Below, piece after piece: positions 1 to 64,000 of a DNA stretch of 64,000 nt; within the stretch, counting starts at the first letter, position 1, and each line of letters starts with the position of its first letter. The stretch covers positions 1 to 64,000 of the forward strand of contig JAJZFH010000047.1 in the NCBI GenBank assembly GCA_021805445.1, in the 5' to 3' direction. Position numbers and translations under genes: made by a program. This DNA is from Pseudomonadota bacterium. Its GTDB lineage: Bacteria; Pseudomonadota; Gammaproteobacteria; Burkholderiales; Ferrovaceae. Below the pieces are notes generated by a model. It was not told the DNA's origin, ran no database searches, and was given only the letters and a program-made list of their open reading frames with translations.

Positions 1-164
1 GACGGGTACACCAGTGCAGCGTTCCATAGATAAGCCCCCTGACGCCACCAATAAAATACGGTAAACTTGCTCAACCAATCACCACCATGATCAGCCAAAC
101 ACACTCCACAAAAACCGGGGCGGTTCAAGGACAAGCGGGGGGATTGGATTGAGCCGCTTCTGAC

Positions 165-1619
165 ATGACCCTTGACTTCGCCACCCTCGACGCTCTGCGC
201 ACCCGCCACCCTGCCTGGCGGCTGCTGCGTTCGGACCATGCGCCGCTGGTGGCGAGCTTTCTGCATCGGGTGTTCGTGGCGCCCAATGTGCGGGTGATGG
301 CGGCAGCCGATTTGTCCGAGGCGCTGGAAGATGAACTGTACGCCCTGCGCCTGCAGCTTGGCGAAACCGCGTTTCCCAAGCCCGCGCTCGACTATCTGAA
401 CGACTGGGCGTCACCGGATAAGGGCTGGCTGCGGAAGTTTTACAAGCCAGGCACCGACGAGGCGCAATTCGACCTTACGCCCGCGACCGAGAAGGCCATC
501 GCCTGGTTGGCGCAGCTTTCCGAGCGGCAATTCGTCGGCACCGAATCGCGCCTGCTCACGCTGTTCGACCTGCTCAAACAGATGAGCGAAGGCAGCGAGG
601 CCGACCCGGCCAAGCGCATCGCCGAACTGCGCAAGAAGCGCGACGAGATCGATGCCGAGATTGCCCGCGTGTTGACGGGCGATATGCCGCTCTTGGACGA
701 CACGGCGCTGAAGGATCGTTTTCAGCAGTTTATGCAGGGCGCGCGTGAACTGCTCACCGACTTTCGCGAGGTGGAGCACAACTTCCGCCAGCTGGACCGG
801 CGCGTGCGCGAGCGCATTGCGCTGTGGGAGGGCAGCAAGGGGGCCCTGCTGGAGGACATCATGGGCGAACGGGATGCGATTGCCGATTCCGATCAGGGCA
901 AGAGTTTCCGCGCGTTCTGGGATTTCCTGCTCTCCAGCCGCCGCCAGGAGGAATTGACCGAGCTGTTGGGACGGGTGCTTCAACTTCCGGCGGTGGCTGC
1001 TTTGCAGCCCGATGCTCGCACCCGCCGCGTGCATTACGACTGGATGGAGGCCGGCGAACACACCCAACGCACTGTGGCGGCCTTGTCGCAACAATTGCGC
1101 CGCTTTCTCGACGACCAGGCATGGCTGGAAAACCGCCGCATCATGGATATTCTGCACGGTATCGAGAGCAAGGCCCTGGCGCTGCGGGAAGCGCCGCTGA
1201 CAGGAACCGTGATGGAGATGGCCGAGTCTTGCGCCGATATCGAACTGGCGATGGAACGGCCCTTGTTTACGCCGGCGGTGAAACCGGTCATTGCCAACCT
1301 GGCACTGAGGGCGGGTGACGAGGACATCGACCCTTCGGCCTTGTTCGATCAGGTGGTGGTGGACAAGGCCAGGCTGACCCGTCACATCCGCCATGCCTTG
1401 CAGGACCGGGCGCAGGTCACCTTGCGCGAACTGGTGGCCGCCCAGCCACTGCAGCAGGGCTTGGCGGAATTGGTGGCCTACCTGCAACTGGGCAGCGATG
1501 CTTTCAACGCGGTGGTGGACGAGGACACGCCGGAAGCCATTCACTGGCAGGCAGAGGATGACCGTGGCGAGCCCGTGGGTCGCATTGCCCGCCTGCCTCG
1601 GGTGATTTTCATGCGCTGA
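165..1619 (+). CDS. jetA: Wadjet protein JetA (DUF3375)
   Basis: First gene of a four-gene Wadjet operon. JetA is the kleisin-like subunit (MksF-like) that joins JetB and JetC into an SMC complex, which extrudes circular plasmid DNA in the cytoplasm. The 484-residue length and the opening (LRTRHPAWRLLRSDHAPL, then FLHRVF) fit DUF3375 proteins as I remember them. Long charged helical stretches fill the middle. The ATG at 165 was chosen because the family-like N-terminus begins there; no strong ribosome site precedes it. The 164 bases upstream hold no gene I recognise. The family call is mainly supported by the complete jetABCD order. Confidence 0.9.
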   Translation: MTLDFATLDALRTRHPAWRLLRSDHAPLVASFLHRVFVAPNVRVMAAADLSEALEDELYALRLQLGETAFPKPALDYLNDWASPDKGWLRKFYKPGTDEAQFDLTPATEKAIAWLAQLSERQFVGTESRLLTLFDLLKQMSEGSEADPAKRIAELRKKRDEIDAEIARVLTGDMPLLDDTALKDRFQQFMQGARELLTDFREVEHNFRQLDRRVRERIALWEGSKGALLEDIMGERDAIADSDQGKSFRAFWDFLLSSRRQEELTELLGRVLQLPAVAALQPDARTRRVHYDWMEAGEHTQRTVAALSQQLRRFLDDQAWLENRRIMDILHGIESKALALREAPLTGTVMEMAESCADIELAMERPLFTPAVKPVIANLALRAGDEDIDPSALFDQVVVDKARLTRHIRHALQDRAQVTLRELVAAQPLQQGLAELVAYLQLGSDAFNAVVDEDTPEAIHWQAEDDRGEPVGRIARLPRVIFMR

Positions 1620-1649
1620 CCCGATAACATACCAGGGAATTCAATAGGG

Positions 1650-2306
1650 ATGAAACAAGACTTTACCAGCGCCACTGCCGCACCCCAACCGGATTTGTCG
1701 TGGTTGCTGACCGGCCTGCTCAAGGGGGTGCAGTACCGGGAGCAGGATGAGCGCCAGTGGGCAGCCCTGCTGAACCTGCAAGCCCGCGTCCGGGATTATG
1801 TGGCGGTACTCAATCTGGAACTGGTGCTGGATGAGGGCGAGGGTTATGCCTTCCTGAGAAGCCGCCTGGAACCTGCGGAGGATGATCCGTCACCGCGCTT
1901 GCCTCGCCTAGTCGCGCGTCGCCCCTTGTCGTTTTCGGTGAGTCTGTTGCTGGCCTTGCTGCGCAAGAAGTTGGCCGAATTCGATGCCTGCGGCGGCGAC
2001 ACGCGTCTGGTGCTATCGCGTGATGAGATCGTCGAGCTGGTACGGGTTTTCCTGCCTGATGGGCCAAACGAGGCCAAACTGATCGACCAGATCGAAACCA
2101 CCCTCAACAAGGTGGTGGAACTGGGCTTTCTGCACAAGCTCAAGCCCACCAGCGGTGGCATGGCGGGGCAGGCCAGTTACGAGGTTCGGCGCATCCTGAA
2201 GGCTTTTGTCGACGCGCAATGGCTGGCCGAGTTCGATGCCCGCCTGGCGGCCTACCAATCCGTCCTGTCGGGCGCGGCATTGGCCAGGGAGGTGCGCGAT
2301 GAGTGA
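1650..2306 (+). CDS. jetB: Wadjet protein JetB (DUF4194)
   Basis: Second Wadjet gene, 218 residues, 30 bases after jetA. JetB is the KITE-like (MksE-like) winged-helix subunit that binds the JetA kleisin. The protein shows DUF4194-type features: an N-terminal region around [36 protein letters not shown]-like residues (about 32-68), a central [15 protein letters not shown] helix, and the final [14 protein letters not shown] block typical of the family. Its stop overlaps the chosen jetC start by eight bases, so translation is probably coupled. It has no catalytic motif, as expected for a structural subunit. Confidence 0.9.
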
Positions 2307-5300
2307 GGCGCAGTCCCTGGGACTGGATTTCGTGGCGGACGATGCCTTGTCAGGCTTTCGTCTCTCCCGGCTGGAAGTTTTCAACTGGGGCACGTTCGAC
2401 GGCCGGGTTTGGACGCTGCAACTGAACGGCAAGAACGGGCTGCTCACAGGCGACATCGGTTCCGGCAAGTCCACGCTGGTCGATGCCATCACCACGCTGC
2501 TGGTGCCAGCCCATCGTATCGCCTACAACAAGGCCGCCGGCGCAGACAGCAGGGAACGGACCTTGCGTTCCTACGTGTTGGGGCACTACAAGTCCGAACG
2601 CAATGAGGTCACGGGTGTGGCTAGGCCGGTATCCCTGCGTGACAACAACAACTATTCCGTCATCTTGGGCGTGTTTCACAACGCCGGCTACGACCAGACG
2701 ATAAGCCTGGCGCAGGTGTTCTGGATGAAGGAGGCACAAGGGCAGCCCGCCCGGTTCTTCCTCGGGGCCGAGCGTGACCTGTCGATTGCGGAGGACTTCG
2801 CCAATTTCGGCACAGACATCGCCGCCCTGCGCAAGCGGCTGCGCGGAACCGGCGCCGAACTGCACGACAGCTTTCCGCCCTATGCCGCGTGGTTCAGGCG
2901 CCGCTTCGGCATCGAGAATGATCAGGCGCTGGAGCTGTTCCACCAGACGGTATCGATGAAGTCGGTGGGCAATCTGACCGACTTCGTGCGCAACCATATG
3001 CTGGAGCCGTTCGAGGTGGCACCGCGCATTCAGGCATTGATCGGCCACTTCGACGATCTCAACCGCGCCCATCAGGCCGTACTCAAGGCTCAGCAACAGG
3101 TGGAGTTGCTGACGCCGTTGGTGGCCGACTGCAAGCGGCACGGTGAACTGGTGAACGAGGTGAATCATCTGCGGCATTGTCGCGAAGGCCTGCGTGCGCA
3201 CTTCGCCAGCCTCAAATTGGGATTGCTGGACAAACGTCTTGGCCTGCTCGATGAAGAGTGGAACAAGGTCGATGGGCAGGTTCGACGCCTGGACGGTACG
3301 CGCGAGGAGCAAGGTCGGCAGGTCGATGAACTGAAGCAGGCCATCAACGACAATGGTGGCGATCGTCTGGAGCGGCTTGCCGCTGAGATACGCAAGAAAG
3401 AACAATTGCGTGATGCACGCAAGACCAAGGATGGGCGTTACCGCGAACTGGTGGTCGTTTTGGGTGAGGCGGCACCCCGCGACGATGCCACCTTTGCCGC
3501 GCAGCGGGCACAATTCAAGGCGTGGCGGGAAGAGGTCTACAACCGCGACGCCGACCTCCAGAACACGCTGACCGAGTATGGCGTAAGCTTGCGCCAGGGC
3601 AAGTTTGAGCACGAACGATTGACGGCGGAAATCGACAGTCTCAAACGCCGGCGAAGCAACATCGACGACCAGCAGATTCAGATTCGCGCCGCTCTGTGCG
3701 CCGCACTGGGTCTAGTTGTGGACGACATGCCTTTTGCAGGGGAATTGATCCAGGTGCGCGAGGATGAGCGCGACTGGGAAGGCGCGGCCGAACGACTGCT
3801 GCGCGGTTTCGGTCTGGCCCTGCTGGTGCCGGATGCCCACTACAAGGCGGTTGCAGAGTGGGTGGACAGTAGCCATCTGCGGGGGCGCCTGGTCTATTTC
3901 CACGTTCGTACCCGCAAAACATCCGATTTGCCGGAACTGCACCGTGATTCATTGGGGAGGAAACTCGCCATCAAGCCCGATTCGCCCCACTACGACTGGC
4001 TGGAGCGTGAGCTTGCTCATCGTTTTGACGTCGCCTGTTGCGCCACGCAGGAGCAGTTCCGCCGTGAGACGCGCGCCATCACCCGCGCAGGCCAGATCAA
4101 AGACCCGACAGGCAGGCACGAGAAGGACGACCGGCACCACATCGATGACCGCAGCCGCTACGTGCTCGGCTGGAGCAACAGCGCGAAGATCGCCGCGCTG
4201 GAAGCCAAGCGTCGCCAGCTCGAAAGCTGTCTCGGTGAGGTGGGCAGTCAGATCGGCAAGATCGACGCCGAGCGCAAAGGATTGCAGACAAGACTTGACG
4301 CACTGACCCGCCTGGAAGAGTTCACGAGCTTCGAAGATCTTGACTGGGCCAGCGTGGCGACAGACATCGCCGCACTTGAAGACGAGCGCCAAAAGCTGGA
4401 GCAGGCATCGGATGTCCTCAAGCAATTGAATGAACGCCTGCGGGAACTGCAGCAGGCGTTCAAGGGCACCGAAGAGGAGTTGCAATCCGCGCGCGACCGA
4501 CGCGCCAAGGTGGAGCAGCGTCGCTCGGACGCACAGGATCTGCACCAGCATACGGCATTACTGGTCCAGGACGCCGCTCCCGCTGCCGCGCTGTCGGCCA
4601 CCTTGGAGGCTATGCGGGCCGAGGCCCTGGGTGAACACCAGCTGACCGTGGAATCCTGCGACAACCGCGAGCAGGACGTACGCACCTGGCTGCAAGCGCG
4701 GATTGATGCCGAGGACCTGAAACTCAAGCGCTTGGCCGAGAAGATCATCAAGGCCATGGCCTCATTCAAGGAGACCTTCAAACTCGAGACGGCCGAGATG
4801 GATGCCAGCCTGGAAGCCGCCTTCGAGTTCGAGAACCTGCTGACGCAGTTCAATCGTGATGATCTGCCGCGTTTCGTGGCACGCTTCAAGGAACTGCTGA
4901 ACGTCAACACCATCAACGAGATTGCCAACTTCAATGCCCAGCTGGCACGCGAGCGTGAGACCATCAAGGAGCGCATCACCCACATCAACAAGTCGCTCGC
5001 CGAGATCGACTACAACCCTGGGCGCTACATCGTGCTGGAGTCGCAGTCCTGTCCCGATGCCGAGATTCGCGATTTCCAGCAGGATTTGCGCGCCTGCACC
5101 GAGGGTGCGGTGACCGGGTCCGATGACGCCCAATATTCCGAAGCCAAATTCCTTCAGGTCAAAGCGATTATCGACCGATTCCGTGGCCGGGATGGCTTGT
5201 CGGAACAGGATCGGCGCTGGACCACGAAGGTCACGGATGTACGCAACTGGTTCCTGTTCGCGGCGAGCGAGCGCTGGCGCGAGGACAACACGGAACACGA

Positions 5301-5712
5301 GCACTATTCGGACTCGGGCGGAAAATCGGGGGGCCAGAAGGAGAAACTGGCCTACACCATTCTCGCCGCCAGTCTGGCCTACCAGTTCGGTTTGGAATGG
5401 GGAGCGGTGCGTTCGCGCTCGTTCCGCTTCGTGGTCATCGACGAGGCGTTTGGGCGCGGCTCGGACGAGTCGGCGCAGTACGGTTTGAAGCTGTTCCGGC
5501 AACTCAACCTGCAACTGCTGATTGTTACGCCGCTGCAGAAGATCCACATCATCGAGCCCTTTGTGTCCAGCGTAGGGTTCGTGCACAACGAGGGTGGCCG
5601 GGCCTCCAAGTTGCGCAACTTGTCCATTGAGGAGTATCGGGCACAGAAAGCCAAGGATGCTGCCGCGATACCGGCTGTGGCGCCGAAGACCGTGCAGGAG
5701 ACTCCACAGTGA
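2299..5712 (+). CDS. jetC: Wadjet SMC-like ATPase JetC
   Basis: SMC/MukB-like motor ATPase of Wadjet, 1137 residues from the ATG at 2299. An earlier in-frame start at 2206 would add 31 residues inside jetB and is unlikely. The Walker A motif GDIGSGKST is at residues 51-59. The ABC signature [12 protein letters not shown] lies near residue 1006 and the Walker B FVVIDEA near 1045, so the ATPase looks intact. Between them are two long coiled-coil arms (residues about 330-500 and 650-870) around a hinge. It powers DNA loop extrusion with JetA and JetB. The start overlaps the end of jetB. Confidence 0.93.
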
Positions 5713-6893
5713 TGTGGACTACCCCGAAGGATTTGAAAGCGCAGTTGGCGCGGCTATGGGATCGAGGTGAACTGCTGCGGGATGCCGTGACGGGCAATAC
5801 CCGATTCCCCTTCCGATTGACCATCAAGGGTCCCACTTCAGGGGACATCACCGAGCGGTTTGATGTCGTGCGCACATGGGCTGCGGAACTGGCCAACGCC
5901 AACTCCTTGCGTTTGGAGTGGCAGGAGATTCGCCACCGGGTGCAAGGGTTGCAGAGACTCCCGTCGAGCGGCTGGATTGACTCGTTGGATGATGCGCTTG
6001 GCTGGCTCGGCAAACGTCGCGAGTGGGACAGGTTTTCAGGCTTGCTTGAGATAACCCGGCTGCAAAACCCGTCCTTGATGCCCTGGCTGGAAAAGAGACC
6101 ATTGCAGGTACTCGAACTGGAGGGCGAATGGTCCCGTTTGCTGGCCGTGGTGGATTGGGTCAGGAAGCATCCACGGCCGGCGATCTACCCGCGCCAAGTG
6201 GACTTGCCCGGGGTGCACAGCAAGTTCATCGAGACACATCGTGCCGTACTGGCCGAACTGCTTGACCTGGCTGTGCCTGCTGACAGCGTGGACACCACCA
6301 AGACCGGCATTGCGCAGTTTGCTGCCCGGTATGGTTTTCTGGACAAACCCACACGGATTCGCTTCCGAATCCTTGATCCCGAGATTCTGGCCCTCGCCGG
6401 TACGTCGTATCCAGACATCACCCTGGACGCCAGCAGTTTCAGCCAGTTGGCAATCGATGTGCGACGGGTATTCATCACCGAGAATGAAACCAACTTCCTG
6501 GTCTTGCCAAACATACCAGGAGCGATCGCCATCTTTGGCTCCGGATACGGTTGGAACGCACTCGCCCAGGCTCGCTGGCTGGAGCTGTGCACCATCCATT
6601 ATTGGGGCGACATCGACACCCATGGCTTTGCCATCCTGGATCAACTGCGGAAGCACTTTAGCCACGTCGATTCGTTCCTCATGGATCGAGCCTCGCTTGA
6701 TGCTCACGTATTCTTTTGGGGGCGGGAGGACAAGCCACAGCGGTGCGATTTGCATAGGCTGACACCTGAGGAGCTTTGCCTATACAACGACCTGCGAGAC
6801 AACCACATCCGTGAAGGGCTACGACTGGAGCAGGAACATCTGAATTTTGGTTGGGTGCAAGAGCGTATTGATCAATTGTTGCAACGGGACTGA
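5712..6893 (+). CDS. jetD: Wadjet nuclease JetD (DUF3322/DUF2220)
   Basis: Toprim-type nuclease that cuts plasmids trapped by the JetABC motor. The N-terminal half fits DUF3322 and the C-terminal half DUF2220, related to topoisomerase VI subunit A. Candidate catalytic residues are present: the Glu pair in TENETN (257 and 259), the DxD of YWGDIDTHG (300 and 302), and a late RLEQEHL Glu. The ATG at 5712 shares one base with the jetC stop; a GTG at 5709 would add one residue. At 393 residues it is full length. The promoter of the following toxin-antitoxin pair begins inside its last codons. Confidence 0.92.
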   Translation: MWTTPKDLKAQLARLWDRGELLRDAVTGNTRFPFRLTIKGPTSGDITERFDVVRTWAAELANANSLRLEWQEIRHRVQGLQRLPSSGWIDSLDDALGWLGKRREWDRFSGLLEITRLQNPSLMPWLEKRPLQVLELEGEWSRLLAVVDWVRKHPRPAIYPRQVDLPGVHSKFIETHRAVLAELLDLAVPADSVDTTKTGIAQFAARYGFLDKPTRIRFRILDPEILALAGTSYPDITLDASSFSQLAIDVRRVFITENETNFLVLPNIPGAIAIFGSGYGWNALAQARWLELCTIHYWGDIDTHGFAILDQLRKHFSHVDSFLMDRASLDAHVFFWGREDKPQRCDLHRLTPEELCLYNDLRDNHIREGLRLEQEHLNFGWVQERIDQLLQRD

Positions 6894-6907
6894 ATAAAGA
6901 CTATATT
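6879..6907 (+). promoter_or_regulatory. Predicted sigma70 promoter of the TA pair
   Basis: A -35 box TTGCAA and a -10 box TATATT are separated by exactly 17 bases. The -35 lies within the last codons of jetD, so the TA genes can be transcribed independently of the Wadjet operon. The predicted start near 6914 falls inside the palindrome at 6912-6921. This is read by eye; no start site is known. Confidence 0.55.
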
Positions 6908-6911
6908 GAGT

Positions 6912-6921
6912 CCTAATTAGG
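6912..6921. promoter_or_regulatory. Candidate TA operator (palindrome CCTAATTAGG)
   Basis: A perfect 10-bp palindrome sits 15 bases before the antitoxin ATG and over the predicted transcription start. Phd/YefM antitoxins repress their own promoter through short palindromes, so this is the best operator candidate. The assignment is inferred from position and symmetry only. Confidence 0.5.
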
Positions 6922-6936
6922 TCAAGGAGTCAGGTC

Positions 6937-7212
6937 ATGCGCTACTCATCGCAAGTCAAGCCCATCAGTTACCTCAAGGCGAACGCGGCCGAAGTCCTGG
7001 CCCAATTGACCGAGAGGCGGGAGCCACTGGTCATCACCCAGAACGGGGAGGCCAAGGCAGTCATTCAGGACGTTGCCTCCTACGAAGAAACACAGGAAAC
7101 GCTGGCGCTGCTGAAAATTCTCGCGCTGGGTAATGCGGCGATTGAAGCAGGCAAGGTCAAGCCCGTTGGTGAGGTTGTCGCAAGATTGCGGACCAAACAG
7201 GCAGCCAAGTAA
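6937..7212 (+). CDS. Phd/YefM-family antitoxin
   Basis: A 91-residue protein with the Phd/YefM fold signature. An N-terminal DNA-binding half contains ISYLKANAAEVLAQL and the strand pair EPLVITQNGEAKAVIQD. A C-terminal helical tail would wrap the toxin. It would neutralise the downstream toxin and repress the promoter. AAGGAGT lies 11 bases before the ATG, a good ribosome site. Its TAA shares one base with the toxin ATG, the usual antitoxin-first coupling. The position directly behind jetD suggests that it travels with the Wadjet genes. Confidence 0.88.
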   Translation: MRYSSQVKPISYLKANAAEVLAQLTERREPLVITQNGEAKAVIQDVASYEETQETLALLKILALGNAAIEAGKVKPVGEVVARLRTKQAAK

Positions 7213-7547
7213 TGGCGGGGCTCAAATACGAGGTCTTGCTGACCGATGGTGCAGAGCAGGATCTGGAGTCGATCTACGACTACATCGCGGAATTTGATTG
7301 CAAGGCCAATGCCGACCATGTCCTGGATCATCTGTTGGAGGTTGTCGAAAGCCTGACTTTCCTCTCGGAGCGCGGTGCCTATCCCAAGGAACTGGTTGCC
7401 CTCGGCATCCGGGATTATCGGCAGACCGCTTTCAAGCCATATCGAGTAATCTACCGTGTCATGGGGCAGAAGGTTTACATTTATGTGATCGCCGACGGCC
7501 GGCGGGATATGCAGTCGCTCTTGGCACGTCGCCTGCTTGGGGTTTGA
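7212..7547 (+). CDS. ParE/RelE-superfamily toxin
   Basis: A 111-residue basic protein of the ParE/RelE superfamily. Family features visible are [15 protein letters not shown] near the N-terminus, the mid-protein strand [15 protein letters not shown], and the closing strand [13 protein letters not shown]. ParE members poison gyrase and RelE members cut mRNA on ribosomes; the sequence alone does not tell me which applies. It starts on the last base of the antitoxin stop. Full length and apparently intact, so probably active if expressed alone. Confidence 0.85.
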
Positions 7548-7570
7548 CGGCCGAAGGTACGCAGGATGTC

Positions 7571-7669
7571 AATCAGCACGCCAACCACGGTAGCCAGCGC
7601 CGCACCGGAGTAGAACCCGAACAGGCTGATGACAGCCGCGACGGCCAACTCAAAGAAATTGGATGCGCC
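7571..7669 (-). pseudogene. Remnant of an ACR3-type arsenite efflux pump
   Basis: Thirty-three minus-strand codons read as the near-C-terminal membrane segment of ACR3 arsenite permeases: [13 protein letters not shown], then [19 protein letters not shown]. The similarity starts and stops abruptly. Upstream codons (ending CHDRV) and downstream codons (beginning DILRTF) do not look like ACR3. There is no start codon and no flanking ars gene, so this is a broken piece and not a gene. It lies between the toxin gene and the first core-looking gene, which suggests a recombination scar. The identification comes from memory of the motif. Confidence 0.65.
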
Positions 7670-7733
7670 AACCCGGTCATGACAACCTGTCCGAAGAAAT
7701 GCCGGAACGAAACTCCAGGTAATCCATTGCGCT

Positions 7734-7762
7734 TTGCCTGGTATAGGCAGGAGGGATACAAT
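7734..7762 (+). promoter_or_regulatory. Predicted promoter of the DUF1178 gene
   Basis: TTGCCT and TACAAT with a 17-base spacer give a good sigma70 pattern. The predicted start near 7769 leaves a leader of about 34 bases to the ATG at 7803. The promoter shows that the earlier in-frame TTG at 7734 is not a real start, because it coincides with the -35 box. Confidence 0.55.
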
Positions 7763-7802
7763 CCGTGCTAAAATGGGCAGTCCGTTTTCTGGGTGTATGG
7801 TT

Positions 7803-8267
7803 ATGGTCCTTTATTCGCTGAAGTGTACTTTGGGGCATGGGTTTGAAGGCTGGTTTGCTTCTGAAGAGAGTTTTTCAGCCCAGCGGGTGCGTGGGTTTGT
7901 CACCTGCCCCTATTGCCAGTCTCCCCAGGTGAGCGCCACCCCCTTGACTCCTGCTACGGCTTGCGATCCGTTGCAGACCGGTATCCAGGATCCCGCCGTC
8001 CCTCTGGACGAAGCCCTGTCACGCCTGACCTCTCCCCTTCCAGCCCAGACATCTCCAGTCGTCTTGATGGCCACCCTGCAGGCGCTCACCATTTTTCAAC
8101 TGAAATTGATTAAATCCGTCCTGACCAACCTGAACGTTTCCGAAGAAGAAAAATCCCTGGTCACCGGGAGTCCCACCATCGTGGTTTTCGAGAGTTCTTC
8201 TCCCGCCTCGGCAGAAGAAGGAGAAATGGCTGGCCCGGACGAAAGCATCACGGGCACCGTACACTGA
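7803..8267 (+). CDS. DUF1178-like zinc-ribbon protein
   Basis: A 154-residue cytoplasmic protein. The N-terminus [20 protein letters not shown] and the CPYC at residues 35-38 match the DUF1178 pattern. C8, H12, C35 and C38 could bind zinc. The rest is variable: a Thr/Pro-rich linker, a helix around [21 protein letters not shown], and an acidic tail. The function is unknown for the family. An in-frame ATG at 7797 is possible but 7803 gives the family-like start. Its stop directly abuts the stop of the convergent GGDEF-EAL gene. Confidence 0.75.
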
Positions 8268-10838
8268 TCAGTTTGCGGAACTCAGGGCGTACTGAGACCA
8301 GTCGATTTTGTCGGGCAAGGAAGTTAACCGCTCAGGTCGATTCTTGCTGGCCTCCTGCCAGGACACGGGTGGCCGGTATTGCCGACACCAGTCCGCCACC
8401 TGATGTGCCGGCATGGGTCGGGCAATGCCGAAACCCTGGGCCTGAGTACATCCGAGGCAAATCAAGGCAATTCCCTGCTCTTCCGTCTCCACGCCCTCTG
8501 CAATGGCCTCCTTGTGAAATACCTCAGCCAGGTTGATCACCACTTCCACGATCGCAAGGTCCTCCCGATCGGTCAACATGTCCCGAATGAAACTCTGATC
8601 TATCTTGATCACGCTTACCGGCAGACGCCGGAGATAATCCAGCGATGCATACCCCGTTCCAAAGTCATCGATGGCAAAACTCACCCCATGCTGGCGGCAG
8701 GCTTCCATGGCCTGAGTGACTTGGGGAATATCCCACAAGGCCATGGACTCAAGCACTTCGAGTTCAAAATTGGGGGCCAGGTCGGTGGGATGGCGTTGCA
8801 TCATCCGACCAATGAATTCGGAAAATCCAGGCGTATGCAAATGTCGGGCGGGCAGATTGACGCTGACCCCAAAGTCCAGTCCGACGATCTTCCAGTCTTC
8901 CCGTTGTTTGAAGGCACTTTCGATGACCCATTCGGAAATACGCGTTTCAACGTCCGTATTTTCTATCATGGGCAGGAATTCCCTGGGTAATAGTACCCCC
9001 TGTTGCGGATGATTCCAGCGAATCAGGGCTTCCACCCCCAGTACTTGTCCAGTCCCGAGATTCACCTTGGGTTGATAATACAGTTCAAACTCGCCACTCT
9101 CCAGAGCTTGCTCCACCCGGGTTCGTCCTTCCGTGCGTAGATGCGCGTTACGCTCGTCGACCACATCGAAGAAGTGAAAACGGTTGCGCCCTTTCCCCTT
9201 GGCTCGATACATGGCCTGATCGGCATGGCGTAAAAGGGTTTCGGCATCCACCTCGTCATCTGGGTAAACCGTCACGCCCAAACTTGAAGACACCACCACT
9301 TCCTGATCCCCAAAGGTATGGGGCAAGGCAATGGCGCCCATGATCCGTTGCAGGGTGGCGATCAATTCCTGGTCATTGCTGACCTCGGACAGTACCACCA
9401 CGAATTCGTCGCCCCCCAACCGAGCCACAGTATCCGTGGCGCGCAAGGTGGCAGTCATACGCTGAGCCACTGCCACCAGGACCTGATCTCCCTTGTCATG
9501 ACCAAACTGGTCATTGATCGGTTTGAACCCATCCAGGTCGATAAAACAGAGGGCCATTTTTTTACCGAAACGGCGGGCGTCGGCCAAAGCCATGCTCAGC
9601 CGGTCATTGAGCAGGGCACGGTTGGGCAGTCCAGTCAGGACATCGTGCAACGCAATCATTTCCAATTCGTTTTGTTGTGCCTTGAGAACCGTGATATCGG
9701 AAGATACGCAGACGATACTGAGAATCGTCTCGTCCTCATTGCGCACCACCGACAAGGTCAGTTTATCCGGATAAATTTCACCGTTCTTGCGCCGATTCCA
9801 GATTTCCCCGGACCAATGCCCCTGTTCCAGAACCTTGGTCCATAAATTGGAGAAAAAATCCGGATCATGATGTCCTGACTGAAGGAATCCGGGGGTTCGT
9901 CCCAGCACCTCTTCACGACTGTAACCGGTGGTCCGCGTAAAAGCCGGGTTGGCCTCGATGATATATCCCTCGGGATCCGTGATGAAGATGCTTTCGTCGG
10001 CATGCAGAAATACCTGCGAAACCAGACGAATGTAATCATCGGATAACTTGCGCTCGGTCACATCATTGATGATGGCCACAAAGTGGGTCAATCCCCCGTC
10101 TTTATCGTGGACGGGCGCAATCTGGAAACGATTCCAGAACATGCTGCCATCCTTGCGGTAATTACGCACCGTAGCCTTGACGGGAACCCCACTCGTCAGG
10201 GCTACGCGCACGGCCATCAACTCCGGCTGAGTGCGATCATCCTTTTGAAGAAAGCGACAGTTACGCCCGATGGCCTCCACCGACGGGTAGCCGGTAATCC
10301 GTTCAAAAGCAGGGTTGACATACACCAGGGGGAAATCGGGCAAGGTGGCATCGGCAATGGCAATGGCATTGACGCTGTTGTTCAGGGCACCGGCCTGAAG
10401 TCGAATCAGGGATTCGGATTGCTTGCGCGCTGAAATATCGCGGGAAGAACAGAACAACAGGCACTCTCCTTCCACCTGAAACCCACGCGCATGCACTTCC
10501 ACATCGATGACCTGACCATTCTTGCGTCGATGCTGACTTTCAAAGGTCTGGTCATTCATTTCCTGCAATGAACCCATGCGCTCTTCGAAGGTCTGGGGCC
10601 GGAAGGACGCATCCCAGAAAGAAATGTGCTTACCCAGCAACTCACTACGTTCGTAACCCAAAGAAGCACAAAAGGAGTCACTCATGGTGACCAGATTGCC
10701 TTTGGCATCCAGAACATGGAGACCATCGCTGGCAATTTTCAGGATGATCTCATGCATACGTTTTTCCCGCGCCAGAGCCCAAACATCCTCCTGGATGAAC
10801 TCCACTTCCTGGGATGCGTCGGTGACGCTTTTGCTCAT
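8268..10838 (-). CDS. PAS-PAS-PAS-GGDEF-EAL c-di-GMP regulator
   Basis: An 856-residue cytoplasmic sensor that should make and/or degrade cyclic di-GMP. Three PAS domains cover about residues 25-390. The GGDEF domain follows, with GGDEF at 475-479 and the inhibitory site RATD five residues earlier. The EAL domain spans about 575-835. EAL residues are intact: EALIRW at 603, NLPARHL, DDFGTGYASL, KIDQSF and EGVET. Both activities could therefore be live. No membrane segment is seen, so the PAS domains probably sense a soluble or redox signal. The ATG overlaps the stop of the upstream EexN-like gene by four bases, implying co-translation. Confidence 0.93.
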   Translation of the reverse strand: MSKSVTDASQEVEFIQEDVWALAREKRMHEIILKIASDGLHVLDAKGNLVTMSDSFCASLGYERSELLGKHISFWDASFRPQTFEERMGSLQEMNDQTFESQHRRKNGQVIDVEVHARGFQVEGECLLFCSSRDISARKQSESLIRLQAGALNNSVNAIAIADATLPDFPLVYVNPAFERITGYPSVEAIGRNCRFLQKDDRTQPELMAVRVALTSGVPVKATVRNYRKDGSMFWNRFQIAPVHDKDGGLTHFVAIINDVTERKLSDDYIRLVSQVFLHADESIFITDPEGYIIEANPAFTRTTGYSREEVLGRTPGFLQSGHHDPDFFSNLWTKVLEQGHWSGEIWNRRKNGEIYPDKLTLSVVRNEDETILSIVCVSSDITVLKAQQNELEMIALHDVLTGLPNRALLNDRLSMALADARRFGKKMALCFIDLDGFKPINDQFGHDKGDQVLVAVAQRMTATLRATDTVARLGGDEFVVVLSEVSNDQELIATLQRIMGAIALPHTFGDQEVVVSSSLGVTVYPDDEVDAETLLRHADQAMYRAKGKGRNRFHFFDVVDERNAHLRTEGRTRVEQALESGEFELYYQPKVNLGTGQVLGVEALIRWNHPQQGVLLPREFLPMIENTDVETRISEWVIESAFKQREDWKIVGLDFGVSVNLPARHLHTPGFSEFIGRMMQRHPTDLAPNFELEVLESMALWDIPQVTQAMEACRQHGVSFAIDDFGTGYASLDYLRRLPVSVIKIDQSFIRDMLTDREDLAIVEVVINLAEVFHKEAIAEGVETEEQGIALICLGCTQAQGFGIARPMPAHQVADWCRQYRPPVSWQEASKNRPERLTSLPDKIDWSQYALSSAN

Positions 10839-11044
10839 GGTGTCTGTGGGGCCTTGGACTTCAATTGATATTGGGCGAGAGTCGCCTGGTTACAGTTGTA
10901 AGTATTCTTACCCAATTTTTGGCATTCGGAAAGGTCCGAGGCAATCTCATCGGGATGATCCAGGTAATACTCCTTGGTCTTGGTATTCTCACACGCCGTC
11001 AATAACAACAGAGCGAGAACTCCTCCACATAACGCGATTTTCAT
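10835..11044 (-). CDS. Small EexN-like lipoprotein
   Basis: A 69-residue lipoprotein. The signal peptide MKIALCGGVLALLLLTAC ends in a lipobox with Cys18. The mature part contains YYLDHPDEIASDLSECQKLG, the pattern of EexN entry-exclusion lipoproteins of conjugative plasmids. Two further Cys residues (SEC and YNC) may form a disulfide. The start was placed at 11044, after GAGGG, because the signal peptide begins there. No conjugation genes are nearby. It overlaps the GGDEF-EAL gene, so a role as an envelope input for that enzyme is possible but speculative. Confidence 0.7.
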   Translation of the reverse strand: MKIALCGGVLALLLLTACENTKTKEYYLDHPDEIASDLSECQKLGKNTYNCNQATLAQYQLKSKAPQTP

Positions 11045-11114
11045 GAGCAAATTCCCTCGGTGATAGCACAACTGTCATGGTACCCGATTCAAGCCGTGCT
11101 GTGCGCAGACTCCC

Positions 11115-12380
11115 TTAAACGATCATGCCCGCCGCTACCGTATCATGGGTCAGCGCATCGATGAGGATGAAACTACCCGTCGTGCGATTGTCTTCATACC
11201 GGTCAAAAGCCAGGGGCTGTTGAACCTTGAACCCCATATGCACCAGGTCATTCATGGCTACCTGCGCCGGAGAGGGTACCAATTGGGAGGTCTGAATATC
11301 CAGACGGGCGCTGACGGTATCTATCTTGCCTTGTATGCAACGGGTGGTTTGCTGGACCAGGAGACGGCGTTCCGGATCATAAGGCGTGTGAGAAAACCAG
11401 CACACCAGGGCTTCAAAGTTTTTGTCGGTTCTGGGCGGATGCGCGACACTGGCAATCATATCCCCACGGGACATATCGATCTGATCGGCCAGCACCAGAG
11501 TAATCGACTGTCCCGCCCGCGCCTGGGAAATTCGTCCAGCGTAGGTCTCGATCGCGGAAACACGGCTCGTTCGCCCTGACGGTAGCAGGAGGACCTCGTC
11601 TCCCACCGCCACTGTGCCACTTTCCACCCGCCCCTGCGCGCCGCGCCGTTCTTCTCCATTTTCTTCAGAAAGCCTCGTAACCAACTGAATTGGAAATCTA
11701 AAACTTGAGTTCAAAATTTCTTCGTCCAGGACCACTGTCTCCAGCAATTCAAGCAGGGTTGGACCGGTATACCAAGGCATGTGCCCCCCATGGAGCACTA
11801 CGCCATCGCCATTCAATGCACTCAATGGGATGAAAACGATATCCCGAAAATCCAGGGGTTCCGCAAAATTCAGAAACTCCTGCTTGACCCGCTCAAAAGC
11901 CTCTTGTCCGTACGCCACCAGATCCATCTTGTTGACGGCAATCACCACCTTGCGAATCCCCAGCAAGCGTACGATCTGTGCATGCCGGCGGGTTTGTTCC
12001 ACCACGCCCTTGCGCGCATCCAGCAACAGAATCGCCAAATCCGCCGTGCTTGCCCCCGTCACCATGTTGCGCGTGTACTGGGCATGACCTGGGGTATCCG
12101 CGATGATGAATCTGCGCGCTGGCGTACTGAAGTAGCGATACGCCACATCAATGGTAATCCCTTGCTCGCGCTCAGCCTGCAGTCCATCGGTCAGCAGGGA
12201 CAAATCCACCTGAGACTGGCCACGGCGCGTGGAGGTGGCTTCGATGGCGGCCCATTGATCCGCCAGTACCGACCGACTGTCGAGCAGCAAACGTCCGATC
12301 AGGGTACTTTTTCCATCATCCACAGAACCGCAAGTAATGAATCGCAAAAGCTCTTGACAGTTCTTCAGTTTATTTTCCAT
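11115..12380 (-). CDS. cysN: Sulfate adenylyltransferase subunit 1 (GTPase)
   Basis: GTPase subunit of ATP sulfurylase. GTP hydrolysis drives formation of adenosine phosphosulfate by CysD in the cytoplasm. The 421-residue protein shows the G1 loop GSVDDGKST, the switch DTPGHAQY (G3) and NKMD (G4), then the EF-Tu-like beta-barrel domains. The length matches stand-alone CysN; no CysC kinase is fused. It is the last gene of the cys run, 23 bases after cysD. With an APS-type CysH, a CysC is not needed. Confidence 0.94.
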   Translation of the reverse strand: MENKLKNCQELLRFITCGSVDDGKSTLIGRLLLDSRSVLADQWAAIEATSTRRGQSQVDLSLLTDGLQAEREQGITIDVAYRYFSTPARRFIIADTPGHAQYTRNMVTGASTADLAILLLDARKGVVEQTRRHAQIVRLLGIRKVVIAVNKMDLVAYGQEAFERVKQEFLNFAEPLDFRDIVFIPLSALNGDGVVLHGGHMPWYTGPTLLELLETVVLDEEILNSSFRFPIQLVTRLSEENGEERRGAQGRVESGTVAVGDEVLLLPSGRTSRVSAIETYAGRISQARAGQSITLVLADQIDMSRGDMIASVAHPPRTDKNFEALVCWFSHTPYDPERRLLVQQTTRCIQGKIDTVSARLDIQTSQLVPSPAQVAMNDLVHMGFKVQQPLAFDRYEDNRTTGSFILIDALTHDTVAAGMIV

Positions 12381-12403
12381 GTCACTGATTCCAATATTTT
12401 TAT

Positions 12404-13360
12404 TCAGAAATAACCTTGTTTCTTACGCAGTTCCATGGAAGCTTCGGAAGTCTGATCATCGGTACGAGTCGCGCCCCGTTCGGTCAAGGTACTGGTGACC
12501 GTCTCACGCAAGATGTCCTCCAAGGTACGAGCCTCGGAGGGTACCGGACAGGTACAGGTCATATCCCCCACGGTGCGGAAACGTACCCAGCGTTCCTCCA
12601 CATGTTCGCCCACCTTGGGCTGAGTCAGCGGCGTGACGGGGATCCACTGATCTCCGCGCGCCACGACCTCCCGGCGATGGGCAAAATACAGGGAAGGCAG
12701 ATCCAATCGCTCACGGGCGATATACTCCCAGACATCGGCCTCGGTCCAGTTGCTGATGGGGAAAACCCGCATGTTTTCACCAGGATGGACGTGGGCGTTG
12801 TAAAGGTCCCATAACTCGGGCCGCTGATTTTTTGGATCCCAACCTCCGAATTCATCCCGAAAGGAAAAAATTCTTTCCTTGGCCCGTGCTTTTTCCTCAT
12901 CCCGACGAGCGCCCCCCAGGCAAGCATCGAATCCGAACTCATGGATGGCATCCACCAACGTGACCGCCTGCAACGCATTCCGGCTGTCTGACTCGAAGCG
13001 CACACGTGCACGGCCCTGCCGAATGGACTCTTCCACCGAGCGCACGATCAGGTTCACCCCCAAACTTTTGACGACCTGATCGCGAAATGTAATGACTTCC
13101 GGAAAATTATGCCCGGTATCCACATGCATCAGTGGAAAAGGAATGCGCTGGGGGTGAAAGGCCTTGCGTGCCAGATGCAGGAGCACCATGGAATCCTTTC
13201 CTCCCGAGAAGAGGAGGACCGGGCGGACGCATTGAGCCACCACTTCACGCAGGATATGAATGGCTTCCGACTCCAGTCGGTCGAGATGATCCCAGGGAGC
13301 CCAGGCACCACCGCCGGACGAAGTGAGGGGAGTAAATGTTGCTGCTTGGGTTGACTTCAT
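12404..13360 (-). CDS. cysD: Sulfate adenylyltransferase subunit 2
   Basis: Catalytic subunit of ATP sulfurylase, joining sulfate to ATP to form APS. The PP-loop SGGKDSMVLLHLA and the HVDTGHNFPEV region are clear, as are the FDACLGGARRDEEKARAKER and IPVTPLTQPKVGEHVEERWVRF-type family blocks. The chosen ATG at 13360 follows AAAGGAG. An ATG at 13381 overlaps the cysH stop, but the ribosome site lies after it. The result is 318 residues, slightly longer than E. coli CysD owing to an N-terminal extension. Confidence 0.94.
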   Translation of the reverse strand: MKSTQAATFTPLTSSGGGAWAPWDHLDRLESEAIHILREVVAQCVRPVLLFSGGKDSMVLLHLARKAFHPQRIPFPLMHVDTGHNFPEVITFRDQVVKSLGVNLIVRSVEESIRQGRARVRFESDSRNALQAVTLVDAIHEFGFDACLGGARRDEEKARAKERIFSFRDEFGGWDPKNQRPELWDLYNAHVHPGENMRVFPISNWTEADVWEYIARERLDLPSLYFAHRREVVARGDQWIPVTPLTQPKVGEHVEERWVRFRTVGDMTCTCPVPSEARTLEDILRETVTSTLTERGATRTDDQTSEASMELRKKQGYF

Positions 13361-13377
13361 GGAACCGCTTTCTCCTT

Positions 13378-14082
13378 TCATGATGCCTGAGTTGCCGTTT
13401 CTGCTTCCGAGGCAACATGTAATCCACATTCCTTGCTGTCGGAAGATTCCCACCACCAGCGTCCGGCCCGCTCATCCTCCCCTGGCTGGATCGCGCGCGT
13501 ACAGGGAGCACAACCGATACTGGCATAGTGCTGGTCATGCAATGCGTTATAGGGCACCCGGTATTCTTCCAGTACAGCCCAGACCTCTTCCCGACTCCAG
13601 TCCAACAAGGGACTGTATTTCATCAGTCCATGCCCTTCATCCCAGATTTCAGTGACGAGATCACCGCGCGTAGGCGACTGATCTCGCCTCAACCCGGTGA
13701 TCCAGCCTGTCTGTCCAGACAGTGCACGGGCCAGCGGCTTCACTTTACGCGCTGCGCAACAGGCACGACGCGCTGCCAAACCATGATAAAACCCGTTGAC
13801 GCCCTGTTCCTTGACCAATTCCTCCACATCCTCCGGGGCTGGCCAGAATACTTCGATGCGTCGTCCATAATGCTCGAAAATCCGGTCCAACAGGCGATAG
13901 GTCGCCTCCGGCAAACGCCCCGTATCCAGGGTAAAAATACGGACCGGCAAATTTTTACGACAAATCAGGTCGGTGATCACCATGTCCTCGGCACCCAGAC
14001 TGCTGGCCAAAGACAAGGCCGGCGTACGCAACGACCACGCCCGCAAATTTTGTTCCAACTGATCGATTTGAGCAATCGACAT
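13378..14082 (-). CDS. cysH: Adenylylsulfate (APS) reductase
   Basis: Reduces activated sulfate to sulfite. The 234-residue protein has the P-loop-like SSLGAEDM and TLDTGRLPEAT segments. Two cysteine pairs, CC in RRACCAARKVKPL and CxxC in IGCAPCTRAI, mark the iron-sulfur APS reductase subtype and not the PAPS enzyme. The C-terminal KECGLH carries the catalytic Cys. It starts at 14082 after GGAGG, only one base after the DUF934 stop. The APS subtype agrees with the absence of cysC in this operon. Confidence 0.92.
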   Translation of the reverse strand: MSIAQIDQLEQNLRAWSLRTPALSLASSLGAEDMVITDLICRKNLPVRIFTLDTGRLPEATYRLLDRIFEHYGRRIEVFWPAPEDVEELVKEQGVNGFYHGLAARRACCAARKVKPLARALSGQTGWITGLRRDQSPTRGDLVTEIWDEGHGLMKYSPLLDWSREEVWAVLEEYRVPYNALHDQHYASIGCAPCTRAIQPGEDERAGRWWWESSDSKECGLHVASEAETATQAS

Positions 14083-14083
14083 G

Positions 14084-14581
14084 TCAACCTCCAGAACGGT
14101 GGGACAACCGCCGCCGAAACAAGGGCTCAGGTCGTTCCACCGAGATTTGATAGGCCTCGCTGAACAGTCCCAGACCGCGCAGGAGATTGTCGGCCGTTTC
14201 TCCCGGTCGGGGTGAAAACCCGTTGAAGCCACAGCGTTCCAGTTCATTGACCGTATCCTGGATCACGTCGCCCACCGCCCGAATCTCGCCTCGATAGCCA
14301 TAGACCTCGCGCAACAGACGTCCCAGACTATGTCCCCGCCCATCGGTAAAACTGCCGATATGGATCGCGATCAAGGCCACCTCCGGCAGATAGGGGCGCA
14401 GAGCCTCCGGGTCCTGGTCAGTCTCCACCCATAACCCGACCCGTCCCTCTCCGGCCTGTGCCCGTACCGCTTGCCATTCCTCGAGACGATACAGCCGATC
14501 CCCTCCTGCCTCACTCTGCTCTGGGCTGAACCGGACCCAGGTATCCGGCACGATATGGCGATTCACCACGACTTCACGCAC
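14084..14581 (-). CDS. DUF934 protein of the sulfite reductase operon
   Basis: A 165-residue DUF934 protein of the type found between cysI and cysH in many betaproteobacteria and thought to assist sulfite reduction. No catalytic motif is evident. Recognisable stretches are VALIAIHIGSFTDGRGHSLG, LLREVYGYRGEIRAVGDV and LERCGFNGF. A GTG start at 14581 overlaps the end of cysI by eight bases and gives the expected N-terminus (REVVVNRHIVPDTW). The biochemical role is unproven; the context argues for an electron-transfer or assembly partner of CysI. Confidence 0.85.
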   Translation of the reverse strand: MREVVVNRHIVPDTWVRFSPEQSEAGGDRLYRLEEWQAVRAQAGEGRVGLWVETDQDPEALRPYLPEVALIAIHIGSFTDGRGHSLGRLLREVYGYRGEIRAVGDVIQDTVNELERCGFNGFSPRPGETADNLLRGLGLFSEAYQISVERPEPLFRRRLSHRSGG

Positions 14582-16250
14582 AGGCCACCTCCTGATTGGG
14601 TGCATAGACTGCGTCACGGAAAGGGGTAATCCCCAGTCTTGCCACCGTGTCCACAAATTTTTCTGCGGGGTCCAACCGTAGTTTCAGGTATGCCTCGAGC
14701 ATGGCCTGGAGGGCATCAGGAACTTCTTCCGGAGCCAGGGAGGGGCCGATGACCTTGCCCAGGCGTGCCGGCGCCTGCGCCCCACCAATGGAAATCTGGT
14801 AGTACTCGCGTCCATGCTTGTCCACGCCCAGAATGCCGATATGACCCACATGGTGGTGTCCACAGGAATTCATGCACCCGGAAATATTGAGATCGACGGG
14901 ACCTATGGCACGTACCCAGGCCGCATCGGCAAACTTGTCCTGCAGGGCCTTGGCCAATGGCAGAGAGCGCGCATTGGCCAGGGCGCAATAATCTCCTCCG
15001 GGGCAGGCGATGATGTTGGTGAGCAATCCCACATTGGGAGTCGCCAGTTCCCAAGGGCACAAGGCATCGTACAGTGCCGGCAGGTCGCTCAGGGCCACAT
15101 CGGGCAAGATCAGGTTCTGCTCGTGGCTGACCCGGATTTCACCGAAGCCGAAGCGCTCCGACCAGTCGGCAATCGCATCCATCTGCGCGGCGCTGGCGTC
15201 CCCCGGAGGCTGATCCGGGCTTTTGAGAGACAGGACGACGTTGGTATACCCGGGCACCTTGTGTGGATGAAGATTCTGGCGGAACCAGGTGGCAAAGTCC
15301 GTATCGTGATGCAGACGCGCGGCCAGCGCAGCCGGAATCCCCGCCGGGAGAGCCCGATAGGCCGGTTTCTTGAGCCGCGCTTCGATCCGTGCCACTTCCT
15401 CATCCACCAAAGTGGCAGGACCATCCTTCCAGTGCTGCCATTCCGTTTCCACTTCCCGCCGAAAACGCTCCACGGTCATGGCCTTGACGAGAATTTTGAT
15501 ACGCGCCTTGTATTTGTTGTCCCGTCGACCATAGCGGTTGTATACGCGCAGGATGGCATCGAGATAGGTCAATAGATGACAGGCCGGCAGGAACTCCCGA
15601 ACGACCTCACCCACCATGGGAGTCCGTCCCAAGCCGCCCCCCACCTGCACCCGATACCCCAGACCCTGCGCCGCATCCTGCACCGCCTGCAACCCGATGT
15701 CATGAACTCCCGTCGCGGCACGGTCTTCGCGCGCACCGTTGACGGCAATCTTGAATTTGCGTGGCAAGAAGGCAAACTCTGGATGCCCGGTAGACCATTG
15801 ACGAATCAGTTCGCAAGTGACGCGCGGATCGACCAGTTCGTCTGCAGCCACCCCGGCAAAATGGTCGGTGGTGGTATTGCGCACACAATTTCCACTGGTT
15901 TGCGTGGCATGCATCTGGACTTCAGCCAGCGCGGCCAGAATATCCGGAACTTCGGGCAATTTGACCCAGTTGTACTGAATATTTTGACGGGTCGTGAAAT
16001 GGCCCACGCCCCGGTCATGGGTACGCGCGATCCAGGCCAGGCGTCTCAACTGAGAAGCGCTCAGCACACCGTAGGGAATGGCCACCCGCAACATGGGCGC
16101 ATGCCGCTGAATATACAGCCCGTTCTGAAGACGGAAGGGACGAAAATCATCTTCAGACAACTCTCCCGCCAGAAAGCGCCGGGTCTGGTCCCGAAAACGG
16201 GCTACCCGTTCCTCGACCAGACGCTGGTCTATTTCATCATATTGGTACAT
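14574..16250 (-). CDS. cysI: Sulfite reductase hemoprotein (siroheme, 4Fe-4S)
   Basis: Reduces sulfite to sulfide using siroheme and a 4Fe-4S cluster. The 558-residue protein carries two nitrite/sulfite reductase repeats. The cluster cysteines are in ACPGGDYC (416 and 422) and GCMNSCGHH (459 and 463). The heme-site segments HFTTRQNIQYNW and QTSGNCVRNTT are present. The ATG at 16250 follows GGAGA; a GTG at 16265 is also in frame. There is no cysJ flavoprotein in the operon, so electrons probably come from ferredoxin or via DUF934. Confidence 0.92.
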   Translation of the reverse strand: MYQYDEIDQRLVEERVARFRDQTRRFLAGELSEDDFRPFRLQNGLYIQRHAPMLRVAIPYGVLSASQLRRLAWIARTHDRGVGHFTTRQNIQYNWVKLPEVPDILAALAEVQMHATQTSGNCVRNTTTDHFAGVAADELVDPRVTCELIRQWSTGHPEFAFLPRKFKIAVNGAREDRAATGVHDIGLQAVQDAAQGLGYRVQVGGGLGRTPMVGEVVREFLPACHLLTYLDAILRVYNRYGRRDNKYKARIKILVKAMTVERFRREVETEWQHWKDGPATLVDEEVARIEARLKKPAYRALPAGIPAALAARLHHDTDFATWFRQNLHPHKVPGYTNVVLSLKSPDQPPGDASAAQMDAIADWSERFGFGEIRVSHEQNLILPDVALSDLPALYDALCPWELATPNVGLLTNIIACPGGDYCALANARSLPLAKALQDKFADAAWVRAIGPVDLNISGCMNSCGHHHVGHIGILGVDKHGREYYQISIGGAQAPARLGKVIGPSLAPEEVPDALQAMLEAYLKLRLDPAEKFVDTVARLGITPFRDAVYAPNQEVACA

Positions 16251-16283
16251 GATCGTCTTCTCCACTTCATCGGAATGAAGACC

Positions 16284-16312
16284 ATTCTAACGAGCGCTCT
16301 TTATTCAAACAA
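16284..16312 (-). promoter_or_regulatory. cysI: Predicted promoter of the cys operon
   Basis: On the minus strand TTGTTT and TAGAAT are 17 bases apart, in the AT-rich 105-base gap between the desaturase gene and cysI. The start would be near 16277, leaving a short leader. The -35 is weak, which suits an activator-dependent promoter. Confidence 0.42.
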
Positions 16313-16329
16313 AGAATATAAAGTTGGAC

Positions 16330-16339
16330 TGTTATAACA
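16330..16339. promoter_or_regulatory. Palindrome TGTTATAACA upstream of cys promoter
   Basis: A perfect 10-bp palindrome lies about 20 bases upstream of the predicted -35. LysR-type activators such as CysB bind in this position and their sites include ATAAC-like half-sites. The assignment is only positional. Confidence 0.35.
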
Positions 16340-16355
16340 AATACAAACAATATGC

Positions 16356-17543
16356 TCAGGCATAGGCCTTCAAGGTCCGCGAAAATCCCATCAATTCCTG
16401 AATTCCGCTGGCCTCGGCACGCCGACACCAATCGCGCAACTGCTCCAGCAACTGCTCGGCGCTGGCATTGGTGCGCGTCCATAACTGTTCCAGTTCGCGG
16501 CGCATTTGAACCACCGTGCCCAGCGGGTGACTGATTTCCATCACCTGAGCCAATGTATGGCGTTCAGCCTTGGGCAGTTCGTGAGCGGGATGGTGCAGCC
16601 AGCGTCCGATCATGGCGGTCACCTCACGCCGGGAAAGCGAGGGCAATTTGGCGGATCCCCCGAGATGATGAAGTTCTCGTGCGCAGGTCGTGGCCAGTTC
16701 CCGGGTATAGCGCCTCATGACATCATAACGATTACGGATGATGGCATTGAGAGTCACCAGATCACATTCACGCTTGGCCTGATCAAATCGCACCTGGGGA
16801 GCCACCGACTTGACTCGAGCCTGTCCCAGACCCTGCAGAATGCGAATATACATCCAGCCGATATCGAATTCATACCAGTGATGGGAAAGTTTGGCCGAAG
16901 TCGCAAAAGTATGGTGGTTATTGTGCAACTCTTCACCCCCAATCAAAATTCCCCAGGGAACGATATTGGTACTGGCATCCTTGCAATTGAAATTGCGGTA
17001 TCCCCAGAAATGGCCCACCCCATTCACGACGCCCGCTGCCCAGAAAGGGATCCACACCATCTGGACCAGCCAGATCAACAGTCCGGGCACCAAGCCGAAC
17101 AACACCATGTCCACCAGCGCCATGAGGGTCACGCCCAGGCGTTCATGGGCCGCGTAAATATGGTTTTCAAGCCAGTCGTTGGGGGTACCGTGCCCAAATC
17201 GCACCATGGTTTCCGCATTGCGGCTTTCCTTGACATAGAGGAACACCCCTCCCCACAGTACCCGCGACAGTCCCAATACCTGAGGGCTATGGGGATCTTC
17301 CGGCGTTTCGCATTTGGCATGGTGTTTGCGGTGGATGGCCGCCCATTGCCGGGTTACCATGCCTGTGGTCAACCACAGCCAGAAACGAAAAAAATGGCTG
17401 GCCACACGCCCCAACTCCAAGGCGCGGTGGGCTTGGTGGCGATGCAGAAAGATGGTGACGCTGGCAATGGTGATATGGGTCAACACCAGGGCAACGACCA
17501 CATCGCCCACCCAGGACAGGGACAGAATACCGGAATAGATCAC
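16356..17543 (-). CDS. Membrane fatty acid desaturase (DesC/delta-9 type)
   Basis: Di-iron desaturase that puts a double bond in saturated acyl chains. The three histidine boxes are present: HRHQAH at 34-39, HRKHH near 71-75 and HNNHH near 208. Hydrophobic segments at 13-33 and about 140-170 anchor it in the inner membrane, with the boxes facing the cytoplasm. About 180 residues follow the last box, as in long bacterial DesA-like proteins. It lies 53 bases downstream of mscS and ahead of the cys promoter, so it probably closes the purM-mscS unit or has its own promoter. Confidence 0.88.
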   Translation of the reverse strand: MIYSGILSLSWVGDVVVALVLTHITIASVTIFLHRHQAHRALELGRVASHFFRFWLWLTTGMVTRQWAAIHRKHHAKCETPEDPHSPQVLGLSRVLWGGVFLYVKESRNAETMVRFGHGTPNDWLENHIYAAHERLGVTLMALVDMVLFGLVPGLLIWLVQMVWIPFWAAGVVNGVGHFWGYRNFNCKDASTNIVPWGILIGGEELHNNHHTFATSAKLSHHWYEFDIGWMYIRILQGLGQARVKSVAPQVRFDQAKRECDLVTLNAIIRNRYDVMRRYTRELATTCARELHHLGGSAKLPSLSRREVTAMIGRWLHHPAHELPKAERHTLAQVMEISHPLGTVVQMRRELEQLWTRTNASAEQLLEQLRDWCRRAEASGIQELMGFSRTLKAYA

Positions 17544-17596
17544 GTGCGCTCCTCCAAAGAAGGAAAAATTGCAGGCAAAAGGTTGATTATAACAGA

Positions 17597-18850
17597 TCAG
17601 GGCAAGACCGCCTGTGCACCATCCCGGAGGGGGACCTTGATACTCGCTGCGCGCAATCCCTGGCGAATCTCCTGCATCAGAACGGAGCGCAACCCCGAGT
17701 CGCTCTTTCCAGGGTCCGGTATCCAGTAATACAGGGTCACTTCGAACCCATGCCCCGTCATCTTGCCCACCACCGCACCCGGTGCCGGGTCGGTCAGGAT
17801 GCGGCTTTGACGACGGGCGATTTCTTCCATCAAGGTCTGTACCACGACCAGATCCGATTCATAGGACACTTCGATGGTCAGGCCATGACAAACGCCCATC
17901 CCCATGCGCGAATGATTGATGATGGTCTGTGTCAAAAAGGTTTCATTGGGCACGATGAACGCCGTTCCATCTGTACCCGACAGGGTGATGCAGCGCGCAT
18001 CCAGACGAATCACCGTGCCTTGCCGTCCTTCCACGGTGATCACGTCTCCCATGCGCACGGAACGATCCATGAGCAGAATGAATCCGCTCACATAGTTGCT
18101 CGCCACCTTTTGCAGGGCAAACCCCAAGCCTACGCCCAGCGCACCGCCCAGCACCGACAAAAAAGTGGCATTGATTCCCACCAGGGGGAAAGCCAGCAGC
18201 ACCGCAAAAAAGAACAGGAAACCCCGTGTCAATTTGGTCACGATGACACGCACATGGGGGTCCAGAGATTCGGCTCGGCTCAGGCGTCGTTCCAACCAGG
18301 AACCCAGCCATAATGCCGCCACCCCCAACAAGCCGATGGCCAAGGTTCCCTGCAATAACTGCCACAATGTCATCCGGGTTCCGCCCATGCTGAAGTCTGT
18401 TTCCCCCAACCAGACCCGTACCGGATCGAGGAGTCCTGTGACATGCAGAGCAAAGACCACCCACACCAGGCGCAGGAACAGGGTCTGGACAAAAACCAGC
18501 CGTTTGGACCCTACCCCATAGTGCAGGACATACACCCCCACGCGCGCCACAGCCAACGCCAGAACCAAGGCCAGCGCCATATGCAGCAAGGGAGCATGGC
18601 GCCCCTGACCAAAATAGTGACGCAGCAGAATCAGGGCCGCAGCGCTACTTCCCGCGAATACAATCCCCTTGAGACGGGCCAGTTTTTCGCCTTCCGTCTG
18701 ATGGGCCAGACGTTTCCCCAGGAGCAGGGCAGCCCCAAATCCTACCGCAAGGGCCGCACCCAGGACGGGCACTTGCCAGATATGCCGATATTGACTCAGC
18801 GACTGAAAAAACTCGATCAGATCAGCAAAAGGCTCTCCCGCCGGTTCCAT
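17597..18850 (-). CDS. MscS-family mechanosensitive channel
   Basis: Inner-membrane channel that opens under osmotic stress. The 417-residue protein has several hydrophobic helices (about residues 28-205), then the Ala/Gly-rich pore helix FLSVLGGALGVGLGFALQKVASNYVSGF. The beta domain GDVITVEGRQGTVIRLDAR, IVPNETFLTQTIINHS and an alpha/beta C-terminus follow, as in MscS. It is longer than E. coli MscS because of extra N-terminal helices. Only three bases separate it from rsmB. Confidence 0.9.
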   Translation of the reverse strand: MEPAGEPFADLIEFFQSLSQYRHIWQVPVLGAALAVGFGAALLLGKRLAHQTEGEKLARLKGIVFAGSSAAALILLRHYFGQGRHAPLLHMALALVLALAVARVGVYVLHYGVGSKRLVFVQTLFLRLVWVVFALHVTGLLDPVRVWLGETDFSMGGTRMTLWQLLQGTLAIGLLGVAALWLGSWLERRLSRAESLDPHVRVIVTKLTRGFLFFFAVLLAFPLVGINATFLSVLGGALGVGLGFALQKVASNYVSGFILLMDRSVRMGDVITVEGRQGTVIRLDARCITLSGTDGTAFIVPNETFLTQTIINHSRMGMGVCHGLTIEVSYESDLVVVQTLMEEIARRQSRILTDPAPGAVVGKMTGHGFEVTLYYWIPDPGKSDSGLRSVLMQEIRQGLRAASIKVPLRDGAQAVLP

Positions 18851-18853
18851 CGG

Positions 18854-20197
18854 TTACCCCTGACGCTGCCAAAGCGCCGCAAAAAAACCGTCTGTTCCGT
18901 GGCGCTGGGGCCAGAGTTGAAACCAGGGATCCTCCAGGGCGGACACGATGATCCCTTGCTCTGCCAAGACCTGAGAGGCGGCCAACGGAACGAATTCAGG
19001 GTGCCGTGCACTGAATTCCCTGGCCTGGACCTGGTTCTCCGCAGGTAAAAGACTACAGGTGGCATAGACCAGACGCCCGCCGGGTTTGACCAGTTGGGCA
19101 GCGGCTTCCAGAATATTGCGCTGCTTGTCGAGCAACGCCGGCAATCCCTCTGGAGTCTGGCGTAATTTCAGGTCCGGATTGCGGCGCAATGTGCCCATTC
19201 CGCTGCAAGGCGCATCCACCAGCACCCGATCGATCTTGCCGGTGAGACGCCGAACCCGGTCATCGGTTTCACGGGCAATCACCACCGGCATGAGATTGGA
19301 GACGCCTGAACGCTTGAGCCGTGGCTTGAGTTGTTCCAGGCGGCGTGCGGCCACGTCAAAGGCATAAAGACGTCCCTGGTTATGCATCAAAGCAGCCAGA
19401 TGCAAAGCCTTGCCTCCCGATCCTGCACAAAAATCCACCACCATGTCACGGCGCCGGGGAGCCACCAAAGCGGCCAGCAACTGACTACCTTCATCCTGGA
19501 TCTCTACCCAGCCCTCGATGAACAAGGGCAATCGATTCAGCAGGGGACGTCCCTGTACCCGCACCCCCCAGGGAGACAAAGGCGTCGCCTCGGCAACGAT
19601 ACCCGCAGCCGCCAACGCTGCCAACACCGCTGGTCGCTCCGCCTTGAGCAGATTGACGCGCAAATCCAGGGGGGCCGATTTCTGCAGAGCCCACCCAAGC
19701 GCCAGCCACTCGCCTTCCGGCAGGACTTCCTGCACCGCACTCACGACCCATTCAGGCAGATGGGCCCGCACCGAGGGAGTATCGGGCAAACGCTGCGCCG
19801 CCAATGCCGCCAACCAGTCCCGTTCCTCATCTCCTCGGCACAGTCCCTGCAATTCGCGCGTACTGCGTCCGCCGACACGTTGTAGACTGGCCAGCGCCAG
19901 ACGACGGGGAGCCGTGGGCGGGGCCAGAGCCGTGATCGATTCCCAGTGGCGCAACAGGTCATAAAAATGGTCCGTGACCCAGGCGCGATCCCGCCCGCCC
20001 AGTTGGGACTGATCACGAAAAAAATCATGGAGCACCCGGTCCGCCGGGCGGGTTCCTGCCAACAGGATGCGCAGCACTTCCACCAGAGCCTCGAAGAGGG
20101 GAATCCTCACTCCGCCACTTTCCGCCTCTTCCTTCGGTTTCGGCGGTTGGGAAGAAGGACGGGCGGACCCCCGCATGGGAGAAGATTTTTTTGTCAT
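18854..20197 (-). CDS. RsmB/NOP-type rRNA cytosine-C5 methyltransferase
   Basis: SAM-dependent RNA m5C methyltransferase. Motif IV VDAPCSGMGTLRRNPDLK and motif VI VYATCSLLPAEN carry the two cysteines used in catalysis. The SAM loop is DFCAGSGGKALHLAAL. An N-terminal helical domain (about 25-150) fits RsmB, which methylates 16S rRNA, but the exact target cannot be read from sequence. It starts inside the purN stop (ATGA overlap). In many proteobacteria rsmB sits near fmt; here it follows purN. Confidence 0.85.
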   Translation of the reverse strand: MTKKSSPMRGSARPSSQPPKPKEEAESGGVRIPLFEALVEVLRILLAGTRPADRVLHDFFRDQSQLGGRDRAWVTDHFYDLLRHWESITALAPPTAPRRLALASLQRVGGRSTRELQGLCRGDEERDWLAALAAQRLPDTPSVRAHLPEWVVSAVQEVLPEGEWLALGWALQKSAPLDLRVNLLKAERPAVLAALAAAGIVAEATPLSPWGVRVQGRPLLNRLPLFIEGWVEIQDEGSQLLAALVAPRRRDMVVDFCAGSGGKALHLAALMHNQGRLYAFDVAARRLEQLKPRLKRSGVSNLMPVVIARETDDRVRRLTGKIDRVLVDAPCSGMGTLRRNPDLKLRQTPEGLPALLDKQRNILEAAAQLVKPGGRLVYATCSLLPAENQVQAREFSARHPEFVPLAASQVLAEQGIIVSALEDPWFQLWPQRHGTDGFFAALWQRQG

Positions 20198-20847
20198 CGA
20201 GATGCTCCAGCCCAGAGCAGGCGTAAATTTTGTTCTTGTGAATCATCGCGCCACCGAACCTGACCGTCCGCCCTCAGGACCCAGCGATTTTCCGCCCAGC
20301 CCCGCAACACATGAGGAAACAGCCGATGTTCCATGTGCAGAACCCGCGCAGCCAGGCTTGCTTCATCATCCTCTGCCCATACCGGCACGACCCCTTGGGC
20401 CACGATGGGTCCGCGATCCAGTTCTGTCGTGACGAAATGCACGGTACACCCATGCACCGCGACCCCCTCTGCAAGGGCCCGACGATGGGTATGCAGCCCC
20501 GGAAAAGAGGGTAACAAGGAGGGGTGGATATTGAGCAGGCGCCCCTGATAGTGCGCCACAAATTCCGGCGTCAAAATACGCATGAAACCCGCCAGAACCA
20601 CCAGATCAGGCGAAAAACCATCGATGGCCTGCTGCAGGGCGCGGTCAAAGTCCTTGCGCTCGGCGTAAGCCCCGGCGGGAATGACACGGGTGGGGATGCC
20701 TCGCTCCAGAGCCAAACCCAACCCTGCCGCATCTGCCCTGTGGCTGATGACGGCCACCACCTGCAGCGGTAACCGAGCCTCCAGCAAAGCGCCCAGATTG
20801 GACCCACGCCCAGAGATCAGAACGACGACCCGTCGCTCGGTACTCAT
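20194..20847 (-). CDS. purN: Phosphoribosylglycinamide formyltransferase
   Basis: Transfers a formyl group from 10-formyl-THF to GAR in purine synthesis. Family motifs are ISGRGSNLGALLEA, VVLAGFMRILTPEF, NIHPSLLPSFPGLHTHRRALAEGVAVHGCTVHFV in part, and ELDRGPIV. The catalytic Asn/His/Asp set is present in those blocks. The ATG at 20847 lies five bases after the purM stop, giving 217 residues. Cytoplasmic, co-transcribed with purM. Confidence 0.94.
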   Translation of the reverse strand: MSTERRVVVLISGRGSNLGALLEARLPLQVVAVISHRADAAGLGLALERGIPTRVIPAGAYAERKDFDRALQQAIDGFSPDLVVLAGFMRILTPEFVAHYQGRLLNIHPSLLPSFPGLHTHRRALAEGVAVHGCTVHFVTTELDRGPIVAQGVVPVWAEDDEASLAARVLHMEHRLFPHVLRGWAENRWVLRADGQVRWRDDSQEQNLRLLWAGASR

Positions 20848-20852
20848 GGTCC

Positions 20853-21917
20853 TCACGCGACCCAAGTCGCTGGCGCGGCCTCGAGACGCGGCACAATCTC
20901 GCCGATGGTCCAGGCCTCCCAACCCCAGGCTTCAAAATGTTCCAACACGACTTTTTCGTCTCGAGGGGCCACCACCAGGGTCAACCCCACCCCGCAATTG
21001 AATACCCGCAACATCTCTTCCTCGGTCACGGCACCGCTGCGTTGCAGCCACTCGAACAGCGGGGTGCGGGGCCAGCGCGCGCGCTCCAGGCGAGCAGCCA
21101 GTCCTGCAGGGAGCACCCGTGGCAAGTTGTCCACCAGTCCACCCCCGGTAATATGGGCCATGCCCTTGAGAGTCACCTGTTTCATGAGGGCCAGAACGGG
21201 TTTTACATAGAGGCGGGTGGGTGTCATCAACACATCAGCCAACGTGGCGGTACCATACGCCCCACCGGGGAATGGGGCCTCCAGGTCTGCCCCACTCCGG
21301 GAGAGGATTTTGCGGATCAGGGAAAAACCGTTGGAATGAGCGCCACTCGAAGCCACGCCGATGACGCAATCTCCCGCCTGCAGGGTGGAGCCGTCGATCA
21401 AAGCGGATTTTTCCGCCACGCCCACGGCAAATCCCGCCAGATCATATTCTCCGGCCGGATAGGAATCGGGCATCTCTGCGGTTTCTCCCCCGATCAGTGC
21501 ACAGCCGGCTTCCTCGCAACCGCGCGCAATCCCTTCGATCACAGTCGCAGCCTGTTCCACATCGAGCCGACCACAGGCAAAGTAATCCAGAAAAAACAGG
21601 GGTTCCGCTCCTTGAACCAAGATGTCGTTGACGCTCATGGCCACCAGATCGATGCCTACCTCTGCATGGCGGTTCAACTCGAAAGCCAGACGCAATTTGG
21701 TGCCCACGCCATCGGTGCCCGAAACGAGTACCGGTTCCTTGTACCGCTGACCGATCTCCACCAAAGCAGCAAAACCACCGATTCCGCTGACCACCTCCGG
21801 ACGCAGGGTACGCCGGGCAAACGGCTTGATGCGTTCCACCAGGGCATCACCCGCATCGATATCCACCCCGGCACTCCGATAGGACAGCCCGGTATTGAAT
21901 GGGTTGGAAACAGTCAC
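20853..21917 (-). CDS. purM: AIR synthetase (phosphoribosylformylglycinamidine cyclo-ligase)
   Basis: ATP-dependent ring closure of FGAM to AIR in purine synthesis. Signature segments are [58 protein letters not shown] and [13 protein letters not shown]-like residues. A GTG at 21917 is the likely start because GGAG lies seven bases before it; no suitable ATG is present. The protein is then 354 residues, the usual size. It is divergent from the AI-2E permease gene, with 113 bases between. Confidence 0.93.
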
Positions 21918-22030
21918 AAAAATTCTCCAAAGTAGGATCGGATACCTTCCAGAAGGATGCCGACCTGTTAAAATCGTCAAGTCATGGACCGGAACGTCCG
22001 AATTCTTTCCACCTGCAGATTTTAACCCAA

Positions 22031-23086
22031 ATGCCCCTGTCACGCCCCAGGTTCACTCAACGCCCTGAAATTTGGCTTGCCCTGCTTGCACTGGGTGCGC
22101 TGATCTATACCTTGGCCGACATTTTGGCGCCTTTCGTGGCCGGTCTCCTGCTGGCCTATCTCGGACACCCTCTGGTTCGGCGTCTGAGTAACGCCTGGTT
22201 TCCTCGCCCTCTGGCGGCTCTGGTCATCGTGGGCAGTTTTCTGGGGCTGGGATTGGGATTTCTGGTTTTGCTCTTTCCTCTCCTGGCCCATGACCTCCTG
22301 CAACTGATTGCACGCTTGCCCAACACGACGGACGCCTGGCAAGCCGCCCTCATCCCCTACCTGCCCAGGAACCTCGGCGTCGACTGGAATACCAGTTTGA
22401 GTACCTGGCGCGAATTACTGAAACAACACCTGGGATCGATCAGTGACGCCCTCCAGAACCTGCTCCTGTCTGCCCGCCATGGTGGGTCGGTGCTGATTCA
22501 TCTGTTCCTGACCCTGTTGTTGATTCCCGTCGTCACCTTCTACCTGCTCAAGGACTGGGATCGTCTGATTCAGACTCTGGCCCAAAAAATTCCCCCGCGT
22601 AATGCTGCCCCCCTGCGCCAACTGGCCCATGAAATCGATACCGTACTGGGCCAGTTCCTGCGCGGACAGGTCCTGGTCATGGCCTGCATGGCGACGTTCT
22701 ATGGGCTGGGTCTGCATTTCGCGGGACTGTCCTCGGGGCTGGCTTTGGGCATCACCGCTGGATTGCTGGTCTTCATTCCTTACGTGGGGGTCTTCATCGG
22801 GTTTGTTCTGGCAGTTCTCACCGCACTGATTCAGGACCCTTCCCTACTGCTTCCCGTATGCAGTATATTTGCCGCCGGCCATGTTCTTGAGGGCTCGGTC
22901 ATCACACCCCGCCTGGTGGGAGAGCGCATCGGGTTACACCCGGTCATGGTCATCCTGGCCTTACTGTCTTTTGGTCAACTGCTGGGGTTTTTTGGCATCG
23001 TGATCGCCTTGCCCGCCTCTGCCGTTGCCCGCATCTTGTTGCGTCATCTCCACCGGATCTGGTGGTCGAAGGAGACTGCCGTCTGA
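22031..23086 (+). CDS. AI-2E/PerM-family membrane permease
   Basis: A 351-residue inner-membrane protein of the AI-2E transporter (PerM) family. About eight hydrophobic segments are visible, beginning [24 protein letters not shown]. Family hallmarks are [20 protein letters not shown] and a C-terminal [20 protein letters not shown]. The transported substrate is unknown for most members. The ATG at 22031 was chosen because the membrane part starts there. It sits next to hda and opposite purM, a common betaproteobacterial order. Its stop shares one base with the hda ATG. Confidence 0.88.
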
Positions 23087-23739
23087 TGCGCCAGCAGATT
23101 CTCGACCTGACACCCGATGTGCGTCCATGCCTGGACGATTTTGTGAGAGGCAGCAACGGAGAAGTGGTGAGCGTCTTACAACGCTGGCAACAGGGCGAAG
23201 GAGAACGTCAGATCTATCTCTGGGGAGATTCGGGTACCGGGAAAACCCATCTCCTGCGTGCTCTGGTCCGCCCCGAGGAATTTGTGCGCACCACTCCGGA
23301 CACCCGCTTCGAACCCGATCAAAACCTGCGTTTGGCCGTGGATGACGTGCATCTTTTGGGTAAGGAAGGTGCTTTGGACCTGTTTCATCGGTATAATGAG
23401 CGACGAGATCAGGGACTGGGGCTGCTGGTCAGTGGTTCCTGCCCCCCGGCCCGCCTGCCCCTCTTTCCCGACCTGAAGACCCGTCTGGCCTGGGGGTTGG
23501 TGTTGAGAATTTCCCCATTGAACGATGAAGAAAAAATTACAGCCCTGCATACCCACGCCCAGTCCCTTGGACTCACGCTTCCCCCGGCAGTCGCCCAGTA
23601 TCTGCTCACCCATTGCCCGCGTCGCAATGACTATCTTTTTTCGCTCATGAAAGAATTTCATCACTGGACCCTGGCCACGCACCGTGCCACCATCACCTTG
23701 CCGATGGTACGCGAAATCCTTGGAACCCCTCACTCTTGA
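23086..23739 (+). CDS. hda: DnaA regulatory inactivator Hda
   Basis: DnaA-related AAA+ protein. With the DNA clamp it promotes hydrolysis of ATP bound to DnaA and so limits re-initiation. The 217 residues lack the DnaA DNA-binding domain. The Walker A LWGDSGTGKTHLL is near residue 47. The Walker B is LAVDDVHLL. The N-terminal QQILDL fits a clamp-binding motif. Sensor regions follow around LKTRLAWGLVLRISPL. Translation starts on the last base of the preceding stop. GGAG lies about 15 bases upstream. Confidence 0.88.
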   Translation: MRQQILDLTPDVRPCLDDFVRGSNGEVVSVLQRWQQGEGERQIYLWGDSGTGKTHLLRALVRPEEFVRTTPDTRFEPDQNLRLAVDDVHLLGKEGALDLFHRYNERRDQGLGLLVSGSCPPARLPLFPDLKTRLAWGLVLRISPLNDEEKITALHTHAQSLGLTLPPAVAQYLLTHCPRRNDYLFSLMKEFHHWTLATHRATITLPMVREILGTPHS

Positions 23740-23749
23740 ACCGACATTC

Positions 23750-24418
23750 ATGCGCCTTGCCCTTTTTGATCTAGACCACACCCTGCTGTCCGGCGACAGC
23801 GATTTTGAATGGGGCCGGTTTCTGGCTGCTCAAGGCGTGCTCGACCGCGTTCACTATGAGGCCAAAAACCAGGCCTTTTATGACGATTACAAGGCGGGAA
23901 CGTTGGACATCGACGCGTTTTTGGCCTTCCAGCTGGAACCCCTGGCCCGCTTTCCCCGTGCCCAACTGGATCAGTGGCATCACCGCTTCATGACCGAACG
24001 CATCCTCCCTCTGGTGAGTCCGGCGGCGCTCGAACGCGTCCAGGCAGAAAAGGCGCAGGCTCAACTGGTGGCTATCGTCACCGCCACCAATCGTTTTGTC
24101 ACAGGCCCCATTGCTGCCCTGTTCGGAGTCGACCATTTGATTGCCACCGAACCCGCCTTGAATGAAGCCGGCCAATTCACCGGCAAAGTACGAGGCACCC
24201 CCAGTTTTCGGTCAGGCAAGATCACGCGGGTGGACGAGTGGCTGGCTGATCTGGGCCACCGCTGGCAGGACTTTACGGAAACCGCATTCTACAGCGATTC
24301 CCAGAACGACCTCCCCTTGCTGGAACGGGCCAGCGAACCCGTGGTTGTGAATCCCGACCCCGTTCTCTCTGATCTGGCCAGACAACGAGGCTGGCCCGTC
24401 TATTATTGGAAATCCTGA
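23750..24418 (+). CDS. HAD-family phosphatase (subfamily IB, SerB-like)
   Basis: A 222-residue cytoplasmic HAD hydrolase. Motif I is ALFDLDHTLLSGDSD, motif II is IVTATNRFVT, the Lys is in RSGKITRV and motif III is FYSDSQNDLPLLERA. Members of this subfamily act on phosphoserine, histidinol phosphate or similar small phosphates; the substrate is not evident here. It lies between hda and pcnB, with the start 10 bases after hda. Confidence 0.87.
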   Translation: MRLALFDLDHTLLSGDSDFEWGRFLAAQGVLDRVHYEAKNQAFYDDYKAGTLDIDAFLAFQLEPLARFPRAQLDQWHHRFMTERILPLVSPAALERVQAEKAQAQLVAIVTATNRFVTGPIAALFGVDHLIATEPALNEAGQFTGKVRGTPSFRSGKITRVDEWLADLGHRWQDFTETAFYSDSQNDLPLLERASEPVVVNPDPVLSDLARQRGWPVYYWKS

Positions 24419-24419
24419 C

Positions 24420-25727
24420 ATGATCCGGCGTTTTCTGAACAAGGTCTTCGGACCCAAAAAATCCCGCCGTAGCGGAAAATTGCATACGCTGACCGCCTCG
24501 CAGCATTCCTTGCGCCCTCAGGCCATCAGCCCCTGCGCTTTGCGCGTGATCAAGACCCTCCAGGAAAATGGTTTTCAAGCCTATGTGGTGGGAGGAGCCG
24601 TGCGCGACCTGCTCCTCCAGCATTCCCCCAAGGACTTCGATGTCGCCACCAATGCCACACCCGAACAGATCCGGCGCCTGATCCGGCGCTCGCGCATCAT
24701 CGGACGGCGCTTCCAGATCATCCACGTCCCCTGTCACGATGAAATCGTTGAAGTCACCACCTTTCGGGGTCATGCGCCCCATGACCATCATTCTCAGACC
24801 GATGAGCATGGTCGCCTGACCCGTGACAATGTCTTTGGTACCCTGGAAGAAGATTCTGCCCGCCGCGACTTCACCGCCAACGCATTGTTCTACGATCCGG
24901 TCCACAACCTCCTGCTGGATTATTTCTCCGGAGCCGAAGACATCGCCGCTCGCCGTCTGGTCATGATTGGAGACCCCGTCCACCGGTTTCGTGAAGATCC
25001 GGTACGCTTGCTGCGCGCCATCCGCTTCAGTGCCAAGTTGGGTTTCACTCTGGATCCCACCCTGATCGCCCCCCTGCATGACCTGGGCGATCTGTTGGCC
25101 CCCATTCCCGAATCTCGCCTGTTCGATGAATTACTCAAATTACTGTTGTCCGGGCAGGCCCGGACCTGCCTCGAATTGCTTCGCCAGTTCGGACTGCATC
25201 GCCATATCCTGCCCCATCTCGACGCCCTGCAGTCCAACCCGGACCATGCGCGCTTCATCACGCGGGCGTTGAATGATACCGACGAACGGTTACAGGCCAG
25301 AAAAACGGTTTCTCCGGGCTTTCTGCTGGCTGCCCTGTTCTGGCCTTCGGTCCATACCCTTTGGCAGGCCCGCCAAGCCCAGGGAGAACCCCTCTATCCC
25401 GCCCTGTTTGGGGCCATGGAAACGGTCCTCGATGCACAGCGCAAAACTTTGCCCATCCCGCACCGATTCGATGGCACCATGAAGGAAATTTGGGGTCTCC
25501 AGCCCCGTTTCGAGCAACGCAACGGTCAGCGACCTTTCCGCCTGCTGGAAAACCCCCGTTTCCGGGCGGGATACGATTTTCTGTTGCTCCGGTCCGCCAG
25601 TGGCGACGTCACGCCAGAGTTGGGCGTTTGGTGGCAGACCTTTCAGGAAGCCGATCCCGATACCCGTACTTCTCTTCTGGTGCAGGAGACCCGTAAACCA
25701 CGGTCGCGTCGCCGCCGTTCCCCATGA
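24420..25727 (+). CDS. pcnB: Poly(A) polymerase I
   Basis: Adds 3' poly(A) tails that mark RNA for decay. The nucleotidyltransferase core reads YVVGGAVRDLLLQHSPKDFDVATNATP, with the metal-binding DFD pair. The RNA-binding ARRDFTANALFYDP block and FREDPVRLLRAIRFSAKLGF follow. The basic C-terminal tail RKPRSRRRRSP is typical of PcnB and distinguishes it from CCA-adding enzymes. 435 residues. The stop overlaps the folK ATG. Confidence 0.92.
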   Translation: MIRRFLNKVFGPKKSRRSGKLHTLTASQHSLRPQAISPCALRVIKTLQENGFQAYVVGGAVRDLLLQHSPKDFDVATNATPEQIRRLIRRSRIIGRRFQIIHVPCHDEIVEVTTFRGHAPHDHHSQTDEHGRLTRDNVFGTLEEDSARRDFTANALFYDPVHNLLLDYFSGAEDIAARRLVMIGDPVHRFREDPVRLLRAIRFSAKLGFTLDPTLIAPLHDLGDLLAPIPESRLFDELLKLLLSGQARTCLELLRQFGLHRHILPHLDALQSNPDHARFITRALNDTDERLQARKTVSPGFLLAALFWPSVHTLWQARQAQGEPLYPALFGAMETVLDAQRKTLPIPHRFDGTMKEIWGLQPRFEQRNGQRPFRLLENPRFRAGYDFLLLRSASGDVTPELGVWWQTFQEADPDTRTSLLVQETRKPRSRRRRSP

Positions 25728-26242
25728 TGAACCCAGCCCCCCTTCCCGCCCAGCATCCCGCTCCCGTCACGACATACATCGGCGTGGGCAGCAATCTGGC
25801 CGACCCAGTCCACCAAGTCACTTCGGCCCTCGATAGCCTGGAGTCTTTCCCGGGGACGCGTCTGGTTGCCCGTTCGCACCTGTACCGAAGCCCTCCCTTC
25901 GGACATCTGGACCAACCGGATTTCATCAATGCCGTCGCGCACATCGAAACGACCCTCGACCCCGAAACATTACTGTCTGAATTGTTGCGCCTGGAACAGG
26001 CCCATGGACGGGTACGACTGCTTGCCAATGGGCCGCGCACCCTGGATCTGGATATCCTGATGTATGGAACGGAATGCCACCAGAATGCGCATTTGACCCT
26101 CCCTCATCCACGCCTTGCCCAACGCTCCTTCGTGCTCCTACCCTGGCTCGACGTAGCCCCGGAAACCCTCGTGATCCCCGGACAGGGAACCATCGCCCGG
26201 TTGCTGTCCAACTGTCCCGGCCCCATGGCCCTGCCCCTATGA
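25724..26242 (+). CDS. folK: Dihydropterin pyrophosphokinase (HPPK)
   Basis: Transfers pyrophosphate from ATP to 6-hydroxymethyl-dihydropterin in folate synthesis. The family pattern is complete: YIGVGSNLADP at the start, SHLYRSPPFGHLDQPDFINAV, and the signature GPRTLDLDILMYG with the metal-binding Asp pair, then LTLPHPRLAQRSFVLLPW. 172 residues. It starts four bases inside pcnB. In betaproteobacteria panB commonly follows; here panC does. Confidence 0.94.
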   Translation: MMNPAPLPAQHPAPVTTYIGVGSNLADPVHQVTSALDSLESFPGTRLVARSHLYRSPPFGHLDQPDFINAVAHIETTLDPETLLSELLRLEQAHGRVRLLANGPRTLDLDILMYGTECHQNAHLTLPHPRLAQRSFVLLPWLDVAPETLVIPGQGTIARLLSNCPGPMALPL

Positions 26243-26260
26243 CCCACGCCTGAACGTTCC

Positions 26261-27082
26261 ATGGATATTCTGTACACCCTCAGCGCCCTGCGGCATCGTC
26301 TCGCCCAAGAACCCTCGGTTGCTCTGGTGCCTACCATGGGAAACCTCCATGACGGGCACATCGACCTGGTCCGCCGTGTCCAACCTCAGGCCACCTGCGT
26401 GGTAGCCAGCATTTTCGTCAATCGCCTGCAATTCGGTCCGCAGGAAGATTTCTCCCGTTATCCACGCTCCCTGGCGGAAGACTGCGCCCGTTTGAAACAA
26501 GTCGGTTGCTCCGTGGTCTTTGCCCCCTCGGAAAACGAGATGTATCCCGAACCTCAAAGTGTCACCGTCGACCCTTCCCCGCTTCAGAACGAACTGGAAG
26601 GGGCCTTCCGTCCCGGACATTTTCGGGGGGTGGCCACCGTGGTCCTGAAACTGTTCCACATGGTTCAGCCTCGAGTGGCCATCTTCGGCAAAAAGGATTA
26701 TCAGCAAACCCTGATTCTGCGCACCATGGTGCGTCAACTGGCGCTACCCATCACGCTCCTGGCGGCTGAAACGGTACGGGCTCCCGATGGTTTGGCGCTC
26801 AGTTCGCGCAACCGTTACCTGAGTCCGGCGGAACGGAACCGCGCTCCCGAACTCTACCGAGCCCTCGAGGCCGTGGCCGAAGCCTTGAAACAGGGAAAAA
26901 CGCCGCAAGAAAGTCTGGGGCGGAGCCAACTCGATCCCACCTGCTGGTCGACGGATTATATGGTCGTGCGTCGCGCCCAGGATCTGGGCGAACCCTCCCA
27001 GGAGGATCGTTCCCTGGTGGTTTTGGGGGCGGCACGCTTGGGGCGCACACGCCTCATCGATAACCTCGAGGTGTCACGCTGA
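26261..27082 (+). CDS. panC: Pantothenate synthetase
   Basis: Joins pantoate and beta-alanine using ATP. Motifs are [15 protein letters not shown] (HIGH-like nucleotide loop), [37 protein letters not shown] and [15 protein letters not shown] (KMSKS-like). 273 residues, slightly shorter than usual at the C-terminus. It lies 18 bases after folK, with no panB between. Its 3' end overlaps the convergent alaS end by nine bases. Confidence 0.93.
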
Positions 27083-29677
27083 CCCCTGAAGACGCGCACT
27101 GACCCAGGGCAGAACCGAGGCCAACGCCGCCGGTAATGCGTCAGGTCGGGTCCCTCCGGCCTGGGCCAGGTCGGGACGCCCTCCTCCTTTCCCTCCCACC
27201 TGCTGAGCAAGATAGCCTACCAACTCCCCGGCCTTGATGCGCGGGATCAGATCGGCGGTCACGCCCGCCAGCATCGCCACGCGTCCTTCCTGTACCGCCG
27301 CCAGCACGATCACTGCGGAGCCGGCTTGCCCCTTGAGGGCATCCCAGGCCTCACGAAGGCCTTTGGCATCGGTATCGGGCAAAGAGGTCGCCAGAACCCG
27401 CACGCCGTCCACGACCAGCGCCTGGTCGAGCAGAGCCACCCCGGCCCGCGCCGCGACCTGCGTCTTCAGGCGGGACAATTCCCGCTCCCGCGCCTGACCT
27501 TGCTCCAGCAGTTGCTGCAGGCGTTTGGCGGCTTCGTGGGGCGATGCATGGAGTTGTTGCGCGAGATCGTACAGTTGGCGCTGTTCCTGTTGGGTCCAGA
27601 GCAGGGCTGCTGCGCCCGTCACCCCCTCCACCCGCCGGGTCCCTGCCGCCACGCCGGACTGGGCCACCAGGCGAAACAATCCGATGTCCCCCGTCCGGGT
27701 GACGTGCGTTCCCCCACACAGTTCGGTGGAAAACGCGCCCATGCCGATGACCCGCACCTCGGCACCATATTTTTCGCCAAACAAGGCCATGGCCCCCTGC
27801 CGCAGGGCCTCATCGTAATTCATCGTCCGAACGGAAACCGGCACATTCCGCCGAATCTCACCGTTGACCAGCGTTTCCACCGCCTGCATCTGCTCGTTCG
27901 TCAAGGATTCGCCATGGGAAAAGTCGAAACGGGTGCGCTGGGCATCCACCAGCGAACCCCGCTGAGCCACATGGCTACCCAACACCGCACGCAAGGCTGC
28001 ATGCAGCAGATGGGTGGCCGAATGGTTGAGGGCGGCCTGCTGGCGCGCAGTTTCGTCGACGCGTCCCGACACGGGGTCCCCCACGGTCAAGGCTCCCTCG
28101 AGCAGGCGCCCCTGATGACCAAAAACCTGAGCCTGGATTTTTTGGGTATCGGTCACCTCGAAATGACCGGTGCTCCCTTCCAGCCGGCCCCGATCCCCCA
28201 CTTGCCCCCCTGCTTCGGCGTAGAACGGGGTGCGATCGAGCACCACGATCCCTTCCTGGCCTGCCTCCAGTCGTGTCACCGGACTTCCTTCATGATAGAG
28301 GGCCTGCACCACGCTCGACTCCTGGAGCAGGTCATATCCGACAAATGTCGTCGCGGGTCCGTCATAATCCACGCCGCTGTGTGCCGTGAAACGGGAAGCT
28401 GCACGGGCCCGTTCACGTTGTTGCGCCATGGCCTGTTCAAAGCCCTCCAGGTCCAGCGTCGCTCCCCGTTCACGCGCAATGTCTGCGGTCAGGTCCACGG
28501 GGAATCCATAGGTATCCGCAAGGCGAAAGATCACCTCGCCGGAGAGATGTTCGGCGTTCAGACGCAGAGCCTCATCCAGCACGGCCAACCCATGCTCGAG
28601 CGTTTCGGCAAAACGTTCCTCTTCCTGCAGAAGCACGGCCTTCACCCGCTCCTGCGCCGCCACCAGTTCGGGATAGGCCTCTCCCATCACCGTCACCAGA
28701 TCCTCCACCAGACGGTAAAAGAAGGGCTGTTTCTGCCCCAGTCGATACCCATGACGAATGGCACGCCGGATGATACGGCGCAGCACATAACCCCGCCCCT
28801 CGTTTCCCGGAACGATGCCATCCACGATCAGAAACGCACAGGCCCGGATATGGTCGGCAATGACGCGCAAGGACTGGCTGGCTGGATCCGAAGCCCCTGT
28901 ATGACGTTGGGCCGCCGCAATCAGGTCACGAAACAGATCGATCTCGTAGTTGCTGTGTACGCCCTGCAAAATCGCCGCAATTCGTTCCAGCCCCATTCCC
29001 GTATCCACCGAGGGGCGTGGCAAGGGGTGCAATCCCCCCTGTTCATCGCGATTGAACTGCATGAACACCAGATTCCAGATTTCGATGTACCGATCGCCCT
29101 CAGACTCGGCCGACCCCGGGGGGCCTCCCGCCACGTCGGGACCATGGTCATAAAAAATTTCGCTGCAGGGTCCGCAGGGCCCCGTATCGCCCATCTGCCA
29201 GAAGTTGTCTGCCGTGGCAATGCGGGTAAAACGGGTGGGATCCACGCCGATCTCATCGAGCCAGATCGTGGCGGCTTCTTCATCGTCATGGTAGACCGTC
29301 ACCCACAAACGCTCCTGGGGCAACCCCAGTTCCTCCGTCAGAAATTGCCAGGCATACCCGATGGCGGCGCGTTTGAAATAGTCGCCAAAACTGAAATTGC
29401 CCAGCATCTCGAAGAAGGTATGATGGCGTGCCGTATAGCCCACATTCTCCAGATCATTGTGCTTCCCTCCCGCACGCACGCTGCGCTGGCTGCTGGTGGC
29501 GCGCGTGTAAGGGCGCTGTTCCTTGCCGAGAAAGACATCCTTGAACTGGACCATGCCCGAGTTGGTGAAGAGCAGGGTCGGGTCATGGGCAGGCACCAGG
29601 GAACTGGAAGGCACGATGGTATGTCCGTGCCGGGCAAAGAACTGCAGAAAACGCGTACGCAGGGCGGAAGATTTCAT
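27074..29677 (-). CDS. alaS: Alanyl-tRNA synthetase
   Basis: Charges tRNA-Ala. The 867-residue enzyme contains the class II core ([45 protein letters not shown]), the tRNA-recognition helices, the editing domain zinc ligands [11 protein letters not shown] and [13 protein letters not shown], and the C-terminal domain ending in [15 protein letters not shown]. All expected parts are present. It is 76 bases downstream of atpC on the same strand and may have its own promoter in that gap. Confidence 0.96.
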
Positions 29678-29753
29678 GATCCGTTTCGACTGAAGGTAAA
29701 AAGTTGGACAGAACCCCGGATTTTACCCGATTTTCCTGTCAGGACCGCCCACT

Positions 29754-30182
29754 TCAACGGATTCTCTTGCGCCGCAGGGGATGTTGCCCACTCTGCAAGC
29801 CATTCAGGGCCTTGTAGAGAGCCGCTTCCATCTGTGCATATTCGAGCGCCGATACCCGCGCACGCAATAAATTCTCCCGGGCCTGCTGCCTCTCCTGCTC
29901 TTCCCCGCCTGTGTCTTCCGGCGCTACCAGGACGAAATCGAGCAAGATGGTTACCCGTTCCGGCTGGACCTCCACCGCGCCACCGGAAACATAAAAATGC
30001 TCTTCGGCCACGGGATCCCCCTGATCCACCCGCACCCAGCCCGGACGCAATTCCGCCATGAGCGGCGCATGGCCCGGCAAAATTCCCAAATCGCCCTGTT
30101 CCCCCGGGATCACCACGAAGGAAGCCCGCCCCGAAAAAACCGATCGTTCCAGACTGACGATATCCACCTGGAATAACTTCAT
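29754..30182 (-). CDS. atpC: F1F0 ATP synthase epsilon subunit
   Basis: Rotor stalk subunit that couples F1 to the c-ring and can inhibit ATP hydrolysis. The 142-residue protein has the beta-sandwich start LFQVDIVSLERSVFSGRASFVVIPGEQGDLGILPGHAPLMAEL and the two-helix C-terminal domain rich in Glu/Arg. The ATG overlaps the atpG stop by four bases. The beta subunit gene atpD, normally between atpG and atpC, is absent. Confidence 0.92.
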   Translation of the reverse strand: MKLFQVDIVSLERSVFSGRASFVVIPGEQGDLGILPGHAPLMAELRPGWVRVDQGDPVAEEHFYVSGGAVEVQPERVTILLDFVLVAPEDTGGEEQERQQARENLLRARVSALEYAQMEAALYKALNGLQSGQHPLRRKRIR

Positions 30183-31054
30183 CCTGCACCTCCCGTCGCT
30201 GCCGCCCCGGAGGTGATCTCGACCAACTCGCGGGTGATTTGTTCCTGACGGGAACGGTGGTAGAGATGCTGAAGGTCTTCCATCGCTTCCCGAGCATTGT
30301 CACTGGCCGCCTTCATCGCCATCATCCGTGCCCCTTGCTCGGAAGCCATGTTCTCCGCCACCGCCAGCCAGATCAAGGTTTCCAGGTAGCGGCGCAGCAT
30401 GCGATCCACGACCGTCGATGGATCCGGTTCGTACAGGTAATCCCAAGGTCCCGTCGGTGCACCCAGTCGCTCACCCGAGAGCGGCAACAAGACTTCCACC
30501 ACCGGTCGCTGAACCAACACGTTGACAAAATGCGAATAGGCCAGGAATACGCCATCGATCCGACCTTCCCGAAATTTCTTCAGGACCACATCCAGAGGAC
30601 CAACCAGCCGTTCCATCCTGGGCGTGTCTCCCAGTCCCACCACCTGCGCGACCACCGGCAAACCCAGACGGCGCATGAAACTCAGCCCCTGATTACCGAT
30701 CACACACACTTCCGGCACCACCCCGTTTCGGCTCCATTCCCTCAGATGCTCTCCCAATTGACGGAACAAGCGAGTATTCAAACCGCCACACATACCCTTG
30801 TCGGTGGTCACCAGAATCAGCCCCACCCGTTTCATGGGCATGCGCTGGGTCAGGTAGGGAGAGTGGTACTCGAGACGGGCATGGTGCATGTGTGCCGCAA
30901 TGACGCGCACTTTCTCGCCAAAGGGGCGGGCTGCCTCCATGCGCATCATGATCTTGCCGATCTTGCTGCGTGCCACCATCTCCATGGCCCGCGTCAACTT
31001 CTGCAAATTCTGTACGGTCCCGATTTTGCCCCGAATTTCCTGGAGATTGGCCAT
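30179..31054 (-). CDS. atpG: F1F0 ATP synthase gamma subunit
   Basis: Central rotating shaft of F1. The 291-residue protein begins MANLQEIRGKIGTVQNLQKLTRAMEMVARSK in family style, has VGLILVTTDKGMCGGLNTRLF in the Rossmann-like middle, and ends with ARMMAMKAASDNAREAMEDL and RQEQITRELVEITSGAAA. These two terminal helices form the coiled-coil axle. It starts 10 bases after ackA. Neighbouring alpha, beta, delta and F0 genes are missing from the window, so it must assemble with subunits encoded elsewhere. Confidence 0.92.
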   Translation of the reverse strand: MANLQEIRGKIGTVQNLQKLTRAMEMVARSKIGKIMMRMEAARPFGEKVRVIAAHMHHARLEYHSPYLTQRMPMKRVGLILVTTDKGMCGGLNTRLFRQLGEHLREWSRNGVVPEVCVIGNQGLSFMRRLGLPVVAQVVGLGDTPRMERLVGPLDVVLKKFREGRIDGVFLAYSHFVNVLVQRPVVEVLLPLSGERLGAPTGPWDYLYEPDPSTVVDRMLRRYLETLIWLAVAENMASEQGARMMAMKAASDNAREAMEDLQHLYHRSRQEQITRELVEITSGAAATGGAG

Positions 31055-31064
31055 GGCCCCTGCC

Positions 31065-32144
31065 TCAATGCCGGAGAGTGAAGAGCGGCGTCGCCACCTC
31101 ACGCATCAGATCTTCCTCGTCGGCGGAAATGATCAGGACGGGAAGACTCTGCGCCGTGGAAATGAGGAGCGCATTTTCCTGATTGGCTCCCTCGTCCAGG
31201 GCAAACCCAAGAAAAGACAAGGATTGCACGATGAGCGACCGAACTGCCCCGGCATGCTCTCCAATGCCGCCGGTAAAGACCAGCGCATCCAGCCCGCCCA
31301 ACAGGGTGGCCATACCGCCCACGCTCTGCGCCACCCGCCGACAAAAAAATTCCACGGCAAAACGGGCTTCTTCCCGGCCATCCGCCAACAAGGTTTTCAT
31401 GTCAGCACTGATCCCTCCGGACAAGGCCCATAAACCCATTTCATGGTAAACCACCTGGGCCAGTTCATCCCATGTCAACTCCAGTCCCAGTGCCAGAATG
31501 ACCCCTGGGTCCAGATCTCCGCTGCGCGTTCCCATCACCAACCCTCCCGCCGGGCTATATCCCATGGTTGTCTCGACGGACGTCAGGTGATGCAGGAGAC
31601 AGGCACTGACACCTTGTCCGAGATGCATCCCCACGACTCTCCCCAGGGCTCGCCGCAGACCCAGAACCTCCGGCAGGCGCCGCGCAAGGTGGGCATAACT
31701 CAAGCCATGAAAACCGAATTTGCGCAGATGAAAACGGGCAGGAATGGGCAGGCGCATGGCCAGAGCGGGCAAGGTGGCATGAAAGGCCGTATCGAAGCAG
31801 GCGATCTGGGGTACCGGGAAATAGGCCGTGCAGAGGTCCACGCCCCTCAGGTTGGCGGGCAGATGAAGGGGGGCCAAGGGCACCAATGCCTCGAGACGAC
31901 TCCGCTCCACCCCATCGATCACCCGCGCCACCTCCGTGATGGCACCCCCATGCACCAGTCGGTGAACCACACCCTCTGGACACTGGCCTTCCAGATCTTT
32001 CAGCAGCGACTGAAGCGCGCCTTCGTGGTCCGTGATTCCGGAAAAATGCCAGTGACGAATTCCCTCTCCCCCCCGAAACAGGGTGGCACGCAAAGAAGAG
32101 GAACCACTGTTGAGAACCAGAAGGGTTAGTGAGGCCACCGCCAT
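31065..32144 (-). CDS. ackA: Acetate kinase
   Basis: Makes ATP and acetate from acetyl phosphate, the product of the upstream phosphoketolase. Motifs: [69 protein letters not shown] and [10 protein letters not shown]. At 359 residues it is about 40 shorter than usual. The active-site loop reads HLGQG where HLGNG or HLGAG is normal, and GEHA replaces GENA. It starts 19 bases before the phosphoketolase stop. Probably functional, but kinetics may differ. Confidence 0.88.
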
Positions 32145-34483
32145 TCCTGAATTTCCGCTTGATCTTCACCAAACTCGCAGACATAGGCACGATGGGCCGT
32201 CAGACGATCCACCATCTGTTGCCGCAAGAGCGCGCCCCGCTCCGCCGGAACAGCCACCCGGTCGAGCACATCCATGACCAGGTGGAAACGGTCCAACTCA
32301 TTGAGCACGGTGATGTCGAAGGGCGTGGTGGTGGTCCCTTCTTCCTTGTACCCGCGCACATGAAAATGGGCGCTGTTGGCATGGCGATAAATGAGGCGAT
32401 GGATCAGCCAAGGATAGCCATGGAAAGCAAAGATGACCGGGCAATGGGGCGTGAACAAGGCCTCGAAATCCGGTGCTGAGAGACCATGAGAATGTTCCTC
32501 GTGGGGTTGCAGGGTCATCAGGTCCACCACGTTCACTACCCGTATTCGCAGATCCGGCAATTCGCGACGCAAAATATCCACCGCCGCCAGGGTCTCCAGA
32601 GTGGGCACGTCACCACAGCAGGCCATGACCACATCGGGGACTCCGTTACCTTCGGAACTGGCCCAGTCCCACCGGCCGATCCCTGCCGCCACATGGGCGG
32701 CAGCCGCGTCCCGATCCAGCCACTGCAAGGCAGGCTGCTTGCCGGCCACGATCACATTGACCCGATGCAGACTACGCAGACAATGATCGGTCACACACAA
32801 TAGGGTATTGGCATCCGGCGGAAGATAGACCCGAATGACATCGGCCTTCTTGTTGACCACATGATCCAGAAATCCCGGGTCCTGATGGGAGAATCCATTA
32901 TGGTCCTGGCGCCAGACGTGGGATGTCAACAGATAATTGAGCGAGGCCAGGGGAGGACGCCAGGGCAGGTGCGCCGTGGTCTTGAGCCACTTGGCATGCT
33001 GGTTGAACATGGAATCCACCAGATGAATGAAGGCCTCGTAGCACGAGAACACTCCATGGCGCCCCGTCAGCAGATAGCCTTCCAGCCAGCCTTGGCAAGT
33101 ATGCTCGGAAAGAATTTCCATGACCCGACCATCTGCCGCCAGATGGTCGTCCTCGGGAAGCACGGGCAGCCCCCAGGTCCGGTCTGTCACTTCAAATACG
33201 GCATTCAGGCGATTGGATGCCGTTTCATCCGGGCCGAACAAACGGAAGTTGTCCTGATTGGAAGCCATGACATCCCTCAGGAAACGCCCCATGATACGGG
33301 TTGCTTCGGCTTCCTTTTGTCCTGCCTGAGGTACCGGCAGGGCATGGGTGCGCCAATCGGACAAGACCAGATCGCGCCGCAAAAGCCCCCCGTTGGCGTG
33401 AGGATTGGCGCTCATACGGCGCGTGCCCAGAGGGGCCAGGGCCGCCAGGGAGGGACGCAGATGTCCCTCGACATCAAACAGTTCCTGAGGGCGGTAAGAA
33501 CGCATCCAGTCTTCCAGAAGTTGGAGATGGTCGGGGCGTGAGCGCAGTTCAGACAAGGGAACCTGATGCGCGCGCCAGAATCCTTCAGTTTTCTGCCCAT
33601 CCACGGTCTTTGGACCGGTCCACCCCTTTGGACTGCGCAGGATGATCATGGGCCAATGCGCCCGGAGGGGCATTCCTCGTCCCGAACGAGCGACCCATTG
33701 TATCTCCCGGATGTCATCCAGCACCTGGTTCAGCGTATCACGCATCTGCGCATGCATGGTCATGGGATCATCGCCCGACACCCAGTGAGGTTGGTAACCA
33801 TAGCCCTGAAACAGGGCCGTCACTTCTTCCTCAGGCATACGCCCCAATATCGTGGGATTGGCGATCTTGTAGCCGTTCAGATGCAGGATCGGCAGCACGG
33901 CCCCATCCCGGCGCGGATCAAGAAATTTATTGGAATGCCAGGAAGCGGCCATTGGCCCGGTCTCGGCTTCCCCGTCCCCTACCACACAGCAGGCGATCAG
34001 GTCCGGATTATCAAACACGGCCCCATAGGCATGAGAAAGGGCATACCCCAACTCTCCGCCCTCATGGATCGAACCGGGTGTTTCCGGCGCCACATGACTG
34101 GGGATCCCGCCCGGAAAGGAAAACTGCCTGAACAGGCGGCGCATCCCCGCCCGGTCCCGGGAAACCTGCGGATAAATTTCGCTGTAGGTGCCTTCCAGCC
34201 AGGTGTTGGCCACCATCCCCGGCCCACCGTGACCCGGTCCCGCCAGATAGATCATGGACAGGTCACGCTCCAGAATGACCCGATTCATGTGAACGTAGAT
34301 GAAATTGAGTCCGGGCGTCGTCCCCCAGTGCCCCAGCAGCCGGGGTTTGACGTCCTCCAGCGTAAGCGGACGTTCAAGCAGCGGGTTGTCCTTCAGATAG
34401 ATTTGACCCACGGACAGATAGTTGGCAGCCCTCCACCACGCATCCATGCGCGCCAGTTCTTCAGCGTCACAAAATGGATCCAC
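32126..34483 (-). CDS. xfp: Phosphoketolase (Xfp/Xpk)
   Basis: Thiamine-diphosphate enzyme that splits xylulose-5-P or fructose-6-P with phosphate into acetyl phosphate plus a sugar phosphate. Blocks seen: [76 protein letters not shown] and [20 protein letters not shown] chose GTG at 34483 because GGGGGGAGGG lies six bases upstream. The ATG at 34519 coincides with a TATAATG promoter-like string. That start gives 785 residues. First gene of xfp-ackA-atpG-atpC. Confidence 0.93.
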
Positions 34484-34517
34484 AACAAGCCCTCCCCCCG
34501 TTAGCCTTGGTGGAGCC

Positions 34518-34523
34518 ATTATA
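34518..34523 (-). promoter_or_regulatory. xfp: Possible -10 box (TATAAT) of xfp
   Basis: A perfect TATAAT on the minus strand lies 35 bases before the preferred xfp GTG, in the 77-base gap after clpA. No convincing -35 box stands 16-18 bases upstream, so an activator may be needed or the box may be chance. Confidence 0.3.
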
Positions 34524-34560
34524 AAGGCCGGACTGCGGGAGGAGGAAGGTTTTTAACGGG

Positions 34561-36834
34561 TCAATGTACGCTTTCAACCAAGCTTTCTTCAAACTCGAGG
34601 CGAATCTTGTCTTCCTCGTTCAGATCTACCACCACCTTCCCTCCCTGTGCCAGACGCCCGAACAGCAGTTCATCCGCCAAGGCACGCCGGATCGTATCCT
34701 GTATCAAGCGCGCCATGGGACGCGCGCCCATCAGGGGATCGAAGCCCTGGCGCGCCAAATAGGCCCGCAAGCGTTCGGTAAAGGTGGCTTCCACACGTTT
34801 TTCATGCAGTTGGGACTCGAGTTGCATGAGGAACTTGTCCACCACCCGCAGAATGATATCGCTGTCCAGGGAGGCGAAGGAGATTCGCGCATCCAGCCGA
34901 TTGCGAAATTCGGGAGAAAACAGGCGCTTGATTTCCTTTTCTTCCTCTCCCTGTCCTCCCTGAGTTTGTGCACTCATGAAACCGATGCTGGCATGGGTCA
35001 AAGCCTCGGCCCCCGCATTGGTGGTCATGATCAGGATGGTATTCCGAAAATCTGCCTTGCGCCCATTGTTGTCCGTCAAAGTTCCATGGTCCATCACCTG
35101 AAGCAGTATGTTGGTGATGGAGGGGTGCGCTTTTTCAATTTCGTCCAGCAACAGGACCGAGTACGGGTTTTTGGTGATGGCTTCCGTCAACAACCCCCCT
35201 TGATCGAACCCCACATACCCCGGTGGCGCGCCAATGAGACGGGAGACGGCATGGGGCTCCATGTACTCGGACATGTCGAAACGGATCAGTTCCACTTTCA
35301 GAACATAAGCCAGTTGGCGGGCCACTTCCGTCTTGCCCACCCCCGTCGGTCCGGAAAACAGAAAGGAACCCACGGGTTTTTGGGGATTCCCCAGCCCACT
35401 ACGCGCCATTTTGATGGCAGCACTCAAGGCATCGATGGCCCGATCCTGACCAAAGACCACCGCTTTCAGGTCACGGTCCAGCGTCTTGAGCGCGGTGCGG
35501 TCGGAACGGGTGATGTTGTGCGCAGGAATACGGGCAATCTTGGCCACGATATCCTCGATTTCCGCCTTGCCGATCCACTTGCGTTGCCGGGACTTGGGCA
35601 GAATGCGTTGCGCCGCCCCCGCCTCGTCGATCACATCGATGGCCTTGTCCGGCAAATGGCGATCATTGATGAAACGGGCCGCCAGTTCCGCCGCACTGGT
35701 AATGGCCGCATCACTGTAGCGAACCCCGTGGTGGGCCTCGAAGCGGGACTTCAACCCGCGCAGGATCTGCACCGTATCTTCCACGGAAGGCTCGCTCACA
35801 TCCACCTTCTGGAACCGCCGGGCCAAGGCATGATCCTTCTCGAAAACACCGCGAAACTCGGTGTAGGTCGTCGCACCGATGCAACGCAGATTACCCCTAG
35901 AAAGCGCGGGCTTCAGCAGGTTGGAAGCATCCAGGGTCCCTCCTGAAGATGCGCCTGCGCCGATCAGCGTATGAATCTCATCAACGAACAGGATGCTGTA
36001 GGGGTCTTCCTTCAGCTGTCTGAGTACCGCTTTGAGCCGTTGTTCGAAATCCCCCCGGTATTTGGTCCCCGCCAGCAGAGCCCCCATGTCGAGGCTGTAA
36101 ACCGTGGCAGACTTGAGAATTTCGGGGACTTCCCCGCTCACGATGCGCGATGCCAGTCCTTCGGCGATGGCCGTTTTACCCACCCCGGCTTCTCCCACCA
36201 GCAGAGGATTGTTCTTGCGGCGGCGGCACAGGATCTGGACGACCCGTTCCACTTCCCGATCCCGTCCAATGAGGGGGTCGATTTTTCCCGCAACCACCTG
36301 CGCATTGAGATTAACTGTGAAGTTTTGTAATTCCCGTCCAGCGACTACCTCGCCCTCTCCCTCGGCGGTTGCCTCTTCTTTTTGGAGAGACGCAGAACTT
36401 TTCACCTTGCTCACGCCGTGAATCATGAAGTTCACCATATCCAGACGGGTAATGCCCTGCTGGTTGAGGAAAAACACGGCATGGGAATCCTTTTCCCCGC
36501 AGATGGCCACCAGAACGTTGGCACCGGTCACCTCCTTTTTGCCCGAGGATTGAACATGCAGGATAGCGCGCTGAATGACCCGCTGAAAGCCCAGCGTGGG
36601 CTGGGTATCCACCGTCCCGGTTCCCCCGGTCTGAGGATTGTTTTCCTGGATGAACGTGCTCAACTTTTCGCGCAACTCCCCGACATCGGCGCCACAGGCC
36701 TGCAATACCTCCAATGCAGCGGCGTTTTCCGTCAGAGACAACAACAGATGCTCCACAGTGATAAACTCGTGGCGCTTCTGACGCGCGTCCACAAAGGCCA
36801 TGTGTAGACTGACTTCCAGCTCTTGGGCAATCAT
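34561..36834 (-). CDS. clpA: ClpA, ATPase subunit of ClpAP protease
   Basis: Hexameric unfoldase that feeds proteins to ClpP. The 757-residue protein has the ClpA N-domain and two AAA+ modules. Walker A motifs are GEAGVGKT near residue 214 and GPTGVGKTE near 494. The first Walker B is [14 protein letters not shown]. The ClpP-binding loop contains IGF in HASIGFMS. The length equals E. coli ClpA within one residue. The ATG at 36834 overlaps the clpS stop, so ClpS adaptor and unfoldase are made together. Confidence 0.95.
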
Positions 36835-37142
36835 GATCCTCGTTCCTCCATGATACATTGCAAAGGATGTTGCGCTGCGCGCGCCAGAGTGACGACACGC
36901 GCCACACGCGTTGCGGCGATATCGTGCGGATAAGTGCCACAGAGTCCACGACCCTCCGTGTGAACCTGCAACATGACCCGTACCGCCGCCTCCTGCCCCA
37001 GACCGAACACCCGTCCGAGTACGTCCACCACAAATTCCATAGGGGTGTAATCGTCATTCAGCAACAGGACATCGAAGAGCGGTGGCGGGTTCGCCCGAAT
37101 CTCCTTTCTTTCCAGCACCGTTGTCAATTCCCGACTCATCAT
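36831..37142 (-). CDS. clpS: ClpS adaptor of N-degron degradation
   Basis: Small adaptor that binds N-terminal Leu, Phe, Tyr or Trp and hands the protein to ClpA. The 103-residue sequence has the flexible start, then [20 protein letters not shown] with the degron-pocket Asn-Asp pair, [28 protein letters not shown] with the His, and a terminal helix. Two consecutive ATG codons begin the gene; GGGGGG precedes them. The gene is transcribed from the promoter at 37211-37239. Confidence 0.94.
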
Positions 37143-37210
37143 CCCCCCACCGGATCAAGTCAACCGTGAGGAAACTCACCGACTTCGATCTCCCCTTCCC
37201 ATCGCTTCTG

Positions 37211-37239
37211 AAGATATGGTTTCAGTCTAAACTTTTCAA
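37211..37239 (-). promoter_or_regulatory. clpS: Predicted promoter of clpS-clpA
   Basis: Minus-strand TTGAAA and TATCTT with a 17-base spacer, a good sigma70 match. The predicted start near 37204 leaves a leader of about 60 bases before clpS. Confidence 0.58.
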
Positions 37240-37330
37240 GAATTTTCGCAACCCCTTTGCTCAAAAAATCCATTTCTGATCATTTTTTACACAAAATCGG
37301 CCTTTTTCCCAAAAAAACCTGGATTCCCTC

Positions 37331-37360
37331 TTGACGATCAGACCCAAACTCGCGTAAAAG
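37331..37360 (+). promoter_or_regulatory. cspA: Predicted promoter of cspA
   Basis: TTGACG and TAAAAG are 18 bases apart. The start would be near 37367, giving a leader of about 108 bases, in line with the long untranslated leaders of cold-shock genes. The -10 is weak. Confidence 0.42.
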
Positions 37361-37474
37361 TGCAACTGGAGTTTGGTTCCAAGTTGTCTGCATCACCGGT
37401 TTTGCCGTTTGCTGGCCTTGAAACTCAAACCTTACCCGGGTTTTAAGGCCCAAATCATCAACAGGAAAGCAAAC

Positions 37475-37678
37475 ATGGCAACAGGTACAGTCAAGTGGTT
37501 CAACGATTCTAAAGGTTACGGTTTCATCACCCCCGATGACGGAAGCGAAGATCTCTTCGCTCATTTTTCCGCCATCCAGATGGGCGGGTTCAAAACCCTG
37601 AAGGAAGGTCAGAAAGTCTCCTTCGATGTCACCCAGGGACCCAAGGGAAAACAAGCATCAAACATTCAAAACGCTTAG
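37475..37678 (+). CDS. cspA: Cold-shock protein (CspA family)
   Basis: A 67-residue single OB-fold RNA chaperone. The RNA-binding motifs RNP1 (KGYGFITP) and RNP2 (DLFAHFSAI) are present, with [12 protein letters not shown] at the start. The ATG at 37475 follows AGGAAAGC. In-frame codons upstream do not resemble a csp gene. A terminator follows, so it is a single-gene unit. Whether it is cold-induced or constitutive cannot be read from the protein. Confidence 0.95.
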
Positions 37679-37686
37679 GTGCGTGA

Positions 37687-37706
37687 ACGGGGCTTGAGTG
37701 CCCCGT
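37687..37706 (+). terminator. First hairpin after cspA
   Basis: ACGGGGC and GCCCCGT form a perfect 7-bp stem around a 6-base loop, eight bases after the cspA stop. No strong T run follows. It may protect the mRNA end or assist the next terminator. Confidence 0.5.
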
Positions 37707-37715
37707 AGTCATTTG

Positions 37716-37758
37716 GACCAGGTTTCTTCCGCCCACGCGGTTGAACCTGGTCTTTTTT
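37716..37758 (+). terminator. Intrinsic terminator of cspA
   Basis: GACCAGGTT and AACCTGGTC form a perfect 9-bp stem with a 19-base loop, followed directly by six T residues. This ends the cspA transcript before the convergent acyl-CoA ligase gene. Confidence 0.8.
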
Positions 37759-37778
37759 GTGTCCGAACCCCGGGCAAA

Positions 37779-39389
37779 TCAACCCGCACATCCTCCATGG
37801 CGCCGGCGCAAGGACACCTTGTCCACCTTGCCCGTGGCGGTATGGGGCAGACTGTCCACCGTCAGAAATCGATCGGGCACACACCAGCGCGCCACATGCC
37901 GAGCCAGATGTTGTCGTAATTCTTTTTCCTCCACCGCCTTTCCCGCTTCCAGCACCATGATCAACAGCGGGCGTTCCCCCCAATGCGGGTCAGGGAAGCC
38001 GATCACCGCCGCTTCCCGCAAGGCAGGATGAAGTAGGGCAGCCTGTTCCACCTGAACCGAACTGATCCATTCCCCTCCACTCTTGATCAAATCTTTGACA
38101 CGATCCGTAATCTGCAGGAATCCCTCCTCATCCAGAGTGGCCACATCACCGGTCGGAAACCAGGCTCGCCCCGTCTCCCGTGCCTCTTTCCAGTAATATT
38201 CACAAATCCACGGGCCGCGCACCTCCAGGTGACCGGGGGTCATTCCATCCCGGATCACTTCCCGCCCCTCATTGTCCATCAACCGCATGTCCACGCCAAA
38301 GGGAGGGCGCCCCGATTTCTCCAACCAGTGCCAGCGCGCCTCGCCGGAGAACCCTGCCTGTGCCTGTTTGGGGCTCATGAGCGCTGCCACCGGACTGGTT
38401 TCTGTCATACCCCACCCCGGCCGCACCGTCACTTTTTGTTCACACTCGAAATAACGCACCAACGTCGAAGGGCAAGCCGCTCCACCCACCCCGAGCAGGC
38501 GCAGATGATGCAGTTTCATCCTCTGCGCCTGCAGAAAGGTCATCAAACCTCGCCACACCGTGGGGACTCCCGCACTGATCGTGACCTGCTCGCGCTCCAA
38601 CAGGGCATACAGGGTTGCGCCATCCAGCCAGGGGCCGGGCAACACCAGTTTGGCCCCCACCAGAGCCGCCGCATGAGGAAATCCCCACGCATTGGCATGG
38701 AACAAGGGAACCACCGGCAATACCGAGTCACACGCCGAAAACCCGAGGCTGTCGGGCAAAGCCACACTCATGGCATGAAGCACGGTGGAACGGTGGGAGT
38801 ACACGACCCCTTTGGGTCGCCCCGTGGTTCCCGAGGTAAAACAGAGGCCGGCGGCTTGCTCCTCTGACCAGTCAGGCCAGTCGAAACTCCCATTTTCTTC
38901 GGCCAGTAGGGTTTCATAGTCAAACCACGTCCCCAGGAGCGGCGCACGTGCTTCACCGGGTTCGCCCATCACGATCACCCAGGGCAAACGCACGCCCAGG
39001 TTTTCAAGGGTCGGCAACAGGGAAAGATGCCCGGAATCCACCAGCAAGCCCACGTCTTCCGCATCTTGCAGGATTTGGACCAGTTGTTCCGGAAACAGGC
39101 GTGGATTGAGGGTATGACAAATCGCCCCAATGCCCGGGATCGCGTAATAGGCTTCCAGATGGCGGTGATGATTCCAGCCCAGTGTCCCCACCCGATCTCC
39201 CGGACGCACGCCCAGACGAATCAAGGCCTGAGCCAGACGACGGGTACGCTGATCGATGCCCTCCCAATCAAAGGTCACCCCATCCTGGGGAGCGCGTTGG
39301 GAAACCACGGCAGTTTTTCCATGCCAGCGAGCCGCATGTTCCAGCAAGGCAGAAACCAGCAACGGACGTCCCATCATGGAACCGATCAC
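37779..39389 (-). CDS. AMP-forming fatty acyl-CoA ligase
   Basis: A 536-residue adenylate-forming enzyme that activates a carboxylic acid, probably medium- or long-chain fatty acid, to acyl-CoA. Motifs: [19 protein letters not shown] (A3), [10 protein letters not shown] (A5), [34 protein letters not shown] (A7-A9 parts) and the C-terminal Lys in TATGKVDK. It most resembles the AlkK-type group. Translation probably starts at the GTG at 39389 after AGAGGTGG; an ATG twelve bases on is an alternative. It is divergent from bpt. The substrate is not determinable here. Confidence 0.88.
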
Positions 39390-39451
39390 GTTCCACCTCT
39401 TCTCATGCTGATCTCTCCTTCACGATTTTACCGCCGCCTCTCTCAATGATT

Positions 39452-39479
39452 TTGCACAGCCAGAACCTCGTATTATACT
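39452..39479 (+). promoter_or_regulatory. bpt: Predicted promoter of bpt
   Basis: TTGCAC and TATACT with a 16-base spacer. The start near 39486 leaves a 68-base leader before the bpt ATG. It lies in the 164-base gap divergent from the acyl-CoA ligase gene. Confidence 0.52.
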
Positions 39480-39553
39480 AGGGGACATGAACGCTACCGA
39501 TTTCTTGCGTGCTTCTCCCCAAAACCCGTGAACGACGCGCTTGGAGTGTCCCC

Positions 39554-40309
39554 ATGACGCATCTTTACGACCTCCCGATCCAACCCGTGCAGTGTTATGT
39601 CACGGCCAGTTATCCCTGCAGTTATCTGGAGGGGCAGAACGCACGCTCTCAGGTCGTGGCCCCCGGCCCTCAGATCGACCAGGAACTGTACAGTATCCTG
39701 GTGGAAAATGGCTTTCGCCGCAGTGGACTCTTTACCTACCGTCCCCACTGTCCCCGCTGCCGTGCCTGTATTCCCGTACGGATCCGGGTACGGGACTTTT
39801 CCCCCTCGCGTGTTCAGCGCCGAGTTTGGAAACAACATCGATGTCTGGAGGCACGCTCACTGCCCTTGCGTTTCGAACCGGAGCATTTTTCGCTCTATAC
39901 CCGATACCAGCATGCACGTCATCGAGAAATCACCCCGGATCGCACCGGAGAGGACCAGTACCGCCAATTCCTGCTACAATCCTCCCTGCCTACCCGGCTG
40001 GTGGAGTTTCGCGAAAAAGGACAACTGCGCATGGTCAGCCTGATCGATGAACTGGCTCAGGGGCTTTCTTCGGTTTACACCTTCTATGAGCCGGACATGC
40101 CCGGAACTTCCTACGGCACTTATAACATCCTCTGGCAGATCGAGGAGTGCCAAACTCAAGGACTTCCCTGGCTCTATCTGGGTTACTGGATCCGTTCCTG
40201 CGCCAAAATGGCGTACAAAAGCCGCTTCCAGCCCCTCGAAGCCTGGGTTTCCGGTGCCTGGATCTCTTTCCCTGAACTACTTGAATCCCTTGACTCTCCG
40301 ATACGCTGA
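39554..40309 (+). CDS. bpt: Leucyl-transferase Bpt (N-degron pathway)
   Basis: Attaches Leu from Leu-tRNA to proteins that start with Asp or Glu, so that ClpS can bind them. The 251-residue protein has the ATE-type N-terminal cysteines (SYPCSYL and HCPRCRACIPVRI) and the C-terminal GNAT-like part with FYEPDMPGTSYGTYNILWQI and YLGYWIRSCAKMAYKSRFQPLE. The ATG at 39554 gives the family-like start. The usual partner gene aat is not adjacent. It starts a plus-strand run of bpt, pyrD, ferredoxin, nth and DUF1841. Confidence 0.93.
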   Translation: MTHLYDLPIQPVQCYVTASYPCSYLEGQNARSQVVAPGPQIDQELYSILVENGFRRSGLFTYRPHCPRCRACIPVRIRVRDFSPSRVQRRVWKQHRCLEARSLPLRFEPEHFSLYTRYQHARHREITPDRTGEDQYRQFLLQSSLPTRLVEFREKGQLRMVSLIDELAQGLSSVYTFYEPDMPGTSYGTYNILWQIEECQTQGLPWLYLGYWIRSCAKMAYKSRFQPLEAWVSGAWISFPELLESLDSPIR

Positions 40310-40318
40310 CCCCCACTG

Positions 40319-41335
40319 ATGCTCTATCCCATTGCTCGATCCCTGCTGTTTCGCCTTGACCCCGAAACCGCCCACACCCTCTCCCTGACCGCCCTGGACC
40401 GGGCTGCCCGGTGCGGCCTGGTCCAGCCCGGACACCCGGTTTCCACCCGCCCGCGTACCGTCATGGGTCTGACCTTTGCCAACCCCCTGGGGATTGCTGC
40501 AGGTCTGGACAAAAACGGGACCTACATTCGGGGTCTTGCCGCCCTCGGTGTCGGGTTCATCGAAGTCGGTACGGTCACCCCGCGCCCACAAAATGGCAAT
40601 CCCCAGCCCCGTGTCTTTCGCCTCCCCGCAGTGGAAGGATTGATCAACCGCCTGGGGTTCAACAACCATGGCGTGGCCGCACTGGTGGAACAGGTCCGCC
40701 AATGGCGCCCGTCTGCCCTCCTCGGCATCAATATCGGCAAAAATTTCGATACTCCCCTGGAACACGCAGTGGAGGATTATCGGTCTGCACTCATCGCGGT
40801 GGCACCCCACGCCGATTATGTCACGGTCAATATCTCCTCCCCCAATACCCAAAACCTGCGCCAACTGCAGGGAACCGAGGCACTGCCCCCGCTCCTGCGC
40901 GCCCTTCATGAAGAACGACTCCGGTTGGTGGAACGACTGGGACATCCTTTACCCATTGCCATCAAGATCGCACCCGACCTCACCCCCGCAGCCCTGACGG
41001 ACATTGCGCAGATTCTGGTGGAAGAGCACATGGATGCAGTGATCGCCACCAATACCACGATTACCCGCGATCCCATCCTGCACTTGCCCCATGTGCAGGA
41101 AACCGGGGGATTGAGCGGGGGGCCCCTCCACGAAAAATCCCTGGCCGTGGTGGCCCACCTGGCCCACGCGCTGGACGGGGCTCTGCCCATCATCGGCGTC
41201 GGCGGCATCACCAGTGCAGCGCGAGCCCAGGCCATGCTGGTCGCCGGTGCCCAATTGGTCCAGGTCTACACCGGCCTGATCTATCGAGGACCGGACCTGA
41301 TCCGCGAGATTCTGGAAAGTGACCGCCCGACATGA
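40319..41335 (+). CDS. pyrD: Dihydroorotate dehydrogenase (quinone), class 2
   Basis: FMN enzyme of pyrimidine synthesis that passes electrons from dihydroorotate to membrane quinone. The 338-residue protein has the amphipathic N-terminus of class 2 enzymes ([18 protein letters not shown]). Family blocks are [37 protein letters not shown] and [12 protein letters not shown] with the catalytic Ser, then GVGGI and YTGLIYRGP. The ATG lies nine bases after bpt. Its stop overlaps the ferredoxin ATG by four bases. Confidence 0.95.
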
Positions 41336-41559
41336 ATCCCACCCTGGCCACCCGCCAACAAATCGCACGGATCGACGAAACACGCTGCATCGGTTGTTTC
41401 AAGTGCCTGCGCGCCTGTCCCGAACAAGCCATCGTGGGCGCCGCACGCTGGATGCATACCATCCTGCACGCACTGTGCACCGGTTGTGAAAATTGTCTTT
41501 CCCCCTGCCCGGAAAATTGCATTACCTTTTTACCCGCCGCCCCGCTCGATGACTCCTGA
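41332..41559 (+). CDS. RnfB-like two-cluster ferredoxin
   Basis: A 75-residue protein with two 4Fe-4S motifs, [12 protein letters not shown] and [12 protein letters not shown]. It resembles the C-terminal ferredoxin part of RnfB/RsxB, without the membrane anchor or N-terminal cluster. In several betaproteobacteria an RnfB-like gene sits just before nth, as here. It overlaps pyrD by four bases and nth by eleven. No other rnf gene is present, so it is probably a soluble carrier, perhaps for the Nth cluster or another enzyme. Confidence 0.85.
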
Positions 41560-42181
41560 CCAATGCCAACAGTTGTTTGAGCGATTGGCGCACGCCAATC
41601 CTCACCCCGCCACCGAACTGGTCTGGCATACCCCTTTTCAGTTACTCCTGGCAGTTCTCCTGTCGGCCCAGTCTACCGATGTGGGAGTCAACCGGGCCAC
41701 CGCGCCTCTGTTTCCCACCCTGCAGACCCCGCAGGATTTGCTGGCGCTGGGATTGGCGGCCTTTGAACAAGCCATCCGTACCTTGGGTTTGTACCGGGCA
41801 AAGGCGCGTCATGCCCTTGAAATGGCCAAACTTCTGGTGGAACGACATGAGGGTCGGGTGCCCGGGACCCGAGGCGAACTGGAAGCCTTACCCGGCGTAG
41901 GGCGCAAAACCGCCAATGTCGTCCTCAATATCCTCTACGGTCACCCCACCATCGCCGTGGACACCCATGTCTTTCGGGTTGCCAACCGTACCGGACTGGC
42001 CTGCGGAACCACCCCCCTGGCGGTGGAGCAGGCCCTGCTGCGCGCCGTTCCCGCGCCTTTTCTGCAGCATGCCCATCACTGGTTGATCCTGCAAGGTCGA
42101 CATGTCTGCCAGGCACGAGCGCCCCGCTGCGCTGTCTGCCTGATTCAGGATCTCTGTGACACGGGGAAAATCCATGTTTGA
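41549..42181 (+). CDS. nth: Endonuclease III (DNA glycosylase/AP lyase)
   Basis: Removes oxidised pyrimidines from DNA. The helix-hairpin-helix [13 protein letters not shown] contains the catalytic Lys at residue 120. Asp138 is in AVDTHVFRV. Both are at the E. coli numbers if the ATG at 41549 is used. The C-terminal cluster Cys-x6-Cys-x2-Cys-x5-Cys is intact ([17 protein letters not shown]). 210 residues. It overlaps both neighbours. Confidence 0.96.
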
Positions 42182-42653
42182 TCCCAGCCGCGAAGAAGTC
42201 CGGAAATTTTTTATGGAAACCTGGCAAGGGCAACGCAGCGGACGCCTGCTGAGCCCGCTGGAGGCACTGGCTGCGGAAGTCATTCAGCACCACCCGGAAT
42301 TTCATCCGCTGCTCGAATCGACTTCCGAAGAAACGCTGGAACGCACCTGGGGTCCAGAGGATGGTGGCATGAACCCCTTTTTGCACCTGTCCTTGCATCT
42401 TGCTCTCGAAGAACAACTAGGGATCGATCACCCCCCGGGTATCAGCGCAATTTTTCAGCGCCTATGCCAGACCACCCGTGACGAACATGAAGCTCGCCAC
42501 CGCCTTCTGGACTGTCTGGGGCAGATCCTGTGGGAATCCCAGCGCCAGGGAACCCCGCCTGACCAGGCGCGTTACCGCCAGTTACTGCAAGCCACCCTGT
42601 CTTTCCATCAGGACACCTCGGACCGCCACAGCATACGCCCGCCACTGGCTTGA
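42174..42653 (+). CDS. DUF1841 protein
   Basis: A 159-residue soluble protein of the DUF1841 family, found in proteobacteria near nth. Recognisable segments are [63 protein letters not shown] in part, and HEARHRLLDCLGQILWESQR. The conserved His residues could bind metal, but the function is unknown. It begins inside nth. Its last 46 bases overlap the end of the convergent dnaQ gene. Confidence 0.87.
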   Translation: MFDPSREEVRKFFMETWQGQRSGRLLSPLEALAAEVIQHHPEFHPLLESTSEETLERTWGPEDGGMNPFLHLSLHLALEEQLGIDHPPGISAIFQRLCQTTRDEHEARHRLLDCLGQILWESQRQGTPPDQARYRQLLQATLSFHQDTSDRHSIRPPLA

Positions 42654-43339
42654 TCGATTCGTTCCAATTGAGTACGGTGAGCCTCCATTTCCACTTCGGT
42701 TGCCTGTAGTACGCGCAATCGATGCGCCGAAGTCGAGGCAACGTAACCGGGCATCTGCATCGAATCCTGGGAGGTTTCTTCCGGCATCCACAGATTTTCC
42801 TGGCCGCGCGTCATGGCCAGGTAGACTTCCCCCAGCAACTCGGCATCCAGTAGCGCACCATGGAACGTGCGGTGGGCATGATCGATTTCATACCGTTCGC
42901 AGAGCGCATCCAGGCTGTTACGTTTGCCCGGAAACAATTCGCGTGCCACCTTGAGGGAATCCACCAACACCCCCTCTGGCAGATGGGCAAGCAACGCCGG
43001 CCTCCCCAACAGACTCAACTCATGATCGAGAAACCCAAGATCAAAGGCGGCGTTGTGGATGACCAAACCGTTCAGCGGCATGCCTTGCGGAGGATCACAC
43101 AAAAATTCGACGAAACTTTCAACCACCCCACCGAAGGGAGGTTTATCCTTCAAAAAATTCGTCGTCAGACCATGCTTTTCCAAGGCCCCCGGATCACTGT
43201 CTCGCCCTGGGTTGAGGTAGTGATGCCAGGTACGCGTACGACGTCGGGCAACGATTTCCACCAATCCGATTTCCACCAGGCGATGCCCCTGACGTGGGTC
43301 CAACCCGGTGGTCTCGGTGTCGAGCATCACCCAGCGCAT
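42608..43339 (-). CDS. dnaQ: DNA polymerase III epsilon subunit (proofreading)
   Basis: 3'-5' exonuclease of the replicase. DEDDh motifs: [20 protein letters not shown] (Asp, Glu), [15 protein letters not shown] (Asp) and the final [25 protein letters not shown] (His, Asp). The 243 residues include the C-terminal tail that binds the polymerase. The ATG at 43339 lies within the rnhA end, a known dnaQ/rnhA pairing. The C-terminal coding end overlaps DUF1841 on the other strand. Confidence 0.95.
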
Positions 43340-43776
43340 TCCCGCCCCTTTTCTTCCAGGCCGCGCCGTGCCAGCGCATCGGCCCGTTCGTTGCCCAAAT
43401 CCCCTGCATGACCTTTGACCCAGTACCAGGAAATCTGGTGACGCTGGGTCGCCTCCCAGAGTATCTGCCACAAATCGGCATTCCGCACCGGCTTGCGTGC
43501 AGAGGTGAGCCAACCATTGCGACGCCAGGCATGAATCCACTCCTGGATGCCTTTCTGGACATATTGGGAATCGGTATACAGTTCCACCTGACAGGGCCTT
43601 GTCAAGGCGGTCAATCCTTCGATGACCGCCTGCAATTCCATACGATTATTGGTGGTTTGCGCAACCCCCCCCCAGAGTTCGCGCTCTCCCCCCGAACTGT
43701 GCAACCACACGCCCCAGCCCCCCGGTCCGGGGTTGCCACTGCATGCCCCGTCCGTGTAGATCCGAACCACACTCAT
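43327..43776 (-). CDS. rnhA: Ribonuclease HI
   Basis: Cuts the RNA strand of RNA-DNA hybrids. All catalytic residues are visible: Asp in [17 protein letters not shown], Glu in NNRMELQAV, Asp in [12 protein letters not shown], His in VKGHAGD and Asp in [10 protein letters not shown]. 149 residues, typical. It begins four bases inside the methyltransferase gene and overlaps dnaQ by 13 bases. Confidence 0.96.
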
Positions 43777-44573
43777 GACTGGGGCGATACCGGCACGGCT
43801 TTGGGGCGAGGTAGCAGGGGGACCACGTTATCACTCGCAGAGGATTGCGCTCCTTGCCGACGTACCCCCCCGCTGCGCACCGCGGCAGCCAGGGAAGGTT
43901 CCACCCTGTTTTGAGGTTGCCAGCGGGGCGTGATCAGGCGCATGGCATGCACTCGCTTGACCGCCTGCAGCAGATAAATGCCGCCGCCCACCCCCCACCA
44001 GCGATCGCCTGCCAGTTCCATGAACCGGAAACGATGCAGCCAGCGAGCGCTGGTAAAAGGGGGGGCATAGGCGCCAAATCGCCCGCCATCCATATCGAAA
44101 CTCAGCAGGGCCAGCCAATCCTTGAGGCGCGAGATACTGATGAAATGTCCCGACCATGGGGATACCCGTCGGTTCAGGGTGAACAACTGGCGCACGCCCC
44201 ACAAACTACGAGGATTGAAACCCACAATGATCAACCGCCCCTCGGGGCGCATGACCCGATCCACCTCTCGCAGCAGGGCATGAGGGTGTTCTGTAAATTC
44301 CAGAGCATGGGGCATGACCACGAGATCCAGGCTCTGGGAAGCAAGAGGCAGGGCGCAGGGCTCAGCCTGGATGGTCCCACCCAGGCGTGTACTCAACGTC
44401 ATATGATGCGGAATCCGGTTGGCCCGCAACCCATCCAGGTGCGGCCAACTGATCTGCAGCGCATTGAAGCCGAAGACGTTCGCCACCGCCTGATCCAGCA
44501 TGTCCTGCTCCATCCGGAGAACATACTGTCCCAGCGGTGTCTCGAGCCAAGCGTGCAAGTTTTTCTGTTCCAT
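43773..44573 (-). CDS. SAM-dependent methyltransferase (class I)
   Basis: A 266-residue methyltransferase of the type found beside rnhA and gloB in proteobacteria. The SAM region is degenerate. Methyltransferase-like blocks are [48 protein letters not shown], read in pieces, and [13 protein letters not shown]. The classical GxGxG loop is replaced by [16 protein letters not shown]. The substrate is unknown. It starts at 44573, 37 bases from the divergent gloB. The C-terminal 40 residues are basic and low-complexity. Confidence 0.82.
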
Positions 44574-44610
44574 GACAAAATTGTAGTCCAAATCTGTCTC
44601 TTTGTGGAAA

Positions 44611-45390
44611 ATGCCTAAATCTTTTTCTATCGTTCCGATCTCCGTCTTTGCCGACAATTACCTGTGGTTGATCCACAATGACCGCAAGGCCTGGGTCGTC
44701 GACCCCGGAGACGCCGCCCCCGTCCTGGCCACTCTCGGAAGGGGTCATTGGGAACTGGAGGGCATCCTGCTCACCCATCACCACGCCGATCATTGCGGCG
44801 GGGTGGTGGAATTGCGTACCCACTTTCCCGACCTGACGGTTTACGGCCCTGCGGAAGAATCCATTCCGGGCACGACCCACCCCGTTCGCGCAGGAGACGA
44901 AATCACCCTGACCTCCCTGGATTTGACCCTGACCGTACTGGAAGTTCCCGGACATACCCTGGGACATGTGGCCTATGTAGGTCAGGGTTGCCTCTTTTGT
45001 GGCGATACCCTGTTTGCCGCCGGCTGCGGTCGAATCTTTGAAGGGACGCCCGCCCAGATGCTTCACTCCCTGGAGCGACTGGCTGCCCTACCCGACGAAA
45101 CCGCCGTCTACTGCGCCCATGAGTACACGGTGAGTAACCTGGACTTCGCCTTGAGGGCAGACCCGCACAATCCGGAACTTCAAGATTGGGCAAAAGAGGC
45201 CCGGGCTCAACGCAAACGAGGGGAACCCACCCTGCCCAGTCAGATCGGTCGGGAACGACGTGCCAACCCTTTCCTGCGCAGCACCGATCCCGCCCTGACT
45301 CCGGCGCTGGATCACTACCTGGGATCCCCCGTGGGCAACGACCCATTGACCCGCTTCACCGTGTTACGCACCTGGAAAAACCAGTGCTGA
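44611..45390 (+). CDS. gloB: Hydroxyacylglutathione hydrolase (glyoxalase II)
   Basis: Second step of methylglyoxal removal: hydrolyses lactoylglutathione. The metallo-beta-lactamase motif LLTHHHADHCGG, then VPGHTLGHVAYVG, LFCGDTLFAAGCGRIFEG and YCAHEYT supply the two-metal site. The C-terminal substrate domain includes NPFLRS. 259 residues. The ATG at 44611 gives the family-like start PKSFSIVPISVFADNYLW. The mltD gene starts inside its end. Confidence 0.94.
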   Translation: MPKSFSIVPISVFADNYLWLIHNDRKAWVVDPGDAAPVLATLGRGHWELEGILLTHHHADHCGGVVELRTHFPDLTVYGPAEESIPGTTHPVRAGDEITLTSLDLTLTVLEVPGHTLGHVAYVGQGCLFCGDTLFAAGCGRIFEGTPAQMLHSLERLAALPDETAVYCAHEYTVSNLDFALRADPHNPELQDWAKEARAQRKRGEPTLPSQIGRERRANPFLRSTDPALTPALDHYLGSPVGNDPLTRFTVLRTWKNQC

Positions 45391-46829
45391 CCAGAATACT
45401 GGGGCTTTTGACTTTATTGTGCTGGATGGGACTGGGCTGGGCCCAGGACCCGTCCCCCTCCTCTGCTCCCTCGCCCACCCCGGCGCTCATAACAGGCGAA
45501 GAGACCCCACAGATTCCCGCACTGAATGACCTCGATCTGCCCCTCGATCCCGAATTACCGTCTCAAGCCAGTGATCAGGCCCCTCCGGGGGATGTCTGGG
45601 ACCGGATCCGCAGTGGATTCGCCCTGCCCGACCTGACGGATGAACGGGATGACCGATTGATCGCCAAACATATTGCCTGGTTTGCCGCCCGCCCGGATTA
45701 CGTGGAAAGAACCCTCAATCGCAGTCGAATGTACCTGTATTTCATTGTCGACGAAGTACAGCGCCGTGGCATGCCCACCGAAATCGCGCTTCTACCCGTG
45801 GTGGAAAGCGCCTACAATCCCCACGCCCTGTCACGCAGCCAAGCCTCGGGCATATGGCAATTCATTCCCTCCACGGCCCGTCTCTTCGGTTTGCACAAGG
45901 ATTGGTGGTACGACGGACAGAAGGATGTGGTCGCGACCACTTACAGCGCCCTGGATTATCTCCAGCGCCTGTATGACGAGTTTCACTCCTGGGATCTGGC
46001 ACTGGCAGCCTACAATTGCGGGGAGGGAAAAATTCGCCGCGAAATCGCCTACAATCGGGCGCGCCAGTTACCCATCGACTTTGGTCACCTCAATTTATCC
46101 GATGAAACCCGTAATTACATCCCGCGTCTTCTGGCTGCCAAAGCCATCGTCCTGTCTCCGGAACATTACGGCCTCATTCTTCCCCCAATTCCCGATGAAC
46201 CTTATTTTTCTGCCATTACCACCCACAAGAGACTGGACACCAAAGTAGCGGCTCAACTGGCGGGACTGAGCGAAGAGGATTTTCTGATGTTGAACCCCGG
46301 GTTCAACCGCCCCCTGATTCAACTCGATTCCAGTCGGAACACGACGATCCTGGTCCCTGTGTCCGCAGCCAATTCTTTCATCGCGCGCCTGGATGACCCG
46401 GACATCACCCTGGTATCCTGGCAAACCCGCCAGTTGCAACGGGGCGAAGCCATCGATCATGTGGCCCACGAATACGGGATGAGCGGCGAGGAATTGAAAC
46501 GCATCAACGGCATTGCGTCCAACCGCAGAATCGCCAGTGGGGGCGTCATTCTCGTCCCCTTTTCAAGAACCGCAGAAAACGCTCCCTCAGCCCCCTCCTC
46601 CGACCTTCCTGCCAGCCCCCCGGAGGCCGAACTCTCCACACTGCCAACGAAGCATCCTTCCGCGCATGGGCGACGGGCCCGCAGAAAACCCAACCGGGCG
46701 CATGCCCTCCCCGGTAAGGGCCACTCAAAACCGGCCCGAGGCTCTCCCGCCCGAACGCATCCTGCCCTTCACAAAACCCACGGACAAGGTCTGCACCCAA
46801 CCTCCCCCTCCCCTCATCCCTCCCCTTGA
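45384..46829 (+). CDS. mltD: MltD-like membrane-bound lytic transglycosylase
   Basis: Cuts peptidoglycan between MurNAc and GlcNAc in the periplasm. I place the start at the GTG overlapping the gloB stop, because it yields a clear signal peptide (MLTRILGLLTLLCWMGLGWA, cut near residue 21). The SLT domain holds the catalytic Glu141 in PVVESAYNP, plus SQASGIWQFIPSTARLFGL and LALAAYNCGEGKIRR. A LysM-like repeat lies near residues 370-415. The long Pro/Ser/Lys-rich tail is low complexity. No lipobox is seen, unlike E. coli MltD. Confidence 0.88.
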   Translation: MLTRILGLLTLLCWMGLGWAQDPSPSSAPSPTPALITGEETPQIPALNDLDLPLDPELPSQASDQAPPGDVWDRIRSGFALPDLTDERDDRLIAKHIAWFAARPDYVERTLNRSRMYLYFIVDEVQRRGMPTEIALLPVVESAYNPHALSRSQASGIWQFIPSTARLFGLHKDWWYDGQKDVVATTYSALDYLQRLYDEFHSWDLALAAYNCGEGKIRREIAYNRARQLPIDFGHLNLSDETRNYIPRLLAAKAIVLSPEHYGLILPPIPDEPYFSAITTHKRLDTKVAAQLAGLSEEDFLMLNPGFNRPLIQLDSSRNTTILVPVSAANSFIARLDDPDITLVSWQTRQLQRGEAIDHVAHEYGMSGEELKRINGIASNRRIASGGVILVPFSRTAENAPSAPSSDLPASPPEAELSTLPTKHPSAHGRRARRKPNRAHALPGKGHSKPARGSPARTHPALHKTHGQGLHPTSPSPHPSP

Positions 46830-48499
46830 GAGGAGAGTGGAATACCCTGAGGAATGGCTTTGAGCAACTGCTGGGTATAGGGGTGTCGTGGGCGCGCATA
46901 AACATCTTCCGCTTTCCCCCGCTCCACGACCTGCCCGGCGTACAAGACCAGGATTTCATCCGCCATGAACCGAACCACGGCGAGATCATGGGAAATGAAC
47001 AGGAGGCTGAGGTCGAGCTCATCCTGTAAATCCCGTAACAGATTCAACACCTGAGCCTGAACCGACACATCCAGCGCAGAAACGGATTCGTCACAGATCA
47101 ACACGCGCGGATTCACGGTCAGACAACGCGCAATGGCAATCCGTTGGCGTTGCCCTCCAGAGAATTCATGGGGGTAGCGATTCAATGCCCGTTCGTTCAG
47201 CCCCACGCGCTCCAACCAGCGCACCGCCAATGCCAGTCGTTCGTCCGCATGGGAACCCAGTCCCTGGAGCATGAGGGGTTCGGTCAGCAATTGGGCAATG
47301 GTAAAACGCGGATTGAGGGAAGCAAAGGGATTCTGAAACACCATCTGCACCTGGGTTGCCCTTCCGCTTCTGCCGGGGACTCCCGCCCCGGGAAAATGAA
47401 TCCGTCCCGTGTCGGGGGCCAGGATGCCAGCCACCATCCGCGCCAAGGTGGATTTGCCGGAACCGGATTCACCCACCACGCCCAGGGTACGCCCGGTCTG
47501 CAAGGCAAACCCCAAGGGTTCCAGGGCTTGAAAACGAGAACGTCGCCAACCCGATCCTTGCACCACGAAGGACTTGCTGACTCCCTCCACTTCCAGCGCC
47601 ACCGATAACGGGTCCGGAGTGCGGGGACTGGAAGAATCCCGGGCAGGCATCAAATTTCCCTGGTCATCGATCATGGGCAAACGCGCAGGTAAATTGCCCA
47701 AGGTCGGACGACAGGTCAGCAGCGCCCGGGTATAGTCATGGCGGGGGGCCACCAGCACCTCGGAACAGCGCCCCTGCTCTACCACCCGCCCTTGGCGCAT
47801 CACCACCACCTCATCGGCAATTTCTCCCACCAACGCCAGATCATGGGTAATGAACAGGATGGCCATGGACAGTTCGCGTTGCAGTTCCCGCAACAGAGTC
47901 ATGATCTGACGTTGCACGGTCACATCCAGGGCAGTGGTCGGTTCATCGGCAATCAGCAATTGGGGATGGGTACTGATCGCCATGGCAATCATGACTCGTT
48001 GCTGTTGCCCCCCGGACAGTTGATGGGGATAGGCGGACAGCCGTGCCGCAGGGTTGGCAATGCCCACCTGCGCCAGAAGTTCGAGGGTACGTCGACGTAC
48101 CTGCCGCGCCGACCCCATCCCTTCCGCACGGCGCACGGATTCGCCCAGTTGCATTCCGATGGTGAATACCGGGTTGAGCGCACCCAGGGGGTCCTGAAAG
48201 ATCATCCCCATAGAACGTCTGCGCAGGGTTCGCATGGCTTGAGGGGAAAACTCCAGAAGATTGCGCCCTTCCCACAAAATACGACTGCGCTCATGGAGAC
48301 GGGCATGGGATTCAGGGAGAAGGCGCAGAATGGAGAGCGCGGTCACCGATTTTCCACTCCCGGACTCCCCCACCAAGGCGACGGTAGCGCAGGGCGGCAC
48401 GGTAAAATCCACGCCGCGCACCGCCGTCAGGGGAATCTCTCCGGCCTGATGAAACGCCACCTCGAGGTCACGCACCTCCAGCAAAGGCAAGGGATTCAC
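46814..48499 (-). CDS. yejF: Peptide ABC importer, double ATPase (YejF-like)
   Basis: A 561-residue protein with two ABC ATPase domains in one chain, as in YejF. Domain one: [33 protein letters not shown]. Domain two: [33 protein letters not shown]. It energises uptake of short peptides through YejB and YejE. A GTG start overlaps the yejE stop by four bases. The gene end overlaps the convergent mltD by 16 bases. Confidence 0.9.
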
Positions 48500-49536
48500 G
48501 AATTCAACCTCGGATCGAGCGCATCCCGCAAGGCATCGGTCAGCAAACTCAAGGCTGTGACAAAAATGGCCATGGCCACCGTGGTGACCCCCAACTGCCA
48601 CCATTTACCCAAAATCAGTTCATTCTGCGCCTCGTTCAACATGCTGCCCCAGGACACCGAACTGACGGGGACGCCAAACCCCAGGAAACTGAGAATCACT
48701 TCCGATTTGATAAACCCCACCAGATTCTGGGAAAACTGAACCAAAATCACATGGCTGACATTGGGTAGGATATGTACCCACACACGCCGCCCATGGGAAG
48801 CGCCCAACGCGCCGGCAGCCAGTACATATTCTCGGGTACGGTGCTTCAGATATTCGGCCCGGACCAGGCGAAAGACCCCCGTCCACCCCGTCAGACCAAG
48901 AATCAGGATGAGGGTGCCCACCCCCTTCTGCTGAAATACGGCAGCGACCGCAAAAACCAGCAACAGGTAAGGAATGGAGGTCAATACCCCATAAAATCCA
49001 TTCAACAGGTCGTCGACCCACCGCCCGTAATAACCCGCCAGAGCCCCCAGGACGGTCCCGATGAACGTGGCCACAAAAGCCGCGACCAGTCCTACCCAAA
49101 CCGAGGTCTGGGTCCCTTTGAGCACCTTTTGCCCTACATCCCGCCCCCATTTATCCGCCCCGAAAAGCAGGGTCAGGCGATACGACACAGGCTCGGGCTG
49201 GATCCGTTGCGCCGCTGCCCGCGCTTCACTCCAGAGCGGTTCCAGCGGATCGGTCCAACCATACAAGGGAATGACCGAACTACGATCCCAGGCCTCCCCA
49301 GCCGGCAGGGTCACCCGATTTGCAACAGAGGCACACCATGTCGGAGGCGCATAATTGACGGCCACTGGGTCATTCCAGCGCGCACCCAGCCACCCGGCCA
49401 GAACCATCCCCACCAGTACCAGATAACACATCACCACGCCCAGGGAAAAACGTCCCACCGGGTCGCGCCATAAGCGGCGCAGGGCAAGGCTCCAGGCATT
49501 CTCCGAACGCCTCGATGAATAAATTTGCGTCATCAT
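48496..49536 (-). CDS. yejE: Peptide ABC importer permease (YejE-like)
   Basis: A 346-residue inner-membrane permease of the DppC/OppC type. The first membrane helix is near residue 35 (GVVMCYLVLVGMVLAGW). A long periplasmic segment follows, then the permease core with the EAA loop EYVLAAGALGASHGRRVWVHILPN. It pairs with YejB. The start (ATG ATG) lies just after the yejB stop, behind GGAGTAGGA. The large periplasmic insertion is typical of YejE. Confidence 0.88.
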   Translation of the reverse strand: MMTQIYSSRRSENAWSLALRRLWRDPVGRFSLGVVMCYLVLVGMVLAGWLGARWNDPVAVNYAPPTWCASVANRVTLPAGEAWDRSSVIPLYGWTDPLEPLWSEARAAAQRIQPEPVSYRLTLLFGADKWGRDVGQKVLKGTQTSVWVGLVAAFVATFIGTVLGALAGYYGRWVDDLLNGFYGVLTSIPYLLLVFAVAAVFQQKGVGTLILILGLTGWTGVFRLVRAEYLKHRTREYVLAAGALGASHGRRVWVHILPNVSHVILVQFSQNLVGFIKSEVILSFLGFGVPVSSVSWGSMLNEAQNELILGKWWQLGVTTVAMAIFVTALSLLTDALRDALDPRLNS

Positions 49537-49538
49537 TC

Positions 49539-50483
49539 CTACTCCAGACGTACCCGAGGGTCCAACCAACGGTAACACAGATCTCCCAGCAAGTTGACGG
49601 CCAGGGTGGCCATGGCCACATACACGGTGATCGCCTTGATCAATGGGAAATCACTGCGCTCCACGGCCAGAATGATTTCCCGTCCGATGCCGGGAATGGC
49701 AAAAAATCGTTCCAGCAGAAAAGCACCCGTCAGCAATCCGGGCAGTCCCATCAGGATATTGGTGACGATGGGAATGGCCGCATTGCGCAGAACATGCACG
49801 AAAAGAATGCGCACTTCCGACAAGCCCTTGGCGCGCGCTGTCCGCACAAAATCCTGATCGATCTCTTCCAGTATGAAGGAACGATAGAGCCGGATCGAGG
49901 GGGCGACACTCACAAAAAGTCCCAGCAACACAGGTAAAAGCGCGTAGATCCGCAGATTGGTCAGAACGGAATCGCCCCACCCCTTGACCGGAAACCACCC
50001 CCACAGATACGCAAACACATATTGTCCCACGATGATGTAGACCAATAAACTGATGGACATGGCCACCGTGCTCACCATGCGCACCCCCTGGTCCAGCCAG
50101 GAACCCCGCAACGCCGCCACCAGCAGGGCCACCGCAATGGCTACCAGGGTTTCCAGAACCAGCATGGGGATCAGAAGCGTCAGAGAAGGCCCCAACCGGG
50201 AGCGGAAAATGGCGGAGACAGGCTCATGGGTGGCCCAACTTTCCCCATAATCTCCGCGTAAAACCTGCCCGACAAAGTCCAGAAACTGTTGCCAGAGCGG
50301 GCGGTCGAGGCCCAGTTGGTGACGCACGTTGGCCAAGTCCTGCGCGCTGGCCATTTTGCCAGCCAGGATCAGGGCGGGGTCCCCCCCCACCCAATTGAAC
50401 AGGACGAAGACCAGCAGGATCACCCCCAGCAAAGTCAACAGGGCCTGTCCCAGGCGCCGGACCAGAAAAAGCAATCCGCTCAT
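49539..50483 (-). CDS. yejB: Peptide ABC importer permease (YejB-like)
   Basis: A 314-residue inner-membrane permease of the DppB/OppB type. The N-terminal helix FLVRRLGQALLTLLGVILLVFVLF is followed by the FNWVGGDPA segment and five more membrane helices. The EAA loop DFVRTARAKGLSEVRILFVHVLRNA contacts the ATPase. It is 12 bases downstream of yejA and two bases before the yejE ATG. Confidence 0.9.
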   Translation of the reverse strand: MSGLLFLVRRLGQALLTLLGVILLVFVLFNWVGGDPALILAGKMASAQDLANVRHQLGLDRPLWQQFLDFVGQVLRGDYGESWATHEPVSAIFRSRLGPSLTLLIPMLVLETLVAIAVALLVAALRGSWLDQGVRMVSTVAMSISLLVYIIVGQYVFAYLWGWFPVKGWGDSVLTNLRIYALLPVLLGLFVSVAPSIRLYRSFILEEIDQDFVRTARAKGLSEVRILFVHVLRNAAIPIVTNILMGLPGLLTGAFLLERFFAIPGIGREIILAVERSDFPLIKAITVYVAMATLAVNLLGDLCYRWLDPRVRLE

Positions 50484-50495
50484 GTTGTTTTCTCG

Positions 50496-52262
50496 TCAAG
50501 GGGTTGCATCATGCCGCTCCTCCACATCCAGGTAATTCCACACCGAAGGTAAGATGGGATGCGCCCGATAACCCAGTACCCAGGGTTGGGACAGGACATT
50601 GCGCAAGGCTGACGTACTGACCTTGGTCACCCCATACAGTTCCAGGCGTCGCGCCAAACGATGGTACAAGGCATCCCGCCGGGGGGAATCGGGCAAGACG
50701 AGGGTTTGCTCGTACAATCGGTCCCATTCCGGGTCCTGATAACAACTGGCATTGTTCTCATGGGTATGCGGTCCGTACCAGAGTTGCATGAAATTGTCTC
50801 CATCGGGATAATCGGCAATCCAGGCCGACAAGCGGAACTGGACCTGACATTGGCGTTCTGCCCGAATGATGTCCGGAAACTTGAGTTTGTTGCTGGAAAA
50901 GCGCAAGCCAATGCGGTCCAGAGACTTTTTCATCACCTCGTCCAATTCACGATCTTGCGATGAAAGTCCTGTCGTATACTGGACTTCCAAGGGTTTTCCA
51001 TCCGGCTGAAGACGATAACCCGTTCTGTCCCGCCGGTATCCATAGGCATCGAGCAGTTGGTTGGCCAGTTCCGGGTCATAATTCAACAAACTCTGGTACT
51101 GGGCGTCAGCGCCCGCCACCCCCGGTGGAATCGGATAAGCCGTCCGAATCGCTTGGCCTTTGTCGATGACCCGCATCATTTCGCCGTCATTCATCGCCAA
51201 AAAAATGGCGCGCCGCAGAGCGATTCTGGCGGGGGTCATGCCTCCCAACAGGGGGTCCTGCTGATTGATGAAGTAGTAGGCAATGGCGGGTTCCACGATC
51301 CGGTCCAGATGAATCCCGCGCCGGACCCATTCCGGACGCAACTGATCCCCGCTCAGCGCCAGGGGAGAAAACTGGGCTGGAAGCCCCAGAATATCCAGTT
51401 CTCCCTTGCCAAAACTGAGCCAGGCCGACTGGGCTTCTTCGATGATCTGAATATCGATCCGATCGATCTGAGGCAACGTTTTTCCTTCCATTTGTGCCAC
51501 CAGACGCTGATTCTCCGGATCTTTGCCGGGAGAAAAATGCCAGACTTCCGAGCGGTAGTTGGGATTACGAATCAGTTCGATGCGCGCTGAGCGCAACCAC
51601 TGTCCCAAGCGATAGGGTCCGGTGCCCACCGGATGAGACGCCGTATCCCCTGCATACGCCTCGATCACCTCCCGGGCCACGATTCCCATGATGGGCTGGG
51701 CCATGGCATGCCCAAAATCGTAGTCGGTGGTTTTCAGGTGCACGCGCACATGCCAGGGATCGAGCACCGTCAATCCCGCCACGGGCGTGTCATAATCAAA
51801 ATGCCCCGTCACCCTGGCTCGATCCGCTCGCTCGTCCAGCCCTTCAATTTTTCCTTCCAGCAAAAACTTGTAGGGGGAGCGATTTTTAGGGTCCATGAAA
51901 CGCATCAGGGTATAGACCACATCGGTCGCCGTCACTTCCCGCTTTCTGCCCTGAAAAACCGGATCAGGGGCAAAATATACGCCCTTTTTCAAGGTAAAGG
52001 TCCAGATGCGCCCCTGCCCGCTCACGCTGGGCAGGGCAGCTGCCAAACGGGGAACCAGTTTGGCAGGTCGTGCCAGGTAATCATAGGTCAGCAACGATTC
52101 AAACAGTTGCTGTTCGACGGCTGCCGTATTGAGGTCAGAGGTCTGAACCGGATCAAACCCCGTTTCAGAAGCAGAAAACGCCACATGCAGAACCTTTTCC
52201 TGGGCCTGCAGCGGGAACATCCACAGGGCCAGCCAAAGCACCCACGCTCTTCTCACCTTCAT
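50496..52262 (-). CDS. yejA: Peptide-binding lipoprotein-like periplasmic protein (SBP family 5)
   Basis: A 588-residue periplasmic solute-binding protein of family 5. The start was placed at 52262, giving the signal peptide MKVRRAWVLWLALWMFPLQA (no lipobox Cys, so probably soluble). Family blocks are LHVAFSASETGFDPVQTSDLN, VTATDVVYTLMRFMDP, PVGTGPYRLGQW and DYPDGDNFMQLWYG. With yejBEF downstream it forms a complete four-gene importer. Members of this group take up oligopeptides, including some antimicrobial peptides. The substrate here is unknown. Confidence 0.88.
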   Translation of the reverse strand: MKVRRAWVLWLALWMFPLQAQEKVLHVAFSASETGFDPVQTSDLNTAAVEQQLFESLLTYDYLARPAKLVPRLAAALPSVSGQGRIWTFTLKKGVYFAPDPVFQGRKREVTATDVVYTLMRFMDPKNRSPYKFLLEGKIEGLDERADRARVTGHFDYDTPVAGLTVLDPWHVRVHLKTTDYDFGHAMAQPIMGIVAREVIEAYAGDTASHPVGTGPYRLGQWLRSARIELIRNPNYRSEVWHFSPGKDPENQRLVAQMEGKTLPQIDRIDIQIIEEAQSAWLSFGKGELDILGLPAQFSPLALSGDQLRPEWVRRGIHLDRIVEPAIAYYFINQQDPLLGGMTPARIALRRAIFLAMNDGEMMRVIDKGQAIRTAYPIPPGVAGADAQYQSLLNYDPELANQLLDAYGYRRDRTGYRLQPDGKPLEVQYTTGLSSQDRELDEVMKKSLDRIGLRFSSNKLKFPDIIRAERQCQVQFRLSAWIADYPDGDNFMQLWYGPHTHENNASCYQDPEWDRLYEQTLVLPDSPRRDALYHRLARRLELYGVTKVSTSALRNVLSQPWVLGYRAHPILPSVWNYLDVEERHDATP

Positions 52263-52425
52263 CCACCGCCCTCTTCCATACCTCTTCCTCTTGATCATCC
52301 CCGCAGAAACCACCCATCGCCCCATGCCGGGTTTCATCTTCGCCACCCCCCCATTCTATCGCGTCCGACTACGCCTTTCCGAAGGGAATGGTTTATCATG
52401 ATGCCCTGACACAGGAGAGCGACCC

Positions 52426-53211
52426 ATGGGATTTTTGGCAAACAAGAACATACTCATCACCGGATTGTTGAGCAATCGCTCCATCGCTTGGGGGATCGCC
52501 CAAGCGATGCAAAGGGAAGGTGCCCAGTTGGCGCTCACCTATCAAAGCGACTCAGTGCGCGGACGAGTGGAGAAACTGGCCATGGAATTGGGGGTGAGTG
52601 CCCTCTATCCCTGTGATGTGGCACAAGACGATCAAATCGAGGCTCTCTTCCATTCGCTGGGGCAACGCTGGGATGGGCTGGACGGCATCGTTCATTCCAT
52701 TGCCTTTGCCCCTCGCGAAGCCCTCAGCGGTACTTTTCTGGATTCCGTGACCCGGGAAAACTTCCGTATTGCCCATGACATCAGTTCCTATAGTTTTGCG
52801 GCCCTGGCCAAAGCCGGCGCGCCCCTCATGGCCGGTCGTCAAGGCGCCCTGCTGACGCTGACCTATTTGGGCGCCGAGCGTTCCGTACAAAACTACAATG
52901 TCATGGGGCTGGCCAAGGCCAGTCTCGAGGCCAATGTCCGTTATCTGGCGCAAAGTTTGGGACCCGAGGGCATTCGGGTCAACGGCATTTCTGCGGGCCC
53001 CATCAAAACCCTGGCCGCCGCTGGCATCGGTGATTTCGGAAAAATTCTGGGCTATGTGGAACAAACCTCCCCCCTGCGCCGCAATGTCACCATCGAGGAA
53101 GTAGGAAATGTGGCTGCTTTTCTGTGCAGTTCCCTGGCTTCCGGCGTGACGGGAGAAATCGTTCATGTAGACGGGGGGTTTTCCAGCACCGTCCCGGGCA
53201 TGGTCGGCTGA
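52426..53211 (+). CDS. fabI: Enoyl-ACP reductase (NADH)
   Basis: Last reduction step of fatty acid elongation. The 261-residue short-chain dehydrogenase-like protein has the FabI cofactor loop [18 protein letters not shown], and Tyr157 with Lys164 in [31 protein letters not shown] is the substrate loop. CAGGAGAG lies nine bases before the ATG. It is divergent from yejA, with a 163-base gap in which I found no strong promoter pair. Confidence 0.95.
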
Positions 53212-53245
53212 TTCATACGACAAACCAGGAGCCCTCCCCTGGAGG

Positions 53246-55162
53246 TCAGCGCTGGGGAGACTCTTCCAACACGCTTTTATCCACGACCTGAATGGTGGCC
53301 TTTTGACGCAAAGCGGCCATGAATTCTCCCATGGCTTCATCCCCATAGGCACGCGTCAGACCGGTTTCGGCTTCTTTGCGCGTGGCAGGCTCATTGGTAC
53401 GTCCTGGCTGAACCTGGGTAACCCGCACCAGGACAAAGCCGCCATCGGGGGTGGATGCCCCAGCATAACCGGGCAGATGTCGTCCGTCCACCCGGAAGGC
53501 AGGAGTCACCACCGCGGACGGCAAGCCTCCGCCATAGGCCTGCTGGCGTGTCAAAAGCCGCTCTCCTGACCAGGTCAGGGCAGTATCTGCCTTGCCTGCC
53601 TGCAGTTCCTTGAGTTTTTCTTCTCCCGCCTGACGGGCCAAAACTGCCGCCTGCTGTGCCTCGAGCCGTTGCTCGATGGAAGGGGCCGCCTGTTCCAGCG
53701 GTTTCAGCATCGGCGCTTGATCCATGGTAACCCGGGCGGATATCAGAAAACCGGGGGCTACCTCGATGGCAGGCGTATTGCGGTGATCTCTGATCACCGC
53801 TGAAGAAAACAATGCCTCCTGCAATTTCGGGTTGGACCAGATTCCTATTTTCTGGCCTTTGCCGACCCCGCTGGCCGTCTGCACGGTCAAGTGAAATTTG
53901 TCGGCAGCGGGCTGCAAACTGCCGGATTGCTCGTAAACCAGAGTGGTAAAGCCATCGGCCTCCTCGGAAAATTTCTGGGTGGCTTTCTGACGACGGATCT
54001 CTGCGGACAATTGGGGTGTGACCTCTTCGAGACTCAAATGCTTCGCCTCATGGATATCCGTCACCTGAATCACGTGGTAACCAAAGTCTGTTTCGACGGG
54101 TCCGGAAAATTCTCCCTTATTCAAAGCAAACACGGCTTTCTCGAAGGGGGGGGTCATGGTTCCTCGAGCAAAAAAACCCAGATCTCCACCCTGACGGGCC
54201 GAGCCCGGGTCCTGGGACTCTGCTTTGGCAACCTCCGCAAATTGTTCGGGATGCGCCTGCAAACGCGTCAGTAACTGTTGCGCATGCTGTTTGATCGACT
54301 GCCGTTGGGCTGGGCTGGCCCCATTGGGGACGGTGAGCAGAATATGACGTGCCCGGCGCATTTCCTGTCCGGTCCAACGGCTTTGGTTGGCAGGATCCGC
54401 GTACGCCTTGCGTAATTCTTCGGGAAGGACCGTCACCCCAGTCGCCAATTGATCCGCCGCCAATACCACGTATTGAATGGACACCTGTTCGGGAATACGG
54501 AATTCATCCGGATGCGCCTCATAGTATTTCCTGGCCGCATCGGCAGCCAGTTTGACCTCACCCAAAAATTGGGCCGAACTCAGAGTTGCGGTCGACACGG
54601 CACGGATCTGCCCATCCAGTTCGAGAAAGGCATCGAGGCTTTGCTCGGGCACCCATGCCGTCGTGGTCAGGGATTCCTGTTCCAGTTGCAATTTCAGGTC
54701 GGCGCGCAAACGCTTTTCGAACTGAGCCGGAGTCATTCCCTGAGCGCGTAGCACTTGCTCATAACGAGATTGAGAAAACTTGCCGTTTTCCTGAAACACC
54801 TCTACCCGTGAAATTTCATCCACCAGCAATTGATCCGGGATGGTCAGATGGTGATCGGTGGCGTATTTGAGCAATAACTGGCGATTGACCAGCGCGTTCA
54901 TGGCTTCATAACGCAACGCTGGAGAACTCAAGGAGGCGGAATCCCCTCCCCCTGCACTCTGCATCTGTTGTTGTTGATTGCGCAGGGCGTCACGGAACTC
55001 CGACTGCGAAATAGCGACGCCGTCCACTTTCAGCACTGCCCCCCCCCCACCGCCTTGGCGCAGGTAGTATTCCAGACCAAATAAAGCAAAAGGCACGGTG
55101 ATCAGAACGAGCACCACCTTGGCAACCCAGGTTTGAGACAACGAACGAAAACCATCCAGCAT
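53246..55162 (-). CDS. ppiD: PpiD-like periplasmic chaperone/isomerase
   Basis: Membrane-anchored folding factor near the Sec translocon. The 638-residue protein has a short cytoplasmic start, one membrane helix (about 14-32, VAKVVLVLITVPFALFGLEYYL), a SurA-like N-domain, and a parvulin PPIC domain around residues 265-365 (ARHILLTVPNGASPAQ and GGDLGFFARGTMTPPFEKAVFAL). The ATG at 55162 follows GAGAGG. A terminator-like hairpin sits only 17 bases upstream, with a tRNA-like stretch before that. Convergent with fabI. Confidence 0.92.
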   Translation of the reverse strand: MLDGFRSLSQTWVAKVVLVLITVPFALFGLEYYLRQGGGGGAVLKVDGVAISQSEFRDALRNQQQQMQSAGGGDSASLSSPALRYEAMNALVNRQLLLKYATDHHLTIPDQLLVDEISRVEVFQENGKFSQSRYEQVLRAQGMTPAQFEKRLRADLKLQLEQESLTTTAWVPEQSLDAFLELDGQIRAVSTATLSSAQFLGEVKLAADAARKYYEAHPDEFRIPEQVSIQYVVLAADQLATGVTVLPEELRKAYADPANQSRWTGQEMRRARHILLTVPNGASPAQRQSIKQHAQQLLTRLQAHPEQFAEVAKAESQDPGSARQGGDLGFFARGTMTPPFEKAVFALNKGEFSGPVETDFGYHVIQVTDIHEAKHLSLEEVTPQLSAEIRRQKATQKFSEEADGFTTLVYEQSGSLQPAADKFHLTVQTASGVGKGQKIGIWSNPKLQEALFSSAVIRDHRNTPAIEVAPGFLISARVTMDQAPMLKPLEQAAPSIEQRLEAQQAAVLARQAGEEKLKELQAGKADTALTWSGERLLTRQQAYGGGLPSAVVTPAFRVDGRHLPGYAGASTPDGGFVLVRVTQVQPGRTNEPATRKEAETGLTRAYGDEAMGEFMAALRQKATIQVVDKSVLEESPQR

Positions 55163-55178
55163 GAGAACCTCTCGAAAC

Positions 55179-55202
55179 AAAAAACCGTTGATTTCTCAAC
55201 GG
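55179..55202 (-). terminator. Terminator hairpin directly before ppiD
   Basis: On the minus strand CCGTTGA, loop GAAA, TCAACGG is followed by six T residues: a perfect 7-bp stem with a stable tetraloop. Only 16 bases separate it from the ppiD ATG, so there is no room for a promoter between them. It is either the end of a short RNA or an attenuator for ppiD. Confidence 0.78.
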
Positions 55203-55214
55203 CCTTTGTTGTTT

Positions 55215-55282
55215 TGGCAGAGCGTATGAGACTCGGGCCTGCACTCCCCGGCGTGATAGGCCGACACCAAAACTCATTGAAC
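55215..55282 (-). pseudogene. Degenerate tRNA-Asp remnant (D-arm to CCA)
   Basis: These 68 bases align without gaps to the same part of the intact tRNA-Asp at 63849-63916, with 47 identities by hand count. An 18-base core over the anticodon arm and variable region has 17. The 3' CCA is kept, the anticodon reads ATC in place of GTC, and the anticodon stem still pairs. The T-stem is broken and the 5' acceptor strand is missing, so it cannot be a working tRNA. It fits the displaced 3' part of a tRNA gene left by island integration. It may also be transcribed as a ppiD leader or small RNA. Confidence 0.75.
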
Positions 55283-55289
55283 ACGGGCG

Positions 55290-55318
55290 ATTATAGCCGT
55301 TTCATGATCCAAAGACAA
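55290..55318 (-). promoter_or_regulatory. Strong predicted promoter before the tRNA-like leader and ppiD
   Basis: Minus-strand TTGTCT and a perfect TATAAT with a 17-base spacer. The start would be at about 55284, within two bases of the tRNA-like stretch. Transcripts would run through it into the hairpin at 55179-55202 and, on readthrough, into ppiD. Confidence 0.62.
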
Positions 55319-55330
55319 CAAAACCCGTCC

Positions 55331-55351
55331 CCTCATCCCTGAATAATGAGG
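55331..55351. terminator. Possible terminator of the LPP20/FlgT-like trio
   Basis: CCTCAT and ATGAGG form a 6-bp stem with a 9-base loop, just downstream of the third gene of the trio. T-runs on either side are weak, so it is only a candidate. Confidence 0.3.
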
Positions 55352-55363
55352 TTTGATCGAAAA

Positions 55364-55939
55364 CTAAGGGGGCGGCGGGGGTAGGTCATTCGATTGTTGA
55401 CGGTTCTCCCCAGACCACCATCCCGGCGGGGGCGGTGGAATATTCATCGAGGAGGCCTTCGATCTACCCAATTGTGCTTCCAGCACGGCATTTTCGCGTT
55501 CTTGTGCCGTCAGTTGGTCCCGGAGCACCTGTTTTTCGGCCCGGTCATGCTGTGCGGCCATGATCCTGGCTTTGAGTTCACTTTCGTCAACGGTGACCCG
55601 TGCAGTAACGGACAACTGCTCGTGCCCGTCTTTCAGCAACGAGAAATGCTCGCTGGTTTCGACTATTTTGACCATGGACGCCGTAATGACCTTGGTTTCC
55701 TCCTGAAGATCGTCGTTCTTGAGGGTGGTCCGGGTTTCAATGTACGCACCAACTTCCCGTAGCGCCCGGGTACGAATCTCATCCATGACATTTTGCCGGG
55801 CCATATGGCGACTGTCCGTCTCCCCCATGTCGTACTGCACTGTATAATCGCGCGTCCAGGTTCCCGCATCCGCAGGGAATGCGCACAAGGAGAACAGGAC
55901 CGCTGCCCCCGTCGCTCCGAATTTCAGAGGGGTGATCAA
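55364..55939 (-). CDS. Secreted FlgT/LPP20-like protein with proline-rich tail
   Basis: A 191-residue exported protein, third gene of a trio. A signal peptide ends at FPADA near residue 25. The core HMARQNVMDEIRTRALREVGAYIETRTTL, then QLSVTARVTVDESELKARI, resembles the N-domain of FlgT-type envelope proteins. A coiled coil (about 125-155) and a tail with PPPPPGWW and a final PPPPP follow. The start is probably TTG at 55939, after GGGGGA, because the overlapping ATG is out of frame. I cannot assign a function; an envelope role is inferred from the signal peptide and neighbours. Confidence 0.6.
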   Translation of the reverse strand: MITPLKFGATGAAVLFSLCAFPADAGTWTRDYTVQYDMGETDSRHMARQNVMDEIRTRALREVGAYIETRTTLKNDDLQEETKVITASMVKIVETSEHFSLLKDGHEQLSVTARVTVDESELKARIMAAQHDRAEKQVLRDQLTAQERENAVLEAQLGRSKASSMNIPPPPPGWWSGENRQQSNDLPPPPP

Positions 55940-55942
55940 AAT

Positions 55943-56293
55943 TCATTCCCCCAGCAGCACGCAATACAGGCTCCCTTCCTGCCCGGTCATGGTTTTTTCT
56001 TCCAGTATCTCCACGGGGGGCACCCCCCCTTCTGCAACTTCGTTGACGGTACGGGTGTAGGTCTCGCCGCTTACCCGTTCGCGCCCACCCACCGAGACAC
56101 CCTTTGCCCGAGCCATATTGCGCCGTGCATCGATGATTGCACGCTTGCGCGCGTCCGGGTAACGCACCGGGGCGCAACCCGGAAAAGCCATGCGCCCGGA
56201 GACCATGACCCCATGGGTTGCCGACTCCCACCCGGCTTGCGCGCTCAGAGCGATTCCCCCGAGGAGCACGATCAACAGACTAGTTACCCGCAT
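55943..56293 (-). CDS. Small secreted FlgT-N-like protein
   Basis: A 116-residue exported protein. The signal peptide MRVTSLLIVLLGGIALSAQA is cut near residue 20. The mature part has PDARKRAIIDARRNMARAKGVSVGG, the Ala/Arg helix pattern also seen in its two neighbours, and two Cys residues (PGCAP and LYCVLL) that may pair. The ATG lies inside the end of the upstream lipoprotein gene (14-base overlap), so translation is probably coupled. The function is unknown. It could be part of an envelope ring or channel like the Vibrio FlgO/P/T set, but no flagellar genes are nearby. Confidence 0.62.
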   Translation of the reverse strand: MRVTSLLIVLLGGIALSAQAGWESATHGVMVSGRMAFPGCAPVRYPDARKRAIIDARRNMARAKGVSVGGRERVSGETYTRTVNEVAEGGVPPVEILEEKTMTGQEGSLYCVLLGE

Positions 56294-57035
56294 GATCGGG
56301 GTTTGGAGGCGGCGGCAACGGGGCATTCGGGCCCGGTGACTCGATCACGGTTGTGGTAGTGAAGGGAATTCCCGAAGAGAGACCCTGAGCAGGTTGAGTA
56401 GCCTGTTGCGCATTCTGTTTTTGCAATTTGTCCAGTCGACCGGACAGTTCATCGAAAGCGTGCTTGATATCCCCGCTCGATGCGCTGGCCCCGCGTTCCT
56501 GAAGGACGCGATTCACCTGATTGTAAGGCAGTTTCAGTAGAACATACGCCGTATACGCCCCATCGACCGGACGTACATTTTGATGGACGACTTCGAAGCC
56601 CACAATGGGTACCTGGCCGACCAGGCTGTCGATCAGTTGTGTGTATTGCGACTGGCTATAGTTGCCGCTGTCGTTCTGCGAATACTGTCGCTCCGAACCC
56701 GAGAGAAGTTGGTTGTAGTTCTTCGCCAATCCGTATTCGCCATCCAGCATGGCTTTGCGGATGGCCAGACGTATCTTGTCGGACTCGCCGATACCCACGG
56801 CATAAACCCCGTCATCGTCAGGGGGCGGAGCCTTTATCGCCCACTCCGGAATCTTGGAAATATTGGTTTCAAGGCGCTTCTGTTCGGCCGCCCGCTGATC
56901 TGCGGCAGCCTGCGTATGGATTTTCACTGCAGCGGCCTCATCGGCTGCGGTTTCTTTCATGCTATCGGTGCTCGAACAACCGGACAGGATGACCAGGGTA
57001 CCGAACACGCACACGGCAACGACTTTCTTGTTCAT
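56280..57035 (-). CDS. LPP20-family lipoprotein
   Basis: A 251-residue lipoprotein, first gene of the trio. The signal peptide ends in the lipobox LSGC (Cys20). A charged linker (about 25-60) precedes the LPP20-like domain with PEWAIKAPPPDDDGVYAVGIGESDKIRLAIRKAMLDGEYGLAKNY, read in parts, and FEVVHQNVRPVDGAYTAYVLLKL. A helical segment and a Pro-rich end (PLPPPPNP) follow. The lack of Asp after the Cys (CSSTDS) favours the outer membrane. GGGAGA precedes the ATG. It is divergent from the copper cluster. Confidence 0.75.
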   Translation of the reverse strand: MNKKVVAVCVFGTLVILSGCSSTDSMKETAADEAAAVKIHTQAAADQRAAEQKRLETNISKIPEWAIKAPPPDDDGVYAVGIGESDKIRLAIRKAMLDGEYGLAKNYNQLLSGSERQYSQNDSGNYSQSQYTQLIDSLVGQVPIVGFEVVHQNVRPVDGAYTAYVLLKLPYNQVNRVLQERGASASSGDIKHAFDELSGRLDKLQKQNAQQATQPAQGLSSGIPFTTTTVIESPGPNAPLPPPPNPDHAGN

Positions 57036-57094
57036 CACGGATCTCCCAAGAGTTTGCGCTCGCTCATTGTACACACGAAGCGCAACGACTAGCC

Positions 57095-57119
57095 AGACAC
57101 ACAAGGTTACAGTGTGTCT
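57095..57119. promoter_or_regulatory. Inverted repeat in the cus divergent region
   Basis: AGACACAC and GTGTGTCT form a perfect 8-bp inverted repeat with a 9-base spacer (AAGGTTACA). It lies 47 bases before the first cus-side gene and 59 bases before the divergent lipoprotein gene. Its symmetry and position suit a metal-responsive response regulator or repressor. It does not match the E. coli CusR or CueR boxes as I recall them. Confidence 0.5.
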
Positions 57120-57142
57120 ACATGAACCTTGCTCCCGCAATA

Positions 57143-57154
57143 TACCACGTGGTA
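57143..57154. promoter_or_regulatory. Palindrome TACCACGTGGTA before the cus genes
   Basis: A perfect 12-bp palindrome lies 12 bases upstream of the ATG at 57167. It could be a second operator, or a small hairpin in the mRNA leader. No ribosome site of usual strength separates it from the start codon. Confidence 0.35.
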
Positions 57155-57166
57155 CCATCCCCAATT

Positions 57167-57577
57167 ATGCGAAAAAATGGCAACCACCGCAGAATCTCCT
57201 GGATCGCCCTGCTGATGCTGATCTTCAGTCAGTTCATGCTGGTGGCCCATGCCTGCCCACAGGAGGTCATGGTCCAGCCCCCAGCACCGATGTCCGTGTC
57301 ATCCATGCCTCCGGACTGTGCGCAAATGAGCCAGATGAGTCAGCCTCGCAAGGATATGTCTCCCCTGCTCTGCCTTGACCACTGCAAACAATCATCCCTT
57401 TCCCACCAGACATCGGTTCCCGACTCATCCTGTGCAGTGTCCCAGATTTTTCTGGGAGTAGTGCACACGGACATGCAGAGGGTTCCACAACGAACGTCCT
57501 ATCTTCATCGTTCTCTTCGTTTTCTGATCATCTCACCCCCCCCTCTCCGCATTCAGCATCAAGTCTTCCGTATCTAG
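57167..57577 (+). CDS. Cys-rich secreted protein of copper clusters
   Basis: A 136-residue exported protein at the head of the cus cluster. The signal peptide MRKNGNHRRISWIALLMLIF... ends near AHA at residue 29. The mature part has Cys in ACPQ, PDCAQ, LCLDHCK and SSCAV, and several Met-rich spots (MSQMSQ, PPAPMSV). Similar small proteins with a CxxHC-like motif precede copper RND genes in betaproteobacteria, as far as I remember. It may bind Cu(I) in the periplasm. No enzyme motif is present. It starts 131 bases from the divergent lipoprotein gene. Confidence 0.6.
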   Translation: MRKNGNHRRISWIALLMLIFSQFMLVAHACPQEVMVQPPAPMSVSSMPPDCAQMSQMSQPRKDMSPLLCLDHCKQSSLSHQTSVPDSSCAVSQIFLGVVHTDMQRVPQRTSYLHRSLRFLIISPPPLRIQHQVFRI

Positions 57578-57598
57578 TTTTTTCTCCTGATGACGAGC

Positions 57599-57622
57599 AG
57601 TTTCGTGGAGCGCCACGAAACT
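57599..57622 (+). promoter_or_regulatory. Intercistronic hairpin before cusC
   Basis: AGTTTCGTGG and CCACGAAACT form a perfect 10-bp stem around the 4-base loop AGCG, between the Cys-rich gene and cusC. No T run follows, so it is not a simple terminator. It may be a processing or stability element that sets cusC levels relative to the upstream gene. Confidence 0.5.
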
Positions 57623-57653
57623 GGTGCTTGCATTATTCTGGAGGAATTCACCC

Positions 57654-58904
57654 TTGTTCAAGTCAAAACATTTTCTGTTGAGGTATTTTGTATCCTCATC
57701 GTTCCTTCTTGCCTGGAGCGCATCCTGTCACGCCCTGAGTTATCAAGAGGCCATCGATCAGGCGGAAATCCACGCCTCGGAACTCAAAGCCCGTCAAAAT
57801 TCGTTGACGGCCGCACAACAACGACAGATCTCAGCCGGGGAGTTACCTGACCCGAAACTGGTCACGGGAATAAATAACATGCCTGTGCAAGGCGAGCAGG
57901 CCTGGAGTACAGGCCAGAATTTCCTGACCATGGAGGTGATCGGTGTGCGGCAGGAAATGACCAACGGAGGAAAGCGGGAGGCGGCCCGTCACATGGCTCA
58001 GGCCAATGTAAGCCGTGCTGACCTGGAGTTGGAAGTGGCACGCTTGACGATCCGGCGCCAAACGCTTTTAGCCTGGCTAAAGGTCTATTACGCGGAGCAA
58101 CGGTATAAGGTGCTGGACCAATTGGAAGCAGAAAATCGTCTCCAATCATTGGCTTCGACTGCACAATTGGCAGCCGCCCAGGGCACCGCCGAGGAAAGCC
58201 TGCAAGCCCGAAGCGAAGCGGCTACCCTGGCTGACCGCAAGGATGAACTGGTACGCGACATTACCACTGCCCGCATCGAGTTGTCCCGATGGATCGGAGC
58301 AGCGGCCGACCAACCCTTGACGGGCGGTCCTCCTGCCAAGTTGGAGCCTACGGAGCATTTGCACCATACGCTGGACAAACATCCGGATATTGCCGTATTT
58401 GAGGCTCAGAAGGCTTCAGCCCAGGCGGCTGTGGACTTGGCGGAAGCCGCCAAACGACCGGATTGGGGCGTGGAAGTGGACTATGAGCACCTGGGTCCCC
58501 CCTTTGGTGACATGGTAAACGTTCAGTTCACCATCGATTTGCCCCTATTTGCTCGAACCCGACAAAACCCCCAGATCGCGGCCCAGCGACAGGAACTGGA
58601 ACAGGTCGCCGAGGAAAGGGAAACCATGTTGCGCCAACATACCATGGACCTGGAAACCCAACTGGCCGAGCAAACTTCTCTGTCGCGTCAGATTGAGCGC
58701 GTCGATCAGGAATGGCTCCCTCTTTCTCAGGAAAAGTTTCGCTTGGCAATGGCTGCCTATCGTTCCGGCAAAGGTTCGTTGACAGCCGTACTCGAATCCC
58801 GCCGTTCGATACTGGACATCAAAATGAAACGAGTTGATCTGGAAGAGCGGCGGAGCGACGCGGAAACTGTCTTACGCTATCTGTCCGAAGAGGTGCAACC
58901 ATGA
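57654..58904 (+). CDS. cusC: Outer membrane efflux channel (CusC/CzcC, TolC family)
   Basis: Outer-membrane channel of a heavy-metal RND pump. The start is a TTG placed nine bases after GGAGG; a GTG at 57624 has no such site. The signal peptide ends near SCHA (residue 27). The 416-residue protein has the OEP repeats, with LSYQEAIDQAEIHASELKAR near the start and long helices such as RQELEQVAEERETMLRQHTMDLETQLAEQ, in parts. No lipobox Cys is obvious at the signal end. Its stop overlaps cusB. Confidence 0.88.
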   Translation: MFKSKHFLLRYFVSSSFLLAWSASCHALSYQEAIDQAEIHASELKARQNSLTAAQQRQISAGELPDPKLVTGINNMPVQGEQAWSTGQNFLTMEVIGVRQEMTNGGKREAARHMAQANVSRADLELEVARLTIRRQTLLAWLKVYYAEQRYKVLDQLEAENRLQSLASTAQLAAAQGTAEESLQARSEAATLADRKDELVRDITTARIELSRWIGAAADQPLTGGPPAKLEPTEHLHHTLDKHPDIAVFEAQKASAQAAVDLAEAAKRPDWGVEVDYEHLGPPFGDMVNVQFTIDLPLFARTRQNPQIAAQRQELEQVAEERETMLRQHTMDLETQLAEQTSLSRQIERVDQEWLPLSQEKFRLAMAAYRSGKGSLTAVLESRRSILDIKMKRVDLEERRSDAETVLRYLSEEVQP

Positions 58905-60157
58905 ATCGAAAAAGCGTATGGGCACTCATCGCAGCCATCGCGGGATTGATGACGATTGGCGGTCTCGCAGGGTACAGACTGGGACAGCGTACTTCCAACC
59001 GCCCACCGATGGAAATTCCTTCAGCCCAAACCCTGCCCAGCCAAACGGGACAGCGAATCGTGTACTGGTATGACCCCATGAAACCAGACCAGCACTTTGA
59101 CAAGCCGGGCAAGTCGCCCTTCATGGACATGGACCTCGTCCCCATGGTAGTCACTGAGGATCCAAAGGAAATCGATAAAGGCGTGAGGATCGATCCCCGT
59201 CTACTTCAAAATACGGGGGTTAGACTGGCCTTGGTAGAGCGAGGTCCTCTGGACCTTACGGTTGAAGCAGAAGGCACGCTGACTTTTGATGAACGCCAGG
59301 TAACGATCATACAAGCTCGTTCTGCGGGGTTGGTGGAACGAGTCTATGCCCTTGCGCCCAACGATGTAATTGACGCAGGTGCGCCCTTGGCAGATTTGCG
59401 TATTCCCGAATGGTATGGCGCACAGATGGAGTTCATTGCCCTGCGAAAGGCCAATGAACCTGATTTGGCCGCTGCGGCACGAAACCGTTTGAAGCAATTG
59501 GGGATGACTGAAGAGCAGGTTACCCACCTGGATCACAGCGATGCGCCCCAGGCTGTGGTGACGGTAACGGCCCCACAGGGAGGCGTCTTGAGCGAGTTGG
59601 GGGTACGCGCAGGAATGACGGTCACTCCCGGTCAAACACTGGCGCGCATCAATGGTCTGGGCACGATCTGGATGGATACAGAAGTCCCGGAAGCACTGGG
59701 GCAGGGAATCGCAGTGGGGCAATCGGTATCAGCAACCTTCACGGGACTACCGGGACAGACCTTCACTGGAAGAATCATAACCGTGCTGCCTGTTTTGAAT
59801 GTGGATACCCGAACACTACGGTTGCGGATCGAATGGACCAATCCGGGGAGGCTATTACGCCCCGGGATGTACGCCAAAGTTCGGATTGAACGGCATACCC
59901 AAAGCCACGTCCTCATGGTACCTGCAGAAGCAGTCATCGTCACGGGGGAACGCTATGTGGTCATCACGATGGGGCAGGAAGGACATTTTTTGCCTGTGGA
60001 AGTGGTGCCGGGACGGGAAGGCAAGGGTAAAACCGAAATCCTCTCCGGATTGCAGGAGGGTCAAAAAATAGTGACTTCCGGACAATTCCTGATCGATTCA
60101 GAAGCCAGCCTCAAGGGCGTATTGACGCGCATGGAAAAAACGGGGGCGCCACAATGA
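58901..60157 (+). CDS. cusB: Periplasmic adaptor of Cu/Ag efflux (CusB)
   Basis: Membrane-fusion protein linking the inner-membrane pump to the outer channel. The 418-residue protein has an N-terminal membrane helix or signal anchor (about 7-25), then the heavy-metal-binding segment [27 protein letters not shown] (about 52-80, in parts), typical of Cu/Ag systems. The lipoyl/barrel-sandwich and beta-barrel domains follow ([38 protein letters not shown]). The Met residues fit Cu(I) relay. Four-base overlaps at both ends show tight coupling. Confidence 0.93.
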
Positions 60158-63100
60158 TCGCCCGGCTCATCCGCTGGTCGATCAGCCATCGCTTTTTGGT
60201 TTTGCTGGCTACTTTGCTGCTCCTGTTGGGAGGACTATGGGCAGTCCGCACCAATCCTGTGGACGCCTTGCCGGATCTCTCCGATGTTCAGGTGATCATC
60301 CGTACCTCATTTCCGGGGCAAGCCCCCCAGATTGTTGAGGATCAAGTCACCTATCCCCTGACCACCACCATGCTGTCCGTTCCTGGAGCAAAAACCGTAC
60401 GGGGTTATTCTTTCTTCGGCGATTCTTTTGTCTATGTCCTGTTTGAGGACGGGACGGATCTTTACTGGGCCCGTTCCAGGGTTCTCGAATATCTCAACCA
60501 GATTCAAAATCGCTTGCCAGTCACGGCCAAATCCTCCATGGGTCCCGATGCGACAGGAATCGGTTGGATTTATGAATATGCGTTGGTGGATCACAGCGGT
60601 CAGCACGATCTGGGAGACCTGCGCGCCCTACAGGACTGGTTTCTCAAGTATGAACTCAAAAGTTTGCCGAATGTGGCCGAAGTGGCCTCCATCGGCGGCA
60701 TGGTACGCGAGTACCAAGTGGTACCAGACCCGGCCAAACTTGCGGCCTACCACGTCACAGGGGATCAGATTGTGGCAGCCCTGCGTGGCGGCAATCAGGA
60801 AGCCGGAGGGGGCGTGGTGGAGCAGGGTGAGGCGGAGTACATGGTGCGCGCCACAGGTTATCTCAAAACGCTGGAAGATTTCAGGACGATCCCCTTGACG
60901 ACCCATGACGGTTTTTCTGTGCGTTTGGGAGATGTAGCGCGGGTTCAAACAGGTCCACAAATGCGCCGGGGGATAGCCGAACTCGATGGGCAGGGGGAAG
61001 TCGCGGGCGGGGTGGTAATTTTACGATCAGGGAAAAATGCGCGAGACACCCTCACCGCCGTGAAAGAGAAATTGATCTCTCTGCAAAAAAGTCTGCCCTC
61101 TGGGGTGGAGATCGTCCCCACTTATGACCGCAGTCAGTTAATCGACCGTGCCATAGCCAACCTGGAACATAAACTGATCGAGGAATTTATCGTAGTGGCG
61201 CTGGTCTGCGGATTATTTCTGCGCCATTTCCGATCCGCTCTGGTCGCCATCATCTCTTTACCCTTGGGGGTGTTGGTGGCTTTTGTCATGATGCGCTACC
61301 AAGGCATCAACGGCAATATCCTGTCTTTGGGAGGAATCGCCATTGCGGTAGGAGCCATGGTGGACGCCGCCGTGGTCATGATCGAAAATGCCCATAAAAA
61401 AATCGAACATTGGCAGCACCATCACCCAGGATTACTTCTGGAAGGTGCCGCCCACTGGGCGGTAGTGACAGAAGCAGCCGTAGAGGTCGGGCCCGCACTG
61501 TTTTTCAGTTTGCTCATCATCACCCTGTCGTTCGTGCCCGTGTTCACACTGGAAGCACAGGAAGGACGCCTCTTTGCTCCGCTGGCCTTTACAAAAAGTT
61601 ATGCCATGGCAGGGGCAGCGGGGCTGGCGGTGACTTTGATCCCCATCCTGATGGGGTACTGGATTCGTGGCAGGATCCCTGAGGAACGAGCCAACCCCCT
61701 GAATCGCTGGTTGATTGCGCTGTACCGACCTCTGCTGAATAGAGCCTTGCAGCATCCCAAAGCGACTTTGGCCACCGCACTGGTGGTGCTGCTGACGAGC
61801 ATATGGCCCATCTCCCAACTGGGTGGGGAATTTCTCCCTCCCCTTGACGAGGGAGACCTGCTCTATATGCCCTCTGCGCTGCCTGGCTTATCTGCTGCCA
61901 AGGCTGCCGAGTTGCTTCAACAAACCGACCGCCTTATCAAGACCGTGCCCGAGGTGAAGCGTGTCTTTGGCAAGGCAGGACGAGCCGATACGGCGACAGA
62001 TCCCGCTCCCTTGGAAATGTTTGAAACCACGGTCCAGTTCAAGCCCCGCGACCAGTGGCGTCCAGGCATGACTCCAGAGAAGTTGGTGGCGGAACTTGAT
62101 CGCACGGTTCGTATTCCCGGACTGTCCAATTTCTGGGTTCCACCCATTCGCAACCGCATCGACATGTTGGCCACAGGAATCAAGAGCCCCATCGGAGTGA
62201 AGGTTTCAGGACCGGATCTGGCCACGGTGGAATCCGTCGCCATGGCTGTGGAAAAGGTGGCGCAGTCAATCCCGGGCGTGACCTCCGCCTTTGCCGAGCG
62301 TCTGACCGGAGGGCGATACCTTACGGTGAATATCGATCGTGTGGCAGCAGCGCGTTATGGTCTCAACATCGATACCATTCAAGCCGCAGTGACCACTTTG
62401 GTCGGTGGTGACGCCATCGGAGAAACTGTCGAGGGAACGGCACGTTTTCCTATCAATGTGCGTTATCCCCGTGCGGATCGGGATTCATTGCATGCTCTGC
62501 GCCAATTGCCCCTGTTCACGCCCAGCGGGCAGTGGATCACCCTGGGAACGGTGGCCCAGGTAAACTACAGCCAGGGCCCCCCCATGCTGAAAAGTGAAAA
62601 TGCGCGTCTGGCGAGTTGGGTTTATGTGGATGTGCGGGGACGAGATCTGGCTTCGGTGGTGGGAAACTTACGCCGAGCGGTGACGCGTGAGATCCCCCTG
62701 CCTGCCGGAGTGAGCATGACTTACTCCGGTCAGTTCGAGTACATGGAACGCGCCAATGCACGACTGAAGATTGTGGTCCCGATCACCTTGCTGATCATTT
62801 TTGTATTGCTCACCCTGATATTCGAGCGGTTGGACGAGGCGGCGCTGATCCTGCTGACATTGCCCTTTGCCTTGGCTGGAGGAATTTGGCTGCTCTATGG
62901 ATTACATTACAACTTCTCCGTAGCCACGGGAGTGGGGTTCATTGCGTTGGCTGGAGTCTCCGCCGAATTTGGCGTAGTGATGCTGATCTACCTGCGCCAA
63001 GCACTGGATGCTCGCTTGAGCGGGGGCCAAACGCTCACCCGCGCATTGCTTCTGGAAGCGATTCGCGAAGGGGCCGTCTTGCGGGTCCGCCCCAAAGCCA

Positions 63101-63339
63101 TGACCGTAACTGTAATTCTGGCTGGTCTCATGCCTCTTTTGTGGGGACAGGGCACAGGATCCGAGATCATGAGTCGAATCGCCGCGCCCATGCTGGGCGG
63201 AATGGTGACGGCGCCACTACTGTCCATGTTTATCATTCCGGTGGGCTATTTATTACTGCGCCAACCCCGCAGATTCGGCAGGCACTGGCATTTCTTCAAC
63301 CGCAACACCTCCACTACTGAAAGGAACAGATCACCATGA
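60154..63339 (+). CDS. cusA: Cu(I)/Ag(I) RND efflux pump (CusA)
   Basis: Proton-driven inner-membrane pump of the heavy-metal RND group. The 1061-residue protein has twelve predicted membrane helices in two halves. The start [23 protein letters not shown] is typical. The TM4 motif [19 protein letters not shown], with the proton-relay Asp, is of the CusA kind and not the CzcA kind. Periplasmic blocks such as [18 protein letters not shown] and [18 protein letters not shown] are conserved. With CusB and CusC it forms a tripartite exporter. The stop overlaps the cusF ATG. Confidence 0.93.
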
Positions 63340-63704
63340 ATACGCTTCGCATCACGACAATGGCTCTGGCTTTGCTCTCTGCCACTGATTTGGCTTTGGC
63401 TGACGGTATGAACAGCATGAACATGAAAGACCTGTCGATGTCGGGCCAGAGGACTGACAAAATGACAGGAAAGGTTCACCATGCAACTGGGATTGTAAAA
63501 AAAATGGATGCATCTGCCGGTCAGGTAACAATTTCGCACGGCCCGATCAACAGCATTCCATGGCCTCCCATGACCATGACATTTGCCGTGAAGGACAAAC
63601 AGATGCTCCGTCAGGTAACCACCGGGGAAAAAATTGATTTCGACCTTGTACAGTCGGGTAAAGACCAATACACCGTGACCAAAATCAGTCCGGCCCATGA
63701 CTGA
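63336..63704 (+). CDS. cusF: Periplasmic Cu/Ag chaperone CusF
   Basis: A 122-residue periplasmic metallochaperone that hands Cu(I)/Ag(I) to CusBA. A signal peptide ends near LALA (about residue 22). The mature N-part is Met-rich. The CusF site is complete: His68 in SHGPI, Trp76 and the pair Met79/Met81 in WPPMTMTF. That set is diagnostic of CusF. Here it is a separate gene at the end of the operon; in some relatives it is fused to CusB. It overlaps cusA by four bases. Confidence 0.94.
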
Positions 63705-63810
63705 TGAAATATATCAACGCTGGGTCGTTACATCAGATACTCAACCACTTTGAGCCGTTTGATTTACTCGCCACTACTTGAATTGTATAAAATTTTTATG
63801 AGTATGGAAA

Positions 63811-63845
63811 ACGGGTCAGCAGAAAAACTGCTGACCCGTTTGTTT
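63811..63845. terminator. Bidirectional terminator between cusF and tRNA-Asp
   Basis: ACGGGTCAGCAG and CTGCTGACCCGT form a perfect 12-bp stem with an AAAAA loop. A TTGTTTT tail follows on the plus strand, ending the cus operon. On the minus strand, TTTT follows after one base, so it can also end the tRNA transcript that comes from the right. Confidence 0.82.
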
Positions 63846-63848
63846 TGC

Positions 63849-63925
63849 TGGCGGAGTGGACGGGACTCGAACCCGCGACCCCCGGCGTGACAGGCCGGTA
63901 TTCTAACCAACTGAACTACCACTCC
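63849..63925 (-). tRNA. tRNA-Asp (anticodon GTC)
   Basis: A complete tRNA of 77 bases with encoded CCA. The acceptor stem pairs GGAGTGG with CCACTCC, the discriminator base is G, as in tRNA-Asp, the anticodon loop is CTGTCAC, and the T-loop TTCGAGT is standard. It lies 30 bases downstream of the tRNA-Val gene, so the two are probably one transcript. A diverged copy of its 3' part is found upstream of ppiD. Confidence 0.97.
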
Positions 63926-63955
63926 TTGACTTTTGACTGACGAATGACCCGGTTC

Positions 63956-64000
63956 TGGTGGGTGCTGAGGGGCTCGAACCCCCGACATTCGCCTTGTAAG
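63956..64000 (-). tRNA. tRNA-Val (anticodon TAC), cut by window end
   Basis: The 3' 45 bases of a tRNA with encoded CCA. The anticodon loop CTTACAA, the variable region, and the T-arm GGGGGTTCGAGCCCC are visible. The acceptor strand CAGCACCC matches proteobacterial tRNA-Val as I recall it. The 5' half lies outside the window. It precedes tRNA-Asp on the same strand. Confidence 0.9.

Follow-up and report, generated by a model that had tools for sequence, protein, structure and literature searches.

We analysed a stretch of 64,000 nucleotides (the window) from contig JAJZFH010000047.1 of the Ferrovum genome GCA_021805445.1, in which the elements of the locus described here all lie on the minus strand (Table 1). 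The gene at the end of the locus is ppiD, with both domains of the protein identified by Pfam (SurA_N_3 6e-44, Rotamase 1.9e-31). The initial annotation had placed a tRNA-like RNA, with a promoter and a terminator of its own, directly before this gene. The promoter sequence TTGTCT-N17-TATAAT and the hairpin CCGTTGA-GAAA-TCAACGG with its T6 are both present in the positions described, with the correction that the T6 ends 16 rather than 17 bases before the ATG. An RNA made from about 55284 to 55179 is predicted to measure about 105-106 bases. An intact tRNA-Asp gene lies 8.6 kb upstream of the tRNA-like stretch. Within the window by itself, these signals do not exceed chance, since the promoter scan gave one promoter-like site for 0.8 expected in 1.3 kb, and the terminator scan gave one terminator-like site for 1.6 expected and listed the hairpin on the plus strand only. 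Hence, the case rests on the comparison across genomes.

Table 1. Features of the ppiD locus, in positions of the window.
Feature	Position	Strand	Description
Putative sigma-70-type promoter TTGTCT-N17-TATAAT	55290..55318	-	-35 TTGTCT 55318-55313, spacer 17, -10 TATAAT 55295-55290
tRNA-Asp remnant	55215..55282	-	Homology firm over 55263-55215 (anticodon stem to CCA), doubtful on the D-arm side
TCAATG block	55275..55280	-	Speculative, possible antiterminator; invariant in 6/6 remnant genomes; may base-pair with the hairpin's 5' arm
GTTTTGG and CCAAAAC segments	55273-55267 and 55217-55211	-	Flank the core
Intrinsic-terminator hairpin CCGTTGA-GAAA-TCAACGG and T6	55179..55202	-	Hairpin 55202-55185, T6 55184-55179
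GTTTCGAGAGGTTCTC with likely ribosome-binding site	55163..55178	-	Purine-rich, by eye; 16 bases between T6 and ATG
ppiD	53246..55162	-	ATG 55162-55160; SurA-like N-terminal and PPIC rotamase domains
Intact tRNA-Asp(GTC)	63849..63925	-	Adjoins tRNA-Val; no second copy found in this assembly
DNA between intact tRNA-Asp and remnant	55364..63848	.	Content differs among species

The resemblance of the stretch to a tRNA is real, but it is not recognised as one. Its local alignment to the intact tRNA-Asp of the window scores 54, compared with a mean of 18.9 and a maximum of 35 in 1000 shuffles, none of which reached 54. Among the 40 tRNAs of its own genome, tRNA-Asp gives this score and the runner-up 26. 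For five of the six remnants found in the genus (see below), tRNA-Asp is by far the best of the 40 tRNAs, with scores of 48-64 in the four close relatives, and the core of the sixth, L071, scores 28, which is within chance (null maximum 35). The alignment extends to the GCCA in five of the six remnants, so the fragment reaches the tRNA end and is not internal. ARAGORN and Rfam do not call the stretch of the window a tRNA, and in both the window and L074 the Rfam tRNA model is absent from the matches even at E up to 10 and no Rfam small RNA matches at the gathering score. The 5' acceptor strand is not recognisable in the remnant, and the anticodon position reads ATC in three of the six. Judging from these alignments, descent from tRNA-Asp is close to certain: the stretch is a degenerate, displaced copy rather than a functional tRNA, which would be recognised as such and have an acceptor stem and the anticodon GUC. 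When its own genome was searched for further copies of the promoter (E up to 1), the matches were the locus itself and tRNA-Asp only. Short matches to the 5' part of the core in L065 and L066 were discarded, as they apparently lie inside a membrane-transporter reading frame (by eye).

To place the locus among its relatives, 32 genomes of the family were searched with a ppiD query starting at codon 2. A match was found in 30 genomes, and four of these with the C-terminal part only were excluded, leaving 26 loci with a ppiD start. An intact tRNA-Asp lies within 700 bases upstream in 14 of them, the remnant in six, and neither in the other six (L025-L030); a hairpin of the CCGTTGA-GAAA-TCAACGG type is carried by 14 of the 26. 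The remnant is present in six of the eight genomes of the genus, and among the publicly named close genomes are Ferrovum sp. and F. myxofaciens P3G; in the latter the remnant lies in NZ_JPOQ01000027.1. Loci L069, L070, L072, L074 and L071 belong to genomes G009, G011, G013, G007 and G008, respectively, and each was counted once.

Promoter and hairpin are conserved in all six remnant genomes. The promoter spacing is always 17 and both hexamers are identical in four genomes, the variants being one base in L074 (TTGTTT) and two in L071 (TTGTCA, TACAAT). The 18 positions of the hairpin show no difference in any of the 15 pairs of genomes, and the stretch from the T-run to the ATG is free of substitutions in the five close genomes, with one extra T in two of them. 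In two independent pairs (L069/L072 and L070/L074), we counted 1 difference in 24 positions of the promoter hexamers, 0 in 36 of the hairpin, and 0 in 44 from the T-run to the ATG. The same pairs differ at 16 of 173 core positions versus 85 of 473 four-fold sites of ppiD, the core changing at about half the rate of the latter. When core and four-fold sites are compared pair by pair, p is below 0.05 in 10 of the 15 pairs, 0.05 in one, and not significant in four (0.51 for the window and L072). Relative to L071, 40 of 83 or, in the pairwise count, 41 of 85 core positions differ, against 0/18 in the hairpin, 2/12 in the hexamers, and 6/22 from the T-run to the ATG. The length of the core is 84-85 bases in all six. 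As sequence, the arrangement of a promoter and then a terminator before the start codon is thus conserved, and the proposal of the initial annotation, which was to be given up if close strains lacked these signals, is not refuted.

The locus L071 bears on where transcription of ppiD may start. Its upstream gene is divergent and begins at 2006, and the start should therefore lie in the 175 bases 2007-2181. The sole promoter match in this interval is TTGTCA-17-TACAAT, for which 0.5 matches are expected by chance, so such a match is not rare. A transcript that starts there must cross the hairpin to reach ppiD. The terminator scan of L071 gave two terminator-like sites for 0.1 expected, corresponding to both strands of the hairpin and thus including the direction of ppiD. 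In the other five remnant genomes the upstream genes are co-directional with ppiD, and readthrough from these could also feed it.

The gene order in the relatives indicates where the hairpin came from. In eight loci, two of the same genus (L014, L015) and six of sister genera (L016-L021), tRNA-Val, intact tRNA-Asp, the same hairpin, and ppiD are contiguous. The hairpin behind the intact tRNA-Asp of these loci is the ppiD hairpin, in some cases with small changes in the loop. Hence, the hairpin derives from the terminator of the tRNA unit. The distance from hairpin to ATG, T-run included, is 22-25 bases in all eight genomes of the genus, leaving no room for a promoter, as had been claimed for the window. 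It is 75-79 bases at the six loci of sister genera that share the hairpin, and a TAGACT-like -10 element can be seen by eye in this interval. The promoter scan of L017 found none between hairpin and ATG; its sole site in the ppiD direction falls within tRNA-Asp, and no terminator was listed although the hairpin is present. Most simply, the genus would have lost the room for a promoter before the remnant arose. In the ppiD tree the six remnant genomes form one clade, with a support of 83/84 that is below the 95/80 mark, and they are separated from the two intact genus rows in 200 of 200 bootstrap trees when the comparison is limited to these. A single origin of the remnant may be presumed. Five of the six have an intact tRNA-Val/tRNA-Asp pair 4.2-9.0 kb upstream of the remnant, and no tRNA-Asp was found in the sixth assembly (G008, 86% complete).

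The presence of an intact tRNA gene and a fragment of it a few kilobases away is reminiscent of an integration footprint. Fragments of tRNA genes are described as a widespread product of integration (PMC9897764), and Islander recognises tRNA-targeted islands by two features that share one orientation, an intact tRNA gene and, downstream of it, a 3' fragment (PMC4383910). We find this configuration in the window and four relatives, and the uninterrupted site in L014, L015, and L016-L021. In the Islander table the anticodon-centred class makes up 2083 of 3919 islands (PMC4383910), and a remnant whose homology runs from the anticodon stem to the CCA would fit this class. Unlike these islands, the interval has no integrase here, and the fragment has a conserved promoter and would serve as the leader of a gene. 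Tyrosine integrases (PF00589) occur at eight places in the genome of the window, none on contig C42. They occur at 15, 8, 5, and 6 places in G007, G009, G011, and G013, none on the contig with the tRNA and the remnant; G008 has six, all away from its short contig with the remnant. In the slot of the window (55364-63704), three genes without Pfam match adjoin the remnant, followed by Cus-type metal efflux genes. About 2 kb beside the remnant are common to five genomes, with a weak, below cut-off match to LPP20 there in L074. The part beyond is variable: four genomes have Cus-type efflux genes there, assigned in two cases from DNA similarity, and F. myxofaciens P3G has PQQ/NHL-repeat and creatininase genes. 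In L069, a PIN-domain gene (L069:1161-1688) is the neighbour of the intact tRNA-Asp. A tandem duplication would fit the remnant too, given that in L070 (978-1110) the terminator behind the intact tRNA-Asp equals the ppiD hairpin but for one compensated base pair; the terminator in this position is a different one in the window, L069, L072, and L074. Integration at the anticodon region of the tRNA is the likely origin, and tandem duplication is less likely and ranks below it. We grade integration no higher because these contigs have no integrase and the hairpin of L070 fits duplication.

These observations suggest a history of the locus. In the ancestor of the genus, tRNA-Val, tRNA-Asp, the terminator, and ppiD would have stood in a row, with ppiD so near the terminator that its expression would have required readthrough. 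DNA would then have ended up between the intact tRNA-Asp and a second, truncated copy beside ppiD, severing ppiD from the promoter of the tRNA unit. Transcription would now start at about 55284, from the promoter at the edge of the remnant; most transcripts would stop at the inherited terminator, giving the RNA of about 105 bases, and some would read through to make the ppiD mRNA. We favour with moderate confidence the reading that the tRNA-Asp remnant, with its conserved promoter and the terminator inherited from the tRNA unit, acts as a leaky leader of ppiD. On the evidence of gene order and conservation, production of PpiD probably depends on transcription leaking through this inherited stop signal. 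The initial annotation had left a choice between a short RNA and a readthrough leader; the conservation of promoter and terminator in all six genomes and the lack of space for a promoter past the hairpin better support the leader, in the form of a tRNA-Asp relic, and the short RNA would likely be a by-product, with no support for a function of its own.

The same elements could be the leftovers of a dead pseudogene, with ppiD read from the upstream genes or from another promoter. The decay of the core, about half of which differs in L071, its ordinary folding, and the co-directional upstream genes in five of the six genomes would all agree with this. Yet the promoter hexamers and the hairpin are nearly invariant where four-fold sites differ by 16-34% among the five close genomes, and the gene upstream in L071 is divergent. 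We therefore regard a plain pseudogene as unlikely. Another possibility is that the remnant became a small RNA in its own right, about 105 bases long and directed at other targets. It would have its own promoter and terminator and a constant core length, and four base pairs are changed on both sides when shuffles give 1.3 on average (4 of 500 shuffles are as high). However, three of these four double changes come from L071, whose alignment is unsure, and one from L072, and the structure on which they were counted was itself built from these six sequences. The core folds have z-scores of -0.10 to -0.98, no more stable than shuffled sequence, the folds differ between genomes, the RNAalifold covariation term is only -0.08, and Rfam has no match at the gathering score for the window or L074. 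A structured RNA is thus poorly supported, and a dedicated small RNA seems very improbable. The segments GTTTTGG and CCAAAAC, which had been thought to pair and enclose the core, are present, but the helix finds no support: they are invariant in the five close genomes and so show no covariation, in L071 four pairs are lost, two to a gap and two to mismatches, and the core that they would enclose is not stabler than shuffles.

Regulation within the leader was considered in the form of an attenuator, in which TCAATG near the 5' end would base-pair with the hairpin's 5' arm, delay the terminator, and tune ppiD. The block is invariant, and in a transcript ending in the 5' arm its pairing has a probability of 0.87-1.0 in five of the six genomes. 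Against this, the value is 0.02 in L072 and drops to 0.75 in L071 once the loop is made, and adding the 3' arm gives the window a best fold 7 kcal/mol lower, in which this pairing is absent. Shuffling the alignment columns yields an equally long run in 415 of 5000 trials with all six genomes and in 203 of 2000 with the five close ones, and shuffled single cores give the same pairing length in 15.5% (window), 16% (L070), and 67% (L071) of cases. The TCAATG antiterminator is not significant relative to the column shuffles, and we hold an attenuator to be improbable. We give equally little credence to its evolutionary version, where a displaced tRNA fragment would have been exapted as a regulated leader, the competition between TCAATG, which lies in or beside the former D-arm region, and the old terminator setting how much of the periplasmic chaperone PpiD is made in acidophilic iron oxidisers. 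A leader peptide starting at the ATG at 55277 is barely credible: the codon lies about 7 bases past the predicted start and is kept in all six genomes, but, judged by eye, it lacks a ribosome-binding site, a one-base deletion in L070 puts it out of frame, and in L071 the reading frame is cut short.

Genes encoding tRNAs and proteins are known to share operons, as in the tRNA-tufB operon of E. coli, and copies of tRNA 3' ends occur in a short RNA, the rtT RNA of the E. coli tyrT operon. The loci L014 and L015 are like the former in that a protein gene follows tRNA genes with no promoter room past their terminator; unlike in that operon, the tRNA next to ppiD is decayed in the remnant genomes and is separated from the gene by an intrinsic terminator. 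The predicted short RNA resembles rtT RNA in containing a copy of a tRNA 3' end, but has no tandem repeats, derives from a different tRNA, and would be the leader of ppiD. Premature termination is reported in 5' UTRs of E. coli (PMC7815308), where, as here, a terminator stands between promoter and start codon; the present hairpin, a predicted terminator, differs in being inherited from a tRNA unit. The literature searched contained no description of this remnant/ppiD locus and no map of Ferrovum transcript ends. Fragments of tRNA genes are common scars of integration and are usually counted as noise. Here one of them has apparently turned into the promoter-leader of a chaperone gene and has been kept in six species. 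If true, the locus would show how a gene downstream of a tRNA gene can be rewired by an insertion there, and ppiD would be a natural case of a gene relying on leakage through a tRNA terminator.

A few observations concern the surroundings of the tRNA genes more broadly. From 79 named loci, the comparison used L069-L113 without about L076-L084. Many of the named betaproteobacterial loci compared have tRNA-Val alone before ppiD, and in the Stenotrophomonas loci L109, L110, L112, and L113 three or four tRNA-Asp genes in tandem lie upstream of ppiD. An HU-like gene (by eye) ends 8 bases before tRNA-Val (L183 1-600; C42:63800 onward in the genome of the window), and the shortness of this gap suggests that the HU-like gene, tRNA-Val, and tRNA-Asp form one transcription unit.
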